64,000 nucleotides of DNA from Bacteroidota bacterium. GTDB lineage: Bacteria > Bacteroidota > Ignavibacteria > Kryptoniales > JAKASW01. The notes under the pieces are model-generated. The model searched no databases. It saw only the letters and a list, made by a program, of their open reading frames with translations, and was not told where the DNA came from. Below, one piece after another: positions 1-64,000 of the stretch. Made by a program: the position numbers and the translations under genes. Within the stretch, counting starts at the first letter, position 1, and every line of letters begins with the position of its first letter. The stretch is taken from positions 7,280-71,279 of the forward strand of contig JAKAMG010000005.1 in NCBI GenBank assembly GCA_021812985.1, in the 5' to 3' direction.

Positions 1-7
1 GGAGAAG

Positions 8-31
8 AGGGCCCCGCAGGGCCCTTTTTTT
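8..31 (+). terminator. Intrinsic terminator for a gene left of the window
   Basis: A perfect 7-bp stem (AGGGCCC / GGGCCCT) with a 4-nt CGCA loop is followed directly by seven T on the plus strand. There is no T-run on the minus side, so it should end a plus-strand transcript entering from the left and would converge with the fucosidase gene at 34-1749. Confidence 0.6.
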
Positions 32-33
32 GA

Positions 34-1749
34 TTAGGCCAGAGTAATCTTCAGAGCGTAAGCGAAGTCACATGGCTTCACCGCAGGTTTCTCGACTGTT
101 AGCGACTGTGTCGACTGATTCCACTTCAGCCTGTCGATGCATCCCAGGAGCTCAACATGTTCGATTTTCCCCGGGTGCTGCGCGGAGGAGGCGCCGAGGC
201 TCTTCACCTCGAAGCTCTTCCCTTTCGGCCATCCCAGAAATATCGCGTAAACCACATTGCCGCGTTTGTTGCGCGTGAAGCGTATGTCGTTTGAGTCGAG
301 CTTCGCCGTGCTCCCGCCCGAGAAAGATCCCGCCTTGACCGCGTTCGGCCCTTCCCCGTAAGTCTTCCACGGTCGCGTCGAGTAAATCGCTTCGCCATTA
401 GTCTGCATCCAGCTGCCTATCTGTTCCAGTATGGCGATCTCGTCGGGATCGTTTGTCCCGTCGGGCTTGCCGGGAATGTTGAGAATGAAAGTGCCGTTCT
501 TGCTCACGGCGTCGACCATCCAGTGTATCACTTCCACCGGCTTCATATAGGTGTGATTGATATACAGAGCGCGGTTGTAATGCCAGTCGCCGATGCACGT
601 TTCCGACTGCCACGGGTGCGGCATGATGCGAGCCGTAACCCCGCGTTCGTAGTCGGCGACAACCGCCTTCGCGTGATTGTCCGGGACCTGCTTGATAGTC
701 ATGACAGCGTCGAGCTTGCCGTGATGAGTCTTCAGATAATGATTATAGAAATACGCTCCGATGTTCATCCCCGCCCAGCCGAGCGGAAGACCGCCGTTGT
801 CAAAGTAGAGCAGGTCGGGATCGTGCTGGTCGACGAGGTCGCGGACCCTGTCATAAAAATTCTTGACGTACGCCTCGTCGGGCATCTCATGTATTCCATG
901 CTTGCGGCCGTAAAGCTGCTGCGGATCGAATCCTTCCCACCACTGGTCCCTGCCGTCTTCGAGTTTCAGATGGCCATCGTATGGCACTCCCTTCAACTTT
1001 CCCGTCTTGTCGCACAGGTGCGCGACCTGGAACCACCACCAGTTGCGGGCAGCGTGAACGGTCACTCCGAACCGCAGTCCCTGCTGTCTCGCTGCCGCGG
1101 CCCATGCTCCTATGACGTCGCGCCGCGGACCCATGTTGACGGCATTCCACGGGTGATATTTTGAATTCCAGGTGTCGAATCCATCGTGGTGATCGGCGAG
1201 CGCGAGGAAGAGCTTAGCCCCCGCACGCTTGTATCTTTCAATCATCGCTTCGGGTTCCCAGTTGAGCAGGGTCCACTGCGCGCAGAGGTCCTTGTAGCCG
1301 AACTTCGATTGATGGTTATAATGAGCGACCTGAAAGTCGTACTGCCCCTGTCCCTGAATGTACATGTTTCTCGCGTACCAGTCGCCGTCTTCCGGAACGC
1401 ACTGCGGACTCCAGTGTGCCCAGATTCCGAACTTCGCGTCGCGGTACCACTCGGGAGCTTCGTAATCGAGAAGCGATTGCCATGTCGGTTTGAAAGGCCC
1501 ATCTCCGGCGAGACCGGGAATGTTCGGAGCGTTGAATGTGACACCGTCCCATGTACCCGGCCCGGCACCCGCACCGGTAGGCCCCCATCCTTCGTCGACG
1601 ACTGCCTGCCAGTCGGACACCGGAAAATCCGGAACAACTTCCTGAGCTGGAATATTCGGGGGGATAATTCTGAAACTTGAAGCGAGGGGGAGTGCCGCTG
1701 CTGCGCCGGCTCCCATTCCGAGGACTCTGCAAAACTCTCTGCGTTTCAT
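34..1749 (-). CDS. Secreted alpha-L-fucosidase, GH29 family
   Basis: Predicted exo-acting glycosidase removing terminal L-fucose from glycans by a retaining mechanism. The GH29 core is recognisable from FGIWAHWSPQ early in the protein, then ALADHHDGFDTW and a DLLYFDNGG strand carrying the likely nucleophile Asp. The N-terminus MKRREFCRVLGMGAGAAAALPLA looks like a Tat-type signal (KRREF followed by a hydrophobic stretch), so export in folded form is likely. The ATG at 1749 is preferred over an in-frame GTG at 1764 because AAAGG sits 7 nt upstream of it; this gives 571 aa, normal for the family. The C-terminal part looks like the usual GH29 beta-sandwich. It lies alone, about 490 bp from the GH78 gene. 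Substrate is not determined; fucosylated pectin or xyloglucan side chains would suit the neighbours (inference). Confidence 0.9.
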   Translation of the reverse strand: MKRREFCRVLGMGAGAAAALPLASSFRIIPPNIPAQEVVPDFPVSDWQAVVDEGWGPTGAGAGPGTWDGVTFNAPNIPGLAGDGPFKPTWQSLLDYEAPEWYRDAKFGIWAHWSPQCVPEDGDWYARNMYIQGQGQYDFQVAHYNHQSKFGYKDLCAQWTLLNWEPEAMIERYKRAGAKLFLALADHHDGFDTWNSKYHPWNAVNMGPRRDVIGAWAAAARQQGLRFGVTVHAARNWWWFQVAHLCDKTGKLKGVPYDGHLKLEDGRDQWWEGFDPQQLYGRKHGIHEMPDEAYVKNFYDRVRDLVDQHDPDLLYFDNGGLPLGWAGMNIGAYFYNHYLKTHHGKLDAVMTIKQVPDNHAKAVVADYERGVTARIMPHPWQSETCIGDWHYNRALYINHTYMKPVEVIHWMVDAVSKNGTFILNIPGKPDGTNDPDEIAILEQIGSWMQTNGEAIYSTRPWKTYGEGPNAVKAGSFSGGSTAKLDSNDIRFTRNKRGNVVYAIFLGWPKGKSFEVKSLGASSAQHPGKIEHVELLGCIDRLKWNQSTQSLTVEKPAVKPCDFAYALKITLA

Positions 1750-1942
1750 CCGGTGACCTTTCACGATTTGGTCCTGTCAGCACGTGCCTGCCCTACCGCA
1801 AGATATTCCTTTGGGGGTGCAAGTTCAAACTCGGGCATTTTCTATCGCGGAGACGCGAAGCCACCAAAGGATAATATCCCATGGGATCGAAAAGCATGTG
1901 AAAACCACTTAGGTAGTACGGAAGGAATCATTTCGGTGAGTG

Positions 1943-2014
1943 TAGCGCTGACGGGAGTCGAACCCGTGTTTTCGCCTTGAGAGGGCGACGGGTTAGAATC
2001 CACTGGTGCGCCTG
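1943..2014 (-). tRNA. tRNA-Glu(CTC)-like element, possibly degenerate
   Basis: On the minus strand a clear anticodon arm (1972-1988: stem TCGCC/GGCGA, loop CTCTCAA, anticodon CTC) is followed by a 4-nt variable region and a perfect T-arm (1951-1967: ACGGG, TTCGACT, CCCGT) and then CAGCGCT-A. These match the 3' half of a tRNA-Glu. The 5' half is poor: no normal D-stem is visible, and the acceptor 5' strand pairs only as AG(G)CGC with GCGCT, with a bulge. CCA is not encoded. A competing hairpin AACCCGT/ACGGGTT spans the anticodon arm, and a 7-bp stem (GGTGTGC/GCGCACC) lies just upstream. It could be a tRNA pseudogene, a 3'-end remnant left by an integrative element, or an unusual tRNA. The rest of the 1750-2241 gap shows no gene. 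Confidence 0.35.
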
Positions 2015-2241
2015 GTGGTGCACACCACACTTCCGATCGTAAGTGAGTGAGGTGGAGACTGCTACATCCAACCCACTCATCAAGCTGCACAGGCCGCTCT
2101 AAGCCACATAGGGTTTCCGATTTAATTATCTGATACTGCACTCCGGCATTCTTCACGCGGCCGGATTAAACGCGCAAATCGGTACTTGCAGAACGGCAAT
2201 CTGTCTAGCACCGTTTCCGGCGTTGTCCCCAGCCACGGTTG

Positions 2242-4683
2242 TTATTTGAACGTAAGTTTTTGAATGCCGGGATGCAGGTTCACCTTCACACCGTTCCAGA
2301 TGAAGTAACCGCTAAGCCTCGGAGGTAATTGGACGGTCGCTGAAAGTCCCGATTTCCCCACTCTTCTCAGATGGACGCTGATCTCGCCATCCGGATGCGG
2401 CATGGAGGCGTTTACAAATTTCAGCGGACCTGGATGAGGGACAATTGCCACTTTCCCGAACCCCGGGACAGCAGGCTCTATCCCACATACTGTCGCAAGG
2501 AAATCATAAGCAGGGCTCGCCGACCAGGCATGGCAATCCGAACGAGTGGGCTCCGGCTGTTCAGCAAAAGTGGTCAGTCCAATCTTGAGCATGTCGCGCC
2601 ACGGACTCAGCTGAGAATAGTACTCATTACCGAGCCCCGCCTTGACCATCGCCCTCGTCACGTAGAATCTATAATAGTACGTGACCTGGCTCAGAGTCGT
2701 ATCAGTCAACACTCGTTCCATTACCTTTCGATCCATATTATGCGGAATGACGTCCGCGAGTACCGCAAGGACTGAAGCGTGCTGACTGAACTGCTTCATC
2801 CGCGGTGTGTCCGCCATTTCCATTCTTGAACTGTCAAAGCAATGGTCGAACACTCCCTTCGACAGCCTCGCTGCCACCTGGTCGTAATGACCCGCCCGCT
2901 CCTTGTCTCCGAAATACCGGAACATAAACGCCGCTTGATGCAGTGTGTAGATGAATTGCTCCGTGATAATCGATGAGTATCCACTCTCCGCGCCCGCGGG
3001 CACGCCGCCCGGAAATGCCGTGGCCCAGTCGACGAAGTTCCACCAGTTCATCGGGCCAAGCATATCATGCGCCGGATCGATGCGCCTTTCGTACCAGTCG
3101 ATTATGGGCACAACGGCGGGAAGATATTTATGCACATATGCGGGGTCTGGCCGGAGCATGAGAAAGTCATGGAGCATTGAAATCCAAAAGAGCGAGTACG
3201 GAGGAATGATCTGAAGACGGCGGCTCGGGAAGCGTCCCTGCGTCAGTCCGTTTGGAGCACGTGACTCGTAGAAATCGTGGATCGCCTTCTTGACAAGACG
3301 ATCGTCGTTCGTGTTGTATAACGAGATCAGCGCCTGGATCCTGGTGTCTCCTTCATACTGCAACTCCTCGTAGTACGGGCAATCGAAGTAGGTCTCGCCT
3401 GCACACAATCTCGCTGTGCGCCAGCCGACTTTCCATATTTGCTCGAGAGAGGAATCGCTGCTCGAAAACGTGGCGAGCCTCTTGAATGGATATCCGGTGT
3501 AAATGCCGTAGAAGTCGTCGATGGTAAGCGGCAAGTTCGAGGTCTTTATGTCAAGCTCTATGTAACGGTAGGTTCTGATCCAAAGCGGACTGAACGTCCT
3601 GTCCGCTCCTCCATCGGGATAAAAGAGGTCGTACAGCCCCTTGATTTCCTTCCCTTTTATATTATTCCTGTTACCCTTCTCTCCATTGGTGTTAAATGCA
3701 GCTTCGGCGTAGGTCAATTTGATCATAGCTCCTTTTCCACCGCTCACTTTGAGGATGGGATAAGCGACTGTCTCAAACTGCTGGTCGAGTACGATGCTCA
3801 TGTCCGTGTGAGGAGGTATGGTGAAAGGTGCATTACCGTTGATAAAAGTGTCGGGTACGGAGAGAGGGTTGCTTCTGCGAACGACTCTCAACCTTTGTGG
3901 TTTGTATTCCATTTGAGGGATCATGCTCGGGACGAGCGTCCACACGTTGTCGCTTCCATATCCGGAAGTAACCGCTGCCGCGGGAACGACTGCCGCCGGC
4001 ATCCAGCTTGAATCGCTGTAATTCGTCTCCTGCCAGCCCCATGGATATTCTGACGCATGGACATCGTCGCCCGGCCCTGTCACGAAGTAAGCGTGCAATA
4101 CTTCTTCCGTGTTGAGCGCGCAGGGAGTATACGCCGTGTCGTGCAAAACTTTCCACGAAGTGCCGGTATTGAGGAAATTGTCCGCGCTACTGTCGGCCTG
4201 GAGCAGGAAACCGGTCCTCGCCGAAATCTGCGCCACAGGCGCGTATTCGGCCATATTCCAGACGAGTGCCGCAATCGCATTCTTCCCTTCACGGAGAAAA
4301 GGGGCGATGTCGTATGTCTCGACGTTCCAATTGTAAAGATCTCCACGGGCGGGTCCACGCCCGATCGACTCACCGTTGACGAACAGTTCATACCGATTGT
4401 CTGCGGTGACGTGAATTATCATGCGTTGAGGAACACTTGCAAGGTCGAATGTCTTCCTGAAGTGAAAAACTCCATAGCTTCGTGCGGGCACACCTGGACA
4501 GGTAACCCACCGGGCGCTCCAGTATCCTTTCTCCAGCGCAGGGTTCCATGACAGGAGTTTCGTTTGTCCATTCGCCGGAAGTACGGCCATACCAATGAGG
4601 ATATTCATCATCAGGAAGATGAGGTACTCTGGTTTCATGAGGGTTCCCCCGTTGGGAGTAGATTCGATTCTGGCGTGATTCAT
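2242..4683 (-). CDS. Alpha-L-rhamnosidase-like glycosidase, GH78 family
   Basis: Predicted to hydrolyse terminal alpha-L-rhamnose, for example from rhamnogalacturonan or glycosides. An N-terminal beta-sandwich of the rhamnosidase-N type (HVTADNRYELFVNGESIGRGP, roughly residues 90-110) is followed by an (alpha/alpha)6 catalytic region. That region holds the GH78 signature-like segment AGETYFDCPYYEELQYEGD with candidate acidic catalytic residues, then a C-terminal sandwich. At 813 aa it is typical. The ATG at 4683 has a strong AGAAGGA site 6 nt upstream. An alternative ATG at 4638 starts directly at a hydrophobic export signal (MKPEYLIFLMMNILIGMAV) and has GGGGGA upstream, so the mature start is uncertain. 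Lipid anchor and T9SS tail are absent. The neighbouring GH29 enzyme suggests side-chain trimming of plant polysaccharides. Confidence 0.85.
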   Translation of the reverse strand: MNHARIESTPNGGTLMKPEYLIFLMMNILIGMAVLPANGQTKLLSWNPALEKGYWSARWVTCPGVPARSYGVFHFRKTFDLASVPQRMIIHVTADNRYELFVNGESIGRGPARGDLYNWNVETYDIAPFLREGKNAIAALVWNMAEYAPVAQISARTGFLLQADSSADNFLNTGTSWKVLHDTAYTPCALNTEEVLHAYFVTGPGDDVHASEYPWGWQETNYSDSSWMPAAVVPAAAVTSGYGSDNVWTLVPSMIPQMEYKPQRLRVVRRSNPLSVPDTFINGNAPFTIPPHTDMSIVLDQQFETVAYPILKVSGGKGAMIKLTYAEAAFNTNGEKGNRNNIKGKEIKGLYDLFYPDGGADRTFSPLWIRTYRYIELDIKTSNLPLTIDDFYGIYTGYPFKRLATFSSSDSSLEQIWKVGWRTARLCAGETYFDCPYYEELQYEGDTRIQALISLYNTNDDRLVKKAIHDFYESRAPNGLTQGRFPSRRLQIIPPYSLFWISMLHDFLMLRPDPAYVHKYLPAVVPIIDWYERRIDPAHDMLGPMNWWNFVDWATAFPGGVPAGAESGYSSIITEQFIYTLHQAAFMFRYFGDKERAGHYDQVAARLSKGVFDHCFDSSRMEMADTPRMKQFSQHASVLAVLADVIPHNMDRKVMERVLTDTTLSQVTYYYRFYVTRAMVKAGLGNEYYSQLSPWRDMLKIGLTTFAEQPEPTRSDCHAWSASPAYDFLATVCGIEPAVPGFGKVAIVPHPGPLKFVNASMPHPDGEISVHLRRVGKSGLSATVQLPPRLSGYFIWNGVKVNLHPGIQKLTFK

Positions 4684-4755
4684 TCGCGGTCCTTCTATTA
4701 GATGCGAGGTTGTTGACGGATAAATTTAGGAAGAGTCCCCTTAAGTTCATCGAAA

Positions 4756-7017
4756 TCATTCTAAGAATGATCCGAACTCGATCTCCTGCTGAACTTCTCT
4801 TCTTTGTCGCCTATTCTTTGCCGGCTTCGTCTCGAATTTATATCCCAAAGGTTCTAGCAGTATCTCGACAGATTTCAAAGTAATCTCCGCATACTTCTCG
4901 ACATCGTAACCGTCTTCAGGCCTGTAAAAAACAAACGGTTTCGCCTTGACCGGATTTTTCTTTCCCGTGTGATCGACGATGATATATTCCGCCGTCTCGC
5001 CGGGTTTCAGCGCGACACCCGCCTCGGCCATCGCACGCGACACGACCGCCTGCATGCTGTTGTTCTCGTACTCGTCGGCGTCTTTCGATATCGTATGCCT
5101 CACGACAAGTTCAAGCGGAGGAACGCGCCCGCTCCTCAGTATCTCGAGATGATATTTGACAGTCCCCATTATCTCTGGGATAAGGAGCTTCAGCCCTTCC
5201 ACTCCCGGCGCCTTCGCCATCAGCGCTATTACTTCTCCCTGAACCTTCCGCGTGAAAAGGGGTATGTCTCCACGCCTGACTTCTAGCCCGCGCACTTTCA
5301 CCTCGCCGTTCGTGTACGCGCCCACATACCTGTTCGCAGTCGGTATCTCCCCGTCCATCCTCGATGATGGGAACAATATCCACTTATATATTCCCTCGAG
5401 GGAGATCGTCACCCCGATCTCTTCCTTTATAATTTCACAGAGATGCCTGTAATCATCTTCCGTCGCCCCTTCCTTCTTCAGCCAGAGGCAGTCGACAATC
5501 CCATGCAACACCGAGTACCCCCTCTCCTCGGCAATCCTCTTTGCGTGAAGGAGCGCCTGGCGCGAGAAAGCGTTGACTGACTCGTGCGCCTCTATCCTCC
5601 CGAAGCGTGCATTCTTGTAACCGAGATAGCCGAAGCATGTCACGAGGAGCCATTTCAACGCTGTCTGCCGCTTGTGATACTCGTTCTTGGTCGCCGCGTC
5701 GGCCGCGGACTTTTCCCTCTTCTTGTATTCGGCTCTTTTTTTCAATACGGCGCCGAGCGTCTCGGCCACGATTCCTCTCCTTCGTTCGCAGATAGTGTAG
5801 CCAAGCTCCGGAACGATATGGTTGTCGCAGCAGCCACAGTTTATCGTCTCTGGCGATATGTTGTGCATTGCCATGAGAGACGGATACATCGACGCGAAGT
5901 CCAGCTCGGCAATCTCCTCATGATATCCCTTTGTCGGTAGAAAAATCAGCCCTCCCCTGTCGGCAAGAAGAAGCTCCGACACCGTCTTGAACTTTTCCCA
6001 CTCCTGCTTCTTGGCCGGTATGAGTATGTCGTGACGGTACGCCCAGGCGAGCTGCATCGAAGAGAGGCCGGTCCCGATGCTCGTCCTGGCCTGCTGCTGT
6101 ACCGGGATGCAGGTTATCCTCGATAGGTCGAGGAGGCCGGAAAGATCGGACTGATCCATGATGAATGAGTTTTCCGTGTCGATGTGCCACCTCCCGGCGA
6201 GCTCGAACGCGCCGGCGCGGTGGACGATCTGGCCGTAGCTCCAGTAGCTCACTTCCGCCGTCCTGATGTAATCTGCAGAAGCATCGCGGTTGAACTCGAG
6301 CGGGATACGAGTCTTCCTCGACAGGTCTGCGAGAAGCGGAAAGAGCGTATAGTCGCCGTATCGCGATAATATCACGTCAGGGTCACACCTCAATATGTGC
6401 GCGTTCAGCCTCGTCAGGAGCTCCTCGCTGGTCTCGGCTTCGAGTGTATACTCACGTCCGTCGTATCCCGCCTCGAGCGTTATGATTCGCTGGTACTTCG
6501 GCTGTATATCCGAGCGCGACGGAGCGATCGTCATGACATTAAGCGGCGGTATGGCGTAATCGATCGCATCGAAGCTGTCTTCAAGTTCGACCGAGACAAG
6601 CCTGTTGTCGTCGACGAACGAATAAACGCCGAAGGCGAGCGGGAAAAGATTTTTCTCGTAGAGGAACATCTGGGACGGAGTGAGGTCGGAATCGAAAAAG
6701 ACGTAATACGGGAATTCGGACTCGAAGCGCCGGACTATTTCCCTGAAATGGAGAGTATCCGGAACGGAGATCTCCACCACGGGTATCCTTTTACCCGAAT
6801 AGATCTCCGTTTTCTCCACCCATCCCTCTGTCACGAAGCATCGGAGTTTGACGGCGAGCATCTCGGCACGGCGGCGGTCTGCGCCCGCAACGTTCAGGTA
6901 AAACCTCGGCATGAACGGGGCGTGGCCACGGGTCTTCACACCGTCGCCGTCGATTATCCAGAAAGTTATCCCTCTGCTTGAAGGATAGAGATCAAACAGC
7001 CAGCCCTGCTTCTGCAT
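4756..7017 (-). CDS. Family B DNA polymerase with degenerate active-site motifs (PolB2-like)
   Basis: A 753-aa B-family polymerase with N-terminal, exonuclease-like and polymerase domains in the usual order. Motif A is intact (DFASMYPS, residues 373-380). Motif B keeps K455 but reads VTCFG where KxxxNSxYG is expected. Motif C reads HGIVDCLW (505-512), so the first Asp of the usual DTD is Ile and only D509 remains. In the exonuclease domain the DxE position reads TLE (180-182), and the second and third motifs are not recognisable, so proofreading is probably lost. This pattern matches the PolB2 group described in archaea, which lack canonical catalytic residues and for which a damage-bypass role has been proposed (recalled knowledge). 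GGGAAG lies 6 nt before the ATG. It follows the 96-aa protein, RecA-like and LexA-type genes on the same strand. Ordinary Pol II is excluded by the motif losses. Confidence 0.85.
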   Translation of the reverse strand: MQKQGWLFDLYPSSRGITFWIIDGDGVKTRGHAPFMPRFYLNVAGADRRRAEMLAVKLRCFVTEGWVEKTEIYSGKRIPVVEISVPDTLHFREIVRRFESEFPYYVFFDSDLTPSQMFLYEKNLFPLAFGVYSFVDDNRLVSVELEDSFDAIDYAIPPLNVMTIAPSRSDIQPKYQRIITLEAGYDGREYTLEAETSEELLTRLNAHILRCDPDVILSRYGDYTLFPLLADLSRKTRIPLEFNRDASADYIRTAEVSYWSYGQIVHRAGAFELAGRWHIDTENSFIMDQSDLSGLLDLSRITCIPVQQQARTSIGTGLSSMQLAWAYRHDILIPAKKQEWEKFKTVSELLLADRGGLIFLPTKGYHEEIAELDFASMYPSLMAMHNISPETINCGCCDNHIVPELGYTICERRRGIVAETLGAVLKKRAEYKKREKSAADAATKNEYHKRQTALKWLLVTCFGYLGYKNARFGRIEAHESVNAFSRQALLHAKRIAEERGYSVLHGIVDCLWLKKEGATEDDYRHLCEIIKEEIGVTISLEGIYKWILFPSSRMDGEIPTANRYVGAYTNGEVKVRGLEVRRGDIPLFTRKVQGEVIALMAKAPGVEGLKLLIPEIMGTVKYHLEILRSGRVPPLELVVRHTISKDADEYENNSMQAVVSRAMAEAGVALKPGETAEYIIVDHTGKKNPVKAKPFVFYRPEDGYDVEKYAEITLKSVEILLEPLGYKFETKPAKNRRQRREVQQEIEFGSFLE

Positions 7018-7076
7018 TTACACTTCCCGGTGTGACATTATTTCATCGGGTTAAACCATTACACATATAATCGTTC

Positions 7077-7181
7077 TCTCCGCGTCTCTCTTTCTTTTCT
7101 CCGTGGATCTCTGTGAAAGATTTTGTCCTGGGTGAAATCATTACACAGAGTGACGCAGAGAAGCACAGAGTCACACAGGGA
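7077..7181. repeat. Imperfect inverted repeat of the CTCTGTG/CACAGAG type
   Basis: Between the 96-aa gene and the polymerase gene, a pyrimidine-rich arm (7077-7120, with CTCCGCGTCTC and GGATCTCTGTGAAAG) faces a purine-rich arm (7138-7181, with CACAGAGTGACGCAGAG and CACAGAGTCACACAGG). The reverse complement of the second arm aligns with the first with several mismatches. Related fragments occur at 8163-8232 and 8945-9130, so this looks like a dispersed, structure-forming intergenic repeat family. No coding potential is seen. Confidence 0.6.
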
Positions 7182-7472
7182 TTATTTTTCCGCGTGTTTT
7201 TCCTCATGTGCAGCCAGCCGTATCTCCAGCTCCTCAACACGCTCCTGCAGGGACGCGGAACGCTTTCTTTCCTCGAGGAGCATTGAGATTACTATATTCT
7301 CGAAAGGTATCGGGTTAACCGCATATGCACAGGCGGCGAGATGTATCTTCGGCGCGCGGAAAAGATCGTCCAAGAGTTCCTGATCCTCCTTCCTCAGCGC
7401 CTCGCGGAACTTGCTCCACCTCGACTCCTGTTCGCGTATGACCATCGTAAATGTCGGCACAGTGCGTCCCAT
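7182..7472 (-). CDS. Small helical protein starting MGRTVPTF, linked to PolB2
   Basis: A 96-aa protein with no signal peptide or membrane segment. The N-terminus MGRTVPTF is followed by a charged helical stretch (RWSKFREALRKEDQELLDDLF). The C-terminal third (from about residue 66, LLEERKRSASLQERVEELE) is heptad-like and probably a coiled coil. It begins 3 nt after the RecA-like stop codon, with GAGGTG about 5 nt before its ATG, so it is almost certainly cotranscribed and perhaps translationally coupled. From memory, small archaeal proteins starting MGRTxPT are found beside PolB2 and RecA-paralogue genes; this link is not checked. It could be a subunit or recruitment factor of the polymerase (inference). 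No enzymatic motif is visible. Confidence 0.8.
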   Translation of the reverse strand: MGRTVPTFTMVIREQESRWSKFREALRKEDQELLDDLFRAPKIHLAACAYAVNPIPFENIVISMLLEERKRSASLQERVEELEIRLAAHEEKHAEK

Positions 7473-7475
7473 AAA

Positions 7476-8114
7476 TCACCTCAAGAGCCTTCTCTCCCTG
7501 TTCCATGCGATGTCTCCGTAAGAGTTTCCGCTCACTTCATAGACATCGTCAGCCATCGCCTTCATGCGCTTATAAAAGAACTGTCGCTGCTTCTGTGCCG
7601 GGATAAGATTCTCAGAAGCAATGAGTATCGACACCCCGCTCCTTTTCATGACGCTGAATCCTGCGCTTATGCCGGCAAGGCTCTTCTCCGCCTCCCTGAC
7701 AGATATTTGCTCGTCGTAAAACGTGTGGAGAAGCCCGAGCACTATCAGGACTTTAATTTCGGCCTCTCTTACGAACGCCCCGATCCCGCGCGTCAAGAGC
7801 CCGTCCATCTGGAATGCCGTGAACACCCTGGATAGATAAACCCTGTCGAGAACGTCCGATGGCTCCCTCCCGTCTATCTGCGCCATCCTCGCGAGTCCAT
7901 ACGCGTCAAACCTGTTTGCGCCGTCGACCACAGCAACGCTCGGAAGCCGGCGGAGGACTTCCTTCATTACGACGAGGGATGTATAGTAAACCCGTGAAGA
8001 GCCGTACAGAAGGACCGTCTTGCCCGGCATGACAGCTCCGATATCGCGCGACAGTTCTTTTGTCAGGCTCCGATGATCGATATTTCGATTTTCGTTCAGT
8101 GACGGATACCGCAT
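7476..8114 (-). CDS. RecA/Rad55-like protein with degenerate P-loop
   Basis: A 212-aa protein with the outline of a RecA/RadA-type ATPase core. The strand LLYG at 35-38 leads into SSRVYYTS (39-46), where a Walker A GxxxxGK[ST] would be expected; the Gly-Lys pair is absent. A VDGANRFD segment (63-70) matches the position where RecA-fold proteins have an acidic nucleotide-sensing residue. A hydrophobic strand at 120-130 (IKVLIVLGLLH) is in the Walker B position but lacks a clear terminal acidic residue. ATP hydrolysis is therefore doubtful, and a structural, DNA-binding or polymerase-recruiting role is more likely (inference). It sits between the LexA-type gene and the 96-aa/PolB2 pair, parallel to ImuA in lexA-imuA-imuB-dnaE2 cassettes. 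No signal peptide. ATP-independent accessory function is a guess from context. Confidence 0.75.
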   Translation of the reverse strand: MRYPSLNENRNIDHRSLTKELSRDIGAVMPGKTVLLYGSSRVYYTSLVVMKEVLRRLPSVAVVDGANRFDAYGLARMAQIDGREPSDVLDRVYLSRVFTAFQMDGLLTRGIGAFVREAEIKVLIVLGLLHTFYDEQISVREAEKSLAGISAGFSVMKRSGVSILIASENLIPAQKQRQFFYKRMKAMADDVYEVSGNSYGDIAWNRERRLLR

Positions 8115-8162
8115 ATCGTATGACAGACCTTATCAAGGCTACACATACTAAAAAAGTTTCCG

Positions 8163-8232
8163 TGCCTTCGCGCCTCTGTGATTTGATTTACTTTCATCAA
8201 TTTCACAACGGAGACACAGCGGGACGGAGAAA
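8163..8232. repeat. Second copy of the CTCTGTG/CACAGAG-type inverted repeat
   Basis: In the 142-bp gap between the LexA-type and RecA-like genes, CTTCGCGCCTCTGTGATTTG faces TTTCACAACGGAGACACAGC in inverted orientation around an AT-rich centre. It resembles the repeat at 7077-7181. It may be a remnant of the same dispersed element. Because it separates lexA from the downstream genes, it could influence read-through (inference). Confidence 0.5.
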
Positions 8233-8256
8233 ACTTAACGCACGAACCTCCCGCAA

Positions 8257-8886
8257 TCATTTTTGCTTCTTCTCTTTATGCCCGGCTTCCTTGCCGTAAT
8301 TCTTGATAACGCTCACAACCTTCCCTATCACCTCGAAGCTGTCTACGGCCGGATCCACGACTATGGGTTCATGAAGAGGGTTTTCAGGTTTCAGCACAAT
8401 CTTCTTCCCCTGACGCCCATACCTTTTGACGGTCACGCCATCCTCGACACGAGCGACAACGATGTCATTGTCCCGGACGTCCTGCACTCTTCTGAAGAAC
8501 ACCACCGAACCATCCGCGATCCCCGCGTTTATCATGCTGTCGCCGACGACGTAAATGCCCCTGTCGCCTGTCCTCAAGCCAAGCGTTGCGCGCGCGTCAA
8601 AATACTCCTTCGGGTCTTCATCTACGATTCTCGGCATGCCGCCCCTTGCCGCGGCGTAAATTGGAATACGGCTTTCCTTCCTGGTTACGCGCAGCACACG
8701 AGAACGCCCCGCCTCCCTCCTGATCAGGCTCTTCCTCTCGAGTATTCTCAGGAGCTTCTGGACAGCGCCTATCGTCACGCCGATTGCGGTGCCTATCTCG
8801 CGAAAACTCGGCGCATAGCCGTTCTCACGCGTGAATTCCTCGATAAAATCGAGCGCCTCTTTCTGCCGGTCGGTTATTTCTTTCAT
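8257..8886 (-). CDS. lexA: LexA-type transcriptional repressor (S24 self-cleaving)
   Basis: A 209-aa LexA-family repressor. The N-terminal winged helix runs from TDRQKEALDFIEEF to about residue 65, with the recognition-helix region around SFREIGTAIGVTIGAVQKLL. The C-terminal S24 protease domain has the serine in VVGDSM (S117) and the lysine in GVTVKR (K154), so the catalytic dyad is intact. The usual Ala-Gly cleavage segment is altered to AAARGGMP (78-85), so cleavage would fall at a Gly-Gly or Arg-Gly bond, or the site has shifted. The start at 8886 is chosen because GGAG lies about 8 nt upstream and the protein then begins at MKEITDRQ like other LexA proteins; an upstream in-frame codon at 8916 would lie inside the operator. 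A palindrome in the leader suggests autoregulation. It heads the RecA-like/PolB2 gene row and may control it. Confidence 0.88.
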   Translation of the reverse strand: MKEITDRQKEALDFIEEFTRENGYAPSFREIGTAIGVTIGAVQKLLRILERKSLIRREAGRSRVLRVTRKESRIPIYAAARGGMPRIVDEDPKEYFDARATLGLRTGDRGIYVVGDSMINAGIADGSVVFFRRVQDVRDNDIVVARVEDGVTVKRYGRQGKKIVLKPENPLHEPIVVDPAVDSFEVIGKVVSVIKNYGKEAGHKEKKQK

Positions 8887-8907
8887 TTTCCCGCTCCACT
8901 TTCTTGT

Positions 8908-8925
8908 GGTATACAAATGTATACC
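8908..8925. promoter_or_regulatory. Candidate LexA operator, palindrome upstream of lexA
   Basis: GGTATACAAATGTATACC is a 7+7 bp perfect inverted repeat around a 4-nt AAAT centre, 22 bp upstream of the lexA start. Its position and symmetry suit a dimeric repressor site. No second full copy was found elsewhere in the window by eye. The sequence differs from the E. coli and Bacillus SOS boxes, as expected for a distant phylum. Confidence 0.65.
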
Positions 8926-8944
8926 TGCGGATTCAGAAAGTCAA

Positions 8945-9130
8945 GTGGGAAGCAACCACCGCAGAGACACGAAGAACGGGGAATGGCTCGTCCCTAACGG
9001 GACTATAATAAAGGGGGACTTAGGTTAAAGACATTTCGTCCCTGACTGGACTCCACCTGAGGGAGAATAGGAAATGGAGGCACAAAGTGAAGACACGAAT
9101 CGGCCGAAATGCGGCAAAGACACGGGGAAA
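8945..9130. repeat. Degenerate intergenic repeats downstream of GH47 and upstream of lexA
   Basis: This part of the 8926-9211 gap has CCGCAGAGACACGAAG (near 8958), GGCACAAAGTGAAGACACGAA (near 9081) and GGCAAAGACACGGGG (near 9111), all of the GCAGAGACAC type seen at 7077-7181. It also has two similar units starting TCGTCCCT (near 8989 and 9038), the first forming the small hairpin GTCCC-TAAC-GGGAC. No convincing gene is present. Confidence 0.4.
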
Positions 9131-9152
9131 GCGAATTAAAGCTTCGACAGAA

Positions 9153-9175
9153 GGGAAGCCGGGTCACCGCTTCCC
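9153..9175 (-). terminator. Hairpin downstream of the GH47 gene
   Basis: GGGAAG(C)CGG and CCGCTTCCC form a 9-bp stem with one bulge and a GTCA loop, about 37 bp beyond the GH47 stop codon. The minus-strand tail is TTCTGT, only weakly T-rich, so this is a modest intrinsic terminator candidate. Confidence 0.4.
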
Positions 9176-9211
9176 CACGTCAAATCATGATAAGCTCTCC
9201 ACGCTCGGGGC

Positions 9212-10594
9212 CTACTTGAAATCCTTCCGGAGCGGATGCGCCTCGGTATTGAATACGATCTTATTGAAATTGAGCGCGGAATCAGGCGCGAAGGTCAAAT
9301 AGAGATACTTGAAAGTCTCAGCGAACACGAAGCTCTCCATGTCGTTCAAGTGCTTCTTCGAAGTCACGCTTTCGAGCGAGGCGACTCCGTTCGCAACCTT
9401 ACAGTTGTAAACAAACGTGTTGAAATAAGTTTCCGCGCGTGAGAGATACTCAGGGTTGTGCGTGTACTTATACATGTAATAGTTCGACTCGATATTTTCA
9501 GGACGAAGGACGTAACCGGAATCTACGATTGACATATTGGTATAGTTGATTTGTTCAGGCTCAATGCCGTAATAGAGCCACATCTTATAGCACGAGTTCT
9601 CGAGTTCTTCCGCTCTTTTCAAGTCGCCACCGAGGGCCAGCTCGGCCGGAAAGAACGCGTCGAGCGCGCCAAAGTAAGTCTTATCGATGACTCCGGTGTT
9701 CATGTTCGCGTGGCCGTACCACAATTCCCCGTCGACTCTCTGAGCCAGATATTTGTTTACGGCGGCAACGCTGGCGTCCCACATCTTCTTAAAATCCCTG
9801 TCCCCGAACAGCTTCCATGTCTTCAGAAGGTATTCATAATATGAATCTATCCCTCCGCTGATGTGGCTCTCTTCGCCGACCCATTTACCCGTCTCGACGT
9901 TTATCGCGTCTCCGACCAGACCGATGCTAGATCTCCTTTCGAAGACGGCAACGGCTGCTTTCTTCGCCTTGTCATAGTACACAGGGTTACCGGTCAGCTT
10001 GCTGAGCGTGCCAAATTCAAGCGTCAGGGTCCCGATCTCGGCAGGATTCGAGACGATTCCCTGCGTCTTCCCTGTTTTTAGATTTATGTAGGGGTACGGC
10101 ATACCGGTTGGCGAATTGAAAATCGGGAGGAGACGGTTCGCCAGATCTGTTGCCAACTTAAGAAACTTCGGGTTGTGATTCAGTTCGTACCCGGACAGTA
10201 ACCCTCCGAGCTCCCTTATAGTAATCTCGAAGGCTTTGACCTCAAAGTCCTGGTTGAACGAAAGGCTGTCCACGATGAGCCGTTCGTCTTCCTGAGCATC
10301 CTTTTTAAGCCCCATCAGCACCATCGTATCGTAGGCGTCCACCGGGGTCATCAGGAGGGTGTGCGCGTACCAATCATGATAAGTCCTGGTAAGCGGCATC
10401 AATTCGTCATGCCCCCACGCGTATTTCTTGTAGTTGTTCCATGCGAAAAGGAATTCCCGCTTTACCTTCTCCGCGTACTCCTTCTTCAGCGACGCCTGGG
10501 CATGGAGCAGGTTCAGAGCTCCACCCGCAAATAGCAGCAACGACACGACAATAGGCAGCATGATGTAATTAAAGCGAATCGAAAGACTTTTCAT
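9212..10594 (-). CDS. Secreted GH47 family alpha-mannosidase-like protein
   Basis: Predicted inverting class I alpha-1,2-mannosidase (GH47, (alpha/alpha)7 barrel, calcium-dependent in known members). Recognisable family segments include MTPVDAYDTMVLMGL, FEITIRELGGLLSGYEL, GMPYPYINLKTG, NPAEIGTLTLEFGTLSKLTG and SGGIDSYYEYLLKTWKLFGD, in the family order. An N-terminal hydrophobic signal (IMLPIVVSLLLFAGGALNLLHAQA) predicts export. At 460 aa it is the usual length for the catalytic domain alone. GH47 is mainly eukaryotic (ER and Golgi N-glycan trimming), with sporadic bacterial members, so horizontal acquisition in the lineage is possible. It lies between the PolB2 locus and the BNR protein, with no obvious operon partner. 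Activity on mannosides is inferred from the family; individual catalytic acids were not assigned. Confidence 0.85.
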   Translation of the reverse strand: MKSLSIRFNYIMLPIVVSLLLFAGGALNLLHAQASLKKEYAEKVKREFLFAWNNYKKYAWGHDELMPLTRTYHDWYAHTLLMTPVDAYDTMVLMGLKKDAQEDERLIVDSLSFNQDFEVKAFEITIRELGGLLSGYELNHNPKFLKLATDLANRLLPIFNSPTGMPYPYINLKTGKTQGIVSNPAEIGTLTLEFGTLSKLTGNPVYYDKAKKAAVAVFERRSSIGLVGDAINVETGKWVGEESHISGGIDSYYEYLLKTWKLFGDRDFKKMWDASVAAVNKYLAQRVDGELWYGHANMNTGVIDKTYFGALDAFFPAELALGGDLKRAEELENSCYKMWLYYGIEPEQINYTNMSIVDSGYVLRPENIESNYYMYKYTHNPEYLSRAETYFNTFVYNCKVANGVASLESVTSKKHLNDMESFVFAETFKYLYLTFAPDSALNFNKIVFNTEAHPLRKDFK

Positions 10595-10868
10595 GACTTG
10601 TATACCTTGGCGCTTGTTCGATTATTAGTGTGCCACGCACCTTCATCCGAAGCAACTGCGTGGAATGAAACTCGGACTCAATATACTAATTGGAACGCGG
10701 GGAAAGAAGAAGAGGTAGACTCGTAGTCAGTATTTCGACACATTGGTCACATCCTCTTTGCAGGCGTTGAAGAGGACAAACAGGGCGACGGCAACAAATC
10801 CGGAAGAAGTGGCTGCGACTACACGCTATTTTTGAAACGCGCGCTTCGTGTTGACCATTGTCCCCCTC
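10595..10868. other. Intergenic stretch without a supported gene
   Basis: Part of the 350-bp gap between the GH47 gene and the BNR protein gene, both on the minus strand. It should hold the GH47 promoter. No open frame with a ribosome site, no RNA fold and no repeat could be supported here; the terminator at its right edge is listed separately. Confidence 0.5.
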
Positions 10869-10903
10869 AAAAAAGAAGAGTCCGGTACTAACCCGGACTC
10901 TTC
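10869..10903 (-). terminator. Strong intrinsic terminator after the BNR protein gene
   Basis: A perfect 11-bp stem (GAAGAGTCCGG / CCGGACTCTTC) with a TACTAAC loop (plus-strand reading) is followed on the minus strand by six T. It lies about 40 bp past the stop codon at 10945 and ends that transcript. Confidence 0.85.
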
Positions 10904-10944
10904 CAGTAAACAGGATGTAACTCAGAGTGGCCGTGATTAAGGAG

Positions 10945-13900
10945 TTACTTGTCGCTCTTAGGCATTGATGACTCAATCTTATGCCATTTGCCCAGGAGGC
11001 CATCGAGCTCCTTTCGACTGATGGAATAGACTTCTTCCTCGCCCTGTGTCGGGACAGAGTCGGCTCCCTGTACTGCGGTAACCAGGCTAGACAGATTGCC
11101 GGCGACTGAGGCAAGGCTTGGGTTTCCGCCCGAAACGAGTGCCTCGAGGGAATCCACGACAGGCTGAGGAAGCATGCCTTTCTTCTCTTGCAGGAGCTTC
11201 TCTACCGAAGCGTGGACGGTGACCGCCTCATCAAGCGCCTTGTCGATCAGCCTCGATAGGTCAAACTGCTTCTTTAAGTCCGCCATCGTCACATGCACTC
11301 TAGGATCCTCCTTCACGACGAAAGGCTGCGTGTAATCCTTCCCGTCCACGGTCAGTGTCGCTGTGTATTTGCCGGGGAGCGCAAGCGGTCCCGAAGGATC
11401 GAGAGGCGTACCAGCGTCGACGTCGTTGGTGCCACCCGCGGGCCAGACGGCCGATATCGAGTACTCATACCTCAGCGCCTTTGGCCGCGGATAGCGAAGA
11501 TCCCAGACAAAGCGGTGCGCCCCGGCGGCAGACGAAAGCTCCTGTTGGGGTTTAATCCACCCTTCCTGGAAGTACCGGTGCGCCGGAAGCTCTTCCGGTT
11601 TCGCGTTGCTTGTAAATCTGTTGACCACTTCTCCCCGTGAATCACGGATAGTGAGCGTGACGGATGAACCGGCATCTTTACCGAGATAATAGTCAATGAT
11701 CGCGCCGGTCGGCGGATTCTGGCCCAGAGCGGTTTCAGGTGGCCAGGGTGTGTCCTTGTTTTCGTCCGCCCTCATCCTGATCGCAACCGCCGGACGAAAC
11801 AGGTGCACGCCTTCCGATCCGGTCGAAGCAGTGATCTCACGGAGTGGTTCGACGTCATCGAGCACCCAGAAACCTCTACCCTGTGTCGCCGCGACGAGGT
11901 CATTGCCGTGGACTACGAGGTCGTTCACGCATACAGTCGGAAGATTCAACGTGAGCGGCTTCCAATCAGCTCCGTCATTAAATGAAAAATAGACGCTTCT
12001 GTTCGTCGCGGCATACAGTAGCCCTTTTCTGACAGGGTCACACCGGACGGAGTTTACAAATTCGTCACCCGGCAGGTTTCCGGTAATGGTCGTCCAGCTT
12101 TTCCCAAAATTCGTTGTCATGAATATCAGCGGTTTCACGAATCCCAGGCGCTGTGTGTTGACCGCAACGTAGGCGGTCCCATCGGAGAGGTAGGAAGGAT
12201 CGATCGCATCGACTCTCGCCCACATTGGAACGTCCTTTGGCGTGACATTAGCCCAATGCTTTCCGCCGTCCTTCGTGACCTGCACGACGCCATCGTCAGT
12301 CCCAACCCAGATAACGTTCTCAGCTTTCGGAGATGGGGCGATCGTATAGATGACACCGTATCCAGCGTCCTTCGCCTGTAATTTCGTGGGATCAGGATAA
12401 TCCTTCGAACCGAGCTTCTTGCCGCTAAGATCGGGACTGATTCTTTCCCAGTGATTCCCGTCGTCGAGCGATTTCCACAGGTACTGGTTTGCGACGTACA
12501 GGGCGTGCTTGCCGATTGGCGAGAAAACTATAGGCGTGACCCAGGTATAGCGATACTGCACCGTGGACTCGCGTTCACCGTAAGTCGTAAGCGGCCACGG
12601 CGAAATTTCCGCGACCTGCCTCGTCACGTTGTCAAACCTCGAGAAATGTCCTCCAAGCCCGCTGCCAAAAATCAAATTGGGGTTACCCGGTTTGGGGACT
12701 TCATAATCGCGTTCGTCGCCGCCAACCGGATGCCAATCACGGTCTTCAATCACTCCGTAGGGACCACGGCTCAGTATTCCGACAGTCCCGTTGTCCTGCT
12801 GGCCGCCGTATATTTTGTAGGGGAACTGGTCGTCGACGGCGACGTGATAGAATTGTCCCGTCGGCTGGTTGTACCAGCTGGACCACGTCTTCCCTCCGTC
12901 CACGCTGACTACGCACCCCTGATCCGATGCGGTGATCATGTAATCCGTATTGATCGGATTTATCCAGAGAAAGTGGTAGTCGTCCCCGCCCGGCGCGCCC
13001 TTGAACATAATGAAGTTCTTTCCGCCGTCAACCGATTGATGTATTGAGCGATCCATGACATAAACCACGTCGGGATTCTTCGGATCGACGGTGACTCGGC
13101 TGAAGTACGAATTCGCAAGTCCTGGGTCCTTGTTCACATAATCCCAGGAGGCTCCGCCGTCGGTTGATTTGTAAAGTCCGCTCCCCCCTTCGGTGGCGAT
13201 AATAGTCGCGTATACTTCGTTTCCCTTGCTACCCTGCGCGACGGCGAGGCCGATTCTCCCGAGCGGTCCGGCCGGAAGCCCGTCGCCAGTCAGCCTTGTC
13301 CAGTGTACACCACCGTCAGTGCTCTTGAAAATACCTGATCCGGCACCAGCCTGAGGCATGAAGTAATCAAGCCACGGATGTGCCTGCATCTGCCAGAGAG
13401 CGGCATAGACGACTGAAGGATTGTCCGGATCTGCCGCAAGATCGACCGCCCCCGTGCTGTCGTTGACATAGAGGGTCTTCTCCCATGTGGCACCCCCATC
13501 TGTCGTCAAGAAAACTCCGCGCTCTTCGTTAGGGGCGAATGCATTCCCAAGCGCGGCCACCAGAACTCTGTTCTTGTCCTTCGGGTCGATCAGGACGCGG
13601 CCGATGTGGAGTGTCCTCTTCAAGCCAACGTTCGTCCAAGTCTTCCCGCCGTCAGTGGATTTATAAACGCCGTTGCCGGCTAACATGTCGTACCTGAATG
13701 CGACCTGTCCCGTCCCGACGTATATTGTGTTTGGATCGGACAACGAGACATCGAGCGCACCAACAGTAGATGCTCCCTCATGCTGCATGAGAGGCTGCCA
13801 GGTACGTCCGGCGTCAATTGTTTTCCACACCCCGCCACCCGCGGCGCCGAAATAGAACGTGTTCGGCTGGGCGGGGATACCCACGGCCATCGTGGCCCAT

Positions 13901-14061
13901 CCCGCCCTATAAGGCCCTACCATACGCCATTTGAGGGACGAATACGTTTTCCCCGATGTCGCCTGCGCACTAACAACACCAGATGCCGCGATCGAAAACG
14001 CAGCTATGACGAATCCAAGCGGCAAGATCAGTCGGGCGAAAACAGTTGAGATCTTCTTCAT
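10945..14061 (-). CDS. Large secreted BNR/sortilin-like beta-propeller protein
   Basis: A 1038-aa exported protein with an N-terminal signal peptide (hydrophobic stretch ending ASGVVSAQA). Most of its length carries BNR/Asp-box repeats: GGGVWKTIDAGRTW, GVYKSTDGGKTW, GVFLTTDGGATW, GIFKSTDGGVHW, GLYKSTDGGASW, VSVDGGKTW and later copies. This implies two stacked seven-bladed propellers as in sortilin/VPS10 and GH74-type proteins. A C-terminal Ig-like segment (PGKYTATLTVDGKDYTQPFVV) follows, then a helical tail. The family is common in Bacteroidota and Acidobacteriota and usually has no proven activity. It may bind or cleave glycans, or act as a surface-associated binding protein (uncertain). No T9SS tail is present. 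It has its own terminator and appears monocistronic. Confidence 0.8.
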   Translation of the reverse strand: MKKISTVFARLILPLGFVIAAFSIAASGVVSAQATSGKTYSSLKWRMVGPYRAGWATMAVGIPAQPNTFYFGAAGGGVWKTIDAGRTWQPLMQHEGASTVGALDVSLSDPNTIYVGTGQVAFRYDMLAGNGVYKSTDGGKTWTNVGLKRTLHIGRVLIDPKDKNRVLVAALGNAFAPNEERGVFLTTDGGATWEKTLYVNDSTGAVDLAADPDNPSVVYAALWQMQAHPWLDYFMPQAGAGSGIFKSTDGGVHWTRLTGDGLPAGPLGRIGLAVAQGSKGNEVYATIIATEGGSGLYKSTDGGASWDYVNKDPGLANSYFSRVTVDPKNPDVVYVMDRSIHQSVDGGKNFIMFKGAPGGDDYHFLWINPINTDYMITASDQGCVVSVDGGKTWSSWYNQPTGQFYHVAVDDQFPYKIYGGQQDNGTVGILSRGPYGVIEDRDWHPVGGDERDYEVPKPGNPNLIFGSGLGGHFSRFDNVTRQVAEISPWPLTTYGERESTVQYRYTWVTPIVFSPIGKHALYVANQYLWKSLDDGNHWERISPDLSGKKLGSKDYPDPTKLQAKDAGYGVIYTIAPSPKAENVIWVGTDDGVVQVTKDGGKHWANVTPKDVPMWARVDAIDPSYLSDGTAYVAVNTQRLGFVKPLIFMTTNFGKSWTTITGNLPGDEFVNSVRCDPVRKGLLYAATNRSVYFSFNDGADWKPLTLNLPTVCVNDLVVHGNDLVAATQGRGFWVLDDVEPLREITASTGSEGVHLFRPAVAIRMRADENKDTPWPPETALGQNPPTGAIIDYYLGKDAGSSVTLTIRDSRGEVVNRFTSNAKPEELPAHRYFQEGWIKPQQELSSAAGAHRFVWDLRYPRPKALRYEYSISAVWPAGGTNDVDAGTPLDPSGPLALPGKYTATLTVDGKDYTQPFVVKEDPRVHVTMADLKKQFDLSRLIDKALDEAVTVHASVEKLLQEKKGMLPQPVVDSLEALVSGGNPSLASVAGNLSSLVTAVQGADSVPTQGEEEVYSISRKELDGLLGKWHKIESSMPKSDK

Positions 14062-14367
14062 TTTATTTGGTCCTTCGCTTATGAAAGAGGATTTATCAAT
14101 AACCTGACCGCAGAAGAAATGCGATCACACCCGAGAGTTCGGATGCTGAATGATTGACATGTATTTCAAGACCAAGCTCATCGATGTCCGAAATTGACAA
14201 AAGAATTTAGCGATGAAACCGGGAAACTTAAAGTCGAAAGTCTCCTGCCTCACCTGTGGATCATTCGAATTTCACCGGATTGGCAGGCAGCTCTGCCTCA
14301 CGACCGGTTCACCAAGAAGCGTAACATGGCTAATCACGGTGTCAGCTCGCTACAACCTCCCCGGGAT
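14062..14367. other. Intergenic region upstream of the BNR protein
   Basis: About 300 bp between the BNR protein start (14061, minus) and a possible 55-aa frame. It should carry the BNR promoter. A plus-strand frame runs through it into the ketoacyl synthase gene, but that is antisense to a secure gene and is not accepted. No RNA fold or repeat was recognised. Confidence 0.45.
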
Positions 14368-14535
14368 TTATCGGGCGTACTCGTGCGGCTGGCAGATAAG
14401 CATCCTGACAAATTTCATTATCCGTTCCGATGTTTCGGGCGTGATGATTGAACGGTTGCCGAGCAAACAGGGGACCCTTATGTCTCTGATGCAGGGCTCA
14501 ATCTTGATTTCGCAAATGGCAATAATGAAGGCCAT
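14368..14535 (-). CDS. Possible small hypothetical protein after the ketoacyl synthase
   Basis: A 55-aa frame starting 22 nt after the ketoacyl synthase stop codon, with GGAAGGGG upstream of its ATG. The product begins MAFIIAICEIKIEPCIRDIR, contains four Cys and ends in a basic helix-like stretch. No family is recognised. It could be the last, small gene of the biotin operon, a decayed remnant of one (an acyl carrier protein was looked for but is not there), or chance. Its position argues for expression; its short length and lack of recognised relatives keep confidence low. Confidence 0.3.
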   Translation of the reverse strand: MAFIIAICEIKIEPCIRDIRVPCLLGNRSIITPETSERIMKFVRMLICQPHEYAR

Positions 14536-14557
14536 GCTGGGTTGTACCCCTTCCTGC

Positions 14558-15778
14558 TCACTCAGCCGGTTTGGTGACTATCAAGCTGGCCGCGTTCCCC
14601 CCGAACCCGGCTGCGTTGATCATTATCCTTTTCAGCGGGCGCTCCCTGTTTGTGAAACTGACGGGATAAGGAAACTCCGAGTGGCTACCATTGGCGAGAA
14701 TCAGGAGTGCATACTCGAGACTGAGTGCCGCCGACGCCCCGAACGTGTGTCCCACGAACCACTTATTGGAGATCAGCACAGGAAGATCGTTTCCGAAGAG
14801 TGCCTTGATGGCATTCAATTCGCTCCTGTCCCCCTTGACGGTCCCGGGGGCATGAAGAATAATCGCGTCAACTTTCTCGTCAGGCGCCATTCCGTCCAAG
14901 GCCATCCGCATCGCCTGCCTCAGAGCGTACCCCTCTTCCGTTATGGCGGTTGCCGTGCGCGGGTATTCGAGTCCGTATCCGAATGACTCGATGACTCCGA
15001 GCAGGTCAGCCCTCTTCGCGGTCATCTCTTTGCCCGTGAGTTTCTCCAGAGCGAAGAGCGCCGCCCCTTCTCCCAGCGCCATCATGTCGCGTAGATGAGG
15101 CTCTGAGGAGCAGGGGCGCGACGGGTATCGGGCAAATGTGTCATTTGTGTAGATCCGCAAAGCCCGCATCTGCGCCACTGTGAAGCCTGTCAGAGCCGCT
15201 TCCGCTCCTCCGACTATGAATCGGTCCGCCAACCCCGACCTCATCCAGGCTATGGCGTTGAACACGGCCTGAAGCGCCGTGCTGCATGTTACTGAATGAC
15301 TTATTTCAGGACCGCTGGCTCCGATATCGTGCGCGATGCTCGACGAGATGTTGCCAAGTGTGGTCACCGGAGACGTCAGGGGCGGCACCCGATGGCCGGC
15401 ATCGGTCAGGTATGCGGCGTGGAAATCCTCCAGTATGCCTGTGGCTCCCCTGGAAGAACCTATATTCACGCCGGTCTTATGACCCTTGTCCGCTTCCTTC
15501 CATCCCGCTTCCCTGACAGCTTCACGCGCGGAGTGGATGGCCATGAGAACCGTCCTGTCCAAATGCGCGTGACGGCTATTCTCATTTCTTATTGAATCTA
15601 TAACCGCATCGGATTCCGCCGAAAGCTTCGCCGCCGCGACCTCCTGACCGTCAAACGCGACTGGCTTCAGGCGGGAGACTCTGCTTGAGTAGGAGCGCCA
15701 TATTAGGCTGCGAGCGTGGCCCAGAGGGGAGATGGAGCCCATCCCGGCAATTACTATCTTCTCTGTTTTATCACTCAT
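14558..15778 (-). CDS. FabF/FabB-type beta-ketoacyl synthase in the biotin cluster
   Basis: A 406-aa thiolase-fold condensing enzyme. The catalytic Cys is in SHSVTCSTALQAV, the first His in IILHAPGT and the second in NKWFVGHTFGASA, so the Cys-His-His triad of KAS I/II enzymes is complete. It is placed downstream of bioB-bioF-bioD-bioA on the same strand, 77 bp beyond bioA. Such a synthase is, from memory, a recurrent member of Bacteroidota biotin operons. It may help build the pimeloyl chain, since no bioC, bioH, bioI, bioW or bioZ gene is visible here (inference). The sequence is divergent from housekeeping FabF in spacing, and a general fatty acid role is less likely given the context. Cytoplasmic; no signal. 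Confidence 0.85.
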   Translation of the reverse strand: MSDKTEKIVIAGMGSISPLGHARSLIWRSYSSRVSRLKPVAFDGQEVAAAKLSAESDAVIDSIRNENSRHAHLDRTVLMAIHSAREAVREAGWKEADKGHKTGVNIGSSRGATGILEDFHAAYLTDAGHRVPPLTSPVTTLGNISSSIAHDIGASGPEISHSVTCSTALQAVFNAIAWMRSGLADRFIVGGAEAALTGFTVAQMRALRIYTNDTFARYPSRPCSSEPHLRDMMALGEGAALFALEKLTGKEMTAKRADLLGVIESFGYGLEYPRTATAITEEGYALRQAMRMALDGMAPDEKVDAIILHAPGTVKGDRSELNAIKALFGNDLPVLISNKWFVGHTFGASAALSLEYALLILANGSHSEFPYPVSFTNRERPLKRIMINAAGFGGNAASLIVTKPAE

Positions 15779-15855
15779 CTTCCTGCTTGATATTAGGTGT
15801 CCGCCTAAAATACCGGCTCATGAGGACTGCACAATAAGGTTGGCCGTCCACAAAT

Positions 15856-17136
15856 CTAAGACGGAAGTTCTTGGAGCATCGCTGTCAGAACCGAATAGAC
15901 ACTCTCGAGCTGGCTGTCGGTCATGCAGTACGGAGGGATCAGGTACATGACATTTCCCAGTGGCCTTACTATCACGCGGCGGTCGATGCAGAAATCGTTC
16001 ATCCAGTCTCTCAGGTTGTTCAGATATCCGGTCTTCCCTTTCGCCGCCACGTCAAAGGCCATTACGGTCCCAATCCGTCTCGGATTTCTTACGCGTTCGT
16101 GTTTTGAAATAGCCGAGACAAAAGCCTTCTGTCTCAAAGATACTCTCGCCACGTCGTCCCAAGTCTCTTTCTTCTCGAACAAATCGAGGCTCGCCAATGC
16201 CGCGGCACACGCGATCGGATTTCCGGTATATGAATGCCCGTGAAAAAGACTTTTCCGTTTGTCATCTGAGAGAAAGGCTTCGTATATCTCTTCGGTACAG
16301 GATGTCGCCCCAAGGGCCATGGTACCGCCTGTCAATCCCTTCGAGAGACAAATGATATCGGGTTTGTTGATCAAATAGTCCGATGCGAAGAATTTTCCGG
16401 TCCGCCCGAAACCCGTCAACACTTCGTCAGCTATCGTCGGGATCTTGTACTCCTTGCAAAGCGCCAACATTCGATCGAGTGGGACCGCGTCGTAAACAAT
16501 CATTCCGCCAGCCCCTTGGAGAAGGGGCTCAAAAATAAATGCCGCGATATCATCGGAGTTCACCGCCCTCTCAAGCTGGGCCAATGCTTCATTTCCCTTT
16601 CCACCCACCGGCGCGTCTACGACGACGACATCGAAAAGGAGTTCCCAGAATGGTTCTGTAAAAAGGTCCCTCACGCTGACGGACATAGCACCGAAAGTGT
16701 CACCATGGTACGAGTTGCTGAGGACGATCAGCTTCTGTCTCTTGTGCCCCCGATTGCGCCAGTATTGCAGTGCCATCTTTACCGCTACCTCTACCGCAGT
16801 CGAGCCGTTGTCGGAATAAAATATTCTGGACTGGTTGTCCGGAAGGACCTTCAGGAGGCGCTCGGCAAGAATTACGGCCGGTTCGTGCGTAAACCCGGCG
16901 AATATCACGTGTTCCAGACTGCGGAGCTGCTCGGCGACCCTTTCCGCGATGTATGGATGAGCGTGGCCATGCACGTTCACCCACCATGACGAGATAGCGT
17001 CGATATATTCCCTTCCGTCTTCATCATAGAGGAGCGCCCCTTCCCCCCGGACGATGGCGACAGGGGGGCGAGCAGTCAGCATCTGAGTATAAGGATGCCA
17101 TATGACTTTCCCGTCTCTTTCAGTCAACCGGCTCAA
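15856..17136 (-). CDS. bioA: Adenosylmethionine-8-amino-7-oxononanoate aminotransferase BioA
   Basis: Converts 7-keto-8-aminopelargonate (KAPA) to 7,8-diaminopelargonate (DAPA), using S-adenosylmethionine as amino donor, the third-last step of biotin synthesis. The class III aminotransferase fold is clear: WHPYTQM near the start, SSWWVNVHGHAHP, YSDNGSTAVEVAVKMALQYW, SYHGDTFGAMSVS, and the PLP lysine in CLSKGLTGGTMALG. The length of 426 aa is typical. The start is a TTG whose TTGA overlaps the bioD stop codon, so translation is coupled to bioD. It is the fourth gene of the bioB-bioF-bioD-bioA row. Confidence 0.96.
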   Translation of the reverse strand: MSRLTERDGKVIWHPYTQMLTARPPVAIVRGEGALLYDEDGREYIDAISSWWVNVHGHAHPYIAERVAEQLRSLEHVIFAGFTHEPAVILAERLLKVLPDNQSRIFYSDNGSTAVEVAVKMALQYWRNRGHKRQKLIVLSNSYHGDTFGAMSVSVRDLFTEPFWELLFDVVVVDAPVGGKGNEALAQLERAVNSDDIAAFIFEPLLQGAGGMIVYDAVPLDRMLALCKEYKIPTIADEVLTGFGRTGKFFASDYLINKPDIICLSKGLTGGTMALGATSCTEEIYEAFLSDDKRKSLFHGHSYTGNPIACAAALASLDLFEKKETWDDVARVSLRQKAFVSAISKHERVRNPRRIGTVMAFDVAAKGKTGYLNNLRDWMNDFCIDRRVIVRPLGNVMYLIPPYCMTDSQLESVYSVLTAMLQELPS

Positions 17137-17759
17137 CGGAACTCTCTTCTGAACATTTGAGCGTATTTCCGCACGACTTCCCGGTCGAGAATCTCCTCCT
17201 CGTCGACATAACCGAGCGGCTTGACGCCTGAGTAGCGCAGTATGAAATCGACTGACGACTTGACAGGCTTCCCGTTGAAAAAGACGCCGACGATGGGGAG
17301 GTCCCGTCTCCTCATCGCGTCGATGGTGAGAAGTGTGTGGTTGATGCTCCCGAGATAGTGCTTCGATACGATCACTGCCTGGGCATCCAGCGACTTGATG
17401 AGATCGAGCATGACCATCGACTCATTGACGGGAGACATCGCGCCGCCGGCACCCTCAATTATCAGGTCGCGCCCGTGAGTGTCTGGCAGAACCGTACGAA
17501 TCCTCTCCATGTCTATCGCAACCCCTTCTGCGGCGGCGGCCGCGTGCGGTGAAAGAGGTTCTCTGAGGCGATAAGCTTCAGGATGAAGAACGGAGATCTC
17601 GTTGGAAACCAATTTTCTTACCAGGTCAGTATCGGTGAAGCTGAGATTTCCCGCCTGAATGGGTTTCCAATAATCAGCTTCGAGTGCCTCCGTCAGTATC
17701 GCGGCTATGACGGTCTTTCCGATGTTAGTGTCGATCCCGGTGACGAAAATCCTTCTCAT
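17133..17759 (-). CDS. bioD: Dethiobiotin synthetase BioD
   Basis: ATP-dependent carboxylation and ring closure of 7,8-diaminopelargonate to dethiobiotin. The P-loop GIDTNIGKTVIAAIL follows immediately after the start, and the EGAGGAMSPVNE segment that binds substrate and metal is present. The ATG at 17759 is chosen over an upstream in-frame codon because it overlaps the bioF stop as ATGA and puts MRRIFVTG at the N-terminus, as in other BioD proteins (208 aa). It overlaps bioA at its 3' end. Both overlaps indicate a translationally coupled operon. Confidence 0.95.
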   Translation of the reverse strand: MRRIFVTGIDTNIGKTVIAAILTEALEADYWKPIQAGNLSFTDTDLVRKLVSNEISVLHPEAYRLREPLSPHAAAAAEGVAIDMERIRTVLPDTHGRDLIIEGAGGAMSPVNESMVMLDLIKSLDAQAVIVSKHYLGSINHTLLTIDAMRRRDLPIVGVFFNGKPVKSSVDFILRYSGVKPLGYVDEEEILDREVVRKYAQMFRREFR

Positions 17760-18886
17760 GTCAACATCCCCAGTTTGTTTGTCAGACCTAAAATTTCTTC
17801 TTCTGTGTTGAACGCGTGCAGGCAAACCCTCAGGCGCTCCGAGCCGGCTGGAACCGTCGGATGCATAATGGGCCGCACGTCGTAGCCGGCCACCTGTATC
17901 TGATGCGCGAACGACTTAACCTCAGCATTGCCGGGCACAACCACGCACTGTATTGCGCTCTGGCTCTCAATGATCCTCGCTCGAACTCCGTCGGTCAGAT
18001 TACGTTTGAAGAGTGCAACTCGCTCTGCGAGGCGCTCCATCGACTCCTGATCAGCGAGCAGGTACTCATAGGCACAGCGAATTGCGGCAAGAGAGTGGAA
18101 CGGAAGAGCGGTAGTGTATATGAATGAGCGCGCGAAATTAATCAGGTAAGACCGGAGCGTCTCGGAACCGAGCACAACCGCGCCATGCGTGCCAAGCGCC
18201 TTTCCGAAGGTGTGCACTCTGGCAAAGACATCTCGCGTCAATCCAAGCTCCGCAGCAAGCCCTTCACCCTTCCTGCCGAAGACTCCTGTCGCATGTGCCT
18301 CATCGACGATCAGGTTGGCACCGTAAGCCCGGCAGAGCTTCGCCATTTCCGAAAGGGGCGCACAATCACCGTCCATCGAATATACCGACTCGACCGCGAC
18401 GTAGACGCTGCTTCCGGCTGATTTGATGCGTCTCTCCAGATCCTCGACGTCGTTATGCTCAAATGAAAAAGCCCTGGCGTGGCTGAGCCTTATGCCGTCC
18501 CTTATGGAGGCGTGGACGAGTTTGTCATAAAGTATCGTGTCGTTCCTCTGCGGGACAGATGAGAACAATCCGAGGTTAGCGTCGTATCCGGAATTAAAAA
18601 TCAAACCACTCTGAGAGCCGTGGAAGCCTGCTATAAAGCTTTCCAGCTCCTCGCAGTATGAACTGTTCCCGGAAATAAGGCGGGAACCGGTTGAACCGCT
18701 CTTGGACTCAGGATGCTTGCGTACCTCCTCGGCTATCATTTCCCTCAAAGTCTCGGCTCTGGAGAATCCCAAATAGTCGTTAGAGCAGAAATCAGCGAGC
18801 CCTGGTGACACCCTAAGCTCCCTCAGAGAGCCGAGCTTCTCCCTCTCTTCAAGCGCGTGTCTCAGCTTATCTTCTGTCTCAGACAT
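17756..18886 (-). CDS. bioF: 8-amino-7-oxononanoate synthase BioF
   Basis: PLP-dependent decarboxylative condensation of pimeloyl-thioester with alanine to give KAPA. Alpha-oxoamine synthase landmarks are present: DFCSNDYLGFSR, GSTGSRLISGNSSYCEELE, SVYSMDGDCAPL, VDEAHATGVFGRKGEG and the PLP-lysine context HTFGKALGTHGAVV. The length of 376 aa is typical. It is second in the biotin row, 165 bp downstream of bioB, and overlaps bioD by ATGA. Confidence 0.95.
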   Translation of the reverse strand: MSETEDKLRHALEEREKLGSLRELRVSPGLADFCSNDYLGFSRAETLREMIAEEVRKHPESKSGSTGSRLISGNSSYCEELESFIAGFHGSQSGLIFNSGYDANLGLFSSVPQRNDTILYDKLVHASIRDGIRLSHARAFSFEHNDVEDLERRIKSAGSSVYVAVESVYSMDGDCAPLSEMAKLCRAYGANLIVDEAHATGVFGRKGEGLAAELGLTRDVFARVHTFGKALGTHGAVVLGSETLRSYLINFARSFIYTTALPFHSLAAIRCAYEYLLADQESMERLAERVALFKRNLTDGVRARIIESQSAIQCVVVPGNAEVKSFAHQIQVAGYDVRPIMHPTVPAGSERLRVCLHAFNTEEEILGLTNKLGMLT

Positions 18887-19051
18887 GAGTGATTATTAGT
18901 CCTGATAATTTTGAGACGAAAGATCATCGGAATGCTTCAAAGGCCCGGCAAGATCGCGCACCCTCGTACGTGGGTCCCTGCGCTTGATCGAGTTTACCGA
19001 GCTCGCACTGACCGTGCGCCCAATTCACTCCGGCAATGGCTCGTCTTCTAT

Positions 19052-20050
19052 TTAGTTAGAAGCCAATTCGTCCTTAAAGGCCTTCCTCGGCTTCAGACCG
19101 AGTCCGGAGAGGAGTTCCTTGTCCTCATCTACAGGGGGGTTGGGCGTTGTGAGAAGTTTATCGCCAGCAAAGATCGAGTTTGCCCCAGCCATGAAACAGA
19201 GCGCCTGGGCTTCGCGCGACAACTGCATCCTTCCGGCGCTGAGCCTGACCATCGACTTCGGCATTATCATCCTCGCCGTGGCGATCATTCTTACGAAGTC
19301 CCACGCATCGACAGGAGGCATATCCTGGAGAGGCGTTCCCTCCACGGGGACAAGAGCGTTTATCGGAACAGACTCCGGATGCGGATCGAGGTTTGCCAGA
19401 GTCCTCAACATCTCGATCCGGTCCTCGACGGATTCGCCCATCCCGATGATGCCTCCGCTGCAAACGGTGATCTCAGCCTTGCGTGTATTCCTGATCGTGT
19501 CTATTCTATCTTTGTAGGTTCTGGTCGTTATTATACTCTTGTAGTAACCCGATGAAGTATCTACGTTGTGATTGTATGCGTAAAGGCCCGCCTCTTTCAG
19601 TTTCCTTGCCTGCTCCTCGGTCACCATACCAAGTGTGGCGCAGACTTCGAGTCCTATATCGTTGACGCCTCTCACCATTTCCAGTACCCGGTCGAAGTCT
19701 CTGTTGTCCCGGACCTCGCGCCAGGCAGCGCCCATGCAGAACCGCGTGGCTCCGGCCTCCTTTGCATTGCGCGCCTTCTCAAGGACCTCATCGACCAGCA
19801 TTAGAGGCTGGACATCAACGCCAGTATGGTATTCGACAGACTGGGGACAGTAAGCGCAGTCTTCAGTGCAGGCACCTGTCTTTATCGACAACAAAGAGCA
19901 GACCTGGATTTCAGAAGGATCGTGAAACTCCCTATGGAGCGTCGCCGCCCTGTACACTAGCTCGAGGAGTGGAAGGTTGTATATTTCTGCGATCTCGTCG
20001 TTCGTCCAATTGTGCCGAACGAGGATTTCCTGTGGGTTTTTCACTTGCAT
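19052..20050 (-). CDS. bioB: Biotin synthase BioB
   Basis: Radical SAM sulfur insertion into dethiobiotin. The CxxxCxxC cluster is in [14 protein letters not shown]; further BioB landmarks are [35 protein letters not shown] and the arginine-containing [11 protein letters not shown] near the second Fe-S cluster site. The length of 332 aa is typical. It is first in the bio row and has its own upstream region (20051-20120). No obvious BirA- or BioR-type operator was recognised there, so regulation is open. Confidence 0.96.
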
Positions 20051-20120
20051 ACTCTCACCGATTTATATTTAAACAGACTTTCTTTGAGAATATAACCAGC
20101 GACGCCCGATTCTGAAAGAA

Positions 20121-20145
20121 GAGAGGCGGCATTACGCCGCCTCTC
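20121..20145 (-). terminator. Hairpin terminator between the RND operon and bioB
   Basis: A perfect 10-bp stem (GAGAGGCGGC / GCCGCCTCTC) with an ATTAC loop lies about 110 bp past the RND transporter stop. The minus-strand tail TTCTTTCAG is only partly T-rich. It probably ends the efflux operon before the biotin promoter. Confidence 0.6.
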
Positions 20146-20252
20146 TGAGACCACATGAAGACTGAACCAGGCCGGAGCCATTCGTGGTAGGCCTATCGCG
20201 AGACATTTCGAGTCGGCGAATCGTGGCGCGGCCGGGTCCCCAACCGAAGGAA

Positions 20253-23200
20253 TTACTCCTCCGCAGGCTCCATTTCAATTCCTCCTATCTCATCCTTCGG
20301 CTTGCGGCCAAGCATCGCTCTAACCTTTATTTGCGCGCCTTCAAAAAGCTCATAGACCACCGGAACAAGAACCAGGGTAAGGAACATCGAGCTCAGCAAA
20401 CCGCCGATGATTGCCCAGGCAAGGCCCGACTTCCACTCGGAGCCGGCGTCGGTTGACATGGCAAGAGGAATCATACCGATGACCATGGCCGTCGTGGTCA
20501 TCATGATCGGCCTTATCCTGCTCTCCCCCGCTTCTATGAGGGCATCGAAAGTCGATAGCCCGTCTTCGCGTTTTTTCTGGTTCGCGCGGTCGACCAGAAG
20601 AATCGCATTCTTTCCTACGAGGCCAATCAACATTATGATTCCGAGTATTGAGAATATGTTCAGCGACTTCATCGTCAGCGCCAGTGCCAGAAAGGCTCCG
20701 ACCATCGCAACGGGGATTGAAAAAAGTATGATGAAGGGTTCGCCGTAGGAATCATAGAGCGCTATAAGAACAAGGTAGACGAAAATGATCGCCGCGGCGA
20801 GCGCCAAGCCAAGGCTGCTAAACGCGTCAGCCTGGTTTTTCAGATCTCCCCAGTACTCGATGTGAACTCCTGACGGAAGTTCCTTGGTGGCCATGGCCTT
20901 CTTTATTTGGTCTCCCACCGTTCCCACCGGGCGGCCGATTACCTGGGAGTACACCGTAACGGCGCTGATCCTGTCGAACCTCTGAAGGACCGAAGGCGCA
21001 GTCGACTGGTAAACGCGGGCGAATTGCTGCAGCTGAACTTTCTTCCCGCTGTTGTTCACAAACGTCATATGCTTGAGGTCAGAAATCCTGGACCTGTCGA
21101 ATTTGTCGAGCGACACGAGGATATCGTAGTCGTCGCCTCCCTCCCTGAACTTGGCGTCATCGTTCCCCTGCATCGCGACCTGAAGCGCCGCACCCACGTC
21201 AGCTATAGACAACCCAAATGCAGCAAGCTTCTGTCTGTCAATGTCGACGCGCATCTCAGGGTTTCCGGTATCCGTAGACAGACGAACGTCAGCCGTGCCC
21301 GGAATCTTTCTGACCACGTCCTCGAGGATCTGCGCTGACTTGAGCACGTCAGCTCGACTCGGTCCGCTCACGATAAGCTGGATCGGTGTCTGGTTCGCCG
21401 TGCCGAAGAGACCTATCGGGTCGATGCGGGCGCTCACACCTGGTATGCCGAAGGCAAATTTCTTTATCATCTCGCCGATTTGATCCGTTGTGAGCTTTCG
21501 CTGTCCCTTAGGAACCAGCTCGACGTCCAGTTCCGAGCTGTGATTTGATGACTGGCCGATTAGGCCCTCGTTCGAGACGCCGACCTGCACGAAGTCTTTC
21601 TGTACCTCGGGGAGGCTGTTCACGTAGCGTTCCACCTCCTCCGTGACGAGGTTGGTGTGGCTCACCGTATAATTGGGCGGCATGTCCAGCGTAACGGCGA
21701 ACTGTCCCATGTCCGTTTGTGGCATGAACTCGGCTCCGATGAAACCAAGGGGGGCGAGCATCAACGATGCGACGAAGAGCCCTGCCGATATCGCCACGAT
21801 CTTCCATTTGTTGTGGAGGCTCCATTTCAGGAGCGACACGTACTGCGCCACCATCTTTCGAAAGTATTTCTCAAACTCAATCGCGAATCTCCCGATGAAG
21901 GTCCGGCCGCTTATCGTCTCAAGCTTGCTGATTCGGGAAGCGAGGAGAGGCGTCACCGTGAAAGACACGAAAAGGCTCATCAGTGTCGATATGACGACGA
22001 CTATAGCAAACTCCCTGACGATGTTCCCTATGAGACCTCCCGTAAGAGCGAGTGGAACATATATCACGACGTCCACCATGGTTATCGAGAGTGCCGCGAA
22101 GCCAATCTCGTTCCTTCCGCGCAAGGCCGCGGTTCTCGGCTTCTCACCCATCTCGAGGTGATGATGGATGTTCTCTATAACCACGATGGAGTCGTCCACA
22201 AGAATTCCGACAACAAGCGACAAACCAAGGAGCGTCATGAGGTTTAGACTGAACCCGAGAACGTACATCACAATAAACGTAGAGAGTATCGACGCGGGAA
22301 TAGCGAGCATGACGATGAAAGAGTTGCGGATGCTGTGCAAGAAGAGGAGCATCACCGCGGCGACGAGAATAACGGCGAGCAGGAGGTCGAACTTCACGCC
22401 GTTCACGGCCTGTATCGTAAAGGTCGAGCCATCCTGAGCAATATCGAATTTGATGTTCTCGGCCTTGTAGTCGCTCTCTATCTTCTTCAGTTCCGCCCGC
22501 ACCTGCCTGCTCACGTCGACCGTGTTTGCATCCGTTTGCTTCTGTACCAGTATACCGATTGATGTAACGCCGTTGATTCTGGTTATTGTCTGGTACTCCT
22601 TGTGCCCGTCTTCGACATCGGCGAGATCGGACAGCCGGACTTCGCCTCCGTCCTTCGACTTTCTGATTATGAGATTTCGGAGCTGATCGACCGAGCCGAG
22701 CTTCCCGGCGACCCTGACAATCAGCTGATTCGAGCTGTTTTGAAGCTTTCCCGTCGGGTAATCAATATTCGAGGCCTGAACCGCGTTCAAAACCTGAAGC
22801 ACTGAGATGCCGTAAGCCTTGAGCTTGGACTCATCTAGGTTCACCCTTATCTCCCTCTGGAGACCGCCGACCAGCGTGACGAGGCCAACCCCCTGAATTT
22901 CCGAGAGGCGGGGCTGAATCCTGTCTACAACAAACTGGTAGAACTTCGTGGCCGGCATATTGCTCGTGACCCCAAGCCTGAGAACAGGTATCGCCTGGAG
23001 ATCGAGTTTCGAAATCGCAGGCGTCTTCACGCCGGCGGGGAATGTGCCGACTATCTGATTTATCTTCTGCTGGGCTATCTGCATCTCGGTGTTGATGTCC
23101 GCCGTCTGGTCAAACTGAACCATGACGAAGGAGACCCCCTCATTCGATGTTGAAGTCATGCTGTAGACCTGATCGAGCGAGGAGAGTGCGTCTTCAATCG

Positions 23201-23396
23201 GTTTCGTCACCGAACTCTCGACTTCGTTCGGAGAGGCCCCAGGGTATATGGTCGATACCGAGAGTACCGGCGGGGTAATCTTGGGAATCAGTTCATAGTT
23301 CAGGTTTATCAGGCTGTACACTCCGAGAAGCGCCAGCGCCCCGAACACGACTACAACCAGCGTGGGTCTTTTTATTGCCAACTCTGTAATGGTCAT
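20253..23396 (-). CDS. RND multidrug efflux pump, HAE1/AcrB type
   Basis: A 1047-aa inner-membrane proton-driven exporter. It starts MTITELAIKRPTLVVVVFGALALLG, the usual first transmembrane helix, followed by the porter domain (YPGASPNEVE) and a long transmembrane bundle. The proton-relay Asp pair is in GILVDDSIVVIENI and the TM10 Lys in LIGLVGKNAILLVDRAN, so the transport mechanism looks intact. The second half repeats the first, as usual. It lies 32 bp downstream of the adaptor gene, forming a TetR-adaptor-pump operon. An outer-membrane TolC partner is not encoded in the window and must come from elsewhere. The substrate is unknown: drugs, bile-like compounds or lipids are all possible. Confidence 0.93.
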   Translation of the reverse strand: MTITELAIKRPTLVVVVFGALALLGVYSLINLNYELIPKITPPVLSVSTIYPGASPNEVESSVTKPIEDALSSLDQVYSMTSTSNEGVSFVMVQFDQTADINTEMQIAQQKINQIVGTFPAGVKTPAISKLDLQAIPVLRLGVTSNMPATKFYQFVVDRIQPRLSEIQGVGLVTLVGGLQREIRVNLDESKLKAYGISVLQVLNAVQASNIDYPTGKLQNSSNQLIVRVAGKLGSVDQLRNLIIRKSKDGGEVRLSDLADVEDGHKEYQTITRINGVTSIGILVQKQTDANTVDVSRQVRAELKKIESDYKAENIKFDIAQDGSTFTIQAVNGVKFDLLLAVILVAAVMLLFLHSIRNSFIVMLAIPASILSTFIVMYVLGFSLNLMTLLGLSLVVGILVDDSIVVIENIHHHLEMGEKPRTAALRGRNEIGFAALSITMVDVVIYVPLALTGGLIGNIVREFAIVVVISTLMSLFVSFTVTPLLASRISKLETISGRTFIGRFAIEFEKYFRKMVAQYVSLLKWSLHNKWKIVAISAGLFVASLMLAPLGFIGAEFMPQTDMGQFAVTLDMPPNYTVSHTNLVTEEVERYVNSLPEVQKDFVQVGVSNEGLIGQSSNHSSELDVELVPKGQRKLTTDQIGEMIKKFAFGIPGVSARIDPIGLFGTANQTPIQLIVSGPSRADVLKSAQILEDVVRKIPGTADVRLSTDTGNPEMRVDIDRQKLAAFGLSIADVGAALQVAMQGNDDAKFREGGDDYDILVSLDKFDRSRISDLKHMTFVNNSGKKVQLQQFARVYQSTAPSVLQRFDRISAVTVYSQVIGRPVGTVGDQIKKAMATKELPSGVHIEYWGDLKNQADAFSSLGLALAAAIIFVYLVLIALYDSYGEPFIILFSIPVAMVGAFLALALTMKSLNIFSILGIIMLIGLVGKNAILLVDRANQKKREDGLSTFDALIEAGESRIRPIMMTTTAMVIGMIPLAMSTDAGSEWKSGLAWAIIGGLLSSMFLTLVLVPVVYELFEGAQIKVRAMLGRKPKDEIGGIEMEPAEE

Positions 23397-23428
23397 CTCA
23401 ATGGATCCTTCTCAACATGTCTTCTCGT

Positions 23429-24511
23429 TCACAGACCCGACGAGGATTTTCCCGCCGCGGACTGCGAAACGACGTTCACCTTGTACCCATCCTCCAGATT
23501 ATCCTGGCCGTTCGTGACAACGGATTCTCCGGGCTGAAGGCCGTTCAGGACCTGCATATAGCTGTTATAGGTCGCGCCGACGACAATGTTCTTAAGACGG
23601 GCGATCCCGTTCTCAACGACGTAGACCTGCGCATTCTCAACACTTCCAACGAGAGCCTGCCTCGGTATGACGAGTGATTTCTGAGAAGAGACCACGCTGA
23701 AATGGACGTGAGCGAACATTCCTGCCTTGAGAGGATATTCCCTGCTGTTGTAGAAGTCGACCTCCACGGGGTAAGTGTGTTCGCCGTCTCCTTTCGAACT
23801 TATCGACTTTATGTAGCCACTGAACTCGACCCCGGGATAAACATCGGTAAGTATCGTGACCTTGTTCCCCGGCTTGAAATAGATGACATCATTCTCGTCG
23901 ACATTGACGGTGATCTTTAGACGAGAAATGTCCACAACCTCCGCGACAACCATCCCGGGACTGACGTAGGCGCCGAGGTCCACACCCCTGGAGGTGATGA
24001 TGCCGGCGATCGGGCTAGTGATTGTAGTATTGGTGAACTGCCTGTGGGCGTTGACATACTGGTCGTTCGCAGACTGATACGCCAGTTCCGCACCTTCCAG
24101 CTGGGCATCAGTTACCGAATGTTCCGAATACAATCTCTTGTAGCGGTCGTAGTCCTTGGTGGCCTTGTCGAGATTGACGGTAGCGAGCTCAAGCGATGCA
24201 GACTGGAGTTTGTCGTCGAGCTGAACGATAGCTCCCCCTGCCCGTTCGTAGTCACCAACACCGGCGAGAACCTTTATCACCTTTCCGGATGATTCCGAGA
24301 CAACGTGCACGTCATTGCTGGCATTGATTGTCCCGACGAGGTCAAGGTTGTCGGTCAGCGTTTTTCTTTCCACCGACGCAACGGTTACAGCATATGAGTC
24401 CACGTTCAGATTTCTCGTCTCAGCTTTTATCTTCGCGCGATTGCGGATCAGAACCGCCACCACGATCGCTATTGAAAGAAGAATTACAGAATAGACTTTC
24501 AAGTTCTTCAT
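23429..24511 (-). CDS. Periplasmic adaptor (membrane fusion) subunit of RND pump
   Basis: A 360-aa AcrA/MexA-type adaptor. The N-terminal membrane anchor (VYSVILLSIAIVVAVLI) is followed by a biotinyl-lipoyl half (VSESSGKVIKVLAGVGD), an alpha-hairpin (residues about 100-150), the second lipoyl half (TTITSPIAGIITSRGVDLGAYVSPG) and beta-barrel and membrane-proximal domains. No lipobox Cys is present, so it is anchored by the N-terminal helix. It is cotranscribed with the downstream RND pump and the upstream TetR gene (45 bp away). Confidence 0.92.
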   Translation of the reverse strand: MKNLKVYSVILLSIAIVVAVLIRNRAKIKAETRNLNVDSYAVTVASVERKTLTDNLDLVGTINASNDVHVVSESSGKVIKVLAGVGDYERAGGAIVQLDDKLQSASLELATVNLDKATKDYDRYKRLYSEHSVTDAQLEGAELAYQSANDQYVNAHRQFTNTTITSPIAGIITSRGVDLGAYVSPGMVVAEVVDISRLKITVNVDENDVIYFKPGNKVTILTDVYPGVEFSGYIKSISSKGDGEHTYPVEVDFYNSREYPLKAGMFAHVHFSVVSSQKSLVIPRQALVGSVENAQVYVVENGIARLKNIVVGATYNSYMQVLNGLQPGESVVTNGQDNLEDGYKVNVVSQSAAGKSSSGL

Positions 24512-24555
24512 TTACTACCTCTGTGTTTGAAATTTAGTTCCAGAAACCCGCGTCC

Positions 24556-25179
24556 TCACTGAGCCCCGGCCTCCACACCCCTGTGGAAAATATATTTCGA
24601 CCTTCCCTCTTCAGTGAGGATCCCTTCGAAGAGTATCTTTGAGATAGCCTCGAAAGCCTGCCCAGCCGTGCATGGCAGCTCCGAGAGCGTCTCGGGAATG
24701 ACAATCGACTCCACGGCGTTCGTATAAACCAGTATGGCTATGTCCTTGTCTATGTCACTCCGGAATATCCCCGATTCGAAGCCGGTCTCGAACAATCTTC
24801 TGATCTTATCGAAGATTTTTTCCTTCCTGATGTTGTGCATCTCCTGCCAGATCTCAGGGGCGCTCTGCCTTATGTCTCGAAGCCTGCTGAACTTCGACGA
24901 CCGCTCGCCTACATAATCGAGTGTGCTCCTGAATTTTCCGACGAAGTCGAGCTCTTCGCTCATCCATATTCTTTCGATATGATCCATCGTCTCGCTTTGT
25001 CTTACGCTTACAAGCTCTCGCAAAACTTCCTTCTTGTTCGAGAAAAACTTGTAGAGAGTCTTCTTGCTCATACCAAGTGTGGAGGCGATCTCCTCCATGG
25101 TAACGCGGGAATATCCGTGCCGCATGAACATTTCCTCTGCCGTCGCGAGGATCTTGGCTTTCGTTTCGATATCTGTCAT
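24556..25179 (-). CDS. TetR family regulator of the RND efflux operon
   Basis: A 207-aa TetR/AcrR repressor. The N-terminal helix-turn-helix is plain: TKAKILATAEEMFMRHGYSRVTMEEIASTLGMSKKTLYKFFSNKKEVL. The remaining helices form the ligand/dimer domain, with no recognisable ligand class. It is first in the operon with adaptor and pump, and inverted CGTTTCC/GGAAACG motifs upstream suggest that it represses its own transcript. Confidence 0.92.
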   Translation of the reverse strand: MTDIETKAKILATAEEMFMRHGYSRVTMEEIASTLGMSKKTLYKFFSNKKEVLRELVSVRQSETMDHIERIWMSEELDFVGKFRSTLDYVGERSSKFSRLRDIRQSAPEIWQEMHNIRKEKIFDKIRRLFETGFESGIFRSDIDKDIAILVYTNAVESIVIPETLSELPCTAGQAFEAISKILFEGILTEEGRSKYIFHRGVEAGAQ

Positions 25180-25211
25180 ATCAAATCCCTAAAATCAATA
25201 AAAAACGACAT

Positions 25212-25228
25212 ACGTTTCTATCGTTTCC
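25212..25228. promoter_or_regulatory. ACGTTTC-TCGTTTCC direct motif pair upstream of tetR
   Basis: ACGTTTC (25212-25218) and TCGTTTCC (25221-25228) lie 33-49 bp upstream of the TetR start. They share the CGTTTCC core with the inverted repeat at 25283-25310, suggesting a second regulator contact close to the promoter. Confidence 0.35.
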
Positions 25229-25237
25229 TTAAAAGAT

Positions 25238-25260
25238 AAAAAAAAGCGGCGTTTCGCCGT
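25238..25260 (-). terminator. Intrinsic terminator after the Pmp3-like gene
   Basis: On the minus strand, ACGGCG-AAA-CGCCGC is followed by a run of eight T. It separates the small membrane protein gene (25388-25597) from the tetR-efflux operon and lies between the two groups of CGTTTCC motifs. Confidence 0.7.
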
Positions 25261-25282
25261 CATTTCACGCCTGTTCAATATA

Positions 25283-25310
25283 GGAAACGAATTACGTATC
25301 GAACGTTTCC
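25283..25310. promoter_or_regulatory. Inverted repeat GGAAACG-N14-CGTTTCC, candidate TetR operator
   Basis: Seven-bp perfect inverted arms GGAAACG (25283-25289) and CGTTTCC (25304-25310) flank a 14-nt AT-rich centre upstream of the TetR gene. The terminator at 25238-25260 lies between this repeat and tetR, so the site may instead control an upstream start point; the target is uncertain. Confidence 0.4.
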
Positions 25311-25387
25311 AAATTAACTTGCTCATAAGCAGAAGTCAAGTACTTTTCGCTCATCCTCAACAGCACCGTGGCAGGAAAGGTGCCCGC

Positions 25388-25597
25388 TCATGCTCTTGAA
25401 GTTTTGATGGCCTTGATGACACGCCGAGTTCGCCGATCCTCATAATGATCCCGCACGACAAGGAGAGCGTGAACTACAGCTGGAATCCAGAAGAGAAAGC
25501 AGAGGAAGAAGTTCAGGATCGCCTGTATCGGCCTGCCGCTTAAAAGGACGGCCACGGGAGGGAGGAAGAATGACAGGAGATAGAGCATATTGTTCAC
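25388..25597 (-). CDS. Small membrane protein, Pmp3/YqaE (UPF0057) family
   Basis: A 69-aa protein with two hydrophobic helices in the Pmp3 pattern: FFLPPVAVLLSGR, then ILNFFLCFLFWIPAVVHALLVV. These are followed by a basic cytoplasmic tail. Family members are stress- or salt-associated proteolipids of unclear biochemical role. It is monocistronic and has its own terminator. Confidence 0.8.
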   Translation of the reverse strand: MNNMLYLLSFFLPPVAVLLSGRPIQAILNFFLCFLFWIPAVVHALLVVRDHYEDRRTRRVIKAIKTSRA

Positions 25598-25806
25598 CTG
25601 TAAATGGTTGAACTTGTCAGACTCTTTGTTTTTCTGACAATACGACCCGATGGACGTTTTGTTCCGTTCCCCCCATTGCGGGAATTAATTTATCACGCCA
25701 GCAGCCATCCGTGCCGAATTGGAAATACGCGACACCACAAATCAAATCCTCCAAACGCGGCGAGCCTTGAGTTCCACACGCCTCAAGACTCACACTCACC
25801 ATGAGG

Positions 25807-26382
25807 CTACTTCTGCTCTTTGAACGTTGAAGGGGCAAAAGTCACAGATTTGACCTGCGTGATCGGAATGTTCTTTATATCGTCCTTCACCTGGAACCTG
25901 ATCGTGTCCGGAGTGGCGCCGACGAATACGCCGGTTAGAGTTGATCCGTCAGTCAAGTTCATAACGTCTTCGTTCCCTGAGGGAGCCGCAGGTGCGTCAT
26001 TCGGCTTTGGAACTACTACGTAGATTCTCTGGTCGGGGTAATATTGGAAATAAGCTCCCCCGCCGTAGTAGTAGAGGTTCGGCCCGACATAAAAACTCCA
26101 GAAGCCATACGGTAGAAACCTGAGCCTGGCCCCGATCGGAGGATAGAATAGCGTGTACCGCCCTCCCCAGCCGCGATAGAAATATCCGTTGTGGTAGAAA
26201 TAAGGACGGCCCCCTACGAATACCTTCTCATGGTTCGGGGGAATCCTGAACATCCGGGAGGGCACGTGAGGAACCCCGCGTATTCTCTGCGCGTAGCAGC
26301 TTGACGGAAGAGTTGAAACCAGGAGCGCGGCCGCAATCACGGTAAGCCCCAGGAACGCGAAAGCATATGCCGACTTTTTCAT
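25807..26382 (-). CDS. Secreted Tyr-rich protein, DUF6515-like
   Basis: A 191-aa exported protein with a signal peptide (AFAFLGLTVIAAALLVSTLPSS region, then CYAQ). The central part is rich in Tyr, Phe and Gly: GGRPYFYHNGYFYRG, GARLRFLPYGFWSFYVG and YYYGGGAYFQYY, a pattern of the DUF6515 family (recognised from memory). The C-terminal 60 residues (DGSTLTGVFVGATPDTIRFQV) look like a small beta-barrel or SH3-like domain. The Cys of SSCYAQ sits near the predicted cleavage site, but the context is not a clean lipobox. Function unknown; an envelope or matrix role is a guess. Confidence 0.65.
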   Translation of the reverse strand: MKKSAYAFAFLGLTVIAAALLVSTLPSSCYAQRIRGVPHVPSRMFRIPPNHEKVFVGGRPYFYHNGYFYRGWGGRYTLFYPPIGARLRFLPYGFWSFYVGPNLYYYGGGAYFQYYPDQRIYVVVPKPNDAPAAPSGNEDVMNLTDGSTLTGVFVGATPDTIRFQVKDDIKNIPITQVKSVTFAPSTFKEQK

Positions 26383-26563
26383 AACAACTCACCTTCCTCT
26401 CTTCAATGACGATGGCTTCACTAATGGACGAGCCACCGTTTACTCCACTTTGACAGCACTTTGGAACGAGGAGTTTAACGCGATCCCTCAGCGACTCCGA
26501 TACGCAAATGCGGAGCGCAATTCCAACCGGGGCCTCATGGTGACAACTTTGCTGACCGAGAAG

Positions 26564-27727
26564 TCAATTGGCATACCGCGTTTTGAAGCCGAATGCTGTA
26601 AGCACATCCGCGAGATAAGAGTCTTTTCCCGTAACGGTCACTGTCCTGTTTGAAAACTCATACCTGAAGATGTACTTGCCTCTAAGGTTCTTGAAGTAGA
26701 ATCCGCGTTCATCCTCCTTCAGTTCAAAAACCATTCTTAGTTTTGAGTCGTCCGCCGTAATGTCGTAGCATTCTCTTACGAGCCTTGAGATCTCCTTCTC
26801 GGGGTCAGTGTAGCCGGGGTTGATCCTCATGATTGGGTCAGATGGCGGAGCGATGACCGATGCCGCATCCCACGCAGGGGTGAGACCAAAGTGCGAGCAG
26901 AATGCAGAGTAGATCATCCGCGTCGCGTTCACTTTACCATCTATGGAATAGCCTGCGATGTGCTGTGTCCCTAATGCGCACTGACCGAGCAGTTCCAGAT
27001 CGATGTTCGGCTCATTCTCCCATACATCGAGAACTGCGGTCGATGGACACCCGGCAGCGAGGGCGCGTTTGAGGGCCTGGTTATCTACCACGGCTCCTCT
27101 GGACGAGTTAATGAGCACCGCACCGCGTTTCATCTTCGATAGCCGCTCGCCATCAAAAAGATGATGGGTCGGGTCGGGCCCCCGCTTCGTATAAGGGACA
27201 TGAACAGTTATAAAATCTGCGCTCATGAGATCGTCGAGAGGAAAGAACGTTGGCTCCCCCGTGCTTCTATAAAGAGGGGGGTCGTTCTTCAGCACATTCA
27301 TGCCAAGGTTCTGAGCGACGCGCACGATCTTGCTCCCAATGTTCCCGACGCCAACAACGCCGATGGTCTTCCCCTTAAGGGAGAACCCTTCCCTTGCGCC
27401 AAGCGTGTAAAGGGCTGAAAAGACATATTGTACAACCGCGTTCGAATTGCAGCCGGGCGCGCTCGCGAACGCCACCCCGTTTCGACGGAGAGCATCCAAG
27501 TCGACGTGGTCTGTGCCGATCGTCGCCGTTCCCACGAATCGCAGTTTGCTACCCGCCACGAGTTTCTCATCCACTTTTGTTTCGGATCTCACGAGGAGCG
27601 CGTCCGCATCGTGAACTGCCGCGTTGTCAATCGCACGGCTGTCATATTTAAGAATCTCGCCGAACGATCCGAACGCCTCTTCGACGAATGGAATCCGCTG
27701 ATCTACGACAATTTTCATCTCGCTCAT
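26564..27727 (-). CDS. pdxB: 4-phosphoerythronate dehydrogenase PdxB
   Basis: NAD-dependent oxidation of 4-phospho-D-erythronate, second step of the DXP-independent branch of pyridoxal phosphate synthesis. PdxB-specific landmarks are MKIVVDQRIPFVEEAF, DADALLVRSETKVDE, FVGTATIGTDHVD, APGCNSNAVVQYVFSAL, the nucleotide loop GVVGVGNIGSKIV and HIAGYSIDGK with the catalytic His. The C-terminal domain peculiar to PdxB is present (387 aa). Two starts are possible (27727 or 27718). It begins 4 nt after the stop of the SDR gene, so it is cotranscribed with uronate catabolism genes, an unexpected partner. A related hydroxyacid dehydrogenase role in sugar-acid metabolism cannot be fully excluded. Confidence 0.85.
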   Translation of the reverse strand: MSEMKIVVDQRIPFVEEAFGSFGEILKYDSRAIDNAAVHDADALLVRSETKVDEKLVAGSKLRFVGTATIGTDHVDLDALRRNGVAFASAPGCNSNAVVQYVFSALYTLGAREGFSLKGKTIGVVGVGNIGSKIVRVAQNLGMNVLKNDPPLYRSTGEPTFFPLDDLMSADFITVHVPYTKRGPDPTHHLFDGERLSKMKRGAVLINSSRGAVVDNQALKRALAAGCPSTAVLDVWENEPNIDLELLGQCALGTQHIAGYSIDGKVNATRMIYSAFCSHFGLTPAWDAASVIAPPSDPIMRINPGYTDPEKEISRLVRECYDITADDSKLRMVFELKEDERGFYFKNLRGKYIFRYEFSNRTVTVTGKDSYLADVLTAFGFKTRYAN

Positions 27728-27731
27728 CCGG

Positions 27732-28517
27732 TCAAATGGTCATTGCGGTGAATCCTCCGTCAACAGGGATTACAGTTCCCGTGACAAAGGATGAGGCGTT
27801 ATTCGAGGCAAGCCAGATCATGGCGCCGTTCAACTCGTTGGCCTCGCCGTATCTGGCCATGGGGGTGTGGCTGAAGATCGACCGGCGCCGCTCTTCGGTA
27901 AGAATCTTCCGGTTCTGTTCTGCCGGGAAGAAACCTGGCATTATCGCGTTGACGCGTATGCCATGCTGAGCCCATTCGCGAGCTAGGAACCTCGTCAAGT
28001 TGTTTACCCCCGCTTTGGATATAGCATAGGTGAACACTTTCGACAGGGGTATCTCTGACGAGACGGAGGAGAAATTTATTATACTCCCTTTCACCTTCGC
28101 CTCGATCATGTGACGTCCGAAGACCTGGCACGCGAGAAAGACCCCCTTAAGGTTCACGTCGATTATCTTCTCCCACTCGTCTTCTTTTATGTCGAGCACC
28201 GGAGTAGTGGAATTGACCCCCGGAGCGTTCACGAGTATGTCCACATGATCCCATGCCGAGACAATTTCGTTCTTCGCCCTTTCGAGATCCGCTTTCACCC
28301 TTCCGTCAGCCTGAACCGCCATAGCGCTTCCGCCATAAGACATTATCTTATTGGTTCTCTGATCCGCGGCTTCCTTACCGTGGTTGTAGATTATAGCGAC
28401 CCTGGCTCCCGCGGTCGCGAGGGCCTCGGCGACGCTCCCTCCGAGTACTCCGCTCCCGCCAATGACGGCGGCTACCTTACCGTTCAATCCAAACAGATCT
28501 TCAACGTAACTCTGCAT
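27732..28517 (-). CDS. SDR oxidoreductase, UxuB-like (D-mannonate/fructuronate)
   Basis: A 261-aa short-chain dehydrogenase. The cofactor motif is GGSGVLGGSVAEALA, followed by NAPG, and the catalytic Ser in NFSSVSSEIPL with YAISK; all are intact. It resembles SDR-type D-mannonate oxidoreductases, which reduce fructuronate to mannonate in bacteria lacking classical UxuB. The placement after kdgF, kduI and kduD supports a uronate role, and the UxaE epimerase at 49.8 kb would supply fructuronate (inference). Substrate assignment from sequence alone is weak within the SDR family. Confidence 0.75.
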   Translation of the reverse strand: MQSYVEDLFGLNGKVAAVIGGSGVLGGSVAEALATAGARVAIIYNHGKEAADQRTNKIMSYGGSAMAVQADGRVKADLERAKNEIVSAWDHVDILVNAPGVNSTTPVLDIKEDEWEKIIDVNLKGVFLACQVFGRHMIEAKVKGSIINFSSVSSEIPLSKVFTYAISKAGVNNLTRFLAREWAQHGIRVNAIMPGFFPAEQNRKILTEERRRSIFSHTPMARYGEANELNGAMIWLASNNASSFVTGTVIPVDGGFTAMTI

Positions 28518-28596
28518 TTCTACTCCATATTAGTCGTCAAAAAAAAGTATTATTTCCGGTCACCAGGCGCGGAGAATGACCGCTGAAAGTTCAATC

Positions 28597-29358
28597 TTAC
28601 CTCCCCATCCAGCCGCCATCGACGGTGATGATGCTGCCGTTCATGTAGGAAGACGCGTCCGAGCAAAGGAAGACCACGGCGCCCATCAGATCCTCGGGCG
28701 TTCCCCACCTCCCGGCGGGTATCCTGTCCAGTATGCTCCTTGACCTGTCGGGGTCTTCCCTCAGTGCCTTCGTGTTATCAGTGGCGATGTAGCCCGGGGC
28801 AATAGCATTCACATTCACCCCTTTGCCCGCCCACTCATTGGCGAACGCCATCGTCAGCTGCTTCACTCCGCCCTTAGACGCGGCGTATCCCGGAACGAGA
28901 ACGCCTCCCTGAAACGAAAGGAGAGATGCGACGAACACAACCTTTCCGTAACCACGCTGTGCCATGTCTTTCCCTATCTCCCTCGTAAGTATGAACTGTG
29001 CGGTAAGATTGACGTCGATTACCTTGTCCCAGTAATCATCGGTATGTTCAGAGACAGGCTTTCGCAGAATGGTCCCGGCGTTGTTGACCAGAATATCCAC
29101 ACGGGAAAAATCAGACTTCAATTTGCCTATGAGATTGTACAGCGAGGCTCTGTCAGAAAAATCGCAGGTATAGGAGTTGAATTTCCTCCCTCGCGTTTTG
29201 ATTTCTCTTTCCACTTCCGAGAAGTTATCGGTTTGAGCGACGGCTACGATATCGGCCCCCGCTTCGGCAAGGGCGACGGCGTACGCCTTTCCGATGCCGC
29301 GATTGGCACCGGTCACCAGAGCCAGCTTGTTTTCCAGCCTGAACTTATCGAGTATCAT
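28597..29358 (-). CDS. kduD: 2-dehydro-3-deoxy-D-gluconate 5-dehydrogenase KduD
   Basis: NAD-dependent reduction of 2,5-diketo-3-deoxygluconate to KDG (2-keto-3-deoxygluconate), downstream of KduI in the degradation of unsaturated uronates. SDR features: TGANRGIGKAYAVALAEAG, NNAG, the Ser of FVASLLSFQGG and YAASKGG. The C-terminal GSIITVDGGWMGR ending is typical of KduD. The ATG at 29358 is preferred over one at 29391, as it starts MILDKFRLENK like other KduD proteins and has a GGGGGT upstream (253 aa). It lies 40 bp downstream of kduI. Confidence 0.88.
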   Translation of the reverse strand: MILDKFRLENKLALVTGANRGIGKAYAVALAEAGADIVAVAQTDNFSEVEREIKTRGRKFNSYTCDFSDRASLYNLIGKLKSDFSRVDILVNNAGTILRKPVSEHTDDYWDKVIDVNLTAQFILTREIGKDMAQRGYGKVVFVASLLSFQGGVLVPGYAASKGGVKQLTMAFANEWAGKGVNVNAIAPGYIATDNTKALREDPDRSRSILDRIPAGRWGTPEDLMGAVVFLCSDASSYMNGSIITVDGGWMGR

Positions 29359-29398
29359 TGCAAGACCCCCGCCTGATAAGAGGGAACACACGTATGAC

Positions 29399-30232
29399 TC
29401 ATTTCAATGACGCCATTCCAACGGAGTCCATGTCTTCGAACTCCTGATTCTCGCCGCCCATGGCCCAGATGAAGGAATAGTTCTTCGTCCCGCCGCCCGA
29501 GTGTATGGACCAGCTTGGAGATATCACGGCTTCCTTGTTGCGGACGACTATGTGCCTCGTCTCAGACGGTTCTCCCATCATATGGAAGACGATTGAGCTC
29601 TCATCAAGACTGAAGTAGAAATATATTTCAGTTCTTCTCTGGTGAGTGTGCGATGGCATCGTGTTCCATACGCTCCCCTCGTCGAGTTCGGTCAGCCCCA
29701 TGACGAGCTGAGAGCTCTTCACGCCGTTCGAGTGTATGTATCTGTTGAGCGTTCTGGAATTGGCCTCCTTCTGGCTGCCGAGCTTCGCGGAATAGACCTC
29801 TCCGTATCTGATGAGCGTGGTCGGATGAGATGAATGAGACGGGTAACTGACGAGATAGAAATGAGCGGGAGTTGACGGATCGTCGCTCACAAACGATACC
29901 TCCCTCGTCCCCATCCCAACGTACAACGCGTCCTTGAATCCAAGTTTAAACTCTTTGCCGTCTGCGATTATCTTTCCGGCCCCGCCGACGTTGAAAACGC
30001 CTCCCTCTCTTCGCTGGGCGAAGAACTCGGCTGCCATTTCCTTCCTGCTGCTTTCGAGCTTCAGCGGTCTTTCGAGCGGCACGGCTCCTCCGACGATTGC
30101 GCGGTCGAGGTCAAAGTAAGTCATCCTCACGCTTCCTCCTTGGAACAAATCCTCGACGAGGAAAGCTTTTCTGAGCGCCTCCGTGCTAAGTGACCGGTAA
30201 CTTTGGTTGTCAGGGGAATATCTTACTTCCAT
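29399..30232 (-). CDS. kduI: 5-keto-4-deoxyuronate isomerase KduI
   Basis: Isomerises 4-deoxy-L-threo-5-hexosulose uronate (DKI) to 2,5-diketo-3-deoxygluconate. The 277-aa cupin-type protein starts MEVRYSPDNQSYRSLSTEALR and contains YFDLDRAIVGGAVP, RREGGVFNVGGAG and the metal-binding THQRRTEIYFYF segment. It keeps the two-domain KduI architecture and typical length. It belongs to the kdgF-kduI-kduD row on the minus strand. Confidence 0.94.
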   Translation of the reverse strand: MEVRYSPDNQSYRSLSTEALRKAFLVEDLFQGGSVRMTYFDLDRAIVGGAVPLERPLKLESSRKEMAAEFFAQRREGGVFNVGGAGKIIADGKEFKLGFKDALYVGMGTREVSFVSDDPSTPAHFYLVSYPSHSSHPTTLIRYGEVYSAKLGSQKEANSRTLNRYIHSNGVKSSQLVMGLTELDEGSVWNTMPSHTHQRRTEIYFYFSLDESSIVFHMMGEPSETRHIVVRNKEAVISPSWSIHSGGGTKNYSFIWAMGGENQEFEDMDSVGMASLK

Positions 30233-30329
30233 CTCGTACCCTTTCTCGAAATTGATTTGTCCCTAATGAGGGCGCTGACTTAGCCCCGCAACAGCACTCC
30301 AATGCGACATGACGATTCCTGCAACGTCG

Positions 30330-30692
30330 CTAATCATCAGTCGCTCCCACAAGAAAATCTTCACGGGCAGGGGTGAACGCATCGATGAGCGTCCCATCTT
30401 CGAGAGCGACGACACCGTGCGGCTCGTCGGGCGCCACGATGAAGCTGTCACCCTCTTCCAACTCCTTCTTGTCTCCGTTTATTTCAACCTCGAACCTCCC
30501 CGAGGCGACATAGGTGACCTGCCTGTGTGGATGCGTGTGCAACTCACCGATGGATCCTGAATTGAAATCAACGCGTACCATCATGAGGGTGGCATCAAAG
30601 CCCAGAAGCTTCCTCCGTACCCCATTCCCAACCGCCTCGGGCTTTACTCCGGCTCCTTTTACAACTTTCTCCGATTTCGCCGAGCAGTTCAA
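30330..30692 (-). CDS. kdgF: Cupin protein KdgF (unsaturated uronate ring opening)
   Basis: Small single-domain cupin that converts 4,5-unsaturated galacturonate or mannuronate to the linear keto form, feeding KduI. The cupin motif includes GELHTHPHRQVTYVASG and EEGDSFIVAPDEPHGVVALEDG, with the ending FTPAREDFL typical of KdgF. The start is uncertain: I use the TTG at 30692 with GGAATGGG just upstream (120 aa); a further TTG lies at 30749 but adds a low-complexity extension. First gene of the uronate operon, divergent from the hemerythrin genes. Confidence 0.82.
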   Translation of the reverse strand: MNCSAKSEKVVKGAGVKPEAVGNGVRRKLLGFDATLMMVRVDFNSGSIGELHTHPHRQVTYVASGRFEVEINGDKKELEEGDSFIVAPDEPHGVVALEDGTLIDAFTPAREDFLVGATDD

Positions 30693-30826
30693 TGGTTTCC
30701 CATTCCTAAACGAGGCACACCGGTTCCCCCCGTTTCCGGGTATCGACAAGCGAAGACGCTGGTTAGTAGAGTTTTCAGATCCATGCTATCATTCCTAATA
30801 TAATAAAGAACTGTAAACGATGGCAT

Positions 30827-30849
30827 CTTCCGGCTGGCGGTGCCGGAAG
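30827..30849. other. Hairpin in the kdgF-hemerythrin divergent intergenic region
   Basis: CTTCCGGC and GCCGGAAG form an 8-bp perfect stem with a TGGCGGT loop. No T-run follows on either strand, so it is more likely a regulatory or mRNA-leader structure than a terminator. The whole 30693-31008 gap should hold promoters for kdgF (minus) and the hemerythrin gene (plus); nothing else was recognised. Confidence 0.35.
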
Positions 30850-31008
30850 GCCTCCCAAAACCGCCCATGCAAGGCAAATCAGACTTGAAAGCTGTCCTGA
30901 AAAGCCGGACATTATCAATATCGAACCGGTGTCCGAATTTGCGCGGATGTCGTTTGTACACCGGGACAAATGACAATCAAATGCAAAACGCTGAGCCAGG
31001 ATGAGACT

Positions 31009-31416
31009 ATGCCACTATTTGACTGGGGAGATGAATACAAGGTAAACGTGCGCGAGCTAGATGCGCAGCATTTCAAATTGGTTGAACTCGTGAACAATCT
31101 CGACAAGGCCATCATTGAAGGGACGGAAGCCGGGTCTGTGGGGACTACTCTCAACGGCCTCCTCGACTATACCGCCTATCACCTCATCTTTGAGGAGAAA
31201 ATTCTCAAGATGTACGGATACCCGGAGTTTGAAGCACACCGGAGAGAACACGACGAGCTTTCATGGAAAGTCCTCGATCTGCGAAGCAGATACAACAGCG
31301 GCGATCATGTGGAACCCATTGAAGTCCTTGAATTTCTAACGGGCTGGCTAAAGAACCACATAATGAATTCCGACAAAAGGTATGGCACCTTTCTGAATCA
31401 GAAAGGCGTTTTTTGA
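31009..31416 (+). CDS. Bacteriohemerythrin, first tandem copy
   Basis: A 135-aa four-helix non-haem diiron oxygen-binding protein. Ligands are visible in order: DAQHFKLV, YHLIFEE, HRREHDE and the LKNHIMNSDKRY motif with His and Asp. Oxygen storage, sensing or delivery is the known role; the cytosolic location fits the lack of a signal. The ATG at 31009 has AGGATGAG upstream and starts MPLFDW like other family members. An upstream in-frame ATG at 30970 would add 13 residues. The second copy starts 47 bp downstream. Confidence 0.92.
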   Translation: MPLFDWGDEYKVNVRELDAQHFKLVELVNNLDKAIIEGTEAGSVGTTLNGLLDYTAYHLIFEEKILKMYGYPEFEAHRREHDELSWKVLDLRSRYNSGDHVEPIEVLEFLTGWLKNHIMNSDKRYGTFLNQKGVF

Positions 31417-31463
31417 CTTGGTAGAGGGACAGCATTTCACAAAACTAATCGGAGCAAGACAAG

Positions 31464-31871
31464 ATGGCGCTATTCCAGTGGACAAACGACCTGAGCGTAA
31501 ATGTAAAAGAGATCGATGCACAACATAAGAAACTTGTTGATCTAATCAACCTCCTCCACGATTCGATGAAGGCGGGCAAGGGCAAGGACGTGATGGGCAA
31601 GGTGTTGAACGATCTGGTAGACTACACGGTGTACCACTTCGGCACTGAGGAGAAGCTGTTTGAGAAGCACGGATATCCTGAGTCTCAGCAGCACAAGAAG
31701 CAGCACGATGATCTTACGAAGCAGGTGAAGGAAGTTAAGTCGAAGTTCGAGGCGGGACAGACAACGATATCTGTTGATGTCCTGAACTTTCTGAAGGATT
31801 GGCTAAACAACCACATCAAGATGACAGACAAGCGTTACAGCGGCTTCATGAATTCAAAGGGAGTAAATTAG
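31464..31871 (+). CDS. Bacteriohemerythrin, second tandem copy
   Basis: A 135-aa hemerythrin, same length as its neighbour, with ligands in DAQHKKLVDL, YHFGTEEKLF, HKKQHDD and LNNHIKMTDKRY. It resembles the first copy in layout but differs through much of the sequence, so the duplication is not recent. It ends with a NSKGVN tail like the NQKGVF of copy 1. Both probably form one transcript. Confidence 0.93.
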   Translation: MALFQWTNDLSVNVKEIDAQHKKLVDLINLLHDSMKAGKGKDVMGKVLNDLVDYTVYHFGTEEKLFEKHGYPESQQHKKQHDDLTKQVKEVKSKFEAGQTTISVDVLNFLKDWLNNHIKMTDKRYSGFMNSKGVN

Positions 31872-31887
31872 CAGCAAGTTTCGGTGT

Positions 31888-31921
31888 CCGGCCCGGGAAT
31901 ATTGAGTCATCCCGGCGCCGG
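31888..31921. terminator. Convergent hairpin between hemerythrin and radical SAM genes
   Basis: CCGG-C-CCGGG (31888-31897) pairs with CCCGG-CG-CCGG (31911-31921) around a 13-nt AT-containing loop. It lies between two converging genes. No clear U-tract is present, so termination efficiency is uncertain. Confidence 0.35.
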
Positions 31922-31948
31922 TACCAGGCATTTCACGGCATGCGCTTT

Positions 31949-33442
31949 TCACTTCAAAGCCGCCATCTCCTCCTCGAATATCCTCCTGAAATGGAATCCG
32001 TATATCGCAAACGTAATTGCCAGCGGAAACAGTTTCGGTCTTGTGAAGAGGGACCAGAAGAATAGTCTCCAGTAATACACTCTCTCCTTAGCAATCACTC
32101 CGAGCACCACAGCAGATTTGAGCAGCGCTTTCAGATCCGCGAAGCTGACGCGGAAGACCTTCGCCTGTGGAGGATGGAAGTCCTTCAGGAACCTTTTCAC
32201 CCTCGCATAGTACTGCGTGGGGGAATAAATCCTCGCGACGACGCTCCTGTACCCGTTCATGAGAGTTTCTCTGCTCATCTTCGGAATAAAGTTCATCGTC
32301 AGGTCCGTGTTGTTTCCTGTGAACGAATGAAGGAGTCGTCCCTCGTTCATAAGCCTTTTGTACAGTTTGGTTCCGCGTGGGGCGTTCAGGAGGCCCACCA
32401 TCGCTGTCACGATCCCGGTTTCCTGGATAAATGCGGTCAGCCTGTCGAAGATGGCGGGTGGGTCGACGTCGAACCCGACTATAAAGCCCCCCTGCACCTG
32501 CATTCCGTATTTCTGTATCTTCCTTACGCTCTCCTCGAGGTCCCTCTTCCGGTTCGGTATCTTCCTGCACTCCTGAAGGCTTTCCTCGTTAGGCGATTCT
32601 ATTCCGACGAAAACGGCATTGAATCCCGCCTGTACCATCAGCCTCATCAGATCGTCGTCGTCGGCTGAATTTATGGAGACCTCAGTGTTGAAATAAAATG
32701 GGTGGCGGTTTTCCTTCATCCATTCCACGATCGCCGGGAGTATCTCCTTCTTAAGCTTGTTCTTGTTTCCGACAAAATTGTCATCGACAAAGAAGACGCT
32801 TCCCTTCCATCCGTGCTCCCGGAGGCTCTCCAGCTCCGCAATAACCTGCGCCCTCGTTTTGGTCCTCGGTACTCTTCCGTAGAGGACAGTTATATCACAA
32901 AACTCGCAGTCATAAGGACACCCCCTGGAGTACTGGAGGTTCATAGAGGCGTAGTGCTTGAAATCTATGAGGCTCCACATCGGGATTGGAGTAGCGGATA
33001 CATCAGCCCAATCAGTCGATGAGTAGACATGCTTCGGGACGCCGAGCGAGAGATCGTTCAGGAATGGCTGAAGGGTTAGTTCTGCCTCGTTGAGTATGAG
33101 ATGGTCAACTCCATCAAATTCGTCATGGAACGCCGTGAAGAGGGGGCCGCCGGCGACGGTCTTTCTCCCGAGCTGCCTGCACCTGCCAATGACATCATGC
33201 GCCGAGTCCCGCTGGATGGACATCGCGCTGATGAAGACGTAGTCGGCCCAAAGGATCTCCTCGTCCGACACGGGTCGGACATTAAGGTCGACAAGCCTTT
33301 TTTCCCATTTGTCGGGAAGCATTGATGCGATTGTTAACAAGCCGAGAGGAGGAAACGCGGCTTTCTTCGAAATGAATTTCAACGCATGCCGGAAACTCCA
33401 AAAAGTGTCTGGGTAGCGTGGGTACACAAACAATATCTTCAT
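31949..33442 (-). CDS. B12-binding-type radical SAM protein (DUF4070-like)
   Basis: A 497-aa protein with an N-terminal cobalamin-binding-like Rossmann region (about residues 1-160; PPLGLLTIASMLP, VFISAMSI), then a radical SAM barrel with the CxxxCxxC cluster in RGCPYDCEFCDI. A VFFVDDNFVGNK strand and a C-terminal helical region (from about residue 380) typical of the HpnR/DUF4070 group follow. Members modify lipids, hopanoids or tetrapyrrole-like substrates; the target here is unknown. The His of the B12 DxHxxG motif is not obvious, so cobalamin dependence is not assured. It is divergent from a TetR gene, with about 200 bp shared upstream DNA. Confidence 0.82.
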   Translation of the reverse strand: MKILFVYPRYPDTFWSFRHALKFISKKAAFPPLGLLTIASMLPDKWEKRLVDLNVRPVSDEEILWADYVFISAMSIQRDSAHDVIGRCRQLGRKTVAGGPLFTAFHDEFDGVDHLILNEAELTLQPFLNDLSLGVPKHVYSSTDWADVSATPIPMWSLIDFKHYASMNLQYSRGCPYDCEFCDITVLYGRVPRTKTRAQVIAELESLREHGWKGSVFFVDDNFVGNKNKLKKEILPAIVEWMKENRHPFYFNTEVSINSADDDDLMRLMVQAGFNAVFVGIESPNEESLQECRKIPNRKRDLEESVRKIQKYGMQVQGGFIVGFDVDPPAIFDRLTAFIQETGIVTAMVGLLNAPRGTKLYKRLMNEGRLLHSFTGNNTDLTMNFIPKMSRETLMNGYRSVVARIYSPTQYYARVKRFLKDFHPPQAKVFRVSFADLKALLKSAVVLGVIAKERVYYWRLFFWSLFTRPKLFPLAITFAIYGFHFRRIFEEEMAALK

Positions 33443-33623
33443 CCGCAGCCCTTCCTTGATTGGTTCAAGGTAACTCTAAACCCGCATTCGTTCAACACGA
33501 TGCTGGTCAAAGCGCTCGGATGAGATTGCATCTGAGGGCGCAGCAACCGAAGATGTCCCGGACCCGAATGACAATCACGAATTCTCTTGACAAGCCAGCC
33601 ATGCATCAGTATCTTATTCATAA

Positions 33624-33637
33624 ACCGACCGGTCGGT
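33624..33637. promoter_or_regulatory. Palindromic TetR-type operator ACCGACCGGTCGGT
   Basis: A perfect 14-bp palindrome, ACCGACCGGTCGGT, lies 11 bp before the TetR start at 33649. ACCGACCGGTCGGT-like boxes are typical TetR-family sites, so this is a likely autoregulatory operator for the following ABC operon. The radical SAM gene lies 180 bp away on the other strand and might share it. Confidence 0.7.
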
Positions 33638-33648
33638 CTATCAATAAT

Positions 33649-34257
33649 ATGCCTAGAAAAGAAAATCTGGAAAATATCGCAAAACGGAAGGAGCAGATCG
33701 TCAAAGCGGCGATCTCCGCGTTTGCACGCAAAGGGCTCAAAAACACCAGCATGAACGACATCGTCCGCGAGTCTGGCCTGAGCAAGGGAGCGATCTACTG
33801 GTACTATAAAAGCAAGGACGAGATTATATCAGAACTTCTCAAGGAGTTTTTCGATCCGGAGGAAATAAGGAAGGTACAGGGGATGCTTTCCACGGGAAGC
33901 GCATCTCAAAGGCTTGACAGATTTATAGAATACATAGCGAATGAAATGAACAAGATGAGGCGGTTCCGGCCCGTCATCCAGGAACTCTTCGTCATCGCCT
34001 TCCGAGATCAGAAGATAAGGATGATGACGAAGAGGAATTTCCAGGCTTCCGTCTCCCTTCTCCAATCGATCATAGATGAGGGGATCAGGACTAAAGAGTT
34101 CGAGAGTGTGGATTCGCGTCAGGCAACGCTTGCAATATTTGAAATTATTGAGAGCACCGCCCTCTTCTGGTCTCTCGATTTTATCGAGGTGGACTTCGAA
34201 GAGCAGCTCAGGGGCGGAGTAAACCTCATACTTACTGCAATCAAGAGGAAGAAATGA
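33649..34257 (+). CDS. TetR family regulator of the LolA-like/ABC operon
   Basis: A 202-aa TetR protein with helix-turn-helix segment KRKEQIVKAAISAFARKGLKNTSMNDIVRESGLSKGAIYWYYKSKDEI near the N-terminus. The start at 33649 is preferred to in-frame upstream codons because MPRKEN begins a normal TetR N-terminus and lies directly behind the operator. It overlaps the LolA-like gene by ATGA, so it is the first gene of the operon and probably its repressor. Ligand unknown. Confidence 0.92.
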   Translation: MPRKENLENIAKRKEQIVKAAISAFARKGLKNTSMNDIVRESGLSKGAIYWYYKSKDEIISELLKEFFDPEEIRKVQGMLSTGSASQRLDRFIEYIANEMNKMRRFRPVIQELFVIAFRDQKIRMMTKRNFQASVSLLQSIIDEGIRTKEFESVDSRQATLAIFEIIESTALFWSLDFIEVDFEEQLRGGVNLILTAIKRKK

Positions 34258-35051
34258 AAGATAACAGTCTTACGCCGTTCAGCGGCGGACACCATGGGGC
34301 CTCCAGCCTTTTTATCCACACCGTTCTTTTTCTTGCGACATGGTTGTTCCTGACCGGGATTTGCCTGGCTCAGAATCCAAGAGAAATCATTCAGCGGGCC
34401 GAAGACGCCATAAAGGGGAGGACTTCGAGCCATTCCATCATGGAAATGATAATCAAGACTCCGGATTACACGCGCACCATGAAAATGGAAAGCTGGTCAA
34501 GCGGCGCCTCGAAGGCGCTCGTGAAGATCCTCTCCCCCGCCCGTGAAGCAGGAAACCGCACACTGAAGTTAGGCAACGATATCTGGATGTACCTCAGAAA
34601 CACCGAGACCACAATCCGCATACCTCCTTCCATGATGCTGCAGTCGTGGAACGGCTCCGATTACACCTACGACGACATGGTTCGCGAGGAGACACTCACC
34701 GAGGATTACGACATCACGCTCGTTGGAACCGAAAAACTAAACGACGCAATGTGCTGGAAGCTCCAGCTCATCCCTAAGCCGAATGCGCCGGTTGTCTGGG
34801 GAAAACTCCTTTACTGGGTTAGAAAGGCCGACGATCTTCCCGCACAGGTGGAATATTTCGATGAAAAGGGAAAGCTGATTCGCACAATGGTGATGACGGA
34901 CTACAAGGCGATGGGCGGAAGGACGCTGCCCACAGTCTGGACCATGTACAATTTTGACAAGACACACTCCACGGAGATAAAGATGGACGAGGCATCATTC
35001 GATATAAGAATCCCGGATAGGATATTTTCACTCAAGGAACTGGAGAGATGA
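34254..35051 (+). CDS. LolA-like periplasmic outer-membrane lipoprotein-sorting protein
   Basis: A 265-aa exported protein (signal peptide HTVLFLATWLFLTGICLAQ), LolA-like by its half-open barrel pattern: SSHSIMEMIIKTPDYTRTMKMESWSSG, KILSPAREAGNRTLKLGNDIW, NFDKTHSTEIKMDEASFDI and DRIFSLKELER near the end. The family (outer membrane lipoprotein-sorting protein, PF17131-like by memory) carries hydrophobic molecules such as acylated lipids through the periplasm. It begins inside the TetR stop codon (ATGA), so it is coupled to the regulator, and precedes the ABC transporter genes it probably serves. Confidence 0.85.
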   Translation: MKDNSLTPFSGGHHGASSLFIHTVLFLATWLFLTGICLAQNPREIIQRAEDAIKGRTSSHSIMEMIIKTPDYTRTMKMESWSSGASKALVKILSPAREAGNRTLKLGNDIWMYLRNTETTIRIPPSMMLQSWNGSDYTYDDMVREETLTEDYDITLVGTEKLNDAMCWKLQLIPKPNAPVVWGKLLYWVRKADDLPAQVEYFDEKGKLIRTMVMTDYKAMGGRTLPTVWTMYNFDKTHSTEIKMDEASFDIRIPDRIFSLKELER

Positions 35052-35258
35052 CACGTCTACTCTCATTGCCAACGGCTTCCACTGAATATGCGCTGCGCAT
35101 TTCCCCTCATCCTGACTTGAGTCCCACCCCGGAAGAGGTTAGATATTGCGATACAGGCGTACCTCTGGCAGCCAAACGGGAGCAATGGTTCGACCCTGAA
35201 ACTACTGAATATCGTCTCTGCCGACGCGGGATGAACAAATGGCGGCTCCGCCTGTAAG

Positions 35259-36485
35259 ATGATGCTGATTAGAATTGCATGGCGAAACATTTGGCGCAGC
35301 AGAAGGCGCTCGATCCTCGTAATCTTCGCGATCGCATTTGCGGTAATGCTGGCACTCGTCAGGCTAGGATTTGACGACGGGGCATTCGCACTTTCGCTCC
35401 AGACCGCGGTCAGATCGTCGACAGGATACATTCAAATCCAGGAGCAAGGGTACAACGACAATCCGACTTTGCAGAAGAGCTTCGTCATCCCGCCCGAAAC
35501 TGCCGACGAAATCAAATCCGATCCGCTTATTGCGGGAAGCTCCCCGAGGATACAAGCAGGTGGCCTTCTCAGCTTTCACAACCATTCGCTTGGCGCTATG
35601 ATCACAGGCGTGGGACCTAAGACCGAACATCTAGTGACCGATTTCAGTCAGAGGGTTGACCATGGTACATTTCTTAAGAACGACACAACTCCGGACATCG
35701 TGGTCGGCTACAGACTCCTGAAGAATCTCGGCGCAAGAGTAGGCGATTCAGTAGTCGTGCTGGCACAGGGCTACGACGGGGTGTTAGGAAACATGTTCGC
35801 CAGGATAGTGGGCAGTGTCAGAACGGGCTCTGACGCATTCGACCGTGCGGGGGCCTTCATGAGCGTGCCTGTACTTCAGAATTTTCTTGCAATGGGGGAC
35901 AGGGTCAATGCCCTTGCGCTTTCTTTAAATAATCCGAACGACGTAACCCGAATCGTCCGGACACTCGATCCGCAGCTAAAGCGCCAGGGGCTCGTGGCCG
36001 TACCATGGCAAGAGCTCCTGCCACAACTTAATGAGACCATGGCCTGGAGCCACGCCGCTCACGTATTATTTCTGTGCATCCTGTTTGCCGTCGTCGGATT
36101 TGGCATATTGAATTCCCTCCTCATGTCCGTGACGGAACGCTTCCGTGAGTTTGGTGCACTCCTTTCGATCGGAATGTCCAACGCCATGCTTGCCGCCACG
36201 ACGGCCATCGAAATGATCATCATGGTGGTCATTGGGTTTGCGCTGGGCAACGCCGCCGGCGCTCTTATAAACCTTCACTTCATCGAACACCCAATAGTCA
36301 TCGGCGGCGACATGGGTAGATTCCTCCACGAGTGGGGATTTCAACCGATCGTGCCATCTTCCCTTTCGCCTGGAATCTTCATAACGGCCGGAGCCATCGT
36401 CCTGACGATGTCGGTCGTAGCGGCAGTCTACCCTCTCTGGCGCGTCGCAAGGCTCGAGCCTCTGAAAGGGATACGGCACACATGA
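35259..36485 (+). CDS. ABC transporter permease, FtsX/LolC type (unit 1A)
   Basis: A 408-aa permease of the MacB/FtsX/LolCE kind: one transmembrane helix after the basic N-terminus (RIAWRNIWRSRRRSILVIFAIAF), a large extracytoplasmic domain, then three helices near the C-terminus. It shares TAVRSSTGYIQIQ, GYND-PTLQKSF-like segments, SDAFDRAGAFMSV and the ending LEPLKGIRHT with the permease at 37918-39153, showing duplication. It works with the ATPase at 40593 and, by context, the LolA-like protein. The 207-bp gap before it holds only a short unlikely frame. Confidence 0.9.
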   Translation: MMLIRIAWRNIWRSRRRSILVIFAIAFAVMLALVRLGFDDGAFALSLQTAVRSSTGYIQIQEQGYNDNPTLQKSFVIPPETADEIKSDPLIAGSSPRIQAGGLLSFHNHSLGAMITGVGPKTEHLVTDFSQRVDHGTFLKNDTTPDIVVGYRLLKNLGARVGDSVVVLAQGYDGVLGNMFARIVGSVRTGSDAFDRAGAFMSVPVLQNFLAMGDRVNALALSLNNPNDVTRIVRTLDPQLKRQGLVAVPWQELLPQLNETMAWSHAAHVLFLCILFAVVGFGILNSLLMSVTERFREFGALLSIGMSNAMLAATTAIEMIIMVVIGFALGNAAGALINLHFIEHPIVIGGDMGRFLHEWGFQPIVPSSLSPGIFITAGAIVLTMSVVAAVYPLWRVARLEPLKGIRHT

Positions 36486-36631
36486 AGCTCGACGGAATGT
36501 TCTCCAGGCTGCAGATGATAATCGAGGAGCATCGCGTGAAATGCAACGGTCTCCAATTCGCTTTCCCCAAGCACCTCACACTCTGCAAGGATCTTGACAA
36601 CAGGAAGCCGGAGCGTCGTCGGAATGCTTAG
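36482..36631 (+). CDS. Possible 49-aa coupling frame between permease genes
   Basis: An open frame begins inside the preceding permease stop codon (ATGA) and ends at a TAG 8 nt into the next permease gene. The product begins MKLDGMFSRLQMIIEEHRVK and is basic at the end. No family is recognised. It may be a translational-coupling leader rather than a functional protein, or chance. Confidence 0.25.
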   Translation: MKLDGMFSRLQMIIEEHRVKCNGLQFAFPKHLTLCKDLDNRKPERRRNA

Positions 36632-37856
36632 CAGAATCGCCTGGCGCAACATACTTCGAAATAAGAGACGGTCTTTTATCCTGATGACGTCAATAGTCGT
36701 CGGAGTACTGGCATTGCTTCTCACGGAAGGCTTCGCAATCGGCCTGATGCAGCAGATGCTGACCAATCAAGTCGGCGCGGACGCGGGATACATACAGATT
36801 CACAAAGCCGGGTATCAGGCAGATCCGATCCTGGAACTCTCGATGAAGAAACCTACTGAGATAGAAGAGATCCTCTCGAAAGACAGTTCAGTTCTGAACT
36901 ACTCAGAACGCCTCGAGGTGTTCGGCCTCGTCAGCAGCCCGTACAACTCATACGGCGTTTCCATTGACGGGATAATTCCGAACGAAGAACAAAGGATCAC
37001 GACGATATCCAGGTATGTGGTAAAAGGGTCCTATCTATCCGGCGAGCCTGGACAGATTCTAATAAGCAGCGCGATGGCCGAGAAACTCAAAGTCGGGATC
37101 GGCGACAAAGTTGTAATAATGGCATCGCAGACAGATGGGAGTGTCGGCTCCGAGGCGTGCAGAATTTCAGGTCTATTTGAGACCTTCGATTCCGGCTTCG
37201 ATCAGTCACACGTGTATGTGCCGATTGTTACCGTGAGTCAAATGTTGAATGCCAGCGGGCTCCTTTCGAAATTTGTGATTAACCCGAAAAGCCCCTCTCA
37301 ACTGGCCTCCGTTGAGACACGACTGAGAAACGAGATACAGGATCTCCCCCATGGCGGCAGAAACTACGAAGTGCTTACCTACAAAGAAATGCTTCCGCTT
37401 CTCGTAGCCATGATCGAGATGTACAAGCAGGCGCTCTACCTGATCGCACTCATCATCTCGTTCGCGCTTATATTCGGCATCGTAGACACCATGCTGATGT
37501 CCGTCATGGAAAGGACGCATGAGTTCGGAGTGTCAATGGCGATCGGGATGTCGAACCGGAGCATTTTCCTTATGGTTATGACGGAGGCGTTTTATCTTGC
37601 CGTAATCGGGACGATAGTCGGTCTGGCGCTTTCATACATAATCATATCTCCATTGTCTCGTAGCGGTTGGGACCTCTCGGCATTTTCGGCAAGCCTTACC
37701 TCTCTTGGAGCGGGGAGTACGATCTACCCTGTCCTGGAGACTTCATCTGTAATCCAGACGGTGTCGATAATTCCGGCGGCCACGCTTCTGGGAGCTATCT
37801 ATCCGGCTTTAAAGGCTATCAGACTTCAGCCTGTCGAGGCGATTAGGGCAACGTGA
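36624..37856 (+). CDS. ABC transporter permease, FtsX/LolE type (unit 1B)
   Basis: A 410-aa permease with N-terminal MLSRIAWRNILRNKRRSFIL, one helix, a large periplasmic domain and three C-terminal helices. It is paralogous to the permease at 39318-40538: both have RIAWRNILRNKRRS, MLTNQ-GADAGYIQIH, DSGFDQ-HVY and an ending with QPVE-IR. An in-frame start at 36594 is possible, but MLSRIAWRN matches its paralogue. Together with 35259-36485 it makes the first heterodimeric permease pair. Confidence 0.9.
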   Translation: MLSRIAWRNILRNKRRSFILMTSIVVGVLALLLTEGFAIGLMQQMLTNQVGADAGYIQIHKAGYQADPILELSMKKPTEIEEILSKDSSVLNYSERLEVFGLVSSPYNSYGVSIDGIIPNEEQRITTISRYVVKGSYLSGEPGQILISSAMAEKLKVGIGDKVVIMASQTDGSVGSEACRISGLFETFDSGFDQSHVYVPIVTVSQMLNASGLLSKFVINPKSPSQLASVETRLRNEIQDLPHGGRNYEVLTYKEMLPLLVAMIEMYKQALYLIALIISFALIFGIVDTMLMSVMERTHEFGVSMAIGMSNRSIFLMVMTEAFYLAVIGTIVGLALSYIIISPLSRSGWDLSAFSASLTSLGAGSTIYPVLETSSVIQTVSIIPAATLLGAIYPALKAIRLQPVEAIRAT

Positions 37857-37917
37857 TTGTTAAATCATCGATCTACGAATTCATAGACAAGGCCTTCATT
37901 CTCAAATTGGGAGTAAG

Positions 37918-39153
37918 ATGTTAGTCCGCCTGGCATGGCGAAGTTTGTGGAGAAACTGGAGACGGTCGCTTATCGCGATGTCTTCCGTAGTTTTTGCAAT
38001 CACTCTATCCATAGTTCAACGAGGCATGCAGTACGGAACTTACGCGGAGACCATAAAGACGGCGGTCCGCGCATCAACCGGCTACTTACAGGTCCAGAAA
38101 GTCGGCTACAACAAGAGCCCAACTATTCAGAAGAGTTTTGCATTAAGTCCGGCACTCCGCAAGATGATCGATGAAGCTCCTGGCGTGAATGGTTCTTCCC
38201 CCAGAATAGAAACCGACGCTTTGCTCAGTTACCGCGACCAGTCGCTGGGCGTGCTAATAACCGGCATAGCTCAGAAGACAGAGGGCACCGTCACAGATTT
38301 TCCCGAGAAGGTAAGTAGTGGCCGATTCCTGTCGGAAGATACGACCGGGAGTAGCGTACCAGGAATTGTAGTTGGTGACAAGCTACTCCGGAATCTCGGC
38401 GCGCGGGTGGGCGATTCGGTCGTTGTGCTGGCACAGGGCGTCGATGGCGTGCTCGGCAACATGTTCATTCGAATAGTCGGGACTTTCAGGACGGGCTCCG
38501 AAGAATTTGACCGAGTGGGGGCATTCATGAACATATCCGACCTTCAGACGTTTCTCGGGATGGAAGGCAGAATCAATGCCATTGCGATATCGGTCGCCGA
38601 TCCTGATGAGGTTCAAATCGTTGCCGGGCACCTCAACCGTATGCTGAAACCGATGGGGCTTGTCGCACATCCGTGGCAGGACCTTCTCCCACAGCTCAAG
38701 CAGATGATTGAACTCGACAACTCGAGCGGCGTTCTCTACATAATTATCCTGCTGTTCGTTGTTGGTTTCGGGATAATGAACACCGTGCTCATGTCCGTCA
38801 CAGAGCGCTTCAGGGAATACGGGGTGATGCTCTCATTGGGAATGTCCCAGGAAAGACTCGTCACAGCGGTCGCTATGGAGATATTCTTCCTGCTTGTTAT
38901 GGGATTCATCGCCGGAAACGGGATAGGAGCGGCGGTCAACGCGTACTGGCTCAGGCATCCCATACTCCTTGGCGGCGACCTCGCCAGCCTGTACCAGGAA
39001 TATGGTTTCGCGCCAGTTCTTATCTCTTCCCTTTCGTTCAGGATATTTGTCGACTCAACGCTGACCATTCTCGGTATCTCGATAGTTGCGTCAGTGTATC
39101 CGCTTTGGCGGGTACTCACTCTCGAACCTCTGAAAGGGATAAGGTACACCTGA
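37918..39153 (+). CDS. ABC transporter permease, FtsX/LolC type (unit 2A)
   Basis: A 411-aa permease closest to the one at 35259-36485. Shared features are the basic start (RLAWRSLWRNWRRS), KTAVRASTGYLQVQ, a PTIQKSF segment, the block LLRNLGARVGDSVVVLAQG and the ending LEPLKGIRYT. One helix, a large extracytoplasmic domain and three further helices are visible. The conservation of pair order (A then B) at 35.3-37.9 and 37.9-40.5 kb shows a tandem duplication of the whole two-gene unit. Confidence 0.9.
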   Translation: MLVRLAWRSLWRNWRRSLIAMSSVVFAITLSIVQRGMQYGTYAETIKTAVRASTGYLQVQKVGYNKSPTIQKSFALSPALRKMIDEAPGVNGSSPRIETDALLSYRDQSLGVLITGIAQKTEGTVTDFPEKVSSGRFLSEDTTGSSVPGIVVGDKLLRNLGARVGDSVVVLAQGVDGVLGNMFIRIVGTFRTGSEEFDRVGAFMNISDLQTFLGMEGRINAIAISVADPDEVQIVAGHLNRMLKPMGLVAHPWQDLLPQLKQMIELDNSSGVLYIIILLFVVGFGIMNTVLMSVTERFREYGVMLSLGMSQERLVTAVAMEIFFLLVMGFIAGNGIGAAVNAYWLRHPILLGGDLASLYQEYGFAPVLISSLSFRIFVDSTLTILGISIVASVYPLWRVLTLEPLKGIRYT

Positions 39154-39317
39154 TATGGGGCACGACATCATGGGCTCTCGACAAATGAAGATGTTCACTC
39201 CCAGCTCATCATGCATTGGCCGGCTGGCTACTTCTGCCGGTCTCCATTCTTGGTTCACAACTAGTTTTGAGTTTGGACTTCCCAGTTTGGTCCCCGCGGA
39301 CCTGACATTTCTGATTT

Positions 39318-40538
39318 GTGCACATGATTAGCCGAATCGCCTGGCGAAACATACTCCGTAACAAGCGCAGGTCATCGATACTGAGTTTATCGATCATGAT
39401 TGGCGTGATTGCGCTGGTACTAACCGACGCGATCTCAATAGGGATGATGCAGCAAATGCTCACGAACCAGATCGGCGCGGACGCGGGATACATACAAATA
39501 CACAGAAAAGGGTTCCAAACCGACCCATCATTGAAGAATTCAATTTCAAATGCGTCGACTGTGAAGGCCGCAATCTCAAAGGACGCGGCGTCTTGCAAGA
39601 CATCAGAGAGGCTGAGAACGTTCGGGCTCGTGAGCAGCGCCTATAATTCCTCCGGTGTCTCGATCGTCGGCATAGTTCCGGACGACGAGAAGGATGTGAC
39701 GACGATACATAAGTATGTTGTCAAAGGTTCTTATCTCCGAGACAATCCCGATGAGATAATAATGAGTACTTCCACGGCAGATAAGCTCCGCCTGGAACTC
39801 GGAGACAAGGTTGTCATAATGGCGTCCCGCGTCGACGGAAGCGTCGGATCGGAGGCATGCCGAGTGGTTGGGCTTTTCGAGACCTACGATTCCGGCTTCG
39901 ACCAGACACACGTTTACATTCCGCTCACGACAGCGCAGGACATGCTGGGTGCGCCCGGCAGAATCTCGGAATTCGTGGTCAACCCAGTCAATCCCGAACG
40001 AACTGAAACCGTGGCAAGACGACTCGAAGCGGACCTTCCTGCCGGCTTCGAAGTTCTCACCTTCAAGCAGATGCTCCCGATACTGGTCATGCAGTTGCGC
40101 CTGTACGACCAGACCATCTACATCTTTTACGCGATCATTGCGATCGCTCTCATTTTCGGAATAGTCAATACGATGCTCATGGCCGTCATAGAGCGGACGC
40201 ACGAGCTCGGCGTAGACATGGCAATAGGCATGTCGAACAGACGAATATTCCGCATGATACTTACGGAGGCGTTTTACCTCGGAATAATCGGGACCGCTGC
40301 CGGCCTCGCGGTTTCACTTGCGGTCTACGTTCCGCTATCACGTTCAGGCTGGGACCTCGCCATGTTCTCGGAAAGCCTCAACTCTATCGGTGCCGGGACT
40401 ATCATCTACCCAGTTTTAAAGGCGACTACGCTGATAAACACGATCGTAATCATCCCTCTCGCCGCTGTCGCAGGTGCGGTTTACCCCGCTCTCAGGGCCG
40501 TGAAGCTTCAGCCAGTCGAAACGATAAGAATGAGCTGA
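39318..40538 (+). CDS. ABC transporter permease, FtsX/LolE type (unit 2B)
   Basis: A 406-aa permease paralogous to 36624-37856, starting MISRIAWRNILRNKRRSS-like after an initial Met-His-Met run. It retains GADAGYIQIH, the DKVVIMASRVDGSVGSEACRVVGLFETYDSGFD segment pattern and a QPVETIR ending. It has the same four-helix MacB/FtsX topology. It ends 54 bp before the ATPase gene. The 164-bp gap upstream holds no recognisable gene. Confidence 0.9.
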   Translation: MHMISRIAWRNILRNKRRSSILSLSIMIGVIALVLTDAISIGMMQQMLTNQIGADAGYIQIHRKGFQTDPSLKNSISNASTVKAAISKDAASCKTSERLRTFGLVSSAYNSSGVSIVGIVPDDEKDVTTIHKYVVKGSYLRDNPDEIIMSTSTADKLRLELGDKVVIMASRVDGSVGSEACRVVGLFETYDSGFDQTHVYIPLTTAQDMLGAPGRISEFVVNPVNPERTETVARRLEADLPAGFEVLTFKQMLPILVMQLRLYDQTIYIFYAIIAIALIFGIVNTMLMAVIERTHELGVDMAIGMSNRRIFRMILTEAFYLGIIGTAAGLAVSLAVYVPLSRSGWDLAMFSESLNSIGAGTIIYPVLKATTLINTIVIIPLAAVAGAVYPALRAVKLQPVETIRMS

Positions 40539-40592
40539 AGACTAGTAATTGGAACAACGATATATAGGAACGATGGAAGGAAATGATGAATC

Positions 40593-41300
40593 ATGGATAC
40601 AGAGAAGAGTAGTTCTAACATAGTTAGGGTCGAGGGCGTCAGGAAGGTGTACCATGACAATGGCGTGCCCGTAGATGCGCTTCGCGGCATCAATCTGACC
40701 GTGTCACCCGGGGATTTCTCCGTAATAGCAGGGCCCTCGGGCTCTGGTAAGACGACGCTCCTTAACATTGTGGGAACGCTGGACAAACCGACGGAGGGGA
40801 AGGTATTCCTGGACGGCGAGGACATCGCTTCAAAAACCCGGCGACAACTGGCTGACATCCGACTGCGGAAGATCGGCTTCGTATTCCAGGCATACAACCT
40901 TAATCCCGTCCTCAGCGCCCTCGAGAATGTCGAATTCACGATGATGCTACGCGGAGTAGAGGCGGCTGAGCGGAAACGCAAAGGACTGGCACTCCTGGAA
41001 GAGCTCGGCATCGGCGAACTCGCACACAAACGTCCGAACGAGATGAGCGGCGGGCAGCAGCAGCGTGTGGCGATTGCCAGAGCCATTTCAAACGACCCAA
41101 GACTCGTTCTGGCGGACGAGCCGACCGCAAACCTCGACTCAGAAACAGCCGTGAGGCTCCTCGAGCTAATGGAGAGACTCAACCACCATGATGGCATCAC
41201 CTTCGTGTTCTCGTCGCACGACCCTCAGGTGATTGGGCGGGCGCATCGACTCCTCATACTCAAGGACGGACAAATAGCCACGGACAAGATTGTCCAGTAA
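40593..41300 (+). CDS. ABC transporter ATPase, LolD/MacB-type
   Basis: A 235-aa ATP-binding subunit: Walker A GPSGSGKTTLLN, Q-loop in FVFQAYNLNPVLSALENVEF, signature MSGGQQQRVAIARA, Walker B RLVLADEPTANLDS and the H-loop in FSSHD. All catalytic residues are intact. It belongs to the LolD/MacB subfamily that energises FtsX-type permeases. Only one ATPase is visible for four permeases, so it probably serves both pairs. Confidence 0.95.
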   Translation: MDTEKSSSNIVRVEGVRKVYHDNGVPVDALRGINLTVSPGDFSVIAGPSGSGKTTLLNIVGTLDKPTEGKVFLDGEDIASKTRRQLADIRLRKIGFVFQAYNLNPVLSALENVEFTMMLRGVEAAERKRKGLALLEELGIGELAHKRPNEMSGGQQQRVAIARAISNDPRLVLADEPTANLDSETAVRLLELMERLNHHDGITFVFSSHDPQVIGRAHRLLILKDGQIATDKIVQ

Positions 41301-41348
41301 GATTCTTGGCGAGCGGATGGGACTCTTTGGCATAGGAATGGTGAAGTA

Positions 41349-42572
41349 ATGGATCGTCGCATTGGCGGCTCGACGCATAGACGGGCATGTCGAATCGGGA
41401 TTTGCTTTGTCTTGTGGTGCATATGCGTTCTCTTGACCTGGTACGCTCCCCTGGCTATGGGACAGACCGGGATTCTCTCCGGTGCCAATCTGAATTTTTC
41501 GGGGTACGTCGTTGAGATGCCACTGTACGAGCAGATACAGCCTGATCTCGCATCGCTTGGAGGTTTATCTACGGCCGAATTTGCAAGCCTTACGAGAGTC
41601 CGGCTCCGGCCGATAATTCACCTCGGAGACAACACTAAGATAAGCTTGGAATACGAGGCGGACGCGCTCTATTACTCACAGAATATTTCATTTGGTCTCG
41701 CGCCAACGACGCCGCTCAGGCAGGTTGTCAGCCTTCACTGGGAGCCGCTCACCAGGAGCCACTTCATCTTATCCCATTACATCGATCGCCTATATTTCGA
41801 TCACGAATTCACCTTCGGCAAACTGGTGCTGGGCCGGCAGAGAATCAGCTGGGGAAGCGGAAGAGTATGGAACCCGACCGATATTTTCAACCCGATTAAC
41901 CCCGCGAACTTCGGCAAAATAGAGAAGGACGGAGCTGACGCCGCTTCAATGAAGTTCTATCTGGGACAGCTCACGGATATTCAACTTGTCTATGATGCCG
42001 AATACCATTTCAAGTCGTCCAATTACGCAGCACGATTTCGCACAAACTTGCTCGGTTATGATCTAGCTTTCCTCGCGGGTTCAGCTGACAAACGGTTTAT
42101 TACGGGGGGAGATTTCGCCGGCAATCTTTGGACTGCTGGCATAAGGGGAGAAGCTCTCGTTTCTAAAGACCCGATGAAGGTCGACGGGTATTACGTGAGA
42201 TGGATTCTCGGCATGGATTACCAGTTCACCGACAAGCTTTATGGCATGTTTGAATATTACCACAACGGCGAGGGGAGCCGTAACGAGTCCACTTACGATT
42301 TGACCGCGCTATACGACGGGAGGATTCTAAACTTAGCGAAGGACTACCTCGCGCTGAGCGGCTCGTACCAGCTAACACCACTTGTCACGCTCATGCTGAC
42401 GTCGGATTCGAATTTCAATGATGGAAGCGGCTTCTTTGCCGGAACGCTGACTTACTCCGCAAGCGACAACGCGAGCGTTGCTATCGGTTCGCTCTATGCG
42501 TACGGAAAAAGGCTCTCGGAGTATTGGTACTATCCGCAGTCATATTATCTGAAGCTCGACACTTATTTCTGA
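41349..42572 (+). CDS. Outer-membrane beta-barrel protein, last gene of ABC operon
   Basis: A 407-aa exported protein. The signal peptide (GICFVLWCICVLLTWYAPLAMG) leads into a beta-barrel: alternating amphipathic strands and segments like LVLGRQRISWGSGRVWNPTDIFNPINP, reminiscent of DUF1302-type barrels. It ends with aromatic F (KLDTYF), the usual outer-membrane insertion signal. It is the last of TetR, LolA-like, four permeases, ATPase and barrel on one strand. The trio of a LolA-like carrier, an inner-membrane export machine and a DUF1302-like barrel suggests transport of a lipid or other hydrophobic molecule across the envelope (inference). Confidence 0.75.
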   Translation: MDRRIGGSTHRRACRIGICFVLWCICVLLTWYAPLAMGQTGILSGANLNFSGYVVEMPLYEQIQPDLASLGGLSTAEFASLTRVRLRPIIHLGDNTKISLEYEADALYYSQNISFGLAPTTPLRQVVSLHWEPLTRSHFILSHYIDRLYFDHEFTFGKLVLGRQRISWGSGRVWNPTDIFNPINPANFGKIEKDGADAASMKFYLGQLTDIQLVYDAEYHFKSSNYAARFRTNLLGYDLAFLAGSADKRFITGGDFAGNLWTAGIRGEALVSKDPMKVDGYYVRWILGMDYQFTDKLYGMFEYYHNGEGSRNESTYDLTALYDGRILNLAKDYLALSGSYQLTPLVTLMLTSDSNFNDGSGFFAGTLTYSASDNASVAIGSLYAYGKRLSEYWYYPQSYYLKLDTYF

Positions 42573-42705
42573 ACCGGCGCCATTTCACCCGATGGAAGCA
42601 GAGTTGCGTGACGGCGTCTCGCCCATCCCCCACGTCGCCGAAAACATCTCCTCCCATTCCAGGTCGAGTACCTATTCGGTCCGTTCCATAAAGACCGGTT
42701 CCGCG

Positions 42706-43284
42706 TCAATCATCCAATCCCTTCCCGCTGAGGATCCGCCGCGTGCATTTCTCCACGCGCGATGTCCGGGTCTTGGATTGTTTCGGCGCGGAGAAATAAA
42801 TGATATAGGCCCTTTGCCGTCCAGGCGTCAGCGCGTCAAAGGCACTTCTCAGCCCCGGCACTTCATCAAGCCTTGACTGAAATTCTTCCGGAAGCTTGTA
42901 ATCGGAAACCTTCTTCAAATTTACTTTGAGACCCGCTTTTGCATTTTCAATGGCTTCGCGGATGTATGCCTTCAGGATTCGTTCCATCTTTGAAATTTCC
43001 TGGACGCTCGTGAACCGGATCTGACGAGCCGCCTGCACGTTCTCGGTCTGCTGTACCAGAACACCTTTTGGGTCATTCAACAGGGCCCCCTGGAAAAACA
43101 GAATCGCGCAATACTCCTTGAAGCCATGTATTACGGCGACGTTCTTGCCTTCCAGAGTATAGCATGGGTGGCGCCACTTGAATTCTTCCGTCAGCTCAGA
43201 GTCGAGGATGATACTCCTCAGCTTCTCGAGCTCTTCATGCCATTGTTTGGTTTTGCGCATGAACGCGTCGACCTTGGGATTCAT
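42706..43284 (-). CDS. YdeI/OmpD-associated-type protein, DUF1801
   Basis: A 192-aa soluble protein. The N-terminal DUF1801 part starts MNPKVDAFMRKTKQWHEELEKLR and includes TEEFKWRHPCYTLEGKNVAVI and ILFFQGALLNDPKGVL. A C-terminal YdeI part (PEEFQSRLDEVPGLRSAFDALTPGRQRAYIIYFS) follows. The start at 43284 has GAGGAG 8 nt upstream; an in-frame codon at 43314 is less likely. Biochemical function is unknown. It converges on the barrel gene and is not part of the ABC operon. Confidence 0.85.
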   Translation of the reverse strand: MNPKVDAFMRKTKQWHEELEKLRSIILDSELTEEFKWRHPCYTLEGKNVAVIHGFKEYCAILFFQGALLNDPKGVLVQQTENVQAARQIRFTSVQEISKMERILKAYIREAIENAKAGLKVNLKKVSDYKLPEEFQSRLDEVPGLRSAFDALTPGRQRAYIIYFSAPKQSKTRTSRVEKCTRRILSGKGLDD

Positions 43285-43417
43285 TTTATCGTACTCCTCA
43301 ATCAAGTGAGCCAACTATACTCTGTATAACAGAATGCGTGAGGTTTCGCCTTCAGAATCTCACATAGCGGAGGATTTACGCCCGTGACTGAGCGATCGGC
43401 ACTTCCTGGACGCCTTC

Positions 43418-44878
43418 TCAGTATCCGTTTTCCTCAACAGCCACCTCCTGAAGAAGGTAGTTATGGACGGCGGTGGCGCACTTCCTCCCTTCCGCAATAG
43501 CCCAGACGACAAGGGACTGACCGCGGCGCATGTCACCGCACGCGAAGACCTTTTTCATGCTTGTCGCATGAGCGGTCTCAGAGTCTCCGAACTCCGCCTT
43601 CACGTTTCCGCGCTGGTCGAGCTCGAGTCCCGCCTCTTTCAGCTCGTTTATCATGCCTTCATGGACCGGGTGAACAAAACCCGCGGCTAAGAGGACGAGG
43701 TCCGCCTTGAGTTCGAACTCCGTGCCCGGGATGTCGATGAACTTCCCGTTCTCAAACTTAACCTGCACACATTCGAGGGCAGTGACTTCGCCCTTCTCGT
43801 TTCCCTTGAAAGCCTTGGTGTTGATGCTCCACTTTCTTTCGACCCCCTCCTCGTGGCTCGTGGAAGTGCGTAGGACCATGGGCCAGTAAGGCCATGGAGT
43901 GCTCTCCGGTCTTGAGTCGGGAGGCTTCGGAAGGACTTCCAGCTGAGTCACGGACCTTGCTCCCTGCCGGTTTGACGTGCCAACGCAGTCCGAACCGGTG
44001 TCGCCGCCACCGATAATTACGACGTCCCTGCCGGCAGCGGAAATCTGATCCTTCACGACGTCTCCGGCATTCACCTTGTTCTGCTGCGGGAGGAATTCCA
44101 TCGCGAAGTGTATTCCCTTGAGCTCTCTTCCGGGGATTGAGATGTCCCTCGGCTTTTCAGAGCCGCCGGCGAGGATGACCGCGTCATATTTCTCAACAAG
44201 CTCCATAGCGGTCATGTCGACTCCGACGTGAACGCCAGTTCTGAACTCGACCCCTTCGATGGTCATTTGTTCGAGCCTTCTGTCAATTACATGCTTCTCG
44301 AGCTTGAAGTCGGGTATTCCATAGCGAAGGAGTCCGCCTATCCTGTCATTCTTCTCAAAAACCGTCACTATGTGTCCTGCGCGGCAGAGCTGCTGTGCGG
44401 CCGCGAGTCCGGAGGGGCCGGAGCCGACGACGGCCACTCTTCTTCCGCTCATGACGTAGGGCATGCGAGGCTTCACCCAGCCTTCTTCCCATCCCTTATC
44501 GATGATGGTACGCTCAATCGCCTTGATGGTCACCGGCTCTGAGTTGATTCCGAGCGTGCAAGCCGTCTCGCACGGCGCTGGACAGAGCCTCCCGGTAAAT
44601 TCCGGGAAGTTGTTTGTCGAAAGGAGATTCTCCAGCGCCTCGCGCCAATGGTTCTTGTATATCAGGTCGTTCCATTCCGGAATGTAGTTCTGGACCGGGC
44701 AGCCGGTGTCTCCGTGGCAGAACGGAATACCGCAGTCCATGCACCTCGCGGCCTGCATTTTGGCGTCGGCCCTATGGAATCGCCTGTCGAATTCCCTGAA
44801 ATTCTTCAAGCGCTCTTCCGGAGCATCGTGCTCGAGGCCGGCTCTCTTGAACTCCATGAAACCTGTCGGCTTACCCAT
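43418..44878 (-). CDS. gltD: Glutamate synthase small subunit GltD
   Basis: NADPH-dependent electron donor subunit of GOGAT. The N-terminal Fe-S Cys clusters ([30 protein letters not shown]) lead to the FAD loop [15 protein letters not shown] and the NADPH loop [12 protein letters not shown]. At 486 aa it is normal. [12 protein letters not shown] is used as the start (44878), giving an 8-nt overlap with the gltB end. It pairs with the large subunit upstream. Confidence 0.97.
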
Positions 44879-47800
44879 TGACGACCTCCTTCTCCGCACT
44901 CTCCTTAGATCCACCCTCCACTTCCTGCTGTTCCTTCGCCATCTTCGCCAATGCCTTCCTGTATTCCTCCGGAATGATCTTCCAGAAGTTGTCCTTCTCA
45001 GTGCTCCAGTTATTCAGTATGTGCTCCGCCCTCTTCGATCCGGTGTACTTGAAATGCCTTTCCACCATCGAATGGAGTTCCGCTATGTCTTCGTCGAATA
45101 TGAGGTACTCCACAGACACCATGCCGTGATTGATATACTTCTCAGCGACTTTGTTTGGATCCCACACGTAGGCAATTCCACCCGACATGCCCGCCGCAAA
45201 GTTTCGTCCTATCCTTCCCAGGACAGCGACTCTTCCTCCGGTCATGTATTCGCAGCCGTGATCGCCGATCCCTTCTATCACGGCCAAGGCGCCCGAGTTG
45301 CGGACGGCAAACCTTTCACCCGCGACGCCGTTGAAGTAAGCCTCACCTTCGGTTGCGCCGTAGAGACAAGTGTTTCCAATGATGATGTTTTCTGCGGGAT
45401 CAAACGTAACCTCTGGCGGAACCTTGACGATGAGTCTTCCTCCGGACAGTCCTTTTCCGGTATAGTCGTTCGATTCTCCGGTCAAATCAAGCTCTACTCC
45501 CCGCGCCAGAAAGGCCCCGAAACTCTGTCCGGCAGTCCCTCGCATCTCGATTTTTATCGTGCCGCCAGGAAGACCGTCTTCCCCGTACCGACTTGCGATT
45601 TCGCCTGACAGCATGGCGCCAACGGTCCTGTTGATGTTCCGGATCCTTCGCTTAATCTGGACTGGGGTGCCGTTCTCAAGCGCAGGCCTTGCCAGCTCTA
45701 TGAACTCGTGGTCGAGTTGATTCTCGAGCTCGTGGTTCTGTTCTCGCGTTCTGTACGAGTTCGTCTCGTGCAGAGGCGTCGGTTTGAAGAGCGGCTTGGT
45801 CAAATCGAGTCCACGAGCCTTCCAATGATCGTGCAGGCGAACTGGCACTATCTTCTCCGTCTTGCCGATCATATCGTTGAATTTCCTGAAGCCCAATGCA
45901 GCCATCAGCTCTCGGACTTCCTCGGCTATGAAGAACATGAAGTTGACTACATATTCCGGTTTGCCGGTAAATTTCTTTCTGAGCTCCGGATCCTGAGTGG
46001 CTACTCCGGTCGGACACGTGTTAAGATGGCACTTTCTCATCATGATACAACCCTGGGTCACGAGAGGCGCAGTAGCGAATCCGAACTCTTCCGCTCCGAG
46101 AAGCGCCGCGATGACGACGTCTCTTCCCGTCTTCATTTGTCCGTCTGCTGCGAGGTAGACGCGGTCCCTGAGCCCATTGAGCATGAGCGTCTGATGCGCC
46201 TCGCTCAGGCCGAGCTCCCAAGGCGTGCCGGCATACTGAATGGAGGAGACCGGGCTGGCGCCGGTGCCGCCGTCGTGCCCGCTGATGAGGATGTGGTCCG
46301 CGTGCGCCTTTGCCACGCCGGCCGCTATCGTCCCGACGCCGACTTCGGATACCAGCTTCACGCTGACTCTGGCCCGCGGGTTAACGTTCTTTAGGTCGAA
46401 TATCAGCTGCTTCAGGTCCTCTATGGAATAAATGTCGTGGTGTGGAGGCGGGCTGATCAGAGTAACGCCAGCTATGCTGTGCCGCACCTTTGCGATGATC
46501 TTGTCAACCTTGAATCCCGGGAGCTGTCCTCCCTCGCCGGGCTTTGCTCCCTGTGCCATCTTTATCTGGAGCTCGTCCGCGTTTACGAGGTACTCGGCAG
46601 TCACGCCGAACCTTGCCGACGCCACCTGCTTAATTGCCGATCGCATGCTATCGCCGTTTGGCAGCGTCCTGAACCTGTCGGACTCTTCGCCCCCTTCGCC
46701 GGTATTGGACTTACCTCCCAGCCTGTTCATCGCTACGGCAAGCGAGGTATGCGCCTCTCTAGATATCGAGCCGAAGCTCATCGCACCCGTGGCAAACCTC
46801 TTCACGATTTCATTGACCGGCTCGACTTCCTCCAGCGGGACCTTCTCGCCTGTCATATCGAGATCATAAAGGCTCCTCAGTGTGACGCGCCTCTTATCCT
46901 GGTTGTTGATGAGATCGGTGTATTCCTTGAAAGTCTTATAGTCATCGCGTCTCGTGCTAAGTTGAAGCTTCGATATTGTCAGGGGATTCCAGAGGTGGTG
47001 TTCTCCGTCCCTCCTGTAGTGGTAAAGGCCGCCGACGTCGAGCGTACTCTGGTCTATCTGCGGATCTAGCGCATGCCGGTGTCGCTTGATCGTCTCCTCT
47101 TCGAGCATCTCGAGGCTGAGCCCTTCTATCTTGGTCGGCGTGCCGGTAAAGTAGTTTTCGACGATCTCGCTGTCAAGTCCGACGGCCTCGAATATCTGGG
47201 CGCCGCAGTAAGACTGAAGGGTACTTATCCCCATCTTGCTGAAAATCTTGTAGAGCCCTTTGCTCACAGCCTTGACGAAGTTCTTCTTGGCAGTCTTATA
47301 GTCGTTTATATCGGGAAGGAATCCCTTTTCTGTAAGGTAGGCAAGCGTCTCGTAGGCGACGTACGGATTGATCGCGTTGGCGCCGTATCCGCAGAGCAGC
47401 GCGAAATGATGGATCTCTCTGGGCTCTCCGCTCTCGACGATAATGCCGGTCTTTGTCCTCAGCCCGGCCCTGAGGAGCGCGTGGTGTACACCTGACGTGG
47501 CGAGGAGACTCGGTATGGCGGCGAGGTTCTGATCGACCCCCTTGTCCGAGAGTATTATTAGTGAGATCCCGTTCTTCACGGCTTCCACAGCCTCGGTGCA
47601 AATCTGTTCCATCCGCTCACGCATGTTGTGGTGAACGCTCGCGTTGAAGAGGAGTGGAATCGTAACAGACTTAAAGTGCCCCTTGGCTATGTTGCGTATT
47701 TTCTCCATCTGAGAATTGGAGAGGAGAGGATGCTCGAGTTCCAGCCTGTGCGCGTGCAGGGGCGTTTCGGCGAGGAGGTTCTGCTCCGGGCCGACGTACG

Positions 47801-49415
47801 TCGTCAGTTCCATCACCAGTTCCTCCCTCATCGGATCGATGGGAGGATTCGTGACCTGCGCGAAAAGCTGTTTGAAGTATCTGAAAAGCATCTGAGGGCG
47901 CTCGGAAAGGACCGCGAGAGCGGCATCTGTCCCCATCGACCCTACGGCTTCCTCACCTTTCGCGGCCATCGGGAGAATGATCTGGAAGAGGTCCTCCTTT
48001 GTGTAACCGAAGATCCTCTGACGCATGTGGAGCGTCTCAAAATCCGCGTTGTAGATCGAATCCGGAGTCGGGAGGTGCGAGAGGTTTATCATGTTGTCGT
48101 TGACCCACTTCCGATAAGGCTTCAGGGTAACGATCTCCTTCTTTACTTCCTCGTCCTCGATAATCCGGCCCTGCTTGAGGTCGAGTATAAACATTCTCCC
48201 GGGCTGGAGCTTCCCCTTTCGCTCGACGTTCTCTGCGTCAACGCTGAAAGTGCCTGCTTCAGAGGTGAGCACAACGAGCCCGTCCTTTGTAACAACATAC
48301 CTCGACGGACGCAAGCCGTTCCTGTCAAGCGTGGCTCCGATTATGTTGCCGTCGGTGAACACTACTGCAGCCGGACCGTCCCACGGCTCCATCATGGTGG
48401 CATGGTACTCGTAGAAGGCCTTCCTGTCAGGGTCCATGAGGTCGTTCTTCGACCAGGCCTCGGGTATCATCATCATCATCGCGTGGGGGAGGCTCCTTCC
48501 GCTCATGACCAAGAGCTCCAGCACTGAATCGAAAGTCGCCGAGTCGCTTTGTCCCTCCATGATGATCGGGAGCATTCGCTTCAGATCCTTGCCGAAGTAG
48601 GGGGACTCCATGACGTGCTCGCGCGCTGTCATCCAGTTCCTGTTTCCGCGAAGGGTATTGATCTCCCCGTTGTGTGCTATCATCCTGAAGGGGTGGGCAA
48701 GGTCCCAAGTCGGGAACGTGTTTGTCGAGAATCGAAGATGAAGCATCGTCATCGCCGACTTCATATCCTTGTCGCTCAGATCCTTGTAGAACGCGGTCAG
48801 CTGTGGAGCGAGAAGCATCCCCTTGTAAACCAAAGTCTTGCTGGAGAAGGATGGGACGTAGTATTCGCTCCGGTCGCAGTCAAGTTCGACTCGGACACGG
48901 TGGTCTATCACCCTTCTTATCATGTAGAGCTTGCGTTCGAATTCGTCCTGGCTCGCGACATTCTTCGACGCGCCTATGAAACACTGCCTTATGAACGGCT
49001 GGGTTGCCCTGGCGCCCTTTCCTGGCACACTCGGATCGACCGGGACGTCTCTCCAGCCGAGGAACTTCTGATTCTCATCTATGACAATCTTTTCGACGAT
49101 GTTCTCTATTGCTTTCCTTCTGATAGGGTCCTGGGGGAGGAACATCATGCCCACGCCATATTTACCTTCAGCGGGGAGTTTAATCTTCTTCTCGGCCGCT
49201 ACCTTCCTGATAAACTCGTCCGGCATCTGGATGAGTATGCCCGAGCCGTCCCCCGTCTCCGGATCGGCGCCTACAGCTCCACGGTGCTCGAGGTTCTTCA
49301 GTATGTCGAGTCCTTTGTCTATGATGGAACGCGACTTCCTTCCCTTTACGTCCGCCACGAACCCCATCCCACAGGCGTCGTGCTCGAACGACGCATCATA
49401 CATTCCCGTACTCAT
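44871..49415 (-). CDS. gltB: Glutamate synthase large subunit GltB
   Basis: Transfers glutamine amide nitrogen to 2-oxoglutarate. Domains in order: glutaminase with N-terminal nucleophile Cys15 in HDACGMGF after a short propeptide, a central FMN-like barrel, the FMN/glutamate synthase barrel with KSNTGEGGE, the 3Fe-4S cluster in [15 protein letters not shown], and the C-terminal beta-helix. Length 1514 aa is typical. The ATG at 49415 has GAGGAG about 6 nt upstream; in-frame upstream starts would add a charged, non-conserved extension. It is cotranscribed with gltD. Confidence 0.96.
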
Positions 49416-49828
49416 CGCATCTCCTCGTTTGCAACTTTTTCCAATCACCTTTTCTTCGCCTCGCGCTTCCGCGTCACGGCCGTCAGAACCATGCATTCCC
49501 ATCTCCCGAAAGAATTTTTTCACACTATATTAATACATCAAAGAGGAATCGTTTGCAAGCATCTTTTTCTCGAAAGGTGATTTTCGCCCTTACTAATTAA
49601 AGTAATCGGGCACGAATTTGAATTAATTAAGGCACCAACCTCAAAAATCGAAAAGAGAGGGAGGTGACGTAAGGTTCAGCGCCTGACGGTTGGAGGCGTT
49701 TTGCAGGTGGACGAATGGGAGGTCGGTCAGGAGGACTGACTGGGAACCCACGGGAGGATACGAGGCGTACCCCATCCCTCCCCCCCGACCGGGTCGGGGA
49801 AGAGGGAGCTTAAATTTCTACAACCTCG
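49416..49828. other. Intergenic region between gltB and uxaE
   Basis: About 410 bp. It holds an AT-rich stretch with two TTAATTAA-like motifs (near 49593 and 49621), plausibly part of the gltB promoter. A purine-rich GC stretch with a GTCAG-GAGGA-CTGAC hairpin (near 49725) follows, and then a CCCCGAC-CGG-GTCGGGG hairpin (49783-49799) just past the uxaE stop that may slow transcription, though it has no U-tract. No gene was recognised. Confidence 0.45.
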
Positions 49829-51397
49829 CTACTTCCAGATTCTGAAAGGCTCCAGATGCCTGTGAAAGTGATTTATGAGCACCTGGTAGTGGAGTGACTC
49901 GTTTCTTTCAAGACAGTCGTATATTCTCCTCCGGAAAACAAATTGGGACTTCGCGTCTTTTTCGGTGAGGACTCTTCCGTACGTGACGTGGAGAGCCTGG
50001 CGAACGTCCGTCGACTGAAAGAGACCTTCAAGCTCGCTGTCGGCGTAGTCCTTCCCCCGTTTGATCTTCTTCATGTCAGCCGACACGTGATAGCTCTTCC
50101 TTTCCGTGTCGTATAGGCTGACTGCGAAGTCGAGTATCTCGCGGAAGAGCGCCGGATCGCGCATCGCCACCACCTTCAATGCTTCAAGATAACTGGTACC
50201 TGCCGTCTTCACGTGTATGAGTGTCTGCGGGAGGGCGCCGACCGCATCATAAACCCTGAACTTGTCGCTCCCCGAGTGAAAGCTGATCTTGTAAGTGCCG
50301 AAGTACTTCGAAATGGCGACGTGTCTCAAGTAATGATCCTTGAAGAGATCGATGTCTCCCTTGTATTCAATCCCCTTTTCGAAATCGCCCACGAATCTCG
50401 GCGCGAGGCTCGAGAACCCGACTCCCATTCGCTTTAGCTCGCTTGCGATGAAGAAGTGCTCGAACGGGGTCGTGACAGTATCTGTCTCGTCGATTGACAC
50501 TTCTATCTCGCACGAGTAGCTTGCGTGTTTTGTCTTCAGGTGTGTGTGTATCTTCCTGAGGTTGATTATTGCCGCCATGTATTTGACACATGCCTCGTCT
50601 AGTTCTCTCCTGCCCGCGGTGACGGAGTAATTTCCATCGAGCCTAAAGTTCTTCCCACTATACCTGGCCACCAGATTATCGTAGGAATCTCCAAAATCGG
50701 ACCAAGGCAAGGAGGCAACCCTTGACGCCAATTCCGTATCCGGAAGTTTGGTCACGCCGTTCACGACGTAATCCGACGGGTCGATTGTAAACATCGTAAA
50801 TCCCGCGGCGACGAGTCGGTCGACATCATCAGTGGTCTTGAGGTGGTCAGCGTCAGCGCCAAATCCACCCTTGTAACCTTCCTGGAACACCGCCCAGACG
50901 GCGGCGTCCATGACCTCCTCAGGAGTCCTCTGAGTCCGGGTCAGTTCCCTTATCGACTGCTGGGCCAATACCGGTTTAAAGTTGAATCCGTTCAGCGCCC
51001 TGAGATGTCCGGCGTTCGCGAGGCCGAGGCGGTCTCCAAATCCGTATGAGTTCTGCAGTCCGATCGCCACCGGACGGGTAAAGCCGAAGATTTCCTGGAG
51101 GCTCTTTGCATTCGCGTGATTCATCGGACATCTCTTCACCTCAATTTGCTTCCCAGACTCATCATTGCCGGCAACTACCTCGCCCGCAAATTTTCCAGCC
51201 AATGAATTATTTCCCGGTTCAGATATCACGTAGAGGGATTTCTTCCCCGATTCCCTGCCGACAAAAAACCGCGTCTCACCAGAATCGTTGACGGAATTCG
51301 GATACGCCTCCACGGACAACCCGTTCCCGAACGAGAAAACGGAAAGCCCGTTTACACTCTTTAGTTCAGTCGTGTCTTTTTCAGTCTTCATCATCAT
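49829..51397 (-). CDS. uxaE: Tagaturonate epimerase UxaE
   Basis: Epimerises D-tagaturonate and D-fructuronate, joining galacturonate to the mannonate route. The UxaE family is recognisable from ATRxxVAIGLQNSYGFGDRLGLANAGH, VLAQQSIRELTRTQRTPEEVMDAA and WAVFQEGYKGGFGADADH, with metal-ligand candidates in FGADADH, EVSIDETDT and IHVKTAGTSY. At 522 aa it is slightly longer than Thermotoga UxaE because of an N-terminal extension. It is 55 bp downstream of exuT. The classical UxaB tagaturonate reductase is not needed with this enzyme. Confidence 0.88.
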   Translation of the reverse strand: MMMKTEKDTTELKSVNGLSVFSFGNGLSVEAYPNSVNDSGETRFFVGRESGKKSLYVISEPGNNSLAGKFAGEVVAGNDESGKQIEVKRCPMNHANAKSLQEIFGFTRPVAIGLQNSYGFGDRLGLANAGHLRALNGFNFKPVLAQQSIRELTRTQRTPEEVMDAAVWAVFQEGYKGGFGADADHLKTTDDVDRLVAAGFTMFTIDPSDYVVNGVTKLPDTELASRVASLPWSDFGDSYDNLVARYSGKNFRLDGNYSVTAGRRELDEACVKYMAAIINLRKIHTHLKTKHASYSCEIEVSIDETDTVTTPFEHFFIASELKRMGVGFSSLAPRFVGDFEKGIEYKGDIDLFKDHYLRHVAISKYFGTYKISFHSGSDKFRVYDAVGALPQTLIHVKTAGTSYLEALKVVAMRDPALFREILDFAVSLYDTERKSYHVSADMKKIKRGKDYADSELEGLFQSTDVRQALHVTYGRVLTEKDAKSQFVFRRRIYDCLERNESLHYQVLINHFHRHLEPFRIWK

Positions 51398-51452
51398 TCC
51401 TAACTGTATTTTTGTTGCTGCCTATGTCTATGTTATTTGATTTAGAATAAAA

Positions 51453-52736
51453 TCAGATAGCGGCGGGCTCCATCTTCGGTGCGAGAAGGTGGAACAGGAG
51501 CAGTGCTATAAGGTACGCGGTGCCGCAAACGATGAAGAGGATAACATAGCTTCCGGTGAACTGCAGTATGAATCCGGCCGCCGTCGCGATGAGCATTCCT
51601 CCGATCGCTCCTGCCATTCCGCCAAGCCCAACTACGGATCCCACCGCCTTTTTCGGGAACATGTCGGAGGCCGTAGTGAAGAGATTAGCGGACCAGCCCT
51701 GGTGTGCTGCCGCCGCGATTCCTATCAGTATGACCGCCCACCATTCGGGTACCACAGCAGCGAAGACAATCGGAACGATAAGGATCGCGCATATCAGCAT
51801 CACAATCTTTCTGCCTTTGTTTACGCTGTAGCCCCGTTTAATGAACACGCCGGACAACCATCCTCCCCCGATGCTTCCGATGCTCGTCATCGTGTAGATC
51901 ACGATTAGCGGAAGGCCGAGGTTTGCCAGGTCAAGTCCGTATCGCTGGTTGAGGAAGAGAGGGAGCCAGTAAAGGTAGAACCACCATATCGGATCCGTCA
52001 GAAACTTGCCTATCACAAACGCCCATGCCTGCTTGTGCTTCAGGAGGCTGAGCCACGGTATCTTCTCCCCTTCTGGTTCGGGAGGATCGCTTTCTATATA
52101 GGCGAGCTCCTGCGGGGTGAGCTTCTTCTGCATCCTTGGAAGCTGGTACAGCCAGAACCAGAGGACTACCCAGATGAAGCCGAGCGCCCCCGTAAAAATA
52201 AACGCCTCCCTCCAGCTCCACGTCAGCGTCAGCCACGGCACAACGATGGGCGCCACTACAGCTCCGATGTTCGCACCAGAGTTGAATATACCGGTGGCAA
52301 GCGCCCTCTCCTTCTTCGGGAACCATTCCGCCGTGGCTTTTATCGCGGCGGGGAAATTCCCTGATTCCCCAAGGCCGAGTGCGAACCGGGCGAACCCGAA
52401 TCCAAATACCGTTTTGACAAGCGCGTGCCCCATTGCGGCAATGCTCCAGACCAGTATGGATATCCCGTATCCGATCTTTGTCCCGATTTTGTCAATCAGC
52501 CTTCCCACTGAGAGAAGTCCGATCGCATACGCTGCCTGGAAAGCCGTTACGATGTAACCGTAATCGATCTGGTTCCAGCCGATCTCTTTCTGGAGCACAG
52601 GCGCGAGAATGCCGAGCACCTGGCGATCGATGTAGTTGATTGTAGTGGCAAAGAAGAGAAGCGCGCACACCGTCCATCTGTAATGGCCGCCCGCTTCGCT
52701 CACGATTCCCTCAGATCCGATATTCTCTTCAGTCAT
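51453..52736 (-). CDS. exuT: Hexuronate transporter, MFS family (ExuT-like)
   Basis: A 427-aa major facilitator of the anion:cation symporter branch. About twelve transmembrane helices are visible, with the ExuT-like segment NYIDRQVLGILAPVLQKEIGW, the signature ARFALGLGESGNFPAAIKAT and the motif SVGRLIDKIGTKIGY between helices 2 and 3. It is expected to import galacturonate or glucuronate released by the pectinases encoded upstream, feeding UxaE, 55 bp downstream. Confidence 0.87.
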   Translation of the reverse strand: MTEENIGSEGIVSEAGGHYRWTVCALLFFATTINYIDRQVLGILAPVLQKEIGWNQIDYGYIVTAFQAAYAIGLLSVGRLIDKIGTKIGYGISILVWSIAAMGHALVKTVFGFGFARFALGLGESGNFPAAIKATAEWFPKKERALATGIFNSGANIGAVVAPIVVPWLTLTWSWREAFIFTGALGFIWVVLWFWLYQLPRMQKKLTPQELAYIESDPPEPEGEKIPWLSLLKHKQAWAFVIGKFLTDPIWWFYLYWLPLFLNQRYGLDLANLGLPLIVIYTMTSIGSIGGGWLSGVFIKRGYSVNKGRKIVMLICAILIVPIVFAAVVPEWWAVILIGIAAAAHQGWSANLFTTASDMFPKKAVGSVVGLGGMAGAIGGMLIATAAGFILQFTGSYVILFIVCGTAYLIALLLFHLLAPKMEPAAI

Positions 52737-52800
52737 GCTTCTCTCATGGTTGATGGATGTCTTTTATTATCACGCAGTGATCATGCATTTGTTGAACAGC

Positions 52801-55347
52801 TCACTTGACAAGAATCAGTCTTTTTGTCTGGACAGTTGTTCCGCTTTCGAGCCGGTAGTAATATACGCCGCTCGACAGACGGCTGCCGTCAAATTCCACT
52901 TGATGCAAGCCGGCAGGCTCGGTCGCATCTACAAGCGTCGCTACCTCTCTGCCAAGTACATCGAACACTCTTAAGTTGACATGACTCAACGAAGGAACTT
53001 CATAAACAATCGTGGTTGTCGGATTGAATGGGTTCGGATAATTCTGGTACAAGCGCGTCCCGTACGGGAGCCGGACATCTCCTGAGGCAATGCCAAGAAG
53101 CTTGAAATTGCCGACTCCGAAAGTTCCAAAAGACGCCACTCCAGATCGGGAAATCCAATAGGGCTCGGTACCGAACTGGGTGGTATAGGATCCAGCACCG
53201 GCCTCCATAGTGTCCGTGCCCACCCCAAAGGAGAAGATGCGAGCGTCCGACACGCTGTCGCGCGAAAAGAATCGGTTCTCTTCAGCGGCCATCCATCCAA
53301 GCTGAAGGAGGTAATTCGCGGAACCGGTGGCGGGTCCGCCGATAGTCCATCTCACATTCACCCGTCCCCCGCTGACTTGGGTCGGCATCGAATCGACTGC
53401 GGCGGAAGCTTCGAAGATGCTGACTCCTCCCGAGTTTGCTATCCAAACCGGTGCGTAACCGGCTGATGTCCCGACAGGAAATAGAGTCTTTGTCGAACTG
53501 ACTCCTCTGATCGCAAGAACTCCAAGGGTGTCAGTTACAACATAGCCGGATGGCGACGCGCCCGTTACTGACGAAGCGGTCAGGCTATGCCCACCGAGTA
53601 TGATTCCTCCGCCGGATAAGTCAAGTACTCCCCCGATATTGAGATCCGCACCCGCCTTCACGCCTGTCCGTGCAATGCTCACATTTCCGAAAGTCGAATC
53701 GTATTCCGTACCGCCGAGCACGCTGTCAGCGGCATGCACGTAATTGCTCGCCTTGTTCACGACGTAGGACGCTGCCTTAGGGAAGGAGGGAGAGGAAGGA
53801 CAGTTATTGTAGTAATCTGCTGCGGACTCGATAGCAAAAGTATCGGCTACCGAAAGGGGCGCCATATCATTTACCGTTCCACCTGATAGGACGAACAATC
53901 CTCCGGGGTTCATCGAAGCATCGACGACCACAGAGTCACCTCTCAGAATGGCCGCGTTCTGGGTCGAATCTGGCACAGTGCCACCCAGCCATGCCGCAGG
54001 GGAGCTCCAGTTTCCTCCGCCGATTCCGTTCGAGAAGACTACCGGTGTGACTGATCCGTTTATCTGCAACGACACAGGCGAACCTGATTTCGAAGTGAAT
54101 GCAGTATTGTACGAGTATACGGTCGCGTTTCTGATCATGAGACCGTAATAGCCGGCGACGCTGACGTTTCTGAGGATGATATCGTTCATGGGCGTTTCAG
54201 GCAGCCCCACGATGGCACATCCCGGACTTGAAGTTGACCCTCCCGTCGCAGTCAGACTGTCGATCGTTATATCGTGAAAATATGGAGTCGTGGATGTTAT
54301 CGGTTGAGCAGGATCGCTTGTGCCAGGTATATTGGGATAGTACTCAGAAAACCAGATGGGATGCTTCACATTTTGCATCTGAATATTTCTGTACACTACG
54401 TTTCTTACATTCCCACCCGCCCCGCGATAAGATTTAATCCTTAGCCCATTATCAGTGCTGTCGAACGTGCAGTTCGTAACCAGCATGCTATCCACTCCGC
54501 CGTTTGTCTCGCTGCCAATTGATATTCCGTGACCATGGATCATGGTGCATCCGGAGATGAAGACGTTTGACGTCCCCGCGTTCGGGTCAGTGGAATCGTA
54601 GTTCCCCGATTTGACTGCCACGTTATCGTCGCCGGTATTGATATGACAGTTGAGTATCTGCACATAGTGGCATGTTGCAGGATCGATTCCGTCCGTATTC
54701 GGTGAATTGGCAGGCGCATAAATCGTCACGTTTCTCACTATGACATACCAGCAGTACTGGAGCGACACGTGAAATTGCGGCGAGTTCTGCAGCGTCACAT
54801 TTTCGATGAGGATGTCGTTGCCATGAGTGAGCTGCAAGAGCCGGGGCCGGACGGATATCGTTCCGTTATTGTAGGCCGTCCACCATTCCTGTCCGTTCCC
54901 GTCAATGGTTCCCTTACCGGTAATCGTGATGCTGTCTGCCTGGCTTGAGGCGATCAACGGTTGCAGCTTGCTCGGCATCGCGTAGCTTGTGTCGTAGCCA
55001 ACCGGATAATAGGCCTTCATGTTCGGGGTAGCCAGGAGGGTCGCACCGCTATCGATCCGGAGAGTTACGTTGCTCTCGAGCGTGATCGGTCCGGTCAGAA
55101 AGACGCCGTTTGAGAATTCTACGGTCCCGCCGCCAGCGTTGTAGCAGCTATCTATCGCGGCCTGAATTGCACTGGTGTTATCAGTCGTGCCATCTCCGAC
55201 GAAGCTGTTTGCCGATGCGATGAACTTTTTTCCCGCGTAGGAGGAATTATTCACACTTCCAGCGGATGCACGCGAGTGACCGACAAAAACAAGGCCGACG
55301 ATGAGCAGTGAAAAAGAAAAGTATTTACGAAACTGGAATAATCTCAT
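52801..55347 (-). CDS. T9SS-secreted polygalacturonase, GH28, with accessory modules
   Basis: An 848-aa secreted pectinase. The signal peptide is followed by a GH28 right-handed beta-helix to about residue 440, with NTDGIDP, TGDDNVAVKSG, GHGISIGS and LRIKS. Residues about 440-560 form a module (GGGNWSSPAAWLGGTVPDS, ADTFAIESAADYYNN) also found in the PL9 protein and the 627-aa protein. The next part (LFPVGTSAGYAPVW) is shared with PL9 only. The T9SS type A tail (YPNPFNPTTTIVYEVP, SSGVYYYRLESG) ends in LVK. The ATG overlaps the PL9 stop (ATGA), so the two are coupled. Substrate likely polygalacturonan. Confidence 0.9.
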   Translation of the reverse strand: MRLFQFRKYFSFSLLIVGLVFVGHSRASAGSVNNSSYAGKKFIASANSFVGDGTTDNTSAIQAAIDSCYNAGGGTVEFSNGVFLTGPITLESNVTLRIDSGATLLATPNMKAYYPVGYDTSYAMPSKLQPLIASSQADSITITGKGTIDGNGQEWWTAYNNGTISVRPRLLQLTHGNDILIENVTLQNSPQFHVSLQYCWYVIVRNVTIYAPANSPNTDGIDPATCHYVQILNCHINTGDDNVAVKSGNYDSTDPNAGTSNVFISGCTMIHGHGISIGSETNGGVDSMLVTNCTFDSTDNGLRIKSYRGAGGNVRNVVYRNIQMQNVKHPIWFSEYYPNIPGTSDPAQPITSTTPYFHDITIDSLTATGGSTSSPGCAIVGLPETPMNDIILRNVSVAGYYGLMIRNATVYSYNTAFTSKSGSPVSLQINGSVTPVVFSNGIGGGNWSSPAAWLGGTVPDSTQNAAILRGDSVVVDASMNPGGLFVLSGGTVNDMAPLSVADTFAIESAADYYNNCPSSPSFPKAASYVVNKASNYVHAADSVLGGTEYDSTFGNVSIARTGVKAGADLNIGGVLDLSGGGIILGGHSLTASSVTGASPSGYVVTDTLGVLAIRGVSSTKTLFPVGTSAGYAPVWIANSGGVSIFEASAAVDSMPTQVSGGRVNVRWTIGGPATGSANYLLQLGWMAAEENRFFSRDSVSDARIFSFGVGTDTMEAGAGSYTTQFGTEPYWISRSGVASFGTFGVGNFKLLGIASGDVRLPYGTRLYQNYPNPFNPTTTIVYEVPSLSHVNLRVFDVLGREVATLVDATEPAGLHQVEFDGSRLSSGVYYYRLESGTTVQTKRLILVK

Positions 55348-58300
55348 TTCATCAAAACCATTTTATGAATTTCTCTCTGCCCGCCACTTTCGAGGACTCC
55401 GAAGTAGACCCCCGAAGAAAACGCGCCGGCATCAAATCGCACGCTATAGAGCTTCCCAACCATTGCGTTTCCGGAGAAGAGTGTCGCCACCTGCTGTCCC
55501 AGGATATTGTAGACCTTCAGTGTCGCATATCCGTTTCTCGCGACGCTGAACCCAAGCGTGGTGGCCGGGTTGAAAGGGTTCGGATAATTGCCATAGAGTC
55601 TGAAAACGGCGGGCGCGCCGCCTCCCGAATGGACAGGAGTCACGCCGAAATTACCTACGACGAAAGTCCCCGGCAGAGCTATCCCGCTTCTAGAGGTGGT
55701 GAAGGGAGCCGAGACGGACTGTGTGGTATAGTTGCCGCTCCCTGCTTCGATGTAGCTTAAATCAGATTTCGCGAATATCCTGGACAACGCGCTCCTGTCA
55801 GCCGCGAAGGAAGAGTCTTCTTCAGAACCGGGCCACCCCAACTGGAGAGTGTACCCTCCGCCTGCCGCGGCTGCTACGGTCCATTTCAAATTCACTCTGC
55901 CGACATTCGTCCCGCCAAGGCCGGAATCCTGAGCAACCGAAACTCCGATGGGTCCGCCGCCATTCGGCGCGGCAACCCAGACCGGCGCATATCCGGCTGG
56001 GGTTCCGACCGGGAATAAACTCAATGCCGCTCCGACGCCCGGCATCCTGAGCATACCCGTACTGTCAGTAGCCACGTACCGCGTTGACGATCCTCCCGTT
56101 GTCGAGGCGACAGTGATATCGTTCGCGCCGAGGAGGAGCTTTCCAATCACGACTCCGAGCGTCCCGCTGACGAATAGACTCCTCGTCAGCCTCACCCCCG
56201 CCTGATTCAGCACGGTGAGTTTGTTCACGGTATCGGGGAGCCATCCCCCTGTTACCTGCGGAGTAATTCCGTTGTAGACGAAGTTTGCTTTCCGGCTCAA
56301 ATATACTCCCCCCGTAACCTGTATGCAGCCAGTACTGTCCAGACCGCTGCCTGCGGCAGTTCCGAACGTCGCGCCATCGGTCAGGTAGAAGGCCTGTCCG
56401 CCTTTGAGCGTGTCGCTCGCGGGCATCGACAGAGTCCCGTTGACGACAAAACTTCCCTTCCCGCCCGCCAACCAGGACTTGCCTGTGGAAACGAATGTCA
56501 CGGAAGAGCCGCCGTAGACGGTGTCGTTGACAACGGGCTGCATGCCGGTTGATGAAAGTACAAACGGCGCATGTAGAGCGACCGACTGCGTGGTTCCCCC
56601 GACAAAGTTAAGGGCGAAAATTCCCGCCGAGTTTGTCTCAAAGGTGGTGGCACTGTCGACTGACAGGTTGCCACCAAGGTTAATGATACCCGTCTCTGAT
56701 ACAGATGTGGATTTCGGGCTGCTCCCCGCCTGAAGTCTGGCGCCGTTCACGAACGAAAGGCTGCCACCAATATTAAATACTCCGAGTCTGTGACCGTCGC
56801 ACGGCCCGGAGAGGGGGCCCATGCATGCGACTCCAGGAGGAGTAGATGAATCCCCGACCGTTACATCCCCCTCCACATGCCAGACTCCCATAAGGTCACT
56901 CGCCCCGTCAACGCATGATATGGCGCCGCTGATGACACTCACGTCACCCTTGACGGTATGATTAAGACTGCGATTGACCGAGGTACCTGTGGCACAGAAC
57001 ACGCTGTCCGACCCGCCGGTGTTTACTGTCAGATTTCCCTCAACAGTGAGGTCCACGCCGCACGCGGTTCCGCTTCTAATGACAATCACGTTACCAAATG
57101 TCGAGTCATATCCCGCGGCACCTATCACTCTTCCCGCTCCGGAGGCATGGATATAGTAGCTCTGCGGATCGATGTTATAAATTCCAGCCCTTGGAAATGA
57201 GGGAACGCTTGGATTGTTGTTGTAGTAGCGTGCATTGGGAAGGAGGGAGAACGTCCCCGTGACTGTCAGCGGTCCGGAATCCGCGAGTCTTCCGCCGGCG
57301 AGCAGGGTTAGGTTCTCACAGTTCGCGGCGTCGCTCGGGCCCACGCTAACCGAGTCAGTCGAAAGAACGACGACATACGAAGTTGAATCGGGCAGGACGC
57401 CGCCCGCCCATGTCGACGCGGAATTCCAATCCCCCCCTCCCTTTCCATTCGAAGCGAGGACGGCGGGTCCTGTCCCCGATTCGAATGCGCCCAAATCTGG
57501 AGAGTTTCCTTCGTAAGCTATGCCGACATCAGTCCCCGCATCGATCAGCAAGCTCCCCGGCGCGAGCCTGAAAAGCGCCGTAGATGGAAGAGACCCGTCC
57601 GCGAGACGCGGCAACCTGGCGAGCGAGGTGTCGAGACTTAGAAAGTCAGCCGCTGTTACTGTGTGCCCCTGCCAGCTGTTCGAATCCTGAACCGCCCCTG
57701 TTACAATTCTCACATCTGCCGACCCGGCTTCAAATGAGATGTCGTTCTTGAACGTGTCCACGCCGGAGACTGGCGCGTACGGAAAAGAATAGTTATAAGT
57801 CCCGTTGCGGAAGGAAGTACAATTGTAGACGGTTATTCCTCCCATGTTGTTATTCTGGTCGAAGCCCTTGACCACGTTGTCGAAAGAGACGCAGTTGGTG
57901 ACGATATGCGTGCCTATTGAGTCATCGCCGCCCAACTTGAACCCGTTGCCGTTGCCAGTGAAACCCTGTATGTTCCAGAGGTTGTAACCGTTGTGAAACG
58001 CCCAGCAGCTGTCGAAGACTACCTTGTTTGCTGTGCCATAGCAATCATACCCGTCATCCGCGTTGTCGAACACCCTGCATCCTCTAAGGACGTTTCCTGG
58101 TCCGGCGGCAAGCTTAACATCGATACCATCGGCGTTCTGGCCCTGAGTGGCAGGGTCATTGTTATCGAAGGCGTCACAGTTATGAATATAATTATTGCTC
58201 CCCCCGCTGCTTATTTGTATGCCAGTGTCCTTGCAATACGATACGCTGCAGTTTTCCACTATGTTGTTCGATCCGGAAATGAATATGCCGTTATCGCCTG

Positions 58301-58712
58301 CGTTCCTTATGTCAAGCCCCTTGATGTACCAGTAATTCCTTTTTATTTCTATTCCACGCGACGAAGCCGAATAGCTCTCTCCGGAAAAATCCAGTACCGG
58401 TTTCTCGCCGGGATAGGCCCACAGGTTGATAGAGTTTCCGGCCGATCCGCTGACGGCAGCCCCTAGTGTGGAGCTGATATTGTATACTCCGCCACGCAGA
58501 TATATCGTGGTACCCGCGGCCGCCACAGACATCGCCTTCGAGATCGTCTGAAGAGGCTGGCTGACCGTACCAGGATTCGTATCGCTGCCCGACGGGGACA
58601 CATAGATAGTGGTTTGCGCTCGAAGCACACCGGAAATCAGGAGAAGCAACGTTAGTGACAGCGCCGATCTGAAGATCATTCGCCCGGATTCCCAGACATC
58701 ATTGCCATTCAC
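55344..58712 (-). CDS. T9SS-secreted pectate lyase-like protein, PL9, with accessory modules
   Basis: A 1122-aa secreted beta-helix protein. After the signal peptide (IFRSALSLTLLLLISG), the family 9 pattern appears: NNYIHNCDAFDN, ADGIDVKLAAGPGNVLRG, NADDGYDCYG, GNGNGFKLGGDDSIG (containing the candidate catalytic Lys) and FDQNNNMGG. These point to calcium-dependent beta-elimination of pectate, yielding unsaturated oligogalacturonides. From about residue 420 come the accessory module (GGGDWNSASTWAGGVLPDS) and the LFPVGTPAGYAPVW module, then a T9SS tail (NYPNPFNPATTLGFSV, ending MVLMK). The coordinates use a GTG at 58712 overlapping the GH28 stop; ATG at 58679 directly before the signal is an equal candidate. 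Confidence 0.85.
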   Translation of the reverse strand: MNGNDVWESGRMIFRSALSLTLLLLISGVLRAQTTIYVSPSGSDTNPGTVSQPLQTISKAMSVAAAGTTIYLRGGVYNISSTLGAAVSGSAGNSINLWAYPGEKPVLDFSGESYSASSRGIEIKRNYWYIKGLDIRNAGDNGIFISGSNNIVENCSVSYCKDTGIQISSGGSNNYIHNCDAFDNNDPATQGQNADGIDVKLAAGPGNVLRGCRVFDNADDGYDCYGTANKVVFDSCWAFHNGYNLWNIQGFTGNGNGFKLGGDDSIGTHIVTNCVSFDNVVKGFDQNNNMGGITVYNCTSFRNGTYNYSFPYAPVSGVDTFKNDISFEAGSADVRIVTGAVQDSNSWQGHTVTAADFLSLDTSLARLPRLADGSLPSTALFRLAPGSLLIDAGTDVGIAYEGNSPDLGAFESGTGPAVLASNGKGGGDWNSASTWAGGVLPDSTSYVVVLSTDSVSVGPSDAANCENLTLLAGGRLADSGPLTVTGTFSLLPNARYYNNNPSVPSFPRAGIYNIDPQSYYIHASGAGRVIGAAGYDSTFGNVIVIRSGTACGVDLTVEGNLTVNTGGSDSVFCATGTSVNRSLNHTVKGDVSVISGAISCVDGASDLMGVWHVEGDVTVGDSSTPPGVACMGPLSGPCDGHRLGVFNIGGSLSFVNGARLQAGSSPKSTSVSETGIINLGGNLSVDSATTFETNSAGIFALNFVGGTTQSVALHAPFVLSSTGMQPVVNDTVYGGSSVTFVSTGKSWLAGGKGSFVVNGTLSMPASDTLKGGQAFYLTDGATFGTAAGSGLDSTGCIQVTGGVYLSRKANFVYNGITPQVTGGWLPDTVNKLTVLNQAGVRLTRSLFVSGTLGVVIGKLLLGANDITVASTTGGSSTRYVATDSTGMLRMPGVGAALSLFPVGTPAGYAPVWVAAPNGGGPIGVSVAQDSGLGGTNVGRVNLKWTVAAAAGGGYTLQLGWPGSEEDSSFAADRSALSRIFAKSDLSYIEAGSGNYTTQSVSAPFTTSRSGIALPGTFVVGNFGVTPVHSGGGAPAVFRLYGNYPNPFNPATTLGFSVARNGYATLKVYNILGQQVATLFSGNAMVGKLYSVRFDAGAFSSGVYFGVLESGGQREIHKMVLMK

Positions 58713-60142
58713 TCTTCAATCTTCTTTCCATTCATGTACACATTCTCCAGCTTCACACCCACGGCGTCTTCTATGCTGTTTCCCTCCCGGACGCCGTCAA
58801 ACCTGCAGTCCTTGACCACCACGTCGCTTATCTTGGACTCCGGAAGTCCGGTAAGATATAGTCCGTACTCGCTTCTGCTCGTGTTGACGTTTTGAACGAA
58901 GACATCTTTCACGACGGGATAGAAGCTGTACCCCTTTGCCTCTGGCGGATCATACTTGAGGTCGACGCGGAGAATTGCCACCTTCACCTCGCCGATCTTC
59001 AGATCCCTCGCATAGATATCACTCACCACCCCGCCCCGTTTAGCGTTCGACTTTATGCGGATAGCCTGATCAAGATTGGGGCTGCTCAGCCTGCAATTTT
59101 CAATGAAGACGTCCGAACAGCCGCCCGAGATCTCGCTTCCGATCGAGACTCCGCCGTGGCCGTCCTTCATCGTACAGTCTCTCACGATGATGTTCTTCGC
59201 CGGGATGTTCGGTATGCGACCGTCATTGTTCCTGCCGGACTTGATCGCGATGCAATCGTCTCCGTTGTTGAACACACAATTCTGAATAAGTACGTCATCG
59301 CAAGATTCCGGGTCGCACCCGTCGGTATTGGGACCGTTGCTGTCGGTTTCCACCCTGTCGACCGTCACGTTGCTGCAGAGCACCGGATGTAGGAACCAGA
59401 ACGGGGCACGTTCCAGCTTGACATCTTTTATGAGGACATTCTTACATTCGTAAAACTCCACAAATGTCGGCCTAAGGTAGTGCCCCTCTCCGAAGACTCT
59501 TTTGCCAAGCGGAGTCTTCTCGTCGTTCATCTTCATGAGGAGCGGACGGCTGTTAGGGTCATTGCTCAGCTTCTTCCAGGGCCACCAGTGCCGGGCGTCT
59601 GCCTGACCATCCAGTACCCCTTTCCCGGTCAGTGCAACATTCTCCTCCCCGTAAGCGTAAATCAGAGGCGAATAGTTCATCGCGTCTGAGCCTTCCCATC
59701 TGACGTGAACCACCGGCAGGTAGTCCTTCGGATCCGTGCTGAACCTCAGAACGGCGCCTTCTGACAAATGAAGGTCGACGTTGCTCTTGAGATGAACTGC
59801 TCCCGTGAGGAATATTCCCTTAGGAACAACCACATGCCCTCCGCCAGCTTGGGCGCAGGCATCGATGGCTTTTCTTATGGCCTCCGTGCAGAGAACCTTG
59901 CCTCCCTCGACGGCGCCAAAATCGGTGATCGGAAAATTCTTCCGCGCGAAATCGGGCGGGACGATGCGCTTCAGTATCTCCGGAACGCGCTGCCAGCCCG
60001 TCGCTTCGGTTCCAGCTCCGTCCGCCGATGAAGGGATGAAATGATTGAAAGGAATCGCTGACGTGAGAAGAAAGAACAAAGAAAATATAGGCACGTAAGC
60101 GCGAAGAGACGAGCGTACTGTCTTCCAATATCGATTTGACAT
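58709..60142 (-). CDS. Exported polygalacturonase, GH28, single domain
   Basis: A 477-aa GH28 enzyme with an N-terminal hydrophobic export segment (YVPIFSLFFLLTSAIPFN) and a beta-helix with all family motifs: NTDGCDPES, NNGDDCIAIKSG, GHGGVSIGS and IRIKSN. No T9SS tail, so it is probably periplasmic or released, acting on oligogalacturonides that pass the outer membrane. It precedes and overlaps the PL9 gene and follows the 563-aa GH28 gene by 18 bp. Endo- versus exo-activity cannot be decided by eye. Confidence 0.9.
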   Translation of the reverse strand: MSNRYWKTVRSSLRAYVPIFSLFFLLTSAIPFNHFIPSSADGAGTEATGWQRVPEILKRIVPPDFARKNFPITDFGAVEGGKVLCTEAIRKAIDACAQAGGGHVVVPKGIFLTGAVHLKSNVDLHLSEGAVLRFSTDPKDYLPVVHVRWEGSDAMNYSPLIYAYGEENVALTGKGVLDGQADARHWWPWKKLSNDPNSRPLLMKMNDEKTPLGKRVFGEGHYLRPTFVEFYECKNVLIKDVKLERAPFWFLHPVLCSNVTVDRVETDSNGPNTDGCDPESCDDVLIQNCVFNNGDDCIAIKSGRNNDGRIPNIPAKNIIVRDCTMKDGHGGVSIGSEISGGCSDVFIENCRLSSPNLDQAIRIKSNAKRGGVVSDIYARDLKIGEVKVAILRVDLKYDPPEAKGYSFYPVVKDVFVQNVNTSRSEYGLYLTGLPESKISDVVVKDCRFDGVREGNSIEDAVGVKLENVYMNGKKIEE

Positions 60143-60160
60143 TTCAGATCCTTCCCGGAA

Positions 60161-61852
60161 TTACTCTATTGTCACCGCGTTCTTGTCGACCCCTGAGCTG
60201 TAAATGATCTTTTGTTTCGCTGGCGCCAAATCTGTACCGGTAATTATGATTCCACCTGTTGTCCTCCCCTGAAGACTCATATACACGGTCGTATTCAGTG
60301 GACAGTACCCTTTAATGATCTTGAAATCCCCTGTATTGCTCAGCGAGAAAACGTCGCCCTTAGAAGGTAGAATCCTAACATTTGTCAGGTTGAATCCGGA
60401 AGCGTAGTCAGATACGAAACCTTTCTCCGCTCTGATTACGGAATTAGACAGGCTGACATTCCTGATCGGCATTTCAGGGAGGCCCGCCACGTGCACCGCC
60501 TGTCTCGCGCCATCGCAGAAGATGCTGTCCAGGTGAAACCCATCGAATATCGGCGTTTTGTCCGTTATGGGTTGAACGGCCGTATCCCTGTCCGCCTCTT
60601 CGTAATACGTGTCAAAGAGGATCGCCTCGTTCACGATATCCTTCATATAGATGTTGCTGACAAAAATATTCTTCACCAGTCCCCCTCTTCCCCTGGCGCT
60701 TTTGAAACGGAGGCCGATGTCGGTTCCGACATAGTCACAATTTCTCACGGAGATATTTTCCATCCCGCCGTCCGTGTTGCTCCCGATGACAAATCCCCCG
60801 TGCGCGTGGTAAACGACGCAATCGGCTATCACGATATCCTTGAGGGCCGCGTTTCCTGATTTGTCCCTGCTTGATTTCATGCAGATGCCGTCATCACCGG
60901 CGGTGACTGTGCATTTATACACGAGGACATTCTTCGAAGATGCTATGTCGATTCCGTCCCCGTTCTGCGCCCAGTATTCATTATTCACCTTGACGTCCCG
61001 CACGACGACATCCTCACAGCGGTCAGGATACATCGCGAAAGCAGGCGAGTTCTGAAGCGTTATTCCGTCCACCAGCACATTCTGGCAGCGGCTCAGAAGG
61101 AGGAGGATCGGCCTCATGAAATCCCTCGCCGGAAGAAAATCGTCGGCAGTCAGCTTCTTCTTGTCTTTTCTCTCTTTAAGTTCCCTTATGTACTGTCCGC
61201 CGTTCGCGGCCTCTTCGGAAGGCCACCATATCTTCCCATCATCTGTCACGACTCCACCAGACTGGGTCAGTTCTTTCCACATGGACGCGGTGACCTTCGC
61301 TTTCTTCACTGGCCGCCATGTTATGCCGGAACCGTCGAGCAGTCCCTTGCCGGTGATTGCAACATTCTTCAGGTTGAATCCATACACTGGGGAAGCGACC
61401 ACGAAACCCCTGGTGGGAGATTTCACGATCGGATAATCCGCGTGGTTCCTGCTGAAGAGTATGAAGGCGCCTCTGCTCACATGAAAATTTATATTGCTCT
61501 TGAGTTCGATCGGACCAGTTAGCCAAAGCCCTGGGGGGACAAGGACGGTTCCACCACCCGCTTCGGCACATGCTTCGATGGTCTTCATGAAGGCAACGGT
61601 ATTCATAGTCGCACCGTCACCGACAGCCCCGTAACTGATTATGTTGAAAACCCTTTCCGGAATCTCCGGCAACTTGATTGGGGTCATGGCAAACGGAAGG
61701 TTAGACGTGTACTTGCTGATCTCTGATTTCAGCTCATCATTGCCTGGTTGTGCCATTGCACCACCGAACGATGACAGCACGAGCGCCACCGTTACCAGCG
61801 CGCAGGCACCGACCCCGGCCCTCCGCGTCGAATTATTGCCGCGAGTTTTCAT
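60161..61852 (-). CDS. Exported GH28-family glycosidase with a variant core
   Basis: A 563-aa exported beta-helix enzyme (signal about ALVTVALVLSSFGGAMA). GH28 motifs are present with variation: the first Asp motif reads NGDGIDIAS in place of NTD, then AGDDGICMKSS, GGFVIGS and LRFKSA where RIK is usual. Such variants are known in rhamnogalacturonan or exo-acting GH28 clades, so the substrate may be a modified pectin. The start at 61852 gives a normal signal peptide; an upstream frame start would add 29 unlikely residues. No T9SS tail. It is in the same row as the 477-aa GH28. Confidence 0.85.
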   Translation of the reverse strand: MKTRGNNSTRRAGVGACALVTVALVLSSFGGAMAQPGNDELKSEISKYTSNLPFAMTPIKLPEIPERVFNIISYGAVGDGATMNTVAFMKTIEACAEAGGGTVLVPPGLWLTGPIELKSNINFHVSRGAFILFSRNHADYPIVKSPTRGFVVASPVYGFNLKNVAITGKGLLDGSGITWRPVKKAKVTASMWKELTQSGGVVTDDGKIWWPSEEAANGGQYIRELKERKDKKKLTADDFLPARDFMRPILLLLSRCQNVLVDGITLQNSPAFAMYPDRCEDVVVRDVKVNNEYWAQNGDGIDIASSKNVLVYKCTVTAGDDGICMKSSRDKSGNAALKDIVIADCVVYHAHGGFVIGSNTDGGMENISVRNCDYVGTDIGLRFKSARGRGGLVKNIFVSNIYMKDIVNEAILFDTYYEEADRDTAVQPITDKTPIFDGFHLDSIFCDGARQAVHVAGLPEMPIRNVSLSNSVIRAEKGFVSDYASGFNLTNVRILPSKGDVFSLSNTGDFKIIKGYCPLNTTVYMSLQGRTTGGIIITGTDLAPAKQKIIYSSGVDKNAVTIE

Positions 61853-61949
61853 AATGCCATATCTTTGTTTCGATTGAATACTAGAAGAGGACGCCGGCAT
61901 CTGCCGCCAAGAAGGACAGGACGCCGGAGTCCTCAACACACAGATGGAA

Positions 61950-63833
61950 TTACTTAATCATCAACATTTTGGCGGTAAACACATGGTCGTCCGCGCTGAG
62001 TCTTGCAAAATAGACACCGCTGGCATATCTCGACCCGTCAAAGACCCGCTGGTACACTCCGGCAGAAAAGTTGCCGTCGACGAGCGTTGCCACCTTCTGA
62101 CCAAGAGCGTTGTACACCGCGAGTGTCACATGCGCACTCTTCGGAACCGCGAACTGAATTTCGGTCGTCGGGTTGAACGGGTTCGGGTAGTTTTGATCGA
62201 GCGAGAACTGTTTCGGAACCGACGAGGCTCCAGACTGAATCGCTGTCAACTTTCCACCCGTTATGGATATTTTGCCGTTCGGTCCAAGAGTGAACGGAAT
62301 CGTGTTATCGAAAGTACCCGCCGTCAGATAGAGTGTGCCATTAATGGTAGTAGCCTGGGAAAGTGCGACCCCAGCGCTGTTATCTATGGTCAGATTGTTC
62401 ACCGTCGCAGGGAGTCCTGATCCGGTTACCTGCGCAGAAGTCCCGTTGTAGACGTAGTTGGCACTGCTGCTGAAAACACGACCGGAGTCTACCTGAACGT
62501 TGCCCGCATTCGGGGCAGTATCTGAAGCCGCGACGATCCCACCAGTGGCTCCGATACCGAGCGTGGCACCGGGATTGAGGATGAACTTCTGGGTCCCCTT
62601 AATGGTATCTGCCGCATCGATATTCAGCGTTCCATTAACCACAAAAGCCCCGCCGCCATTGGGTGCCAGTGTCAATGAAGATTTCCAGTAATGCCCACCC
62701 GTAAAGGTCACGTTCGCGCCGGCGGCCACCGTGTCGATGAGTGTGCACTGCGGCAGGCCGGAAGAGTGCGAGAAGGAGGCGTTACTTCCAAGCGTCACGA
62801 TCTGGGGTTTGGTGCCTTTAAAATTGATTATGAAATTGCCCATTGAATTGACGCCGAAAGTCGCGGTGGAATCAAAAGTGAGGTTTCCGTAAAGGTTCAG
62901 CTGAGCAATTTGGGTTGTGCTCTGACCGCTTCCTGAGTTACTCCCGGCCGCAAGCCTTCCCGTATTTACGAACGACAGATTCCCCTTGATGTTGAAGATG
63001 CCGGTCGCTCCCAGATCATCTTCGCTCGTTATCGGAGAGAATCTCGGAGAGGCGGCCGAGGAAGCGGGATTCCCGACCGTGACATTCCCGTCGATGTTCC
63101 AAGTGCATGAGAGTGGTACAGTTGCCGAAACGCCCATATCAACTGCGGCCAAGTTTCCACCGAGGACGGTCACGTTACCCATTACGTGATGGACGAAATT
63201 TGTTGCACCCGTGCTCGTGTAGACTCCCACCGAAATGCCCCGGAAATAACTCCCCTTGGCAACGTTGACAGTCAGGTCTCCCTGAATCGTCAGGTTAGCG
63301 CCGCACGTTACACCGCCGGAAGCATTCGGGTCGATGACCACATTGCCGAACAGAGAGTCCGACTGATTCCAGCCCAGCGTGCTGTTTCCTGTATTGCCAA
63401 GCTCAAAAGTGCTGGTGGGGGCTATGGAATAGCCGGACGCACCGGCTGGCCAGGCTTTGGCAGAGTCCGTGTTGTTGATGTACCTTGCGCCGGCCTCGAT
63501 GGTGAATGCGCCGTTCATCTGGATCCCCTCGCCGAGGACGTTCAGTTTGGCTCCTGATTGAATATCGAGGTCGCCGCAGTTTACTAATCCTCCGATGTTA
63601 GTCCACACCGAATCGTTTGCGGCGATAGTCACGCTGCTTCCGCTCGGAGGAACCTGACCTCCGGACCATGTCGTGCCGGAGGTCCACACTCCTCCTCCGG
63701 TCCCGTTAGTTACATACTGCGCTTCGGCAGGATTTGAAAACGAAAGCAGGCCGAGAATGGCCACGACCGCCAACCATCCCAACCCATTCCTGCCGATGAC
63801 AATCCGTGGCAAAAGAGTCAGTCGCTTCTTCAT
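61950..63833 (-). CDS. T9SS-secreted beta-rich protein sharing the pectinase accessory module
   Basis: A 627-aa secreted protein with no recognised catalytic domain. After the signal peptide it opens with GGGVWTSGTTWSGGQVPPSGSS, matching the accessory module of the GH28 and PL9 proteins, and continues through NNTDSAKAW, FGNVVIDP and a long Gly/Ser/Thr/Asn-rich beta region (Ig- or helix-like). It ends in a T9SS type A tail (NYPNPFNPTTEIQFAVP, SGVYFARLSAD, MLMIK). Because the module stands alone here, it may be a carbohydrate-binding or surface-anchoring unit (inference). Confidence 0.8.
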   Translation of the reverse strand: MKKRLTLLPRIVIGRNGLGWLAVVAILGLLSFSNPAEAQYVTNGTGGGVWTSGTTWSGGQVPPSGSSVTIAANDSVWTNIGGLVNCGDLDIQSGAKLNVLGEGIQMNGAFTIEAGARYINNTDSAKAWPAGASGYSIAPTSTFELGNTGNSTLGWNQSDSLFGNVVIDPNASGGVTCGANLTIQGDLTVNVAKGSYFRGISVGVYTSTGATNFVHHVMGNVTVLGGNLAAVDMGVSATVPLSCTWNIDGNVTVGNPASSAASPRFSPITSEDDLGATGIFNIKGNLSFVNTGRLAAGSNSGSGQSTTQIAQLNLYGNLTFDSTATFGVNSMGNFIINFKGTKPQIVTLGSNASFSHSSGLPQCTLIDTVAAGANVTFTGGHYWKSSLTLAPNGGGAFVVNGTLNIDAADTIKGTQKFILNPGATLGIGATGGIVAASDTAPNAGNVQVDSGRVFSSSANYVYNGTSAQVTGSGLPATVNNLTIDNSAGVALSQATTINGTLYLTAGTFDNTIPFTLGPNGKISITGGKLTAIQSGASSVPKQFSLDQNYPNPFNPTTEIQFAVPKSAHVTLAVYNALGQKVATLVDGNFSAGVYQRVFDGSRYASGVYFARLSADDHVFTAKMLMIK

Positions 63834-63905
63834 TTATGAACCTCCATTTTTCTCGTTTCTTTGTAAGTCGAGATCATCGTACTTCTCAAACAACAACTTC
63901 CCGCC

Positions 63906-63939
63906 CCGCCGGCCGGCACCGAAAGGAGTCGACCGGCGG
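63906..63939. other. Hairpin between the 627-aa gene and the right-edge gene
   Basis: CCGCCGG (63906-63912) pairs with CCGGCGG (63933-63939) around a 20-nt loop. On the minus strand it lies 30 bp past the stop of the right-edge gene and is followed by a moderately T-rich stretch, so it may attenuate or end that transcript. Confidence 0.35.
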
Positions 63940-63968
63940 AGTCAGGATTAAATCAGCGATTTAATTTC

Positions 63969-64000
63969 CTACTTCATCAGAACCATCTTCTGGATCTGTC
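63969..64000 (-). CDS. C-terminal end of a T9SS cargo protein, cut by the window edge
   Basis: Only the last nine residues and stop are in the window: QIQKMVLMK then TAG. This closely matches the end of the PL9 protein (EIHKMVLMK), the last strand of a T9SS type A sorting domain. The gene therefore encodes another secreted, probably surface-attached protein upstream of the pectin row. Its function is not visible. Confidence 0.7.
   Translation of the reverse strand, partial: QIQKMVLMK

Follow-up and report, generated by a model that had tools for sequence, protein, structure and literature searches.

The window, the whole 64,000-nucleotide stretch of Bacteroidota DNA that was analysed, carries four genes in a row on the minus strand between positions 4756 and 8925, as a sequence-only reading had described. 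The row runs from a lexA paralogue to a family-B DNA polymerase. Two smaller genes lie between them, and a promoter and a palindrome precede lexA. The features are, in the direction of transcription:

8916-8944, minus strand: sigma-70-like promoter heading the lexA-led cassette; TTGACT (8944-8939), 17-nt spacer, TACATT (8921-8916)
8908-8925, unstranded: probable LexA operator, perfect 18-bp dyad GGTATACATTTGTATACC, in the lexA leader and overlapping the -10 element
8257-8886, minus strand: lexA paralogue, 209 aa, ATG start; TIGR00498, 154.5 bits
7476-8114, minus strand: iRadA, RadA/Rad51-fold protein, 212 aa, by RadA profile, Foldseek and alignment
7182-7472, minus strand: PPB2 (arCOG07300-like), small helical protein, 96 aa, with an invariant N-terminal MGRT
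4756-7017, minus strand: PolB2-group family-B DNA polymerase, 753 aa, by PF00136 (E 2e-32), motifs and tree

The gap between iRadA and PPB2 is exactly 3 nt, the length given in that reading, and the palindrome it saw in the lexA leader proves to be a perfect dyad. The other gaps are longer, 142 nt from lexA to iRadA and 164 nt from PPB2 to PolB2. Gaps of this size make a single transcript shared by lexA, iRadA, PPB2 and PolB2 plausible and no more. Both could also hold further promoters, a point against joint LexA control. A DNA search for repeats found no second copy of 7042-7181, between PPB2 and PolB2, in the genome.

The cassette LexA has a LexA DNA-binding domain and an S24 peptidase. Its TIGR00498 score is over the cut-off of 111; otherwise NCBIfam scores fall below the equivalog cut-offs, a point against the cassette reading. 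The S24 Ser (GDSM) and Lys (VKR) are retained. At the putative cleavage site, Gly-Gly stands in place of Ala-Gly, which speaks against an SOS reading. The DNA-binding domain is canonical, so the non-canonical, CI-type LexA of Bacteroidetes (PMC8565304) does not apply.

The TTGACT-N17-TACATT arrangement recurs in all five leaders of lexA cassettes in the genus. A dyad as long as that in the window's leader arises in 9 of 1000 random 100-nt stretches of the window. The same 18 bp are identical in three related species (G002, G009 and G012) despite diverged flanks, and neither the window's genome nor any of those three holds a second exact copy. A fourth species (G005) has the same promoter spacing and, at the same place, the dyad TACCCTACATTTGTAGGGTA, which is again perfect and unique in its genome. 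Both arms have changed together there, as expected of a protein-bound operator. In G285, the dyad GTATAAATAATTATAC lies in the same region. This pattern suggests that the dyad at 8908-8925 is probably a LexA operator over the -10 of the cassette promoter. A search of the whole genome at 2 mismatches returned 52 sites versus 49 in the control; with counts at control level, no wider regulon can be claimed. The repressor seems to have one predicted binding site in the genome, before the cassette, and this regulatory detail looks new.

Of 395 genomes sampled from the phylum, 16 carry a PolB2 (E <= 1e-30), and every one belongs to the window's class. The neighbourhood is conserved. Among 22 intact PolB2 loci whose upstream sequence could be read, 20 (the window and 19 others) keep the order iRadA-PPB2-PolB2 on one strand; the remaining two PolB2 genes, in G011 and G270, are orphans. 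The named relatives are Bacteroidetes metagenome-assembled genomes. The same three genes occur in the same order in haloarchaea, and viral contigs hold only Leptospira-type copies and one fragment. A lexA gene lies directly upstream of the triplet in 6 of the 20 loci (the window's genome, G002, G005, G009, G012 and G285), so LexA control is not universal in the class. The identities and conserved order of the genes, their motif changes, and a predicted operator that is conserved and unique in each genome are shown at the level of sequence.

These six loci span two families, with lexA adjoining iRadA on one strand in each. This argues against an independent lexA that regulates only itself, beside an iRadA-PPB2-PolB2 triplet that is expressed from a separate promoter, outside the control of the cassette LexA. 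Such independence would fit the 142-nt separation, the class members whose triplet has no adjoining lexA, and the operator search, which found no further copy before iRadA or PolB2. However, no terminator-like site was found in the lexA/iRadA gap, and an independent report, by Timinskas et al. in 2025, describes lexA enrichment near bacterial polB2 (PMC11791011). We consider separate control of the triplet unlikely.

The polymerase matches PRK05761-type "type B polymerase" models at 2.8e-118 and Pol II models at 6.7e-18 or weaker. A maximum-likelihood tree of 19 PolB2 and 5 canonical PolB rows, which has long branches and leaves out PolB1 and PolB3, sets PolB2 apart, with support 100/99, both from Pol II of E. 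coli and from the canonical PolB that the genome encodes at C11. A further caveat is that, among solved structures, the polymerase matches archaeal PolB3-type enzymes best (1e-49). Its next relatives are carried by haloarchaeal plasmids and Leptospira phages. An AlphaFold model built from 7 sequences reached pLDDT 45 and is unusable. As judged from sequence, the enzyme is a family-B polymerase of the PolB2 group.

Alignment bears out the altered catalytic and exonuclease motifs noted earlier. Motif C reads HGIVDC in the window PolB2 versus YGDTDS in E. coli Pol II. All PolB2 rows, the window's and 18 others, have H[GA]I.D[CS] at the position of the canonical DTD (5 canonical rows). The first Asp of DxD is therefore replaced in PolB2, while the second, D509, is retained. 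Motif A is intact (DFASMYPS, with Asp D373). The acidic residues of the 3'-5' exonuclease are absent, and nothing in PolB2 corresponds to the DxE that the canonical paralogue has (LDIETYS).

D373 and D509 are invariant in 14 of 14 aligned PolB2 proteins, which fits continued catalysis. It counts against the role first proposed for the group, in which a catalytically dead PolB2 would work alongside iRadA and PPB2 at stalled forks, only as a scaffold or regulator. That proposal draws on the missing first catalytic Asp and the vanished exonuclease site, and Makarova et al. 2014 described the group as inactivated (PMC4104785). Yet Sulfolobus Dpo2 carries this substitution too and still works as an extender polymerase (PMC8764526). 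We regard a dead polymerase as improbable. The chance that the polymerase is a plain canonical Pol II (PolB/DinA) that happens to lie next to an unrelated lexA is close to nil: the two enzymes share a polymerase family and Pol II belongs to the E. coli SOS genes, but tree and motifs refute it (the window polymerase falls outside the Pol II clade and has neither the DTD nor a DEDD exonuclease), its iRadA and PPB2 partners are conserved, and the canonical PolB with an intact DTD sits separately at C11.

An ImuA-ImuB-DnaE2 cassette was also rejected. The genome encodes a single DnaE, a single Y-family polymerase (DinB) and one normal recA. With no second DnaE or Y-family polymerase, and neither enzyme in the PolB2 cassette, there is no ImuB-DnaE2 alternative.

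The second gene had been read as RecA-like with a lost P-loop. The loss holds, since the alignment lacks Walker A, along with Walker B and the RadA N-terminal domain, but the protein is RadA/Rad51-like rather than RecA-like. Searched singly against Pfam and NCBIfam, it matches RadA marginally (E 0.0015). A profile of 14 RadA-like neighbours matches archaeal RadA at E 4e-7. Foldseek with a structure model of medium to low confidence (pLDDT 54), used in support of the profile result only, returned only RadA/Rad51 among the 50 PDB matches listed. By profile and model, we take the protein to be an inactivated RadA/Rad51-like protein, iRadA.

Neither Pfam nor NCBIfam gives a significant family match for the 96-aa PPB2. 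Its N-terminal MGRT is invariant in a nine-member alignment that includes haloarchaea and a Leptospira phage. PolB2 in turn has a conserved D353-R354 loop, which matches the published PPB2-contact motif at the level of sequence. Ahead of this loop lies FKTV (343-346), which is FK[ST]A in most relatives; the stretch resembles the published RadA-oligomerisation-like motif in the same, sequence-level sense. A search for a beta-clamp-binding pentamer found no convincing one in PolB2 or iRadA. PolB2 has a weak QEIEF at its C-terminus, and iRadA has no candidate.

The general design has bacterial parallels. In lexA-imuA-imuB-dnaE2 cassettes, too, a repressor gene stands at the head of an operon for bypass polymerases, which includes a RecA-fold accessory protein. 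The logic is that of the window cassette, but the polymerases are unrelated. Leptospira LE1-type phages (KF114878, L044) carry a complete iRadA-PPB2(MGRT)-PolB2 row, like the window. Their cassette is phage- or plasmid-borne, with no lexA in front and an SRAP gene behind. In a 2026 survey, PolB2 forms group G2 of the bacterial PolB enzymes. A text search combining these subjects brought up no other relevant paper.

The closest described row is in Leptospirillum ferriphilum (LFML04_0990-0993), from a different phylum. Makarova et al. 2014 reported lexA-iRadA-arCOG07300-PolB2 there and proposed a damage-response complex (PMC4104785). The two rows agree in their four genes, their order, the inactivated polymerase and RadA motifs, and the lexA in a predicted operon. 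The consulted portion of that account contains no LexA-operator analysis and mentions no additional LexA paralogues. Timinskas et al. 2025 modelled a PolB2 mutasome of PolB2, iRadA and a PPB2 trimer and described bacterial PolB2 operons with their gene order (PMC11791011). In common with the window are the gene order, the MGRT arm, the D(K/R) loop, the lexA neighbour and the loss of both the first Asp of DxD and the exonuclease site. That source gives a clamp-binding motif in iRadA or PolB2 for some members only; in the window cassette no clear one was found. Sulfolobus Dpo2 belongs to the polymerase group of the window PolB2, shows the same active-site change, with IID in place of DxD, and likewise has genes for a RadA-like and a small partner (PMC8764526, PMC7390963), but is archaeal and not under LexA.

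The sequence-only reading had proposed a bacterial analogue of the archaeal system and a possible mutasome new to this lineage. The analogue, and the idea of a kind not yet described, are not supported. Since haloarchaea have these three genes in the same order, the cassette is by sequence a homologue, and published trees favour a single transfer from archaea to bacteria (PMC11791011). The cassette kind was already described in 2014 (PMC4104785) and modelled in 2025 (PMC11791011). Because of this the gain is incremental, and the operator uniqueness is an added regulatory detail. The core of the proposal, a LexA-controlled PolB2 translesion cassette, is in turn supported by tree, motifs, neighbourhood and predicted operator. 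It withstood both computational refuting conditions set in that reading: the polymerase falls outside canonical Pol II in the tree, and relatives keep the neighbourhood.

We favour, with high confidence, reading the row as a bacterial PolB2 mutasome cassette that has a LexA switch of its own for damage-induced lesion extension. In undamaged cells, LexA would sit on the 18-bp dyad over its own -10, keeping lexA, iRadA, PPB2 and PolB2 off. Upon damage, RecA on single-stranded DNA would trigger LexA self-cleavage, and the cassette genes would be expressed. For the organism, we infer LexA binding and cleavage, co-transcription of the genes and lesion bypass. A PPB2 trimer would associate with PolB2, its MGRT arm reaching the active site, and iRadA would dock as a RadA-filament-like partner of the polymerase. 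This complex is known as models only (PMC11791011). PolB2 would then act as an "extender" of distorted primer ends past lesions, without proofreading, with the genome's single DinB as a possible inserter. Extender activity has been published for Sulfolobus Dpo2 (PMC8764526), as has its damage induction in Sulfolobus (PMC7390963).

The genome has three LexA genes, the cassette copy included. One lies in front of DinB, and its own operator, AGTAGACCTATGTCTACT, is likewise unique. In the third, which adjoins mraZ-rsmH, the S24 Ser and Lys have been lost. The DinB-linked LexA, with an operator of its own, suggests a private switch for each bypass polymerase. The SOS response of this lineage may accordingly be split. 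Two LexA paralogues, both predicted to be cleavable, would each have one strong operator over their own promoter and head one bypass-polymerase cassette (lexA-dinB and lexA-iRadA-PPB2-PolB2). The third LexA would be peptidase-dead, and the PolB2-linked LexA and its operator would change together between species. We offer this tentatively, as a reading that falls a little short of an even chance. Such a private-operator pattern was not found in the literature searched, which was covered in part.

These findings place the PolB2 mutasome in a class of Bacteroidota, in a genome without DnaE2 or ImuB. LexA regulation of bacterial PolB2 operons has so far been a matter of gene neighbourhood only, and the predicted unique operator makes it directly testable. 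The species whose operators differ at this site would suit a comparison of LexA-operator co-change.

Degenerate repeats lie in the two long spacers between cassette genes, one between PPB2 and PolB2 and the other between lexA and iRadA:

Window 7042-7181 and 8130-8256: degenerate CACAGAG/CTCTGTG repeats

Degenerate repeats of this kind were also found in the cassette gaps of relatives. In a DNA search, the 7042-7181 stretch occurred only once in the genome.

Genes of the cassette recur in phage/prophage records and in a related genome, G011:

L044:3210-6970, Leptospira LE1-type phage/prophage record: complete iRadA-PPB2-PolB2 row
L076:4195-7259, Leptospira LE1-type phage/prophage record: complete iRadA-PPB2-PolB2 row
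L032:4091-6388 and L041:3791-5958, G011: PolB2 loci, one intact, one broken

PPB2 carries MGRT in both Leptospira records. The deposited annotation of L044 overlooks the PPB2 start, and a SRAP gene comes next after the row in this record. The intact PolB2 of G011 has no adjoining iRadA or PPB2, and the second copy is interrupted by stop codons.

The window's own genome (G000) holds further relevant loci:

L075:1954-3958, contig 39: lexA-dinB pair
L074:3930-4580, contig 34: LexA paralogue
L002:1345-3654, contig 11: canonical PolB, DTD and exonuclease motifs intact

A perfect predicted operator, AGTAGACCTATGTCTACT, lies directly upstream of the lexA-dinB pair and is unique within the genome. The LexA paralogue, which adjoins mraZ-rsmH-ftsL-ftsI, has alanine for the S24 nucleophile serine and arginine for the lysine. 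The cleavage site is absent, and judged from its sequence this protein looks non-cleavable.

The genome encodes a canonical PolB in addition to the PolB2 of the cassette, and most relatives have a polymerase of the canonical type. This enzyme is perhaps the uncharacterised G3 group of PolB, which a survey reports for all Chlorobi.
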